A DNA stretch of 32,986 nt, taken from Elusimicrobiota bacterium (GTDB lineage: Bacteria > Elusimicrobiota > Elusimicrobia > Elusimicrobiales > UBA9959). The stretch lies in contig JAHJSU010000047.1 in assembly GCA_018829985.1 (NCBI GenBank), positions 1-32,986 on the forward strand. Direction: 5' to 3'. Shown here piece after piece: positions 1-32,986 of the stretch (positions within the stretch are counted from its first letter, which is position 1; each line of letters opens with the position of its first letter). The notes under the pieces were generated by a model. The model was not told the origin of the DNA. It saw only the letters and a list, made by a program, of their open reading frames with translations, and searched no databases. The translations under genes were made by a program, and so were the position numbers.

Positions 1-2559
1 CATGTTTTGAGCGCCGGCACGGCGGAACCGGTATTCACAGCCGCCCATACTATAACCGGCTATGGTTTAGTGGTTTCAACATCCGGCAACGTCGGCATCG
101 GGACGGCGGATCCGGCGGCAAAGCTTGATGTGGCCGGGGATATTAATACCAGCACAAGTTACCAGATAAACGGCAGTACGGTGCTTGCGGTACTGCCGGG
201 AACCGGCAGTCTGGGCCTTGGTGTGAATACGGGAAGGTTTAATACGGGGAATTTCAACTCCTTTGTGGGCGGGTATGCGGGCGAATTTAACACCACAGGC
301 GGGAATAATCCTTTCATGGGCACATATGCGGGTTACAATAATACCACTGGTGCGAACAACTCCTTTGTGGGCGCTGGGGCGGCTTACTTGAACACCACGG
401 GGGGAAATAACTCCTTTGTGGGCTCTTATGCGGGCTATAATAATCAAACAGGTTCGGCCAATGCCATATTCGGCAATGAGGCGGGTTTTGGCCTGGCTAA
501 CAAATCTTTCTCAAGCTCGACGATTATGGGCTCTCGCGCGGGTTATGCCTTGGAAACCGGCAGCGATAATATCCTGCTCGGTTTCCAGGCAGGGGATAGT
601 TTGACTACAGGGTCAAGGAACATAATCATCGGTTATGACCAGGATGCCCCGGAGGCGATAACACTATATCACCTCAACATCGGCGGGGTGCTGTTCGGCG
701 ACCTGGCGGCCAGAACAATCGGCATCTCCACCCGCACTCCGCAGGCGGCTTTGGACATCGTGTCCACCGGCGCTACTATTAACGATTACGCCCAGATCTG
801 GCGCGACTCTGCCGGTTTTACGGTGGCTTCAATGACCGCCACCGGCAGGCTTTACGGCGACGGTTCCGGGCTGACCGGCGTAATCGCATCCGACTCTTCA
901 AAGCTGCCGCTTTCCGGCGGCGTTCTGACCGGTTCCCTTGAGGTGGGGAGCAACTCCACCATGACAGTTACCGGCAACGCCTTCTCGGTTGGAGCCTCCA
1001 CCTTTGTGGTAACGCAAGGGCGCGTGGGAATAAACTGGATGACCCCGGACTATCCCCTGTACGTTAACGCTTCCGCGGGGGAAGCATATATTGCCCAATT
1101 AGGACTGAATGGTATTGTCATTTCCTCGGGCGGCGCCATACAAACCACCGGGCTCGGGCACGGCATGGTAATCGGCAACGCCCGTGGTACAGGCGCGGTG
1201 GACTTGCAGACTATGCGGAACGATCCCATAAACGTAGCTTCCGGGGATTATTCCGTAATAGGCGGGGGTATAAGCAACAGCGCGAGCGGCCTGTATTCAG
1301 TCGCGCCCGGCGGCATATCTAATACTGCCTCAGGCGATTACTCATTTGCCGCGGGCAACACTTCTTTTTCCGCCATGCCCGGCGCGTTCACCTGGGCGGA
1401 CTCGGAAGGCGCGCCGCTGTTAAACAGCATCACCGACCAGGTAATGTTTAAGGCCCGCGGCGGATTCTGGGTCTCCACCAGCACGGTTTACAGTAACCCC
1501 GGATTGTTCGTTGACCCCCAGAACAGAGTGGGTATCGGCACGGCGGCGCCGGGAGCGAAGCTTGATGTGACCGGGGATATTAATACCAGCACGAGATACC
1601 AGATAGCCGGTTCAACTGTGCTTGCGGTATTGCCGGGGATTGGAAGCCTTGGAGTTGGTGTTGACGCCGGCAGGATGAATACGGGGAGTTATAATTCTTT
1701 TATGGGCTACCAGGCGGGCTATTTCAACACCACGGGAGGGTACAACTCCTTTGTGGGCTCTCTGGCGGGCTATTCCAACACCACGGGATGGAACAACTCC
1801 TTTTTGGGTAATCAGGCGGGCTATCGCAACACCACGGGATGGAACAACTCCTTTGTGGGCTATGATGCGGGCGTTTATAATCAAACAGGTTCCGCTAATT
1901 CTGTATTCGGCTATGCTGCGGGCGGTTTCGGTGCGGCGGCGGTTAATTCCTTCTCAAGCTCAACCATTATGGGTTCCGAGGCCGGATATATGCTTACTAC
2001 CGGCTCTGCCGACAATATCTTCCTGGGCTGGCGGGCGGGGTACAGCGTGACAAGCGGTACCGGCAATATAATAATCGGCTACAACAAGGACGCGCCGACT
2101 CCGACCACTAATAATTTCCTTAACATCGGCGGCGTAATTTACGGCGACTTGTCAACCGGCTATGTCGGCATCGGGACGGCGGCGCCGTCGGCCATGCTGG
2201 ACGTCAATGGGACGGTGAAACTGAGCCGGTATCTGGTTGAGAGCAGGGACGGCGGAGGGAACCTGACCACCTCCGATTTCGGCAAAACCCTTACGGTAAA
2301 CAGCGGCGTGGCGGAGACCTTGTTTCTGCCGGCCGTAGCCGCAACCGATATAGGCGCGCAGTTCACCATAGTCAAACTGGGAACCGGACAGGTGACCATA
2401 ATAGCGGCGGCCGGAACTTATATAGCCGACTCCGGCGTCGGCGGGACTATTTACAATGATTCAACCCTGGAATCTTACGCCTGTATAACCTTGCGGCTGG
2501 CCTCCGCCACAAAGTGGGTGATAACAGGGGGGGACGGGAACTGGATGACTACCAATTAA
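1..2559 (+). CDS. Secreted/surface repeat protein with two copies of a VGIGTxxPxAKLDVxGDINTS module and 17-aa NTTGxNNSFxGxxAGY repeats; 5' end lies outside the window
   Basis: Frame is open from base 1 (cat gtt ttg agc...), so the TTG start at 7 is probably not the true start; repeats visible in the translation. Confidence 0.85.
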   Translation, partial: HVLSAGTAEPVFTAAHTITGYGLVVSTSGNVGIGTADPAAKLDVAGDINTSTSYQINGSTVLAVLPGTGSLGLGVNTGRFNTGNFNSFVGGYAGEFNTTGGNNPFMGTYAGYNNTTGANNSFVGAGAAYLNTTGGNNSFVGSYAGYNNQTGSANAIFGNEAGFGLANKSFSSSTIMGSRAGYALETGSDNILLGFQAGDSLTTGSRNIIIGYDQDAPEAITLYHLNIGGVLFGDLAARTIGISTRTPQAALDIVSTGATINDYAQIWRDSAGFTVASMTATGRLYGDGSGLTGVIASDSSKLPLSGGVLTGSLEVGSNSTMTVTGNAFSVGASTFVVTQGRVGINWMTPDYPLYVNASAGEAYIAQLGLNGIVISSGGAIQTTGLGHGMVIGNARGTGAVDLQTMRNDPINVASGDYSVIGGGISNSASGLYSVAPGGISNTASGDYSFAAGNTSFSAMPGAFTWADSEGAPLLNSITDQVMFKARGGFWVSTSTVYSNPGLFVDPQNRVGIGTAAPGAKLDVTGDINTSTRYQIAGSTVLAVLPGIGSLGVGVDAGRMNTGSYNSFMGYQAGYFNTTGGYNSFVGSLAGYSNTTGWNNSFLGNQAGYRNTTGWNNSFVGYDAGVYNQTGSANSVFGYAAGGFGAAAVNSFSSSTIMGSEAGYMLTTGSADNIFLGWRAGYSVTSGTGNIIIGYNKDAPTPTTNNFLNIGGVIYGDLSTGYVGIGTAAPSAMLDVNGTVKLSRYLVESRDGGGNLTTSDFGKTLTVNSGVAETLFLPAVAATDIGAQFTIVKLGTGQVTIIAAAGTYIADSGVGGTIYNDSTLESYACITLRLASATKWVITGGDGNWMTTN
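229..448 (+). repeat. Tandem coding repeat array 1 (about 51-nt units)
   Basis: NTTGGNNPFMGTYAGYN / NTTGANNSFVGAGAAYL / NTTGGNNSFVGSYAGYN. Confidence 0.85.
1675..1890 (+). repeat. Tandem coding repeat array 2 (51-nt units)
   Basis: NTTGGYNSFVGSLAGYS / NTTGWNNSFLGNQAGYR / NTTGWNNSFVGYDAGVY. Confidence 0.88.
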
Positions 2560-2572
2560 GGATGGTCTGACA

Positions 2573-3202
2573 ATGGCAAAAATAAATAAAACCGCGATAC
2601 TTTCAGTGATTCTGCTGGCCGGTGCCGCGGGATTTTCCCGGGGGGCCGATGTTTCCATGCACGCTCTTGGAAGAAAGAGCGGCCTGCCCGACACCGGGCA
2701 GACGCTCTGCTACGACGGAACCGGGATAGTAATAGTCTGCCCCGCTTCCGGTGGAGCCCTTGCCCAGGACGGGTCATATACGTCAAATGCCTCTTCGCCC
2801 AGCTATACGCTCAACGGCATATCTCCCAACCAGACCACAACCGACAACAGAACAGGACTTATGTGGGCGACTGACGGCCTCGGCGCGGGGTGTATGAATG
2901 GAGGTGTTGATGTTTCCACAATGGCCCTGGCATACTGCGAAGGCTTGACTTTTGCCGGTTACACGGATTGGCGTCTGCCCAATGTAAGGGAACTTATGAG
3001 CATAGTGGATTACGGGATCTCCAATCCGGCCATAAATGCGACATATTTCCCGAATACACAGACCGCAAATTATTACTGGTCGTCCACCACCGCTTTGTCG
3101 GATACCAGCTATGCGTGGGGCGTGTACTTCAATTATGGCGGCATATACAGCAACGGTAAGAACGTCAACAACTCCGTCCGTTGCGTCCGCGCAGGCCCGT
3201 GA
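2573..3202 (+). CDS. DUF1566 (Lcl C-terminal-like) domain protein with signal peptide
   Basis: DNRTGLMWA..., YTDWRLPNVRELMSIVDY, YYWSSTT, VRCVRAGP motifs; N-terminal hydrophobic segment; 13 nt after previous stop. Confidence 0.85.
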   Translation: MAKINKTAILSVILLAGAAGFSRGADVSMHALGRKSGLPDTGQTLCYDGTGIVIVCPASGGALAQDGSYTSNASSPSYTLNGISPNQTTTDNRTGLMWATDGLGAGCMNGGVDVSTMALAYCEGLTFAGYTDWRLPNVRELMSIVDYGISNPAINATYFPNTQTANYYWSSTTALSDTSYAWGVYFNYGGIYSNGKNVNNSVRCVRAGP

Positions 3203-3339
3203 GAGGGGGGAAAAGGTACTGCTGCCTTTTGCCCTTGACGCGGCGGATTAGAAGGCGGAGTCGGGCGTAAGTCATCGGTTATCAGTAACCAGGAAACGGT
3301 GGAGAGGCTGGATTCATTAGTGACAATTATGGCATCGGT

Positions 3340-3380
3340 TTGTTGTAATTATACTTTTTGGTATAATACCATAAAGTATA
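3340..3380 (+). promoter_or_regulatory. Sigma70-like promoter (TTGTTG - 16 bp - TATAAT) overlapped by a 14+14 bp inverted repeat
   Basis: TTGTTG 3340-3345, TATAAT 3362-3367; TATACTTTTTGGTA(3350-3363) TAA TACCATAAAGTATA(3367-3380), one arm mismatch. Confidence 0.6.
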
Positions 3381-3407
3381 AATTGGTCCGGGCGGGGAGG
3401 TTCAGGC

Positions 3408-4547
3408 ATGCTTAACCCTTTCTATTACGGACAAGTAGCTATAGGCGCTGATTTTACCGACAGGACAACGGAGCTTAAGGAGCTTGTGGGCGAACTTGAC
3501 AGCGGCGCAAGGGTGTTTCTTATATCTCCAAGACGGTATGGCAAAACTTCGCTGGCGTTTAACGCGCTGGCCGCGCTTAAAGAGCGCGGCATTATAACCG
3601 CTTATATGGATATGTATGATGTTTCCACTGTTGAGCAGTTCGCGGCGCACTACGCCAGAGCCATCGCCAGGGCGGCGGAGACAAAAACCGAAAGCATCGT
3701 CGGTTTTATCAGGGAGGTTATCCCCTCGCTGCGGCCGAACATCACGATAAGCGCCGAAGGAGAAATATCGGTGGGCATAGAAGCGGCTCCTAAGAAGCCG
3801 GAGCTTTCCCTTCTTATCAAGGAGCTCCTGGAAATTCCGCAAAAAACCGCTGAGAGGAAAAAAAAGAAATTTGCCGTGTTCTTTGATGAATTTCAGGAAA
3901 TAAGGAACGTGGGAGGGGAAGCCCTTGAAAAGGCTATGAGATCCGTTTTCCAGCGCCAGAAAGACGTAGGCTACCTGTTTGCCGGCTCAAAGCAGCATAT
4001 CATGTCCGATATGGTCTTAAATAAAAACAAGCCTTTTTATAAAATGGGAAAAGTTCTTTTCCTGGGCAAAATCCCGTCGGGCGAACTCAGTTCTTTCATT
4101 TCCGGCAAGTTCGGGGCTTCGGGTAAAACCATGGACGCCGGAACAGAGGACGAGATAATAAAGGTTTCGCGGGCGATTCCGTATTATACGCTTCATTTAT
4201 GCCACGAAATCTGGAACGGCTGCGCGGACAAGAAAAGCGTGCCGCGCTCCGCCGTTGCCGAAGCTGTTGACAGGCTTGTGCAGGGGCTGTCTCCGATGTT
4301 TATTTCAATGTGGGATTCGCTGGCGCTTTCACAGCGGAAACTGCTGCAGGCGATGGCCGCGTCCGGCGCAACCGACTTGTTCTCAATGGGGTTTATCAAT
4401 TCCTACCGCCTGGGGTCGGCATCCTCCGTGCAGAAATCGGAGGCTCTTTTGACGGCTAAAGGCCTGCTTGAGAAGGAAGACGGTGTTATGATGTTTTCGG
4501 ATATCTGGTTCCGCGAGTGGATTAAAAAGAAGTATTTGGGAAGATAA
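3408..4547 (+). CDS. AAA family ATPase of the archaeal-type ATPase/STAND-like group
   Basis: Walker A-like SPRRYGKTSLAFNAL, Walker B-like FAVFFDEFQE, N-terminal DRTTELKEL. Confidence 0.85.
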   Translation: MLNPFYYGQVAIGADFTDRTTELKELVGELDSGARVFLISPRRYGKTSLAFNALAALKERGIITAYMDMYDVSTVEQFAAHYARAIARAAETKTESIVGFIREVIPSLRPNITISAEGEISVGIEAAPKKPELSLLIKELLEIPQKTAERKKKKFAVFFDEFQEIRNVGGEALEKAMRSVFQRQKDVGYLFAGSKQHIMSDMVLNKNKPFYKMGKVLFLGKIPSGELSSFISGKFGASGKTMDAGTEDEIIKVSRAIPYYTLHLCHEIWNGCADKKSVPRSAVAEAVDRLVQGLSPMFISMWDSLALSQRKLLQAMAASGATDLFSMGFINSYRLGSASSVQKSEALLTAKGLLEKEDGVMMFSDIWFREWIKKKYLGR

Positions 4548-4548
4548 T

Positions 4549-4661
4549 GTAACTATTCAGGTCTGTCGTCGTAGTGGCAGAGTTTACTCTGCCCAAAAAG
4601 GCAAAGCAAGCTTTGCTACTACAAAAAATACGTTAAAAATACGGAGAACCTGAGTAGTTAC
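4549..4661. mobile_element. MITE-like element A (113 bp), TIRs GTAACTATTCAGG/CCTGAGTAGTTAC, two internal perfect hairpins
   Basis: Exact 8-bp direct repeat AAGATAAT on both sides (4541-4548, 4662-4669); near-identical inverted copy at 12594-12710. Confidence 0.88.
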
Positions 4662-4782
4662 AAGATAATAAGGAACAATGGAAAATAGACAGTGCCCTAT
4701 TTTATTGACAAACAGTCAGGGTTGACGGGGATTTATTTTTTTGTTTCCAGGAGGGTTATGCGGGTTTCGTGGGCGGCGAGCT

Positions 4783-4811
4783 AAAATGGGGCCAGGTCTT
4801 TACTTTTGACA
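4783..4811 (-). repeat. Possible scar or end of a REP-associated (Y1) transposase element
   Basis: aaaatggggccaggtctttacttttgaca resembles the GTCAAAAGT..AGACCTGGCCCC motif I associate with such elements; no transposase here. Confidence 0.3.
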
Positions 4812-4922
4812 GGGGTGGTAAGGAGGTAAGGAAGATTTTATTCTGAATGTGGGGGGGAAATATCCTTCCCTGCGAAGTTAAGGGAAAGTGGCAGCGAAGA
4901 AGTTGTTTGGAGCGGTAAAATT

Positions 4923-5423
4923 ATGGAGAAAACATTGGCGGTAATAAATTACCTGAAGGAACAAGGCATAATACGCGATTTTGCCGTATGCAGGGGAATG
5001 GCGGCCATGTTTTACATGGAGCCGGTGCTTACGTACGATTTGGATGTCTTTTGCGTTTTTGGGGAGGAACCAAAAAGGCTTGATATATTGTCGCCGCTTT
5101 ATAAATGGGCGAACCGCGCCGGCTATAAAACATTCAAGGAACATTTAATGATAGAAGGTCTGCCGGTGCAATTTATTCCGGTTTACAACGATTTGATAAG
5201 AGAATCGGTTGAAACCGCTGTTAAAAAAAAAGTCGGCCTGGTGAAAACACGGGTTGTGGCGCCGGAGTATCTGGTCGCTATTATGCTGCAAACCTACAGG
5301 AAAAAGGACCTGATAAATGCGGGGAAAATGATGAATGAGGCAAAGCTCAATACGCGGTTATTGTCGGGAATTCTCAAAAAACACGGATTGCAGGCAAAAT
5401 TTAACGCTATTAGGGGCTTATGA
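4923..5423 (+). CDS. Nucleotidyltransferase-like protein (AbiEii/MNT-like)
   Basis: CRGMAAMFYMEPVLTYDLDVF resembles GGxAxxxYG..R.T.DLDVF; ggagcgg upstream. Confidence 0.6.
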   Translation: MEKTLAVINYLKEQGIIRDFAVCRGMAAMFYMEPVLTYDLDVFCVFGEEPKRLDILSPLYKWANRAGYKTFKEHLMIEGLPVQFIPVYNDLIRESVETAVKKKVGLVKTRVVAPEYLVAIMLQTYRKKDLINAGKMMNEAKLNTRLLSGILKKHGLQAKFNAIRGL

Positions 5424-5662
5424 AGAACGCTAATTACAGCGATATGCGGCGGATTTTTGCCGGAAAGAAGGAATTTCACAAAGCCGTCGCGAATCTGCCG
5501 ATCAAAGAAAAACTGAGGATAGTAGCGGCTTTGCAACGGATAGACTATTCCATAAAACCGGAGAAATGGAAAAGACTCATGATGTGGCCAAGTGTTAATG
5601 GCCAGGCATCAGTAACCAGTTTCCAGCGGCCCAAGTCACCAGTTGGAGAAGGTCACCAGTGA
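5420..5662 (+). CDS. Small partner protein of the nucleotidyltransferase; C-terminus appears replaced by repeat sequence
   Basis: ATGA overlap with upstream CDS; last ~20 residues encoded by CCAGT-rich low-complexity DNA. Confidence 0.55.
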   Translation: MKNANYSDMRRIFAGKKEFHKAVANLPIKEKLRIVAALQRIDYSIKPEKWKRLMMWPSVNGQASVTSFQRPKSPVGEGHQ

Positions 5663-5725
5663 CCAGGGCAATAGTGACCGGTAACCAGTAACCAGTGGCC
5701 AGTTATCGGTAACCAGTGGCACAGA
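5590..5725. repeat. Degenerate GTAACCAGT/GTGACCAGT tandem repeat
   Basis: gtaaccagt, gtcaccagt, gtgaccagg, gtaaccagtaaccagtggccagt repeatedly. Confidence 0.75.
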
Positions 5726-5761
5726 GAGGAGAAATAAACGGTAAGGTAAATTGAGAAAATC

Positions 5762-5882
5762 CGCTCGCTAACACAGCGAGCGCCCGCTGAATTAGCGGGC
5801 GAATCCCCCTTTCAAAAAGGGGGAAAAGGGAAAACAGGCTTAACTTCACACTTTAGTCATTGTCTAAAGTGTAAAGTTAAGC
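5762..5882. repeat. Run of four consecutive hairpins
   Basis: cgctcgct/agcgagcg (5762-5782), cgcccgct/agcgggcg (5781-5801), tcccccttt/aaaggggga (5804-5824), gcttaacttcacactttag/ctaaagtgtaaagttaagc (5838-5882). Confidence 0.8.
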
Positions 5883-5894
5883 GCGGAAATAGCT

Positions 5895-8800
5895 ATGAAA
5901 GCGAAAAAAAGCGACTTTTTACCAGGCCTCCTTGCTTCCTTGCTTCTTTCCCTCCCGCCTTTATTCGCCGCCGGGAGCAAGACCGCGGGCAATATTTCCA
6001 TTGTGGACGATATCATCGGCGCTCCGGCGGGTTCCGTGGACGCGACGGGCGGGATATATTCGGCACAGGGGTTTATCGGGGCGGTGGACAGCGGACAGCA
6101 TTCAAATTCCCCCGCGCTTATTGAAGCGGGATTTTATTCAATGCTCGTCTCTTCGCCTTCTTTCTTTGACTATAATTCGGCCTCCTCGGGCTCGGTGAAC
6201 ACCCAATGGGCGGCCGCCAATCCCGCGGGCACGCTTTACCAGTCGTTCACTTCTACGGCGAACATAGAGGCGTATTTCCAGCTTCTGGGAACCACGGAAT
6301 ATCAACAATTAGTCGGGGGACTCGCGCCGAACACCAGCTACTACAATTTTTTAATGGCGAATTACATGGAGAGCGACTACGCGCCGTATGTTTCGACCGT
6401 CGCCGTCACTTTAAGCGCGCCCCTGTCCGCCGGCGCTTTTGTGTTAAAGGACGTGGGTCCCGGCCCGGTGGAGCTGGCTTTCACGTCGGAAAACCCGGGG
6501 CCGTCCCGGCTGGCCGCATGGGCAGCGTCAGCGCAAAGCCTCCCCGCTCCAAGCTACGGGCTTGCCTCCTCCGTTTACGGCAGCTACATATATATAAGCG
6601 GGGGAAACGACGGCGTTAAATTCAGCAGCGCGGTATATTCGGCCAGCCTGAACCCGGACGGGAGCCTTGATTCCTGGGGCGCGGCCGGCTATATGCCGGC
6701 GGCAAGGTACGGCCACCGGATGTTCGCGGCCAAAGGGCGGCTTTATATCCTCGGCGGCTTTAACGCCGGAAGCGCGCAGAATACGGTATGGTCCGCACCC
6801 GTCTCTTCGTCGGGCGCGCTGGGCGCGTGGGCGCAGGAAACCAGCCTGCCGGTTACGCTTTACTTCCATGCCGCGGCCTATTACATGGACAATGTCTATG
6901 TGTCGGGCGGCTATTCCTCTTCCGTCAGCGCGGCGGTTTACAAGGCGGGCCTGGGCGAGGACGGGACTTTGGGCGCCTGGTCGCCGTCGGTAAATCCGAT
7001 GCCCGGGGTCAGATACGCCCATACCATGAACGAGTTTAACGGCATTCTGTATGCGGTCGGCGGTAATGACGGTTCGGGGCCCAAAAATAACGTATGGAGC
7101 GCCTTAATAAAGAGCGACGGCACGATAGACCCCTGGTCCGCGCAAGCGGCAATGCCTGCGGTAAGGTTCGCGCATAAGGCCGTGTTCATAGGCGATAAAC
7201 TGGTGGCGCTGGGCGGTGATAACGGGACCGGGCCTCAGAATATGGTATGGCAGGCCAGCGTTGGGGCGAACGGCGGCATTTACGCCTGGACCCCGGCCGC
7301 GCCGCTGCCGGAGCTGAGCCGGTTCCACGCCGCTGAGACGGTGGACGAAAAGATCTACATCCTGGGCGGCTATAACGGTTCCGCTGCCGTCGCAAATTTC
7401 TGCTCGGCGGCTTTTACAGGCACGCAGTACCAGGTGCAGGCTTCCACGGACGCCGGGTTCGCCTCGGTAAACGAGCAGTCCGCCTGGTCCTCCGATACTA
7501 AATGGAAATTCCGCGCGCTCGCGCCAAATACCGCTTATTATTTCAGGGCGAAGGCCAGGAACTGGTCCCTGACGGAAACGGCTTTTTCAGCGGCTATAGA
7601 CACCGTCACTTACGCCGTCCCGCCGGCCGCCGCGGCCTGGAGCGATGTTTACATCTCAAGCGGCACGGCCGACTGGCAGGCCGGGGAGAATTTGCCGGGA
7701 ACGCTTTACCAGTGCGACATTTCAAGCTATGCCGATTATACACCGGTAAGTTTTTCTTCCGCGACCTTAAACCTCTCAGCGGCTTGGAGCGGTCTTCTGC
7801 CGGGCACGACCTACTACGCGCGCGTGAAGGCCTTCAACTCCTGCGGCGTTCCCACCAGGTTTGCGGAACTGCCCTTGGCTAATACCCTTTTAGATCCGGC
7901 GCTGGACACGAGCAGCCCGACAATAACCGATAATCAGTCCGGCGACGACGTCTGGAGAAACGCCAATACCAGCGTCTACGACGTAGATTTTGCCGATACG
8001 GGCGGGGGGGAACTGCTTAATTTCCAGGTCCGGGCGGCCACGGCTCCCGGCGGAGCGGGCCTGGTCGCCGACTGGATAGATGTTTCCACCGCCCTGGCCG
8101 GGACGGCCTACTCGGACGACTGGGCCCTGCCGCAGAGCGTGTGGGACGCCCTGCAGGAAGGTCCCACTAACTTTATTTCCGTCAGGGTCTTCGACACGGT
8201 CGCCAATTCAAGCGAGGCTGTTGACGCTTTTTATGTCTTAAAGGACACCACTCTGCCTAATGTCGAGCTTGATTATACCGCGCCCGGCGACTGGGTATCC
8301 GAGGACCCGGGACCCGTTTCCACCGCCACGTTCAGCGACTATACCTCAAAGCTCGCGCAGGCGCGGTACAGCGTAAGCACCAATAAACTTTCAGGCAACG
8401 CGAACGTGATAGGCTGGACCGATATAGGCGACCCCGCCGCAAGCGCTGTGTATGCCACAACCTGGAGCTATAACTTCGGGCTGCTCGCCAACGGCGTCTC
8501 CAACTATTTCAGCCTGAAGGCCCGCGACGCGGCCGGCAACGAGAAGATACTGTACGACGCTTTTGTGATAAAGAAGAGCATGCTCGGCCCCGTGGTGATC
8601 ATCACCTCCCCGGCCGACGTTTACCTTTCCACCATTACGCTGATAGCCGGCAGCGCGATCGAGACGGCTTCGCATCCCGTAATAGGCACGGAGATATCCG
8701 TACTGGATGACGATGCAGCCCGGTACTGGAACGGCGCGGATTTTACGGCTCCGACAAGGGTGTGGCATGCGGCGTCGGGGACGCAAGCCTGGAGCCTTGC

Positions 8801-9041
8801 TGTAAACCTGCCGCTTATAAACGGCCGTCTCTACGAAATAGTGGCGCGCTCGTCGGACACCATAGGTTATTCTTCCGCTTATTCCACGGCGGCGTTCACT
8901 TATGACACCGGAGCGCCATCCGCCGGTGTGACGGCGCCCGCGGACGGGTCAAGCGCGTATTCGCCGACTTCCATAAGCGGAACCGCCGCGGACGGTGTTG
9001 CGGGCGTGAATGCGGTTGAGCTACGCTTGAGGCGGGCTTAA
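5895..9041 (+). CDS. N-terminal part of giant surface protein with Kelch-like and FN3-like repeats; ends at an in-frame TAA
   Basis: Signal peptide; repeated YxxGGxNxxxxxNxVWxAxxxxxGxxxxW blades; same frame continues after the stop. Confidence 0.85.
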   Translation: MKAKKSDFLPGLLASLLLSLPPLFAAGSKTAGNISIVDDIIGAPAGSVDATGGIYSAQGFIGAVDSGQHSNSPALIEAGFYSMLVSSPSFFDYNSASSGSVNTQWAAANPAGTLYQSFTSTANIEAYFQLLGTTEYQQLVGGLAPNTSYYNFLMANYMESDYAPYVSTVAVTLSAPLSAGAFVLKDVGPGPVELAFTSENPGPSRLAAWAASAQSLPAPSYGLASSVYGSYIYISGGNDGVKFSSAVYSASLNPDGSLDSWGAAGYMPAARYGHRMFAAKGRLYILGGFNAGSAQNTVWSAPVSSSGALGAWAQETSLPVTLYFHAAAYYMDNVYVSGGYSSSVSAAVYKAGLGEDGTLGAWSPSVNPMPGVRYAHTMNEFNGILYAVGGNDGSGPKNNVWSALIKSDGTIDPWSAQAAMPAVRFAHKAVFIGDKLVALGGDNGTGPQNMVWQASVGANGGIYAWTPAAPLPELSRFHAAETVDEKIYILGGYNGSAAVANFCSAAFTGTQYQVQASTDAGFASVNEQSAWSSDTKWKFRALAPNTAYYFRAKARNWSLTETAFSAAIDTVTYAVPPAAAAWSDVYISSGTADWQAGENLPGTLYQCDISSYADYTPVSFSSATLNLSAAWSGLLPGTTYYARVKAFNSCGVPTRFAELPLANTLLDPALDTSSPTITDNQSGDDVWRNANTSVYDVDFADTGGGELLNFQVRAATAPGGAGLVADWIDVSTALAGTAYSDDWALPQSVWDALQEGPTNFISVRVFDTVANSSEAVDAFYVLKDTTLPNVELDYTAPGDWVSEDPGPVSTATFSDYTSKLAQARYSVSTNKLSGNANVIGWTDIGDPAASAVYATTWSYNFGLLANGVSNYFSLKARDAAGNEKILYDAFVIKKSMLGPVVIITSPADVYLSTITLIAGSAIETASHPVIGTEISVLDDDAARYWNGADFTAPTRVWHAASGTQAWSLAVNLPLINGRLYEIVARSSDTIGYSSAYSTAAFTYDTGAPSAGVTAPADGSSAYSPTSISGTAADGVAGVNAVELRLRRA

Positions 9042-10499
9042 GACGGAAAATATTGGAGCGCGGTTTCAGGCTGGGTCGCAGCGGAGATCGCCCTCGCGGC
9101 GGGGACCGGTGCGAGCTGGACTTATAATTTCAGCGATATCCTGGCCGATTCTCTCGGGCAGGGCGGCACTTATTACTGCGACGCGAGGGCAGCGGACAAG
9201 GCTTATCCGGCGAACTGGGGCAGTTTCGGCGTTTGGGGCTCAACCTTCATTTATTACGACACAACCACGCCGGGCGTGCCGCTGTCCCTGTCGGCAGTGA
9301 CGGGCAGTCTGCCCGGCACGGCGGTATTATCCTGGGTAGCGCCCGGCGATAACGGCTCCGGCGGCTATCTGCTGAGCGGCTGGTTCGCGGTTCAAGCCTC
9401 CACCTGGTCCGGGGCGGACTTCTCCACCGCCGCGCCAGGCAATCTGACCATCTCCACCGCTGCAATAGCGGCGGGTTCCACCCAGAGCTACACGATAAGC
9501 GGGCTTGCTATGGGAACGACTTATTATTTCGCCGCGTGGGCCGCCGACGACGCGCTGAACTGGTCGCCGGTCTCAAGCACGGCCTCCGCCGTTTCGGGCG
9601 CGGCCAATACCGGCTCCATCTCCGGCACGGTCACGCAGGCCTCAACCCAGCCTATTGCGGGCGTAATAGTTGAGGCGTATGACGCTAATGATTTTGTGAG
9701 GGCCAGCGACAATACCGCAAGCGACGGAACTTATGAATTGAGCGGCCTCGATCTCGGAAAATATACTGTAAGGGCCACCTGGTCGGCAAACGATATCACA
9801 AGCGCGGTTTCCAAAAGCGATATAGACACCGGCGCGGGCGGGGTTAACTTCATGCTGAGTATAGCGTATGAGCTGGCCACGATTTCCGGGTATATACCGG
9901 CAGGGTTCATTCCCGATTCCTCGTATTACGCGCGCACCGCCGCTTCGGCGCGGTTCAGGCCGTCCGGGGAGGACGATAAAACGCCCTATGTGGAGCTTTT
10001 CCAGAAAGGCAGAAGGGTCGCGGCCGCGCCGGTGGATTCGGGCGGCAGGTTCCGTATCTCAAACCTGCTGCCGGGCACCTATTCCATACGGGTGTTCAAC
10101 GGCAGGGAATTTACCGATCTTACTCCGATAAAGCTTAAGGAAGGGGAAAACTTTAACTTTGTTCCGGAATGGAGCATTCTGAGCAAGGAAGCGGTCTACG
10201 CCTATCCCAACCCCGCCAGGACAGCGGTAAACATCCATTTTGAGACCAACCTGGCCAGCCAGTCCGATTTTGAGGCCGAGGTTTCGGTGTTTAATATCGC
10301 CGGCGGCCTTGTGAAGACTTTCCGGGCCGCCGACGTGAGCCCGGACACCGTAGCCGGGGGCGCGGGCTCCTATAAGGTCGCCTGGAATTTCTCCAATGAA
10401 AAGGTGGCTTCCGGCGTGTATCTGTATGTCGTAAGGCTTAAGTATATTTCCACCGGCAAAGTGGAGAAAGTGGTCAAAAAGCTGGCGATAATACGATAG
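9042..10499 (+). CDS. Continuation of the surface protein: FN3-like, carboxypeptidase-regulatory-like domain and C-terminal YPNP FlgD/T9SS-CTD-like domain (GTG start at 9276 in ORF track)
   Basis: Open in the same frame right after TAA: DGKYWSAVSGWVAAEIALAAGTGASWTYNF...; C-term VYAYPNPARTAVNIHF...GVYLYVVRLK...KKLAIIR. Confidence 0.8.
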   Translation, partial: DGKYWSAVSGWVAAEIALAAGTGASWTYNFSDILADSLGQGGTYYCDARAADKAYPANWGSFGVWGSTFIYYDTTTPGVPLSLSAVTGSLPGTAVLSWVAPGDNGSGGYLLSGWFAVQASTWSGADFSTAAPGNLTISTAAIAAGSTQSYTISGLAMGTTYYFAAWAADDALNWSPVSSTASAVSGAANTGSISGTVTQASTQPIAGVIVEAYDANDFVRASDNTASDGTYELSGLDLGKYTVRATWSANDITSAVSKSDIDTGAGGVNFMLSIAYELATISGYIPAGFIPDSSYYARTAASARFRPSGEDDKTPYVELFQKGRRVAAAPVDSGGRFRISNLLPGTYSIRVFNGREFTDLTPIKLKEGENFNFVPEWSILSKEAVYAYPNPARTAVNIHFETNLASQSDFEAEVSVFNIAGGLVKTFRAADVSPDTVAGGAGSYKVAWNFSNEKVASGVYLYVVRLKYISTGKVEKVVKKLAIIR

Positions 10500-10576
10500 G
10501 GAAGGGTTTTAGGGGCTAAGGGTTTGAGGGTCTTAGGGATTAAGGGAAAGGAGGCATGGAAGCGAGTGAAAACCGG

Positions 10577-10619
10577 CTTAACTTGACACTTTTGACAATG
10601 TCAAAAGTGTCAAGTTAAG
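10577..10619. repeat. Perfect 20-bp inverted repeat with 3-nt loop, related to hairpin at 5838-5882
   Basis: cttaacttgacacttttgac aat gtcaaaagtgtcaagttaag. Confidence 0.9.
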
Positions 10620-10708
10620 GAGAGGAGGTTTGGTTTTGGGTTTAAAAAAACTATAATTTTCAGTTAGCGCCGCTATGCGTATAATTAAATATATACTTTT
10701 CCTTAATA

Positions 10709-12592
10709 TTGCTGCTCATGACGCGCAGTCTCTATGCCGACGGTTCCGCGAGCCTGCAATTTACGGTCGCGGCCCCCGACCCCGTTACGGCCGGCGACGA
10801 CGTGAGTTTTCAGACCCTGGTCGTCAACACCGGCACCGGCGTCTGGCTTAAAGGCACCTATTACTGGGTCGGCGAGGTTTACACGCTGGAGGAGGGCGGG
10901 GAGCGGAAATTCATGGCTGCGACGAACCCCGTCACGCCGGCTGAGGACGTGCAGCCCGGCGCGGCGCACGGCGCCCAGCTGAAGTTCACCATCCCCGAAA
11001 ATTTAACGGGCGCGAGGCTCCTGTACCGGGTGTTCCTGATACGCGACGGCAAGCGGATACTCGAGACCGATTACAGGGGCTTTCAGATCATAGAAAAAGA
11101 GTTCAGGCCGCCGGCTCCGGAGTCGTTTAAAGTAGGCGGCGACGTGACGTTCAGCTATAAGAATTCAAGCAACGACAGCTGGAACAATAACCAGGGCATT
11201 ACCGCCGCCAATATCGTGGGCAAGATAAAAAATTCGTCTTTTCTGTTCAACACATACCTCATACACACCAAGAGCCGGATAATAACGCCCAACATAATAC
11301 TTTTAAACTTCTACGCGCCCTGGGGGTGCTTGAGCGCCGGGGATATCTCACCCGCGTTCAGCCCGTTAAGCCTTGACGGCCAGGGGATGAGGGGGCTTTC
11401 TTTTGAGCGGCAGAAAGGGAAAGTGTCATGGCTGGCCGTGGCGGGAAGGATAGTGGCGCCCCAGGAGCCGGATTCCTCCTCGGCCGGAAGGTTCGCCCGG
11501 TATACCGGCGCTTTTAAGCTCAGCTATCAGGCGCTGCCGTCGCTTAAAGTGACGGGGGATGCGGTGCTGAGCAAGGACGACGAGTTTTCCATAAACATAG
11601 ACACCGATACCTCCACCCTCGTGCCCCAGCAGACGCTGGTCTACGGCACAAATATGGAATGGAAGCTGCGGAACAATATTACGATGACCGCCGATTATCA
11701 GCTGAGCGCGCACAAAGAGGACCTGCGCTCCGCCGCGAGCGCGGCCGCTGGAGCGGCCTGGAAGAGTGAGCTGAAATACAGGGGGACGAGGCTTTCCGTG
11801 CGCACGTCGGTGTCGCGGGTGGACGTGGAATTCGCCTCTTTCGCCAGCGCCTCCACCATCTCGGACAGGTTCCTCTACGACGGAGAGGTGGGCATAAGCC
11901 CCGCCGGCTGGACCTCTTTTACCGTCGGCTACAACCAGTATACCGACAATCTGGCCGATGACCCGGCCAAAACCAAAAGCAGCCAAACCCAGATGAATTT
12001 CTCTAACGCCCTCAAACTCCCCGGCGCCACCATGCTGAACACTTCGTATATGCTGAGCGCTGTCGTGGGCAAGCCGGCGACCGTGCAGGACAACCAGACC
12101 GCCACGCTGAATTTTTCGGTCGTGCGGCCCATGGGGCCGCACACGCTCAACCTGGGCTATCAAACCAGCGCTTTCACGGACAATACTTCTATTTCGCACG
12201 ACCTCGGCACCAACGTCATTAGCTTGAGCGGGGCTTTCAGGCTGACGCCCAAAATGTCGCTTTCAACGGGCCTGGTAAATTCCGCTTCAAAGGATAAAGT
12301 GGATTCCACCACCAATAAGAATAATTCCATAACCGCGAACCTCACTTACAGCATACCCAGAAAAGCCATGGCTTTCCAGCTGTGGACGACCAGGAGTTCC
12401 AACAAAAGCGATTCTCTCACCTATCCGAGCAACGCGTCCTCGCTGTCCGTAAATCTGGAAACCGTCTGGCTTAAGAGCCAGAAAAGCAAAGACACCTTCG
12501 GCGTGGGAACCTCTTCCAGGAAAGACAGTCTGAATCCCGCCGGCGATACCAGCGAAATTAACATCCTCACCAGGTACAATTATTCATTTTAA
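10709..12592 (+). CDS. Outer-membrane beta-barrel protein; true start may be ATG 10675 with a 1-nt frameshift
   Basis: Amphipathic alternating strands throughout, terminal ...TRYNYSF; listed TTG start gives a poor signal peptide. Confidence 0.7.
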   Translation: MLLMTRSLYADGSASLQFTVAAPDPVTAGDDVSFQTLVVNTGTGVWLKGTYYWVGEVYTLEEGGERKFMAATNPVTPAEDVQPGAAHGAQLKFTIPENLTGARLLYRVFLIRDGKRILETDYRGFQIIEKEFRPPAPESFKVGGDVTFSYKNSSNDSWNNNQGITAANIVGKIKNSSFLFNTYLIHTKSRIITPNIILLNFYAPWGCLSAGDISPAFSPLSLDGQGMRGLSFERQKGKVSWLAVAGRIVAPQEPDSSSAGRFARYTGAFKLSYQALPSLKVTGDAVLSKDDEFSINIDTDTSTLVPQQTLVYGTNMEWKLRNNITMTADYQLSAHKEDLRSAASAAAGAAWKSELKYRGTRLSVRTSVSRVDVEFASFASASTISDRFLYDGEVGISPAGWTSFTVGYNQYTDNLADDPAKTKSSQTQMNFSNALKLPGATMLNTSYMLSAVVGKPATVQDNQTATLNFSVVRPMGPHTLNLGYQTSAFTDNTSISHDLGTNVISLSGAFRLTPKMSLSTGLVNSASKDKVDSTTNKNNSITANLTYSIPRKAMAFQLWTTRSSNKSDSLTYPSNASSLSVNLETVWLKSQKSKDTFGVGTSSRKDSLNPAGDTSEINILTRYNYSF

Positions 12593-12593
12593 C

Positions 12594-12710
12594 GTAACTA
12601 CTTTCTCAGGTTCTCCGTATTTTTCACGTATTTTTTGTAGTGGCAAAGCTTGCTTTGCCTTTTTGGGCAGAGTAAACTCTGCCACTACGACGACAGACCT
12701 GAGTAGTTAC
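12594..12710. mobile_element. MITE-like element B (117 bp), inverted copy of element A
   Basis: Reverse complement matches 4549-4661 with 3 substitutions and a 4-nt insertion; no clear target duplication. Confidence 0.85.
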
Positions 12711-12713
12711 AAT

Positions 12714-13526
12714 TTATGAGGAAAGGTGGGCCAGCGCGCTTTTAAGGAATTGGACTCCCCGCCACCACCCGAGCGTCAGGCACGCCGCCGTTATGGGGGT
12801 AAAAAGCGCCGCTATAGTCCTGTTCCAGAACGGGTAGTTTTCATCCGCGAGCCGCAGCAGCGCGGCGGAAACGATAAGAAAAATCACGGGTGACAGCCAG
12901 AAATCCCGCGGGATCGCCGCAAGCAGGTTTTCCTTTGTCAGCGCGGCGGAGAGGACCACCGAGGAAGAGAGCGTCCACAGCAGGTAATTTGAGAGCAGGA
13001 AGATGGCGCCGGTAACCGATATGCTCATGGTGTACCTTTTGAACAGGAATAGTGAAAAAGCCAGCCCCGCCAGGCCGACCGGGACGAGCCATAAATAGAC
13101 CGTTATCGCGGCTTCATGCCGCCTGCAGAATTTAAACATCTTGTAGCGGAATTCGGAAAACGTCCGGAGCGCGTTCTGGGCCCCGCTCATGCCGCCGGCG
13201 GAGTCCGGCCCGGGCGCCCGGGCCAGCCGCTGCATCAGGGGATTGGCCTTGAATTCCACCTTGGGCATGGCGTCCAGCGCGATCTCCCGCTCTTCGGCGG
13301 GAAGGCCGGCGATTTCTTTTTTATAAGCCGCCTCCATGGCGGCCATTTGCGCGGTTATGTTGGGAAGGGCCGCCGGCTCCGCGGCATTTTCAGCGGAGGA
13401 CCCGGCGGCGCCGAAACCCGCGGGACTACGGGCGGCTTCCAGCTTCTCGCCCGTTATGCCCGGGATGTTCGCCGCGCCGGCGGCCAAAGCGGCCAGCAGC
13501 AGCAGTTTAAGCGGTCCCTTTAGCAT
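12714..13526 (-). CDS. Hypothetical membrane protein (start revised to ATG 13526)
   Basis: MLKGPLKLLLLAALAAGAANIPG signal-like start overlapping the upstream gene by 20 nt; several C-terminal TM segments. Confidence 0.7.
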   Translation of the reverse strand: MLKGPLKLLLLAALAAGAANIPGITGEKLEAARSPAGFGAAGSSAENAAEPAALPNITAQMAAMEAAYKKEIAGLPAEEREIALDAMPKVEFKANPLMQRLARAPGPDSAGGMSGAQNALRTFSEFRYKMFKFCRRHEAAITVYLWLVPVGLAGLAFSLFLFKRYTMSISVTGAIFLLSNYLLWTLSSSVVLSAALTKENLLAAIPRDFWLSPVIFLIVSAALLRLADENYPFWNRTIAALFTPITAACLTLGWWRGVQFLKSALAHLSS

Positions 13527-13842
13527 CTCCACCCTCGTAATATCCGACGACCCTGTCGATCGTCTGGACATAGGCGAAACCCCTGCCGGGTTTGTCCAGT
13601 TCCAGTTCCCCGACTATCGCCTCCATGATCTTGCCGGCGTTGTCTTTGCGCGCCGCTATCAGGATTATCTGCTTTTCGGCCTCTATGAAAAGCCCGAAAA
13701 TGTTCAGTTTCTGGCGCACGCCGGTGCCGCGCCCGTAAAAGCTGGTCACTCCCGGCGCTCCGGCCTTCAGAGCCGCGTCTATGGCCCGCTGACCGTCTTT
13801 TCTTTGCGTCACTACGGTTATCAGTTCCATCGTTCTGGCCAT
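13507..13842 (-). CDS. P-II (GlnB)-like regulatory protein
   Basis: ELITVVTQRKDGQRAIDAALKAGAPGVTSFYGRGTG...FGLFIEAEKQIILIAARKDNAGKIMEAI...VGYYE. Confidence 0.75.
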   Translation of the reverse strand: MARTMELITVVTQRKDGQRAIDAALKAGAPGVTSFYGRGTGVRQKLNIFGLFIEAEKQIILIAARKDNAGKIMEAIVGELELDKPGRGFAYVQTIDRVVGYYEGGDAKGTA

Positions 13843-13891
13843 TTTACCCCCGGTTATTTTTTTCCGTGTTTGCGCGCGGCAGGATGCGCCT

Positions 13892-14773
13892 TTATATCTT
13901 GTTCAGGGCAGCTATATAATCCTTCAATTGCTGGTCTTCGGGCGAGATCTTCAGAGCTTTCTGCCAGGTGCGTTTGGCCTGCGCGTAATCTTTCAGCTGC
14001 AGATGCACCGAGCCGAGGCGTTTCAGGGCTGTAAAATCGCCGGGCTCAAGCCTTAACACGGATTGCAGTTCTTTTACGGCAAGATAAAATTTGGAGTCGT
14101 ATATGTAGTGCAGCGCCACGTCTTTCTTATGCTCTAGTATGCCCATGGTTGCCGGCTTTGTATCGTTCATTTTAATATCGGGCCTTTCGTCATCTATGAC
14201 CGCCAGCAGGCGGCTGAAGCGGGCTTCGCCGGGGGAAAGTTCACGGGAATATCTGAGCGAATCGTAGGTGAAGCGCAGGTCTTCCTTTTCGGTTATATAG
14301 GAAGCAAGCCCGTTCACGGCCAGAGTCCAGGATTTCGACCTGGACGGTTTTTCTTTCACTATGGCGTTCACTTTCTTAAGCCGCCGCTGGAGCTTGAGAA
14401 AAGCCGGGTTCGTGGCGTCGGTGGCAAGCAGTTCTTCCAGCTTAAGAAGCGCGTCGCCGTATCCGCCTTTGGCTATCAGTTTATAAAACTGGGGTTTCAC
14501 ATTGTCCGACGATTTTGAGAGCTTTTCCCTTGCGTCGGCTATCATGTTCCTGGCGGTTACCTGGCCGGGGTCGAGCTTGAGCGCCAGGTCCCACTGCTCT
14601 ATCGCTTTCTGATAGTTTTTGGCGCAGTAATATTCAAAAGCCGTGTCGTAATATTTTTCCAGCTGTTCGCTTTTGGCGTTTTCAGCCTGCTCCGGAGCCG
14701 CGAAAGCGGGCGGCCGCAAACCGGCCAAAATGAAACATGAAAATAAAAAAATAAATTTCATAATTTGATACAT
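13892..14773 (-). CDS. TPR-repeat secreted protein (start revised to 14773)
   Basis: YYCAKNYQKAIEQWDLALKLDPGQVTARN and LKDYAQAKRTWQKALKISPEDQQ; first 26 residues of the ORF-track version come from an intergenic repeat. Confidence 0.8.
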   Translation of the reverse strand: MYQIMKFIFLFSCFILAGLRPPAFAAPEQAENAKSEQLEKYYDTAFEYYCAKNYQKAIEQWDLALKLDPGQVTARNMIADAREKLSKSSDNVKPQFYKLIAKGGYGDALLKLEELLATDATNPAFLKLQRRLKKVNAIVKEKPSRSKSWTLAVNGLASYITEKEDLRFTYDSLRYSRELSPGEARFSRLLAVIDDERPDIKMNDTKPATMGILEHKKDVALHYIYDSKFYLAVKELQSVLRLEPGDFTALKRLGSVHLQLKDYAQAKRTWQKALKISPEDQQLKDYIAALNKI

Positions 14774-14791
14774 AGGAATTTCCTTTTTGCT

Positions 14792-14944
14792 TTTACCGCA
14801 GAGTCGCAGAGTACGCAGAGAAATCTTTCTCACACAAAGGCACAGAGCCACAAAGTTTCATTTTCCGGCATTTCTTCGCGCCTTCGCGTCTTTGTGTGAT
14901 CTTATTCTCAATCCTCTCTGCGTACTCTGCGACTCTGCGGTAAA
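14792..14944. repeat. Composite inverted repeat with perfect 30-bp arms (CGCAGAG type) and nested 10-bp arms
   Basis: tttaccgcagagtcgcagagtacgcagaga at 14792-14821, reverse complement at 14915-14944; tcacacaaag/ctttgtgtga at 14830-14839/14890-14899. Confidence 0.9.
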
Positions 14945-15017
14945 TCTAAGGAGTCCGCCCGCCCGCCAACCAGCCGGCGGGTCCGCCTCCGGCGGAAAAG
15001 GCGTTAATTTATCCTTA

Positions 15018-15656
15018 CTAAGACTCCCTGCCTTCTTCCCGCATGACTATTATTTCTATCCGCCTGTTCTTCGCCCTTTCCTCTTCCGTGGTGTTGGGCC
15101 CCACCGGGCGGAATTCGCCGTAACCGCAGGCCGTGAGCTTTTCCGGTGCCAGGCCCCGGAAGATAAGATAGTCGATAACCGAGAAAGCCCGCATAAGCGA
15201 AAGCTCCCTGTTTGACCGGAACTTGTGCCCCAGCATGCGGGCGGCGTCCGTATGGCCCTCCACCAGCACCGGGTTGTCCATGGTCTTGAGATTTTCGGCC
15301 ACGCTTTTTAAAAGGTCTTTCGCCCCTTCTTTCAAGGTCGCCGAGCCGGAATCAAAAAGCACGGGGGAGGCGAAGGTCAGCTTTATCCTGCTGGTGGTCA
15401 CTTCCACGCCCAGCTGGCCGTCCTGGATCTGCTTTTTGAGGTCTTCCTCCACTTTTTTCGTGAGGCCCATGTCTTTTATTTTTTTGTCCGCGTCCGCCGC
15501 TCCCAGCTCCTTCTGCATCAAGGCCATGGCCATTTCATAGTCCGATCTCTTCGTGTTGACGGAATACCCGTAAAGGGCAAGGAAAAGTATCACCAGCACG
15601 GACATAAGGTCCGCGAACGGTATCAGCCAGATCTGGCTGTTGTCTTTTTGGCTCAT
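15018..15656 (-). CDS. MotB/OmpA-family stator protein 2 (keeps TM Asp)
   Basis: WLIPFADLMSVLVILFLALY TM; OmpA-like VEGHTD...NRELSLMRAFSVIDYL...NRRIEI. Confidence 0.88.
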   Translation of the reverse strand: MSQKDNSQIWLIPFADLMSVLVILFLALYGYSVNTKRSDYEMAMALMQKELGAADADKKIKDMGLTKKVEEDLKKQIQDGQLGVEVTTSRIKLTFASPVLFDSGSATLKEGAKDLLKSVAENLKTMDNPVLVEGHTDAARMLGHKFRSNRELSLMRAFSVIDYLIFRGLAPEKLTACGYGEFRPVGPNTTEEERAKNRRIEIIVMREEGRES

Positions 15657-16327
15657 TTTCTCGCCACCACTATCTCTATCCGTCTGTTTCTTGCCCGTCC
15701 TTCCGGCGTGTCATTGGGGGCGACAGGGCGGTATTCCCCATAGGCCGCGGAGACAAGTTTTTCCTGGGGAATGCTGAAATTGGCCGCCAGATAATCCACC
15801 ACGGAATTCGCCCTGGCGGCTGAAAGAGCCCAGTTGGTCGGGTAATTGCCGCTTTTCACGGGGATATTGTCGGTATGCCCCTCTATAAGAATGTCGTGCT
15901 GGTTGAATTTTTCAAGAAGCTTGCCCATTACGGGGAGCACCTGAAGGGCGTTCGGCTCAAGTTCCGCCTTGCCCGATCTGAAAAGTATGGGGGCCGCGAT
16001 ATTTATGCGGATGAATTTATCGGTCAGCTGCACTTCGGCCAGGTCCCTTAAGCCGGTTTTCTGAAGCTCGGCCTTAAGCGTCGCGGCCGCGTCCTTCTCC
16101 TTAAATTTCTGCAGTATATCCCCGGCCTTCTTTTCTTTCAGCGACCCGCCGGCCACCTGCCTGTTAAGGCCTTCCACTAAACCGGCATTAACTTCCGGGC
16201 TGACGCTGGAAACATAGAGGATAAGGAAAAACAGCATCAGGTTGGTCATGATACAGGTGAGCACCAGCATCCAGAGGGGATTCTCCTCCTTCTTGTGTAT
16301 GGTGTATCTTTCAATAAAAAACTTCAT
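15653..16327 (-). CDS. MotB/OmpA-family stator protein 1 (Cys replaces TM Asp)
   Basis: WMLVLTCIMTNLMLFFLILY TM; IEGHTDNIPVKSGNYPTNWALSAARANSVVDYL...NRRIEIVVAR; 4-nt ATGA overlaps with neighbours. Confidence 0.9.
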   Translation of the reverse strand: MKFFIERYTIHKKEENPLWMLVLTCIMTNLMLFFLILYVSSVSPEVNAGLVEGLNRQVAGGSLKEKKAGDILQKFKEKDAAATLKAELQKTGLRDLAEVQLTDKFIRINIAAPILFRSGKAELEPNALQVLPVMGKLLEKFNQHDILIEGHTDNIPVKSGNYPTNWALSAARANSVVDYLAANFSIPQEKLVSAAYGEYRPVAPNDTPEGRARNRRIEIVVARK

Positions 16328-17094
16328 TTCTTTTTGGTTTTTCTTCTGAGAGCCAGCGAGAGATAGCCTTCAAGTTTTTTGGATACCAGCCACGGCACGT
16401 CGCCCTCGTGGAGGGAAACTATGCCTTTTGCTATTATTTCCCTCATCAGTATGTCCTCGTCGGAGTAGTAGTTGAGCTTGCTGGCTATGGGGAGAAAGAT
16501 GAAGTTGGCGGAAAAGATTCCGTAGAAGGAGGCCGTCATGGCTATGGCCATGGACGAGCCCATCATCTGGGGATTTGAGATATTCCTCAGGACCTGCACG
16601 ACGCCTATCAGCGTGCCCAGCAGGCCGAAAATAGGCGCGAACGTGCCGGCCGAGTTGAAGATATTGGTCTGCTGCTGATGCCGGAGACGGGTGGTATTGA
16701 TGTCGTGTTCCATCCTTTCGCGCAGTATATGCTCGTCCACGCCGTCCACTATCATCTGGACTGCGTCGGTCAGAAACGGGTGGGGGAGCTTCTGAAGCTC
16801 GGAGGCGATGGCTTCAAGCCCGTTCTTCTTCGCGATCTCCGCCAGCCGCACTATAACGCCGATGATCTCCGCTATAGGCGGCCGTTTCGGGGGGAAAAAG
16901 ACTATGCGTATGGCGGAAGTCGTGAATTTGAGGGCGGCCCACGGGTAGGCTATCATGATGGAACCGAGCGTGCCTCCGAAAATCAGGAGGATGGCTTCCC
17001 AGTTCAGCAGGAACTTGAGCATACCTCCGGAAGAAAGCACTAAGATTATAACGCCCATGCCGCAAAGGACGCCAAGTACGGTCATCAGATCCAT
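16324..17094 (-). CDS. motA: MotA-family stator protein
   Basis: FAPIFGLLGTLIGVVQVLRNISNPQMMGSSMAIAMTASFYGIFSANFIFLPIASKL. Confidence 0.92.
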   Translation of the reverse strand: MDLMTVLGVLCGMGVIILVLSSGGMLKFLLNWEAILLIFGGTLGSIMIAYPWAALKFTTSAIRIVFFPPKRPPIAEIIGVIVRLAEIAKKNGLEAIASELQKLPHPFLTDAVQMIVDGVDEHILRERMEHDINTTRLRHQQQTNIFNSAGTFAPIFGLLGTLIGVVQVLRNISNPQMMGSSMAIAMTASFYGIFSANFIFLPIASKLNYYSDEDILMREIIAKGIVSLHEGDVPWLVSKKLEGYLSLALRRKTKKK

Positions 17095-17105
17095 ATAAAT
17101 TCTCC

Positions 17106-17170
17106 TCGTAAGTAAAGTAGGTAGGGGGGGCCGCTTTTTTTCCGACCTACTACATACTACCTACTATCTA
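17106..17170. repeat. Low-complexity foldback (GTAGGTA / TACCTAC words)
   Basis: gtaagtaaagtaggtagg ... cctactacatactacctactatctactg. Confidence 0.7.
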
Positions 17171-18962
17171 CTGATTTAGTCGCCGCAGGCGCCGGCGCCG
17201 CGGCCGTCACCGAAACAGAGTGCGTTCCGGACGAACAATCAGCCGCTGCAACGGCGAGAGCCGAACGGCACACCCGCACATAGATGGTGTCGCTGACCGT
17301 GCCGGGGTTCATGCTGACGACGAGCTGGCTCGCGCTGTTTATCGCGGGCGTCTTGCCGATTTTCCACGCGCCCGCGCCCCATTTGAATTGCACGATGTTG
17401 CCGCTTTGGAAGTTGCTGCCGGAGATGGTTAAATTCTGCGATGTGCCGTCGGCCGTCATCGCGGCCGGACTGATACCCGTCACCGCTGGAGCCGGTTTTT
17501 GGCCCGGCGCGGCGCCGGCCGGCGGTTTTCCAGGCGCGGAGGCCGCCTGGCCCGGGGTTAAGGCGGGCTTAACCGTTTTTGAAGCGGGCTGGGCTGTCCT
17601 GTCCAGCGTTAGAAAACCTTCATTTTTAAGCTTCTTTATCTCCATGACCAGCCTGAGGCGCTCCGCACGCTGAACTTCCGGCGGCATGGTCCTGGTGAGT
17701 TCCAGTTCCTGGCGGAATCTTTCCTGCATGCCTTCGGAAAGCTTGCTCGTGAAGATCTGCGCCACTTCAGAGCCTTTCATGGCCATTGCCAGGTTCTTCA
17801 TCGGCAGCCGCCTGGCCAGCATCTGGGCGTGCATGGGCTCCAGGTATTTTATGTCATTGAACCGCACGATAGCGTCCGACACCTTCCGGGAAAAAGCGGG
17901 GTTCTGGGCCGCCAGGGTCGTCACAGCTTTTTCCTGCATGGTTTCCGGCAGCTGTTCTATTATTTCCATGGTTTTGTCTTCGCTGCCTACCACATAATCC
18001 AGCGCGGAAAAAAGCTCGGCTTCCAGGGTTTTTACGGCGGCTTCCGGCATCAGGGTCACTTTGGGGAGGCCGGCGAGGGCCTCCACGCTTCTCGGATAGA
18101 GGGCTTCTATGAGGCCCGCCGAAACGGCTTTCGGGACGTAGCTTAAGACTATGGTAATTTCCTCCACTGATTTTGTCCGGAGGATAAAAGCCAGACTGGC
18201 CGTGTTCTCCCCGGTTATGAACCAGAAAGGCGTTTTTTTGCCCTGTTCGCCGCCGGAGGTCTCTTTTTTGGCCGAGGGCGCTTCGGGGCTCAGGGCCGCC
18301 GGCAGGGGGGCTTCGGCCGGCCTGCCGGACTCGGAAGACTGCGCGCTTAATTTCTCCCCGATTATGCTTACAAGGTTTTTTGTGGCGCCGGAAAGGGGAT
18401 TAAAAAATGTGCGCACGGTGACCAGGCCGAGCAGGGCTATAAGCGCTACCCACACCACGTTCCAGAGATTCGGCGGCACCAGCAGGTCGGCGGCGGAAAA
18501 AGGCGTTGTCTTTCTGAAATTCATCTTCTCGACGCTTATCAGGTCTTCCCGTTCAGCCGGCAGACCGAGCAGTCCGGAGGCCAGTTTTTTGGCCAGCTTG
18601 ACGTCTTCTTCCGGCAGATTCCTGTCCAGGATAAGGGTGGCGGATATTTTTTTAACCATGGTAAGCGAAGTGGACAAAGAGGCTTCTCCCACTTTTTCCT
18701 TTTGCGGGATGCCCGGCAGGAAGTCAAGGGCGGGTTTTTTCCGCGATTCTTCCTGCATGTCAGCCGAGATAATGACGATGATGTCGCTGGTTCCCAGCGC
18801 TTCCGAAAGCACCAGCTGCACCCTTTTTTCAAGCGAGCTTTCCAGCGCCAGCTTTGCTTCCAGCGAAGAATGCGTGGACGAGTCCGCGGCGCGCGCGCCG
18901 CAGTAAAGGAAAAAGAGCCCGAACGCCAGCGCTGCGGCCGAGGTTGTTAAAATCCTTTTCAT
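17157..18962 (-). CDS. FliF C-terminal domain - TM - FliG-like fusion with C-terminal IPT/TIG-like domain and signal peptide
   Basis: LEKRVQLVLSEALGTSDIIVIISADM...VKKISATLILDRNL...(FliF-like); TM LWNVVWVALIALLGLVTV; KSVEEITIVLSYVPK...IVRFNDIKYLEPMHAQMLARRLPMKNLAMAMKGSEVAQIF...ERLRLVMEIKKLKNEGFL (FliG-like). Confidence 0.78.
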   Translation of the reverse strand: MKRILTTSAAALAFGLFFLYCGARAADSSTHSSLEAKLALESSLEKRVQLVLSEALGTSDIIVIISADMQEESRKKPALDFLPGIPQKEKVGEASLSTSLTMVKKISATLILDRNLPEEDVKLAKKLASGLLGLPAEREDLISVEKMNFRKTTPFSAADLLVPPNLWNVVWVALIALLGLVTVRTFFNPLSGATKNLVSIIGEKLSAQSSESGRPAEAPLPAALSPEAPSAKKETSGGEQGKKTPFWFITGENTASLAFILRTKSVEEITIVLSYVPKAVSAGLIEALYPRSVEALAGLPKVTLMPEAAVKTLEAELFSALDYVVGSEDKTMEIIEQLPETMQEKAVTTLAAQNPAFSRKVSDAIVRFNDIKYLEPMHAQMLARRLPMKNLAMAMKGSEVAQIFTSKLSEGMQERFRQELELTRTMPPEVQRAERLRLVMEIKKLKNEGFLTLDRTAQPASKTVKPALTPGQAASAPGKPPAGAAPGQKPAPAVTGISPAAMTADGTSQNLTISGSNFQSGNIVQFKWGAGAWKIGKTPAINSASQLVVSMNPGTVSDTIYVRVCRSALAVAAADCSSGTHSVSVTAAAPAPAATKSVDSR

Positions 18963-18978
18963 AATTAGTATGCTCCTT

Positions 18979-19092
18979 GTAACTACGAGACAGCTAGGCA
19001 GCTAGACAGCTAGACAGCTAGACAGCTAGACAGCTAGACAGCCAGGCAGCTTGACAGCTTCTGATTCCAGCCGCCTCGCTGCCTGTAGTTAC
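18979..19092. mobile_element. MITE-like element F with GTAACTAC...GTAGTTAC ends and CTAGACAG tandem interior
   Basis: gtaactacgagacagctaggcagctagacagctagacag...ctgcctgtagttac. Confidence 0.6.
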
Positions 19093-19166
19093 TCTTTATC
19101 GCTGTAATCTCCAAATAGATTCACTTTGCGGCCTTTGCGTTTACGTTGCGTTCTTTGCGGTTAAAA

Positions 19167-19180
19167 GTAACTGTTCAGGT
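19167..19180. repeat. Solo GTAACTGTTCAGGT terminal repeat
   Basis: gtaactgttcaggt matches the TIR family. Confidence 0.45.
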
Positions 19181-19187
19181 CAAAATA

Positions 19188-19275
19188 TTATCCACAGATT
19201 GCGCAGATTCTACAGATTAACCAACCCTGAATTACCGGTTTTAAAATCCGCGTACATCTGCGAAATCTGCGGACT
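19188..19275. repeat. Imperfect intergenic inverted repeat (TTATCCACAGATT...AATCTGCGGA type)
   Basis: ttatccacagattgcgcagattctacagatta ... aaaatccgcgtacatctgcgaaatctgcgga. Confidence 0.6.
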
Positions 19276-19504
19276 CATAGCTTTTTCCCAGATGATACGG
19301 CTCTGTCTCCTGAAGCTGCCGGGTAGTCACTGTTATAATAATAAACCGCCCGTTCCAACAAATACAAAAACGCCGGAATGCGCCTGTGAAAATTTTGGGG
19401 AATTTTTCTCTTGACTTTGAAACGCCCTTTTAATAACATTCTCAGTGACCGGCAAAACGACTGCCGATGTTTTAAAAGCCGGGACTACCGATAGGAGGAA
19501 TCAG

Positions 19505-20767
19505 ATGAGGAAAAAAATAGTCGGTTTGCTCGCGGGCGTTATGCTGGTAACGTCGGCATACGCGTTCGAAGGCGGCGTCACCTTCGACCAGAAAGGCAGC
19601 GTCACGCAGATTATCGAGCGGATAAAAGCGGATAATCCCGGCGCGGACGTCGTTGGGATGCCGGGCAATCCCAAGGCCGCGAAAAAATGGACCGTCATGG
19701 TGTTCGTCAACGCCAAGAATAATCTTGAATCATACGGCCTCAAGGATGTTAACGAGATGGAAATGGTCGGTTCCGACGCCGACGTCAATATCGTGGCCGA
19801 ACTGGGCCGCATAGCCGGCTATTCCTCCGCTGACGGAGACTGGAAAGGATCCAGAAGGTACCTTGTCGCCAAAGACAACGACACCTCCAAGCTCACTTCC
19901 CCGGTTTTGATGGAAATCGCCAAGTCGGACATGGGCAGCTGGAAATACCTGGTCGAATTCACCCAATGGGCCATGGAAAAATTCCCGGCACAACATTACG
20001 CGCTGGTGGTATGGAATCACGGCTCGGGCTGGAACAAGGACCTCGCTTTTGAATCCGAAAAAGGCCTCTCCTACGACGACGAGACGGGGAACCATATGAC
20101 GACCCCGCAACTGAGACAGGCGATGGAACAGATCGGCAAAATAGATATCTTCGCGATGGACGCCTGCCTGATGCAGATGGTGGAAGTCGGCTATGAGATA
20201 CGCAGTTATACCGACTATGTCGTTGCCTCCGAAGAGACCGAGCCCGCCGACGGCTATACCTACAATACCTGGCTGGCGCCGCTTGCCGCCAAACCCGGTA
20301 TGACCGGCGCCGAGCTTTCAAAAGCCATGGTCGATTCCTACACCGACCATTACCAGGGCATCAATCGGGCGGGCGTCCATTCCGCCATAAAGGCAGCCTC
20401 TTTCGGGAAGTTCGCCGCCCTGCTGGACGCGTGGACAGCGGAAGTAATGGCCGCCGACGACCTCGTCAATGTCAAGAACGCCAGGACCAAGGCCCAGGCT
20501 TTCTATTACTCCAGCAATAAGGACATATATCATTTCGTGAAGCTCGTCAGCGAAGCCACCGCCGCCCCGGCGGTCGCGCAGAAAGGCAAAGAGCTGATGG
20601 ATTTCCTGAAAACCGACCTGATACTTTATAACCGGGTTTTCGGCGCCAAGTACGCCAATGCCTCCGGCCTCGCCATTTATATTCCCGGCTACTATCCTTC
20701 TTCATATGACAGCCTGCTTTGGGCCTCGGAATCAAAATGGGATGACTTTGTGAAGTGGATAAAATAG
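19505..20767 (+). CDS. Clostripain-like (C11 family) secreted cysteine protease (start revised to 19505)
   Basis: aggagg RBS; MRKKIVGLLAGVMLVTSAYA signal; HYALVVWNHGSGW and IFAMDACLMQMVEVGYE catalytic His/Cys motifs. Confidence 0.88.
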   Translation: MRKKIVGLLAGVMLVTSAYAFEGGVTFDQKGSVTQIIERIKADNPGADVVGMPGNPKAAKKWTVMVFVNAKNNLESYGLKDVNEMEMVGSDADVNIVAELGRIAGYSSADGDWKGSRRYLVAKDNDTSKLTSPVLMEIAKSDMGSWKYLVEFTQWAMEKFPAQHYALVVWNHGSGWNKDLAFESEKGLSYDDETGNHMTTPQLRQAMEQIGKIDIFAMDACLMQMVEVGYEIRSYTDYVVASEETEPADGYTYNTWLAPLAAKPGMTGAELSKAMVDSYTDHYQGINRAGVHSAIKAASFGKFAALLDAWTAEVMAADDLVNVKNARTKAQAFYYSSNKDIYHFVKLVSEATAAPAVAQKGKELMDFLKTDLILYNRVFGAKYANASGLAIYIPGYYPSSYDSLLWASESKWDDFVKWIK

Positions 20768-20787
20768 GTTCGTAAGCGGCAGTTTCT

Positions 20788-20825
20788 AAAGAGGGCGTCC
20801 GCCTTAGGCGGACGCCCTCTTTTTT
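20788..20825 (+). terminator. Rho-independent terminator
   Basis: aaagagggcgtccgcc tta ggcggacgccctcttt followed by T-run. Confidence 0.92.
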
Positions 20826-20907
20826 GCCGGGAAACGAATTTTCAGGGGGGGCGGAACTGTAACAATTTAGACATTGAAATAGCCGTATTTTCATGTATAC
20901 TATAATA

Positions 20908-21061
20908 GAAACTACTCAGGTTTTTAGGCTGAAGGCAGTTAGACTATTAGGTAAGAAGCAAGAAAGTGATTGAGCAAGAGAGTGATTCTTCCTTGCTTAC
21001 TTACTTTCCTGCTTACTCACTGTCCCCTGACAGCCTACAGCCTGTTCACCCGGGCAGTTAT
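20908..21061. mobile_element. MITE-like element E (uninterrupted relative of the 28002-28269 element, inverted)
   Basis: Ends gaaactactcagg.../...cgggcagttat; reverse complement matches 28128-28269 with about 11 differences over ~137 positions. Confidence 0.75.
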
Positions 21062-21069
21062 CCGTATTT

Positions 21070-22164
21070 ATGACAGACCGGCGGAAAAACAGCGGTTTTG
21101 GGAAGCGGGCCCCGCACTTTGTTTTTTTCAGAAAAAGTGCGGGGCGGGCTTCGCTTTGGGCCGCGCTGTTCCTCGCTTTTTTCAGCGGGGACCTCCGGGC
21201 CTCTTCCGAGACGGGCACGACGGCTGCAAATTTTCTCAAGATCCCGGTGGCGGTCATCCCTTCCGCCATGGGCGAAGCGTATACCGCCATGGTGGGTCCC
21301 GATTCCATACTGTATAATCCCGCCGGCCTGGGGCTCCTTAGCTATCCTTCTTTTTCCGGAAGCCACAACCAGTATCTGGAGGGGATAACCCAGGAATACG
21401 CGGCCCTCACCTACCGTTCCAAATACGGCACTTTCGGCTTCGGTTTTTCGATGCTCACCAGCGGCGAGATAACCGCCTACGACGGCAACGATATGAACAT
21501 AGGCCATACCAGCACCAATCATCGCTTCGTGATGCTTTCCTACGCCCAGTCCTGGCCGCATTTCGACGCCGACATAGGAAAGCTCGACCCCATGCTTATC
21601 ACGCCCAGCTGGACCAGGGTGGAGCCGGTAATAGATTACCGTCCTAAAGCCTACCGGATCGCGCTGGGGGCCAGCATAAAGCAGGTAGGCGAAAAGCTTG
21701 CCGATCAGAAATCAACGGCTTACTCGTTTGACGCCGGGGCGCTGGCGGTGCTGCCCGCCCATGTCCAGATCGGAGTTTCGGTCCTTAATTTCTCAGGCAG
21801 GCAGAAATTTGCGGACGAGACCTACGATCTGCCGCGGGTTTTGCGCGCCGGGATAGCCAAGGATTTCCACACCATAAACGACATCATGATATTCAAGACG
21901 GCGGCCGACGTGGTGAAGTATTCCGACTACGGTTTTTTCGGCTGTATCGGGTTTGAAACCGATGTTATGAGGGTATTCCAGCTCAGAATAGGGTATAAAA
22001 CACAAAGGGACACGGGCTCGCGCATCAGCGGGGGCTTCGGCATGAACTTTGACAGTTTTACCGAAAAAGAAAACATCATCCACGGCGTCAGGGTGGATTA
22101 CGCCTATCTTGATTACGGGAATCTCGGCGCCACCCACCGTCTGGGCCTGCAGCTGATCTGGTAA
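21070..22164 (+). CDS. PorV/PorQ-family outer-membrane protein
   Basis: GTTAANFLKIPVAVIPSAMGEAYTAMVGPDSILYNPAGLGLL and beta-barrel C-terminus ...HRLGLQLIW. Confidence 0.82.
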   Translation: MTDRRKNSGFGKRAPHFVFFRKSAGRASLWAALFLAFFSGDLRASSETGTTAANFLKIPVAVIPSAMGEAYTAMVGPDSILYNPAGLGLLSYPSFSGSHNQYLEGITQEYAALTYRSKYGTFGFGFSMLTSGEITAYDGNDMNIGHTSTNHRFVMLSYAQSWPHFDADIGKLDPMLITPSWTRVEPVIDYRPKAYRIALGASIKQVGEKLADQKSTAYSFDAGALAVLPAHVQIGVSVLNFSGRQKFADETYDLPRVLRAGIAKDFHTINDIMIFKTAADVVKYSDYGFFGCIGFETDVMRVFQLRIGYKTQRDTGSRISGGFGMNFDSFTEKENIIHGVRVDYAYLDYGNLGATHRLGLQLIW

Positions 22165-22169
22165 AAATC

Positions 22170-22275
22170 ATAACTGCCCAGGTGGATAGGCTGTAGGCAG
22201 TTAGGCTGTAGGTAAGAAGCAGAGACACAGACTAACAGCCTGATAGCCTACAGCCTAAGCAGCCTAAGTAGTTGC
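22170..22275. mobile_element. MITE-like element D
   Basis: ataactgcccaggtggataggctgtagg ... cctacagcctaagcagcctaagtagttgc. Confidence 0.6.
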
Positions 22276-22297
22276 CTATTTTTGTATAATTTGACTG

Positions 22298-23218
22298 ATG
22301 CAGATAGAGGAATTTCTTGAAATCCGCGCTTCGGCCGTTAACGCGGAACTTAAACGGCGCATAAATAAAATACCCGCCTGCCACCCCCGGCTTCTGGAGG
22401 CCATGCTCTACTCCGTTGACGCCGGCGGAAAACGCCTGCGCCCCGCCCTTTTGACGGCCGCTTATGAGATATTCGCCGGCAATTACCGCAGGGTCCTCAG
22501 GGCCGCCGCGGCCGTTGAGATGGTGCACACCTATTCCCTTATACATGACGACCTTCCCGCCATGGACGACGACGACCTGCGCAGGGGGCGGCCTGCCAGC
22601 CATAAAGTTTTCGGCGAGGCCCCGGCCATATTGGCCGGGGACGCTTTGCTGACCGACGCTTTTTCGGTCCTAGCAGGGAACGCGGAGGTGAAAGGTATAA
22701 AAGCGGAAAACGTTCTCAGGGCCGCCGCCATCCTTGCCCGCAGGGCCGGCGCCGGCGGCATGGTTTCAGGCCAGGCCGCGGACCTTGAAGCGGAAGGCTT
22801 TCTGAAGACCGGCCGATTTGACCGTTCAAAAGCGGCGCGCCTGCTTGATTATATACACCTTCACAAGACTTCGGACCTTATTACGGCTTCGGTGGAGATG
22901 GGGGCGGCGCTGGCCGGGGCGAACCGCCGGGATTTTAAGACGCTTTCCGGTTTTGCCGGGACCATAGGCCTGTGCTTTCAGATAACGGACGACATCCTTG
23001 ACGTAGCGGGGGATAAAAAGAAGCTGGGCAAAAGCGGCAGCGACGCGAAGAACGCAAAGCTCACCTATGCCTCCCTCTACGGCGTAGAGCGCTCCAGGGC
23101 CGCGGCCGCCGGCCTGTTAAAACGCGCGCATAAAAAACTGGAAGCCCTGCCCTATCCGGCCCCCAAAGTAAAAGTGCTGGCGGATATCGCCGATTATGTC
23201 TGCAACAGGGAGAGATAG
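22298..23218 (+). CDS. ispA: Polyprenyl (farnesyl/geranylgeranyl) diphosphate synthase
   Basis: DDLPAMDDDDLRRGRPASH and FQITDDILDVAGD Asp-rich motifs. Confidence 0.92.
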   Translation: MQIEEFLEIRASAVNAELKRRINKIPACHPRLLEAMLYSVDAGGKRLRPALLTAAYEIFAGNYRRVLRAAAAVEMVHTYSLIHDDLPAMDDDDLRRGRPASHKVFGEAPAILAGDALLTDAFSVLAGNAEVKGIKAENVLRAAAILARRAGAGGMVSGQAADLEAEGFLKTGRFDRSKAARLLDYIHLHKTSDLITASVEMGAALAGANRRDFKTLSGFAGTIGLCFQITDDILDVAGDKKKLGKSGSDAKNAKLTYASLYGVERSRAAAAGLLKRAHKKLEALPYPAPKVKVLADIADYVCNRER

Positions 23219-23311
23219 GGTATAGAGGATAGGGGATAGAGATTAGGGAAGGAGTTACTTATTTCCACCCTATCCTCTCGCCCCTCGCCTCTAACCCCTC
23301 TGTTAAGGAGT
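23219..23311. repeat. Low-complexity foldback (GATAGGG / CCCTATC words)
   Basis: ggtatagaggataggggatagagattaggg ... accctatcctctcgcccctcgcctctaacccct. Confidence 0.65.
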
Positions 23312-23317
23312 TTTTAC

Positions 23318-25192
23318 ATGGAGTTGCTCGGGAAAATAAGGGGCTCAAAGGATTTAAAAAAACTGAATCTGGACCAGCTGCCCAAATTAGCCCGGGAAGT
23401 AAGGGAGGCCATCGTCTCCGGGATCAGCAGAACGGGCGGGCATCTCGCTTCAAGTCTCGGCGCGGCCGACCTCATAGTGGCCCTCCATTACAGCTATGAT
23501 ACCCCGCAGGATAAAATAATATTCGACACCGGCCATCAGACGTACGCCCACAAAATACTCACCGGCAGGGCCGAAAAGTTCCCGACCATAAGGCAGAAAG
23601 GTGGGCTTTCCGGCTTTCTCAAGCGGTATGAGTCGGAGTACGACGTTTTCGGCGCGGGGCACGCCTCCACCGCCCTTTCGGCGGCAGCGGGCATAGCCGC
23701 CGCGCGCGACCAGTCGGGCGGGAAATATAAGGTGGTCGCCGTGGTGGCCGACGGCTGCATGACCGGCGGCATGGCCTGGGAGGCCATGCAGAACATCGGC
23801 CAGCTGGGCATCGAGATGCTGGTGGTTTTGAACGACAACCAGATGTTCATCTCCCAGCGGGTCGGCCGCCTCGGGCACATACTGACGAAAATGCTTACGC
23901 TCGGGTCCGTGCAGAGAGCGGTGCGCAGGACGGAACTTTTTCTCAGCCGCTTCCCGTTCTGGGGCAGGATAATACGCAGGGTCATCAAGCGCGCGCGCGT
24001 ATTCTTTTTCCCGGGCATGATCTTCGAGGAGATGGGGTTCGCCTATTTCGGCCCCGTGGACGGCCATAATATACCGGAACTGGTGGAAGTGCTGGGTTAT
24101 GTCAAGAATCTCAGGGGCCCGGTGCTTTTGCACGTGGTTACCAGAAAAGGCAAAGGCTATGAACCGGCCGAGTCCGGGCCTACGGAATTCCACGGCACGC
24201 CCAGGTTCGACGTGGAAACGGGGCTTTCCAAAAAAGACCCCGCCAGTATCCCCACTTTCACGAGGGTGTTTTCGGATACCCTTGTCAGGCTCGCCGCCGC
24301 GGACCGCAGGATCACCGCCATAACCGCCGCCATGCCCGAAGGCACCGGCCTTGACGCGTTCAGGGACAAATTCCCGGACAGGTATTATGACGTGGGCATA
24401 GCCGAAGAGCACGCCGTGACCTTCGCGGCGGGCCTTGCCGCCGAAGGGTTGAAACCCGTAGCCGCCATCTATTCCACTTTCATGCAGCGTTCTTTTGACC
24501 AGGTCATGCACGATATAGCCCTGCAGAAACTTCCGGTGGTGATAGCCATGGACCGGGCCGGAGTGGTGGGGGAGGACGGACCCACGCATCACGGCGTGTT
24601 CGACTTAGGCCTTTTCCGCATGCTGCCGGACGTCGCCGTCATGGCCCCGGCCGACGAAGACGAACTTCAGCATATGCTTTACACCGCTTTCGCCCTCAAT
24701 ATGCCCGTGATGCTCCGTTATCCGCGCGGTAAAGGCTTCGGCGTGGATATGGCCGCGGAGTTGAAGCTTTTGCCTTTGGGCAAAGGGCGGATTATTAACA
24801 AGGGCAAGGCGGTCAATATCCTTGCCATAGGCAACAGGGTCCACCCGGCGATCAAAGCCGCTGAGCTCCTTAAAGCCGGGGGCATAGACGCCGGCGTGGC
24901 CGACATGCGTTTTGTCAAACCACTGGATGGAGAACTTATAACGGAAATGGCCGCCGCCTCAAAACGCCTGGTTACGGTGGAAGATAACGCCCTTATGGGC
25001 GGTTTCGGTTCCGCGGCGCTTGAATATCTGAATGAAAATGCAATACAATCAACAGTCCTGAGGCTGGGTATCCCGGACCGTTATGTGGACCAGGGCAGGC
25101 CCGACGAGCTCTACGACGAGCTGGGGCTTAATTCCGCAAAAATGGCGGACAGGATCGCCGAATGGCTTGGTGGGAGCAAGATAGTAAGATAG
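23318..25192 (+). CDS. dxs: 1-deoxy-D-xylulose-5-phosphate synthase
   Basis: TGHQTYAHKILTGR, GGMAWEAMQNIG..VLNDNQMFIS, GIAEEHAVTFAAGLA, DRAGVVGEDGPTHHGVFDL. Confidence 0.97.
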   Translation: MELLGKIRGSKDLKKLNLDQLPKLAREVREAIVSGISRTGGHLASSLGAADLIVALHYSYDTPQDKIIFDTGHQTYAHKILTGRAEKFPTIRQKGGLSGFLKRYESEYDVFGAGHASTALSAAAGIAAARDQSGGKYKVVAVVADGCMTGGMAWEAMQNIGQLGIEMLVVLNDNQMFISQRVGRLGHILTKMLTLGSVQRAVRRTELFLSRFPFWGRIIRRVIKRARVFFFPGMIFEEMGFAYFGPVDGHNIPELVEVLGYVKNLRGPVLLHVVTRKGKGYEPAESGPTEFHGTPRFDVETGLSKKDPASIPTFTRVFSDTLVRLAAADRRITAITAAMPEGTGLDAFRDKFPDRYYDVGIAEEHAVTFAAGLAAEGLKPVAAIYSTFMQRSFDQVMHDIALQKLPVVIAMDRAGVVGEDGPTHHGVFDLGLFRMLPDVAVMAPADEDELQHMLYTAFALNMPVMLRYPRGKGFGVDMAAELKLLPLGKGRIINKGKAVNILAIGNRVHPAIKAAELLKAGGIDAGVADMRFVKPLDGELITEMAAASKRLVTVEDNALMGGFGSAALEYLNENAIQSTVLRLGIPDRYVDQGRPDELYDELGLNSAKMADRIAEWLGGSKIVR

Positions 25193-25273
25193 TAAGAGAG
25201 CAAGAAAGCAAGAGAGGAGGGATGAATATCACACTTTCTTGCTTAATCACTTTCTTGCTGTCACGCTGTCCAA
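25184..25273. repeat. Low-complexity foldback (AGCAAGAAAG / CTTTCTTGCT words)
   Basis: agcaagatagtaagatagtaagagagcaagaaagcaagag ... ctttcttgcttaatcactttcttgctg. Confidence 0.7.
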
Positions 25274-25285
25274 GGAGAAACAACC

Positions 25286-26155
25286 GTGGCCGCAAAAACG
25301 AACCTTCAAAAGCGAACGATTAAACTTACACGATCGCACGCTTACCGGAAAGCTTATGCCGATGCCGCCTTTTTAAGCCGCCCCGAACTGCGTCCGGTGA
25401 GATTGCAGCTGGAACTCCTCAAGCCGGAACTGGCTTTGACGGAGCGCGGCATTAAATCCACGGTGGTGATCTTCGGCAGCGCCCGCATCTGGAGCCCGCA
25501 GGAATCCGCGCTGCAGATAAAAGCGCTGACACAAGCCGTCCGCAAAAATCCCGGGGACGCCTCGCTGAAGGCTAAACTGGCTCTCGCCGGGAAGCTCAAG
25601 TCATCGGCCAGGTATTACGAAGAAGCCAGAAAATTCGGCAAACTGGTTTCCGAGCACAGCAAGCTGGGCGAGAACAAGCTTATCGTGGTAACCGGCGGCG
25701 GCCCCGGCGTAATGGAAGCGGCTAACCGCGGCGCCTACGAAGCCGGCGCAAAGAGCGTGGGCCTGAACATCACGCTCCCCCAGGAGCAGGGTCCCAATCC
25801 TTATGTGTCGCCCGAGTTCTGTTTCCGGTTCCATTATTTCGCCGTCAGGAAAATGCATTTTGTCATGCGGGCCAAAGCCCTGGCGGCGTTTCCCGGCGGC
25901 TTCGGCACCATGGACGAGCTTTTCGAAGTGCTCACTCTGGTCCAGACAGGCATAAAACGCCGCCTGCCGATCATCCTGTTCGGCAAAAAATACTGGACGG
26001 ATGTCATACATTTTAAAAACATGGCCAAATATGGCTATATCTCGGAAGAAGACCTCGACCTGTTCAAATTTGCGGAGACCGCCGACGAGGCCTGGCGGAT
26101 AATAACGGAGTTTTACGCCCGGCATCCCCTGAACGAAGAGCAGGAGAAGGCGTAA
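25286..26155 (+). CDS. LOG-family (TIGR00730-type) nucleotide 5'-monophosphate phosphoribohydrolase-like protein
   Basis: VTGGGPGVMEAANRGAYEAG and AFPGGFGTMDELFEVLTLVQTG. Confidence 0.9.
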   Translation: MAAKTNLQKRTIKLTRSHAYRKAYADAAFLSRPELRPVRLQLELLKPELALTERGIKSTVVIFGSARIWSPQESALQIKALTQAVRKNPGDASLKAKLALAGKLKSSARYYEEARKFGKLVSEHSKLGENKLIVVTGGGPGVMEAANRGAYEAGAKSVGLNITLPQEQGPNPYVSPEFCFRFHYFAVRKMHFVMRAKALAAFPGGFGTMDELFEVLTLVQTGIKRRLPIILFGKKYWTDVIHFKNMAKYGYISEEDLDLFKFAETADEAWRIITEFYARHPLNEEQEKA

Positions 26156-26171
26156 GGGGGAGGGATGAAGG

Positions 26172-26510
26172 ATGAGGGATGAAAAAAGTTTAAGGGGAAA
26201 TTTCTTGAATAAGGGAACGCCGGCGGTATTTACGGCCGCCGCTGTCGCGGCCGTAAACGTCTGCGCCGCGGCCCTGATCGCTTTCTACCCGCCCCCCGAA
26301 ACTTTCGGCAAGCTTATCCCCGTCGATAATCCCCGGGTCCGGGACGGCAGGTTCCGGGCCCCCGTCTGCAACGGCGTTCAATGCACTCTCTGCCCGTTCA
26401 AATGCTTTCTGCCCGAGGGCGCGCGCGGCCGCTGCAAGGCGCGGATAAACTACGGCGGGCGCATAAAAACGCTCGTTCACGTAAATGGCGCTGCTGAGAA
26501 AATCTATTAA
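26172..26510 (+). pseudogene. N-terminal fragment of AmmeMemoRadiSam-system radical SAM enzyme
   Basis: VCNGVQCTLCPFKCFLPEGARGRCKARINYGGRIKTLV resembles the family N-terminus; the ORF stops before any CxxxCxxC motif. Confidence 0.65.
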
Positions 26511-26511
26511 A

Positions 26512-27999
26512 ATGAAAATAAAAAAACACAGGCATGCAGGTGCATTATTCTTGTTGATTTTGTCTTCTGCTGTTTTTAGCGTGGAAGCGCGGGAGATGAT
26601 GTTTGCCGGGAAGTTCTATCCGGCGGATAAGGAAGAACTTGCCGGGTTCGTGGATTCCGCTTTGGCCAAAGCCGCCGTCCCAAAACTCGGTGGTGCGGTC
26701 CTGGCCGTTATCGCTCCGCACGCCGGTTATCCTTTTTCCGGACGGATCGCCGGCTACGCCTATAAAGCCATAGGCGACGAATACGATACCGTCGTAATAC
26801 TGTCCGCCGGCCATACCATGTCCGTCAAAGGGGCCGCCATTGTAAAGGACGGTTTCTTTGAAACGCCGCTCGGCAAAGTTCCCGTGGATAAAAAACTGGC
26901 CGGCGAACTTATCAAGACCTGCCCGCTTTTTGAGAATAATTCCGCCGCCCACGCCAACGAACACGCGGTGGAAGTCCAGCTGCCGTTCCTCCAGCGGAGG
27001 CTCAAAAAGCCGTTCAAGCTTCTGCCCGCCGTCCTGAACACGGAAAATATAGGCGATCTCGTCAAGATCGGCGAGACCCTGGGCCGAAAACTTAAAGGCA
27101 GAAAAGCGCTTATAGTCGTCTCCGCCGACTTTTCCCATTATCCCGATCATAGCTACGCTAAAAGAGTGGATGAAACCCTCGGCCTTGCGATAAAAATGAT
27201 GAATCCGGAATATTTCCGGCTGGCCAACAGGATACTGCTCAACAAGGGAATACCGGAACTCGCAACCTGCGCCTGCGGCGAAGCGGCGATCACGGCCGCG
27301 ATGGCCGCCGTAAACACGCTTGGTCCCGCGCAATTTCTGGAGCTCAAATACGCCGATTCCTACGATGAGTACCCCCAACAGTCGTCTCCCGACCGGGTGG
27401 TGGGCTATATGGCCGGAGTTTTTCTCAAAAGCGAAAAAGCCGCCGCCGGCAAGGTCGTACTGAACGACGGGCAAAAAAAAGAACTTTTGAAAGAAGCCAG
27501 GACGGAAATTAAAAATCGGCTTTTGGAAATAAAACCAAAACGGGACCGGCTATCCGCAGATTATGCGTTCAACCTGCCCGGCGCGGTTTTTGTAACGCTT
27601 ACCGGGGGCGGCGATTTGCGCGGCTGCGTCGGCACTATTGAGCCGCGCATGACGCTGCTTGACGCCGTGCGCTACGGCGCTCTGTCCGCCGCGTTCGAGG
27701 ACAGGCGCTTTAAGCCTGTGGGAAAAGGGGAGCTTGAAAAACTGAAGATCGAAATATCCATCCTGTCCCCGCTTAAAAAAATAGCCGGCGCCAAAGGGAT
27801 AATCCCGCATAAGCATGGCGTGGTTATTGTCAGGGACGGACGTTCCGGATTGTTCCTGCCCCAGGTCTGGGAGCAGATACCGGGCAAAGAAGATTTTTTA
27901 AGCGGGCTGTGCTCGCAAAAAGCGGGTCTTGAGCGCGGCTGCTGGCGGGATAAAAAAACCGGGATTTACGTCTTCACCGTAGACGCCTTTCAGGAATAA
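26512..27999 (+). CDS. MEMO-AMMECR1 fusion (AmmeMemoRadiSam system proteins B and A) with N-terminal signal-like segment
   Basis: FYPADKEELAGF..VIAPHAGYPFSGRIAGYAY...VSADFSHYPDH (MEMO); PGAVFVTLTGGGDLRGCVGTIEPR...LFLPQVWEQIPGKEDFLSGLCSQKAGL (AMMECR1). Confidence 0.92.
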   Translation: MKIKKHRHAGALFLLILSSAVFSVEAREMMFAGKFYPADKEELAGFVDSALAKAAVPKLGGAVLAVIAPHAGYPFSGRIAGYAYKAIGDEYDTVVILSAGHTMSVKGAAIVKDGFFETPLGKVPVDKKLAGELIKTCPLFENNSAAHANEHAVEVQLPFLQRRLKKPFKLLPAVLNTENIGDLVKIGETLGRKLKGRKALIVVSADFSHYPDHSYAKRVDETLGLAIKMMNPEYFRLANRILLNKGIPELATCACGEAAITAAMAAVNTLGPAQFLELKYADSYDEYPQQSSPDRVVGYMAGVFLKSEKAAAGKVVLNDGQKKELLKEARTEIKNRLLEIKPKRDRLSADYAFNLPGAVFVTLTGGGDLRGCVGTIEPRMTLLDAVRYGALSAAFEDRRFKPVGKGELEKLKIEISILSPLKKIAGAKGIIPHKHGVVIVRDGRSGLFLPQVWEQIPGKEDFLSGLCSQKAGLERGCWRDKKTGIYVFTVDAFQE

Positions 28000-28001
28000 G
28001 G

Positions 28002-28269
28002 GTAACTGCTTAGGTGGATAGGGTAACAGTTTAGCCTTCTTAAAAAAATATGTAGTGGCAAAGCTTGCTTTGCCTATTGCTCGCAGAGCAAGCTCTGCAA
28101 CCACCTTCGGTTTGACTAAACTGTTACTGGATAGGCTATAGGCTGTCAGGGGACAGTGATTAAGCGGGAAAGTAAGTAAGCAAGGAAGAATCACTCTCTT
28201 GCTCAATCACTTTCCTGCTTCTTACCTGATAGACTAACAGCCTTCAGCCTAAACAACCTGGGCAGTTAC
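28002..28269. mobile_element. MITE-like element C (outer), interrupted by a nested element
   Basis: gtaactgcttagg ... acctgggcagttac ends; see nested element. Confidence 0.8.
28023..28127. mobile_element. Nested MITE-like element (105 bp), perfect 12-bp TIRs GTAACAGTTTAG/CTAAACTGTTAC
   Basis: Exact 8-bp duplication TGGATAGG at 28015-28022 and 28128-28135; internal hairpins ggcaaagc/gctttgcc and gcagagc/gctctgc. Confidence 0.92.
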
Positions 28270-28283
28270 AATAGCGAAATAAT

Positions 28284-29399
28284 ATGGCCCTGATGAACAG
28301 ATGCCCGTTCTGCATGGGAAGCCTGCCGCTTAACGCCGTCACGTGTGAACATTGCAAGTTTGGCGTAACTCCCGGCACCTGTTACGCCTGCAAAAAACAG
28401 AACGCCCCGGCCGCCGGGGTTTGCGCCTATTGCGGCGGAAAATATCTTATCGTAGACGAGTCAGGGCTGAACGCCGCGGTTAAAAAGAAAAAAGAACCCG
28501 CGCCGCCTCCCGTTAAAGAACCGCCGAAGCCCGCCGCGGAACGGCCGAAACCCGCCGTGGAAACGCCTGACCCCGTTGCGGAACAGCCGAAGCCCGCTTC
28601 ATTATCCCCGCAAACAACTCCTTCGCGCGCTCTGCCGAAAGGGTTTGAAAAACTTACCGATGAACTGAACGAAGCCACCGGCTTCCCGGTCGCGGCGCGC
28701 TGCCTGGCCGACGCCGCTGAAATGGCGCTGATACCGGCCGGAAAATTTTCGATGGGCGCGCTGGATGAGGAGGGCGCCCGGGACGAGCACCCTTGCCATG
28801 TGGTATCGCTGGAGGCCTTTTATATTGATAAACGCCAAGTGAGCGTGGCGCAGTTCAGGAAATTCTGCGCGGCGACAAAACGGGAAATGCGCGAGCAGCC
28901 CCCGTGGAGCGGCGACGCGTATCCGGTCGTAAATGTGAACTGGTACGACGCGACGGCCTATTGCGAATGGGCGCGCAAATCGCTGCCCACGGAGGCCGAA
29001 TGGGAAAAGGCGGCCAGAAGCGGCATCGAGGCGACATACAGCTTCGGCGAGAACGAAAGAGAAATCGGCGATTACACCTGGTACGCCGCCAATTCCAAAC
29101 AGCAGGCCCATCCGTCGGGGGAAAAAAAGCCCAATAACTACGGACTTCACGAGATGCCCGGCAATGTCCTGGAATGGTGCCTGGACGGCTATGGCGAAAA
29201 TTATTATGAAATAACTCCGGAAGCGGACCCCAGGGGGTCCGACAGCGCTATAGTCATAGTCTGCAGAGGGGCGGCCTGGGACCTTGACGGCGACTACGCG
29301 CGCTGCGCCAAGCGCGGGTTCCGGCAGCCGGACGCCCGGCGGGACAATCTCGGGTTCCGGTGTGTTTCGTCCTTTCTTACTCCTTTAGAAAAGGCTTAA
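28284..29399 (+). CDS. Zinc-ribbon plus SUMF1 (formylglycine-generating-enzyme-like) domain protein
   Basis: CPFCMGSLPLNAVTCEHCKFGVTPGTCYACKKQNAPAAGVCAYC; MALIPAGKFSMGALDEEGARDEHPCHVVSLEAFYIDKRQVSVAQF...MPGNVLEWCLDGY...GFRCV. Confidence 0.9.
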   Translation: MALMNRCPFCMGSLPLNAVTCEHCKFGVTPGTCYACKKQNAPAAGVCAYCGGKYLIVDESGLNAAVKKKKEPAPPPVKEPPKPAAERPKPAVETPDPVAEQPKPASLSPQTTPSRALPKGFEKLTDELNEATGFPVAARCLADAAEMALIPAGKFSMGALDEEGARDEHPCHVVSLEAFYIDKRQVSVAQFRKFCAATKREMREQPPWSGDAYPVVNVNWYDATAYCEWARKSLPTEAEWEKAARSGIEATYSFGENEREIGDYTWYAANSKQQAHPSGEKKPNNYGLHEMPGNVLEWCLDGYGENYYEITPEADPRGSDSAIVIVCRGAAWDLDGDYARCAKRGFRQPDARRDNLGFRCVSSFLTPLEKA

Positions 29400-29454
29400 C
29401 CCGAAAAAAAACCAGCAGAAAAAAAGAAGGCCGTATTTTTGTATATTATAACAA

Positions 29455-30594
29455 ATGAAGCCGTTTACCACTGATAAAGAGCGGTTCCTGCCGGCTTTGC
29501 TTTTTTTCGCCGCGGTGCTTTTGCCCGTTTCATTTTTTTCCGTTCACATGACCGCAGGCCGGCTGAACGCCGCATACGCGGCCGCCTGGGCTCTTTTCAC
29601 GGCCTTGACGGGATTTTTCATTATTTACACCGCCAAAGTGTCTTTTTACAGGCGGATATTCTTCGGGGTCACGGCGGCGTTTTTCCTTATACATTTTAAA
29701 CTGAATCTCCTTTCACAGGTTTTTACGGCCGCCTGTTTCGGGGACGCGCCTTACTGCCATATAGCCATAGCTCCTTCATTTTTTAATTACCTCTACCAGC
29801 AGTATCTGGCTTTCATGAGCGGGGACTGGCGCCTGTGGGGACCGTTGTCCATAGTCTTTCTCTGGCTTTTTTTTACGCTGGTCCTGGGCAGGGCCTGGTG
29901 TTCCTGGGCCTGTTTCTTCGGGGGGATAGACGACAGCCTTTCAGCCCTGCCCAAAAAGGCGCTGATAAAAACCCGGCTGCCGGCGGGCAGGTTCCGGGAT
30001 TTCCCGGCCGCGCTGCTGATCTTCCTGCTGCTGGTGTCGCTCGCCTATATGCTGCCGGTCTATTGCCTGTGGCTGTGTCCGTTCAAGCTCACTTCGGTCT
30101 TTCTCGACCAGGAAGCCTTTATACGGAAAATGCAACTGGCGCTGATGTTTTTCGCGCTGGCGGTTCTGCTCTTCGGTCCGCTTTTGACGAAAAAAAGGAC
30201 TTTCTGCTCTTTTCTGTGCCCGTTCGGCGCCTGGCAGGCTTTCTGGGGCCGCATTAACCCTTTCCGCATGACCGTGGATACCGAAAAATGCGCCGACTGC
30301 TCCGTCTGCCTGGACGCCTGTCCCATGTACGCCATAAAGGCGGGGCATGACGGGAAGCCGGGGATAGCCGCTTATTGTAACCTGTGCGGAGAGTGCCTCG
30401 CGGCTTGTCCCCGCGGGGGATTCAGCTATTCGATCTTCGGCATGAGCCCCAGGGATGTAAAAAACGGTTTCGGCCGCCTGCTGACCCCGCAAAGCTTTCT
30501 GGTTTTCTCCGCCCTGGTGACGGGCGGGACCTTCGCCGCGCTTTGGGCCCCGGCGGCGCTGCAGGCTGTGGTAAAACTGTGGGGAGCGCCATAG
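29455..30594 (+). CDS. Polytopic 4Fe-4S (NapH/NosR-type) ferredoxin membrane protein
   Basis: GRAWCSWACFFGG, FCSFLCPFGAWQAFWG, CADCSVCLDACPMYAI, CNLCGECLAACPRGG; multiple TM segments. Confidence 0.88.
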   Translation: MKPFTTDKERFLPALLFFAAVLLPVSFFSVHMTAGRLNAAYAAAWALFTALTGFFIIYTAKVSFYRRIFFGVTAAFFLIHFKLNLLSQVFTAACFGDAPYCHIAIAPSFFNYLYQQYLAFMSGDWRLWGPLSIVFLWLFFTLVLGRAWCSWACFFGGIDDSLSALPKKALIKTRLPAGRFRDFPAALLIFLLLVSLAYMLPVYCLWLCPFKLTSVFLDQEAFIRKMQLALMFFALAVLLFGPLLTKKRTFCSFLCPFGAWQAFWGRINPFRMTVDTEKCADCSVCLDACPMYAIKAGHDGKPGIAAYCNLCGECLAACPRGGFSYSIFGMSPRDVKNGFGRLLTPQSFLVFSALVTGGTFAALWAPAALQAVVKLWGAP

Positions 30595-30704
30595 GCCTTA
30601 AGCCGTAAGCTATACGGAGCTCCTTATAATCTGGAATTTACGGCTGTGGCAGTTTTTCTGCCTATGGCCTATGGCATATAGCTTATGACAGTATTGGAGG
30701 CTTT

Positions 30705-30899
30705 ATGAAAGACGGCAAATGGCTTGAACCGCGCCACACCAATAAAGAGATATTCGAGAAAGACTACACCAAAATAGACCTTTCGGGCATGGAAGTCAAG
30801 TGTCCGGGCTGTAAGGACGGCGTGAACCTGAACAGAAAGAACATGGCCGGCAAACCAGCCGGCTGGTGCAAACGCTGCAACAGAGCGGTAGCGCTGTGA
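30705..30899 (+). CDS. Small two-CxxC zinc-ribbon protein
   Basis: VKCPGCKDGVNLNRKNMAGKPAGWCKRCNRAV; ggagg upstream. Confidence 0.7.
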   Translation: MKDGKWLEPRHTNKEIFEKDYTKIDLSGMEVKCPGCKDGVNLNRKNMAGKPAGWCKRCNRAVAL

Positions 30900-30922
30900 A
30901 CATAACGCTTTGCGTTATGTTC
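30898..30922. repeat. Perfect 11-bp hairpin overlapping the stop of the zinc-ribbon gene
   Basis: gaacataacgc ttt gcgttatgttc. Confidence 0.85.
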
Positions 30923-31276
30923 GCCATAGGCCATAAGTTTTAGATACAGCTATTGCCATAGGCTTATATGCCATAAGCTATACGCAGAAACCGATTATGG
31001 CAGTCTTTCTGCCTATGGCATACGGCAAACAAATACTTTTTGCTTCACCAAAAATATGTTTGCAATCCTTTCCGAGGGTTTTGTTCCGGGGCTTTCCACG
31101 GGGTTCTATTGCCTCACCGCCTGCCTGCCCGCCCCAGGTTTTGTCAAGACTTGACAGGATAAGGGTCTTAAGGCCCAAATGCGCCTGGGACCTTCGGCCT
31201 TGCCGGGGCAGGCTTTTAGTCTTATACTTGACTATAAGACTATTGATATAAGTCAACCCGGTTTGGAGGTCAGCTT

Positions 31277-32629
31277 GTGATTAAGAGATTTGCGCTCTCC
31301 CTGTTGGTCGCTCTGTTTTGCTCCCATTTTTCTTTTGCGGCGGATGTTGCAAAGCCTGTCCTGAGCGAAGTCGAAGGGCAGCCGGGCAAAAGCGATAACC
31401 TCTCTTTTAACCAGCTTTTAAAACAATTTTCAGCGGAATATACCGCCGGCCTTCAAATGCCGGAACCGCCCATGCCCGCGGACTCCGAAGGGGCGGGCGT
31501 TCAGGACGACCGCTACTGGATAACCGTTCAGGCCGCCGACAGATATGTGCGCACCAGGCTCCTGGAGGCGGGAGTGGATATAGTTGAGATCCGCAAGAAC
31601 GATCTCTCGGGCATCGCGCCCAAAGATTCCCTGGCGCTGCTTGCGCAGAAAGGCTATACGATAGAGAAGAAGGTCCCGCTTTGGCAGTACATCCAGAGTC
31701 TTAAGGATTTCCCGGCAGCGGATGCCGCCTATCACAATTATCAAGAAACGACCGACCTTTTGAAGTCCCTGGTTTCCAAAAATTCCGATATCGCTTCGCT
31801 GTTCTCCCTCGGCAAGAGCGTGGAGAAGCGGGAAATCTGGTGCCTGCGCATAAACTCCGCGGCCAAAGGGACCGCCTCAAGCGGCAAGCCGGGGGCGGTC
31901 TATATCGGCAATCATCACGCCAGAGAGCATCTCTCGAACGAAGTGCCGCTTTTGCTGGCGGTATATTTGCTCGACCACAGGAACGACGCGGATATCGGCA
32001 AATATATCGCCGGGCTGGATATCTATATCATTCCGATGCTGAACCCCGACGGCGTGGAATATGACATCAGGACAGGCAGGTACCAGTGGCAGAGGAAGAA
32101 CATGCGCGTGAATTCCAATAAGAGCATCGGCGTGGACCTGAACCGCAATTATGACTCCTGGTTCGGCGGCCAGGGCGCCTCCCATTATCCTTCCGCCGAC
32201 ACCTACTGCGGCCCCTCGGCTTTCTCGGAGCCGGAAACCCTGGCCGTAAAGAAATTCGTGGAGGCCCGGAAGAATCTGACGACCATGAACAGTTATCATT
32301 CTTACGGGGGCCTTATCATGTATCCCTGGGGCGGGAAGGACGCCCCGATTGACAACGAGAAGGACAGGCAGGTATTCATTAAGATGGCTTCGGAGATGGC
32401 CAAACTCACCAATTATACGCCGGAACAATCCAACGAAATGTACATAGCCACCGGCGACACCTGCGATTGGGCTTACGACGCGGCCGGGATCTTCGCTTTC
32501 ACCACGGAGCTGGAAGGCAGAGGCTTCTATCCCGGCGCCGCTATCATAGAAAAAGCCGTCACCCGCAATGTAAAAGCGGCGGTCTACATGCTGAGCGTCA
32601 CCGATAATCCGTATAAGATACTGAAATAA
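31277..32629 (+). CDS. Secreted M14-family zinc carboxypeptidase
   Basis: YIGNHHAREHLSNEVPLLLAVYLLD, IIPMLNPDGVEYD, VDLNRNYDSWF, FSEPETLAVKKFV; signal peptide. Confidence 0.92.
   Translation: MIKRFALSLLVALFCSHFSFAADVAKPVLSEVEGQPGKSDNLSFNQLLKQFSAEYTAGLQMPEPPMPADSEGAGVQDDRYWITVQAADRYVRTRLLEAGVDIVEIRKNDLSGIAPKDSLALLAQKGYTIEKKVPLWQYIQSLKDFPAADAAYHNYQETTDLLKSLVSKNSDIASLFSLGKSVEKREIWCLRINSAAKGTASSGKPGAVYIGNHHAREHLSNEVPLLLAVYLLDHRNDADIGKYIAGLDIYIIPMLNPDGVEYDIRTGRYQWQRKNMRVNSNKSIGVDLNRNYDSWFGGQGASHYPSADTYCGPSAFSEPETLAVKKFVEARKNLTTMNSYHSYGGLIMYPWGGKDAPIDNEKDRQVFIKMASEMAKLTNYTPEQSNEMYIATGDTCDWAYDAAGIFAFTTELEGRGFYPGAAIIEKAVTRNVKAAVYMLSVTDNPYKILK
31355..31378 (+). repeat. In-frame CCTGTCCTGAGCGAAGTCGAAGGG repeat encoding PVLSEVEG
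   Basis: Repeat motif placed just after the signal peptide of the M14 protein. Confidence 0.7.
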
Positions 32630-32703
32630 CGGGGGCGGATATCACCGTTTCGGAGATGGTGTTTTAAGTTGTCTGTCCGCTCTTTTGACAGGGGGATATG
32701 GGG

Positions 32704-32986
32704 ATGAAAACCAAATTAATCATATCGGCGGTTCTCACCGCCGCTGTTTTATTTTTAAATCCGATTTCCTTTGCTGCAAATAACAACTGTAGTGGCAGAG
32801 CTTGCTCTGCCTCCTCTCAAATAAAAACTGCCCAGGACAAAGCCGCCGGTGCCGGCAAGAAAAATTCCACAATAGAGAGTTCACAGAAAACGGGTTCCGT
32901 TCTTTTTGACGGCGTGGATCCCAATCTCCCGGCCAAAGACTTCGACCCGGATTCCTCCAACCCCGCCGCCCTGACCGGCGGCGGCC
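32704..32986 (+). CDS. Secreted protein, N-terminal part only (truncated by window end)
   Basis: MKTKLIISAVLTAAVLFLNPISFAANNNCSGRACSASSQIKTAQDKAAG... open to the end of the window. Confidence 0.75.
   Translation, partial: MKTKLIISAVLTAAVLFLNPISFAANNNCSGRACSASSQIKTAQDKAAGAGKKNSTIESSQKTGSVLFDGVDPNLPAKDFDPDSSNPAALTGGG
32789..32811. repeat. MITE-cargo palindrome GTAGTGGCAGAGCTTGCTCTGCC inside a coding sequence
   Basis: ggcagagc tt gctctgcc hairpin; same word as in elements A, B and the nested element. Confidence 0.85.

Follow-up and report, generated by a model that had tools for sequence, protein, structure and literature searches.

A 113-bp MITE family with probable ISBst12-group ends and a REP doublet interior in an Elusimicrobiota genome

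The 113-bp element and related elements in the window

The window analysed here is a whole 32,986-nt stretch of DNA from an Elusimicrobiota bacterium (contig JAHJSU010000047.1). It contains a 113-bp non-coding element that abuts the 3' end of an AAA-type ATPase ORF (Table 1). An earlier note, made from the letters alone, had described a GTAAC-ended element with an exact 8-bp target duplication that takes in the stop codon of the ATPase gene. Both statements are borne out, as AAGATAAT stands on both sides of the element at 4541-4669 and the TAA stop occupies 4545-4547, within the left copy. The 13-bp inverted ends are identical at 12 of 13 positions (one mismatch), and the right boundary reads CCTGAGTAGTTAC on the plus strand. 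The two hairpins of the earlier description are present, except that the second one in the window copy is GGCAAAGC-AA-GCTTTGCT and ends in GCT; the form ending in GCC is the consensus of the other 113-bp copies. On the minus strand the hairpin of the second unit is followed by CTTTTT, an arrangement that resembles a terminator. Folding of the strand gives -49.7 kcal/mol (z = -8.6), and no Rfam family matches within the window.

Table 1. Features of the window (positions are those of the whole stretch)
Feature	Position	Strand	Basis
AAA-type ATPase ORF (PF01637), reading frame intact despite insertion	3408..4547	+	
Left target-site duplication AAGATAAT, holding the TAA stop of the upstream ORF	4541..4548	.	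sequence, scan
113-bp MITE bearing IS66 (ISBst12-group) ends; a diverged member of the 113-bp family	4549..4661	+	sequence, genome comparison, scan
Left terminal inverted repeat GTAACTATTCAGG	4549..4561	+	scan
REP-like unit: GTAG and hairpin GGCAGAGT-TT-ACTCTGCC	4571..4593	+	hairpin/folding analysis
REP-like unit in inverted orientation (minus-strand GTAG), hairpin GCAAAGC-TT-GCTTTGC	4600..4622	-	
Right terminal inverted repeat, minus strand GTAACTACTCAGG	4649..4661	-	scan
Right target-site duplication AAGATAAT	4662..4669	.	sequence, scan
Second copy of the 113-bp family, opposite orientation, 4 extra bases in one end, no target duplication	12594..12710	-	
Decayed element, related ends, unrelated interior, no target duplication	19167..19330	+	
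Decayed element, related ends GAAACTACTCAGG / ATAACTGCCCGGG, no target duplication	20908..21061	+	
Decayed relative of 28002-28269 that lacks the nested insertion; empty site for comparison: GGTGGATAGGCTGTAGGC	22170..22275	+	
Older element with GTAACTRYYYAGG ends, host of nested 28023-28127	28002..28269	+	
Second MITE type, inserted into 28002-28269; ends GTAACAGTTTAGC/GTAACAGTTTAGT, REP-like hairpins, exact duplication TGGATAGG	28023..28127	+	

An unbiased scan of the window for any 8-bp direct repeat around inverted termini that agree at 11 or more of 13 positions, 60-300 bp apart, returned two matches, 4549-4661 and 28023-28127, against none in 100 order-1 simulations. The latter represents a second IS66-like MITE type (ends GTAACAGTTTAG), and its hairpins are related to those of the 113-bp element; similar ends were seen on a 1313-bp IS66-like element of a Nitrospirae MAG (L238:586-1898, GTAACAGTTTAGT). 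Near the right edge of the window (32789-32836), a lone REP-like hairpin lies close to a AAAACTGCCCAGG half-end, possibly a MITE remnant. A tandem 8-mer array (ACAGCTAG) was also observed at 18979-19093, between GTAACTAC...GTAGTTAC ends and with no target duplication.

Copies and target duplications across the genome

The genome assembly (3.53 Mb in 362 contigs, 96% complete) contains 278 GTAACTRYYYAGG ends, 131 forward and 147 reverse, whereas the reversed control pattern matched only once; 67 short elements with paired ends were counted. The 113-bp family accounts for at least 40 near-identical copies; at least 36 of these are identical over all 113 bases and match the consensus, from which the window copy differs. 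With a length of 113 bp (bacterial MITEs being taken here as shorter than 300-600 bp with no coding capacity), no coding sequence, terminal inverted repeats, a target duplication and many dispersed copies, the window element is a MITE. A further check suggested in the earlier note, whether other copies show duplications, gave a target duplication of at least 7 of 8 bases in 55 distinct elements among the loci examined in this genome, 47 of them exact, where about 0.9 matches on average are expected by chance (right flanks shuffled). A+T makes up 71% of the duplicated targets.

Elements with the same ends range from 87 to 247 bp and have unrelated interiors, and those of 104, 114, 125 and 173 bp, which lack REP units, behave identically to the 113-bp family. 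We searched for copies of the shell of the 113-bp element devoid of the REP pair and found none. The 247-bp locus is a 126-bp element into which a 113-bp element has inserted, and the uninserted locus has a single AAAAAAAT target. Similarly, 28023-28127 is nested in 28002-28269 between two copies of TGGATAGG and is missing from the related 22170-22275. These nested insertions indicate movement, and the 36 or more identical copies indicate a recent burst. Judged from these sequence comparisons, the 113-bp MITE family is real and recently active. Insertions avoid genes: only 15 of 43 lie in ORFs of at least 100 aa, whereas random placement within these loci hits such an ORF in 85% of cases. An ATPase ortholog for an empty-site synteny test of the window copy is absent from the sister species, which has a 49-aa fragment only.

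The 173-bp element with these ends occurs at many contig ends, and many contigs stop inside it, which explains part of the fragmentation of the assembly. The long repeat at contig ends was considered as an insertion sequence and rejected in favor of this 173-bp short element. In L031, a span of 1263 bp bounded by GTAAC ends was likewise rejected as a single element, as it consists of two short elements flanking a gene.

ISBst12-type transposases and the same ends in other genomes

No IS66 gene was detected in the genome itself, either with the PF03050 profile or with the TnpC of the sister species as query (the latter without a positive control), so we infer the mover from relatives. MITEs usually, though not necessarily, share their genome with an autonomous element whose ends match. 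Given an assembly of 362 contigs, the autonomous element was possibly lost in assembly; the TnpC gene may have been lost, may be missing from the assembly or may have been transiently supplied. IS66 genes occur in 12 of the 295 genomes of our phylum sample, including that of the sister species (G001), the only other member of the genus in the sample. This genome contains a 2436-bp element (L245:32-2467) with ends GTAACTACTCAGA / GTAACTGCCCAGG that encodes a DruA-like protein (PF14236, E=1.6e-34) and TnpC (PF03050, E=1e-47; NCBIfam transpos_IS66, E=3e-84); in a deleted copy (L263:1264-2465), both ends are exact. The first 17 bases of its MITEs, GTAACTGCCCAGGTCCC, are common to the right end of its insertion sequence, the copies of which are without an exact 8-bp duplication. 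The DruA-family ORF (L245:137-1006), which has a domain of the Druantia defence protein, lies upstream of TnpC within the element.

Exact ends also accompany TnpC outside the genus. An exact end lies just past the TnpC stop codon in a MITE-bearing Nitrospirae MAG (L221) and another near a TnpC fragment in Gallionella (L229). The IS66 element of a Leptolyngbya boryana plasmid has GTAACTACTCAGG at both ends and a perfect 8-bp duplication, ATCAGCGG. On annotated plasmids, the elements of Paraburkholderia (GTAACTATTCAGC), ISGst1 (GTAACTATTCAGC/GTAACTATTCACC) and Chlorohelix (GTAACAATTCAGC/GTAACAGTTCAGA) share GTAACTATTCA / GTAACARTTCAG ends with exact 8-bp duplications. ISDge4, a member of the ISBst12 group with ends GTGACTACTCAGCA / GTAACTGCTCAGCA and an 8-bp repeat, has been caught transposing (PMC12898284). 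The group as a whole (ISBst12, ISGst1, ISDge4) has the same terminal GTAACTRYTCAG[GC], 8-bp duplications and autonomous members with a single TnpC. In contrast, the 113-bp element is gene-less and has the terminal ~13 bp alone in common with them, and its closest autonomous relative, that of the sister species, has the DruA-like ORF in addition to TnpC. The DDE_Tnp_IS66 and zf-IS66 domains of TnpC lie between the ends in the relatives and not in the 113-bp element. No IS66 domain was detected in 11 of the 26 other MITE-bearing MAGs searched. Two further IS66 elements from the phylum, L244 and L249, also show GTAA ends with 8-bp duplications, although their end sequences are different.

The assignment to IS66 in the earlier note, which would have fallen had neither duplications at other copies nor an IS66-type element with these ends turned up, is thus supported on both counts: by the 47 exact duplications, and by TnpC genes with GTAACTRYYCAGG ends, seen in the sister species, in MITE-bearing genomes and on the named plasmids. 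As the ends belong to the ISBst12 group, the assignment can be narrowed to that group, in which TnpC occurs without TnpA and TnpB, rather than to classical three-gene IS66. The note had advised looking for IS66 TnpA/B/C with the same ends; TnpC was found in relatives, and no IS66 gene was detected in the genome itself. We consider it very probable that the 113-bp sequence is an ISBst12-group IS66 MITE, moved in trans by TnpC, with a REP doublet as its interior; to judge from ends, duplications and relatives, TnpC is also the most likely mover of the copies in this genome. An ISBst12-type TnpC, a DDE transposase supplied in trans, would recognise the terminal ~13 bp (GTAACTRYYCAGG), move the element and join it to 8-bp staggered, A+T-rich targets, leaving 8-bp duplications. 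The interior has no coding role and varies between families, and TnpC would once have been present in, or a visitor to, this lineage.

Could a DDE transposase outside IS66, whose ends came to look alike by convergence and which also makes 8-bp duplications, move the elements instead? Such duplications can also arise from other transposase families, and the lack of a detectable IS66 gene in the genome would fit. However, the thirteen specific terminal bases match ISBst12-group elements from several phyla and from the sister species, and we met no other transposase bearing these ends. We therefore regard this alternative as very unlikely. A further proposal is that the shell is kept for a host function, as a transcription terminator or RNA processing hairpin, and is not a simple parasite. 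The avoidance of genes and the terminator-like hairpin speak for it, but purifying selection on a parasite also yields gene avoidance, other shells have different interiors, and the identical copies point to a recent burst. This proposal appears improbable to us; as it concerns consequence and not mobility, it is compatible with movement by an ISBst12-type TnpC.

In a public genome collection, the paired-end pattern was found in at least 109 stretches from at least about 45 MAGs, as counted from record titles, and at least ten phyla; binning errors could misplace single loci, and several of the genomes hold many copies. Among the matches listed, the bacterial labels are Chloroflexota/Anaerolineae, Desulfobulbaceae and other Desulfobacterota, Nitrospirota, Nitrospinota, Thiotrichaceae, Gallionella, Nitrosovibrio, Mariprofundaceae, Chamaesiphon (Cyanobacteria), Bacteroidota, Deferribacteres, Firmicutes and Elusimicrobia, and the archaeal labels are ANME-1 and Methanocella. 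A relative in the same family (G019) carries the element. There is no conservation beyond position 13; agreement within positions 1-13 was imposed by the search itself and hence is not independent evidence. A duplication of at least 7 of 8 bases was found at that pairing in only 53 of 114 end-matched elements among the matches listed; a second, outer end on some of them accounts for part of the shortfall. Elements of 150-154 bp with three ends were observed in Desulfobulbaceae (L100, L108, L133, L136, L153, L170, L204 and others). Their inner end lies ~40 bp inside one outer end, and the duplication is at the outer pair, so that either of two ends is perhaps usable.

We tentatively propose that ISBst12-type ends act as an interchangeable shell. 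In many phyla, the ~13-bp termini would repeatedly gain new local interiors in the form of REP doublets, tandem repeats or palindromes and be amplified there by resident or visiting TnpC, with one recognition code common to unrelated MITE families from Elusimicrobiota to archaea; in the present genome, shells of different IS66-like end types would hold the same kind of REP doublet. If this is true, it suggests that ~13 bp of terminus are the sole part that such a transposon must keep across phyla. A concrete end sequence makes the poorly described IS66/ISBst12 MITEs recognisable in metagenome assemblies.

The element is of a known kind, an IS66/ISBst12-type MITE; less usual are its REP doublet cargo and how widely a single end sequence recurs with unrelated interiors. 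Bacterial MITEs are likewise short and non-coding, with terminal inverted repeats, target duplications, many copies and mostly intergenic positions, but here one end type recurs across phyla around many unrelated interiors. A 2024 review of prokaryotic MITEs makes no mention of IS66 (PMC10969869). BrickBuilt, a P. gingivalis MITE with a minisatellite, also combines terminal repeats matching an insertion sequence of the species with a repetitive interior and no transposase remnants (PMC4596501), although both the IS family and the interior differ.

The REP doublet interior

Both hairpins of the 113-bp element start with GTAG and face each other with GTAG outermost. They are thus inverted GTAG-tagged REP units enclosed as a doublet by an IS66 shell, so that REP doublets and DDE transposons are joined in one element. 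The head-to-head units would be of the kind recognised by Y1/RAYT transposases. The genome has eight Y1_Tnp genes, one of which scores against the RAYT model, below the cut-off. Among the loci examined in this genome, which are biased towards the first end type, inverted GTAG pairs lie next to GTAACTRYYYAGG ends in 44 of 50 cases and next to another IS66-like end, AATATTCGGTRAACCC, in 4 of 50. The latter end is similar to that of L244, an IS66 element of 2681 bp found in the phylum (GTAAACATTCGGTAAACCCC, duplication GTGAATTA). A third end type (GTAAATATTCGGTGAACCC) was observed around the same kind of REP pair in L035 (~8310-8490), where CCAGCCGC stands on both flanks, and in L043, L048 and L071.

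These features raise the alternative that a Y1/RAYT transposase spreads the copies through the REP doublet, as a REPIN, and that the GTAAC ends are incidental flanking sequence. The inverted hairpin pair and the Y1_Tnp genes are in its favor, as is a 24-bp 3' hairpin identical to one within a RAYT gene. GTAG-type REP dimers and REPINs have the same inverted, head-to-head hairpins with GTAG outermost (PMC3733652), but the boundaries of mobility here are IS66 ends, not REPs. The repeated unit is not the doublet itself; it ends at GTAAC with exact 8-bp duplications, and copies are identical up to the last base of the shell. To our knowledge, Y1 transposases do not make 8-bp duplications. Moreover, elements with the same ends and no REP units show the same behavior. 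We consider spread by a Y1/RAYT transposase exceedingly improbable, and read the 113-bp family as a REP doublet in an IS66 shell, amplified via the shell ends. REP dimers within longer palindromes were noted earlier, with no insertion sequence assigned in the excerpts consulted (PMC3733652).

Several Y1/RAYT genes of this bacterial family were seen to contain an in-frame inverted GTAG hairpin pair that flanks the HUH motif: L307/L345 (G000:C55), L313 (G000:C348), L340 (G025), and L346 and L350 (G004). Intragenic REPs as such are already described (PMC3733652). The stems vary between genes yet remain self-complementary. The position of a REP pair around the RAYT active site suggests that REP doublets could arise through internal deletion of such genes. 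The 3' unit of G000:C348 is tandemly expanded in frame, and 24 bp of that of G000:C55 are identical to the second hairpin of the consensus MITE.

Follow-up and report, generated by a model that had tools for sequence, protein, structure and literature searches.

The nested locus and its two repeat families

The window, by which we mean the whole stretch of 32,986 nucleotides analysed from an Elusimicrobiota bacterium, carries a Memo/AMMECR1 gene followed 284 nt further on by an FGE-sulfatase gene. The space between them is occupied by an outer repeat that is split near its left end by a second, shorter one. The features of the locus, followed by the relatives of the outer element in the same window, are as follows.

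28002..28269, strand not assigned: outer MITE, 155 bp before interruption, with IS66/ISBst12-type ends (basis: the ends, the absence at locus L062 of sister species G001, and relatives L031, L033-L037 and L040)
28002..28014, plus: left terminal inverted repeat of the outer element, GTAACTGCTTAGG
28015..28022, plus: target-site duplication copy 1, TGGATAGG
28023..28127, plus: inner MITE, 105 bp (this genome has six complete copies and two truncated at contig ends, 95-100% identity)
28023..28034, plus: left terminal inverted repeat of the inner element, GTAACAGTTTAG
28052..28104, plus: core of the inner element, two inverted GTAG-headed hairpins, REPIN-like, common with the 135-bp repeat family
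28116..28127, minus: right terminal inverted repeat of the inner element, CTAAACTGTTAC
28128..28135, plus: target-site duplication copy 2, TGGATAGG
28257..28269, minus: right terminal inverted repeat of the outer element, CCTGGGCAGTTAC
20908..21061, minus: element E, an uninterrupted outer paralogue with decayed ends (90% identity over 152 nt across the junction)
22170..22275, plus: element D, a related outer-type MITE that carries GGTGGATAGGCTGTAGG uninterrupted
4549..4661, plus: outer-type MITE with the perfect 8-bp duplication AAGATAAT
12605..12711, minus: another copy of the type at 4549-4661; the arms are 97% alike and one end has decayed

The initial annotation described a 105-bp element with perfect 12-bp ends between identical 8-bp flanks, and its sequence and coordinates are exact; the ends of the outer element, which it lacked, are now set at 28002-28014 and 28257-28269. 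The inner ends form a perfect inverted pair that does not recur in the window. Perfect 12-bp inverted-repeat pairs no more than 200 bp apart number 41 in the window, overlapping ones included, and only the inner-element pair is flanked by a repeat matching at seven or more of eight positions. Markov-shuffled windows (n=200) yielded a single 12-bp pair with such flanks, or 0.005 per window. Five other full copies lie elsewhere in the genome, three of them with differing perfect 8-bp duplications (CTTTACTG at L002, AAAACCTG at L003 and CTAACTGC at L004). The flanks of L006 match at 7/8 and those of L005 show no 8-bp duplication, which brings the perfect duplications to four of the six full copies, the window one counted. 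The smallest difference between copies is a single base, and copy numbers in this genome are lower bounds. Candidate pairs of the inner type in this genome and its relatives have flanks agreeing at 7/8 or better in 13 of 24 cases, against 3 of 552 mismatched controls, in which left and right flanks were taken from different elements; the corresponding values for the outer type are 18 of 34 and 3 of 1122, and both fractions are conservative because overlapping ends gave rise to some spurious candidate pairs. The inner unit is a mobile element and qualifies as a MITE in being short, non-coding and multi-copy, with 12-bp ends and duplications. The copy in L002 lies between inverted AGGTACAGGTAGAGGTAAAGG-like arms (1340-1765) and may itself lie within yet another MITE-like repeat.

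The uninterrupted outer sequence of 155 bp was made by script, by removing the insert and one copy of the 8-mer. As originally claimed, the restored sequence matches elements E and D, the alignment to E running unbroken through the junction; it also aligns to L033, L035, L036, L037 and L040, with a gap at the site of one base at most. TGGATAGG occurs once in element D, where there is no insertion, and its counterpart in element E is TGAACAGG; on this comparison the 8-mer is native outer-family sequence. Since it is native to the outer family and the other inner copies have other 8-mers, the suggestion that the 8-mer might belong to both families regardless of insertion fails. The outer end consensus is GTAACTRCYYAGG, and the duplication made by the outer element itself is not recognisable at the window locus, where the flanks GAATAAGG and AATAGCGA match at 2/8. 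A tandem array with an 8-bp unit (AGACAGCT) lies at 18980-19067 of the window, and a similar 8-bp periodicity is present in the cores of outer-type MITEs.

The outer element is absent from the orthologous site (L062) of G001, the nearest sister species compared, whose neighbouring protein has 83% amino-acid identity. There the Memo/AMMECR1 gene is directly followed by the FGE-sulfatase gene (CAGGAATAAATATGGCC), with TAA and then ATATG at the junction. Because the two genes abut in G001 and are separated here, the outer element was either gained in this lineage or cleanly lost in the sister species. The proposed comparison of related genomes for empty sites thus supplied one for the outer element but none for the inner insertion alone, a step supported by paralogous rather than orthologous sequence evidence.

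Affiliation with the IS66 family, provisional for the inner element

Among 61 genomes an IS66 transposase is found in G001 only. The element at L149 (32-2467) has ends GTAACTACTCAG and GTAACTGCCCAGG, which match the outer ends, and contains a DruA-like ORF (PF14236) upstream of a 393-aa IS66 transposase (PF03050, 7e-48; NF033517, 3e-83). No clear target duplication was seen in the G001 IS66 copies examined, and the second of them, L150, has no convincing ends. Plasmid relatives of this transposase have clear ends and perfect 8-bp duplications in nine of 12 loci examined, drawn from outside the Bacillus cereus-group plasmids that also gave IS66 hits. IS66 elements with GTAAC/GTTAC-type ends and perfect 8-bp duplications occur in Leptolyngbya (GTAACTACTCAGG), Acaryochloris, Deinococcus (GTAACTGCTCAGC in Deinococcus grandis), Planococcus (GTAACTACTTAGG), Geobacillus and Chlorohelix (GTAACAATTCAG/GTAACAGTTCAG); the IS66 loci of Pseudanabaena, Fischerella and D. 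radiodurans gave no clear ends. GTAA-type ends like those of the outer family are likewise present in L149, L200, L204 and L207 and in the published ISDge4, a member of the ISBst12 group with ends GTGACTACTCAGCA/GTAACTGCTCAGCA and an 8-bp repeat (PMC12898284), which was the sole relevant result of a literature search with exact sequences.

Since the same ends surround an IS66 transposase in G001, assignment of the outer family to the ISBst12 group of IS66 is well supported. The group (ISBst12, ISDge4) and the outer family have in common ends that start with GTAAC and an 8-bp duplication, whereas the window elements code for nothing and the G001 element has the DruA-like ORF as an extra. A search of the genome under study found no IS66 transposase in what is a fragmented metagenome assembly. 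Such assemblies tend to lose high-copy insertion sequences, which are collapsed. The assignment ties a large share of the small repeats to the ISBst12 group.

The inner family also has both GTAA-type ends and an 8-bp duplication. Its end GTAACAGTTTAG is one base off the IS66 end GTAACAGTTCAG of Chlorohelix, a member of the Chloroflexota, the nearest insertion sequence end, and for this reason the family is placed provisionally in the ISBst12 group, to which it likely belongs. An exact-end scan of genome contigs located the inner type in MAGs labelled Deltaproteobacteria (L174), Verrucomicrobia (L176) and Desulfonatronovibrio (L177), as well as in another Elusimicrobia bin (L175). The duplications are perfect over 8 bp in L174 and L177, 7/8 in L176 and absent from L175, so that inner-type ends with 8-bp duplications extend beyond Elusimicrobiota to MAGs from two or more further phyla, Desulfobacterota among them. 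L175 is the same contig as G005:C86, with identical length and coordinates, which places the family of the window in Elusimicrobiota. Locus L094 in G015 (84% over query 1-56) is another non-coding repeat.

The transposase that moved the inner family is the point at which an alternative has to be weighed. The nesting may be real and the inner family nevertheless mobilised by a non-IS66 transposase that makes 8-bp duplications and uses GTAAC ends, a reading we consider unlikely, though less so than any other rival. It draws on the fact that genomes rich in GTAACAGTTTAG MITEs yielded no IS66 transposase, bar one sister species in which the 12-mer occurs once. None was found in the three genomes from other phyla that carry these MITEs, which are fragmented assemblies; none was found between GTAACAGTTTAG ends in the genome under study, its relatives or these three genomes, all of them incomplete assemblies; and a search of the relatives and the three genomes for an autonomous partner, with GTAACAGTTTAG pairs at insertion sequence distance, returned MITEs only. 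Against this reading stand the GTAAC start, the 8-bp duplication and the one-base difference from the Chlorohelix end, together with the loss of collapsed insertion sequences from MAGs. Two contigs with ends 3-5 kb apart, C337 and C97, were tried as insertion sequences and consist of separate MITEs and host genes. One inner-type inverted end, at L159 (G005:C64), lies about 140 bp past the end of a Y1-type (RAYT-like) transposase gene; it has no second end to match it.

Order of events and competing readings

The nested insertion of one MITE inside another is real and thoroughly documented, and the interpretation of the initial annotation as transposition is supported by inner copies with different flanking 8-mers and by outer relatives that lack the inner element. 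Because the inner element is nested in the outer one, the outer came first and the inner later. The best joint reading, and one we regard as very probable, is of two successive MITE transpositions with ends of the IS66-family ISBst12-group type. In this lineage the 155-bp outer MITE would first have inserted downstream of the Memo/AMMECR1 gene, ahead of the FGE-sulfatase gene that follows it. A 105-bp MITE from a second subfamily would subsequently have inserted 13 bp inside the outer left inverted repeat, and filling in of an 8-bp staggered cut would have left TGGATAGG on both sides. Both events would be cut-and-target transpositions of miniature elements without a transposase; that ISBst12-group transposases supplied in trans moved them is well supported for the outer family and likely for the inner one.

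Alternatively, the nested pair might have been retained for an effect of its hairpins on expression of the FGE-sulfatase gene downstream. The two genes, nearly adjacent in the sister species, have been set well apart here, and the inner element folds well (z -3.6); but a search of 27900-28400 found no promoter-like or terminator-like site, and because the element is not common to the sister species there is no sign of conservation. Retention for such an effect is improbable, and the nesting appears to have no selected function.

A single composite repeat, always so built with its 8-mers and formed without insertion, is scarcely credible: TGGATAGG does stand in element D without any insertion, but the inner element is missing from outer relatives, the remaining full inner copies are found away from this outer sequence with other 8-mers around them, for which reason the reading was rejected, and no further copy with the same outer-inner arrangement was found in the genome. 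Chance joining of two elements by misassembly or repeat recombination, which the fragmented assembly with its many contigs ending in repeats might suggest, can be dismissed with equal firmness, since an exact 8-bp duplication, two intact 12-bp ends and an outer element continuous on either side would be unexpected, and about 4.7 kb separates the locus from the closer end of the contig.

Two successive transpositions are an ordinary outcome, nested MITEs being a known kind of event that one would expect wherever MITEs crowd the intergenic space. MITEs of known insertion sequence families have been described in bacteria, as for MITEAba12 of Acinetobacter (PMC6382973). The window elements resemble these in being short, non-coding and multi-copy with inverted ends and target duplications, and differ in their parent family and in that one copy lies within a member of another family. 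The locus provides a clean, datable insertion pair in a phylum on whose mobile elements the literature searched seems to say little.

Hairpin cores and the 135-bp repeat

The core of the inner element is made of two inverted GTAG-headed palindromes (GTAGTGGCAAAGCTTGCTTTGCC ... GCAGAGCAAGCTCTGCAACYAC). They resemble a REPIN; REPINs and REP sequences go with RAYT (TnpREP) transposases, and the genome has eight matches to Y1_Tnp (PF01797); unlike REPINs, the core sits within transposon ends with an 8-bp duplication. A lone GTAG-headed hairpin without MITE ends (GTAGTGGCAGAGCTTGCTCTGCC, window 32788-32815) resembles a single REP.

The core hairpins are common to a 135-bp repeat with ends TTCTACAGCCGCAC/GTGCGGCTGTAGAA, present in at least 40 near-identical copies in the genome (loci L210-L239, e.g., L212, L218, L227, L228 and L231). 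Ten of the 11 copies with both flanks readable have a 4-bp duplication (CTAC/GTAG, CTAT or CTAA), and in seven of these ten, restoring the target gives an inverted end of the GTAACTAY-TCA type, the end of the outer family. The 135-bp repeat mostly inserts into inverted ends of the outer-type family, and this may be the more unusual result. Because the repeat is so often inside outer-family ends, nested insertions are common in this genome, the one in the window being an instance. A comparable preference is known from IS4321 and IS5075, IS110-family elements that insert into Tn21-type inverted repeats. The 135-bp repeat, too, mostly occupies inverted ends belonging to a different transposon family, but it is non-coding and makes a 4-bp duplication. 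One could tentatively speak of layered parasitism, a reading we entertain without favouring it, in which ISBst12-type MITEs are invaded by a second ISBst12-type family of MITEs with REPIN-like hairpins and by a third, 135-bp family, built on that hairpin core, that prefers the inverted ends of the first. The targeting of transposon ends by the 135-bp repeat merits separate study. Elsewhere in the window, close to the start of the 13892-14851 ORF, 93 bp separate the arms of a perfect 30-bp inverted repeat (14792-14821 and 14915-14944).
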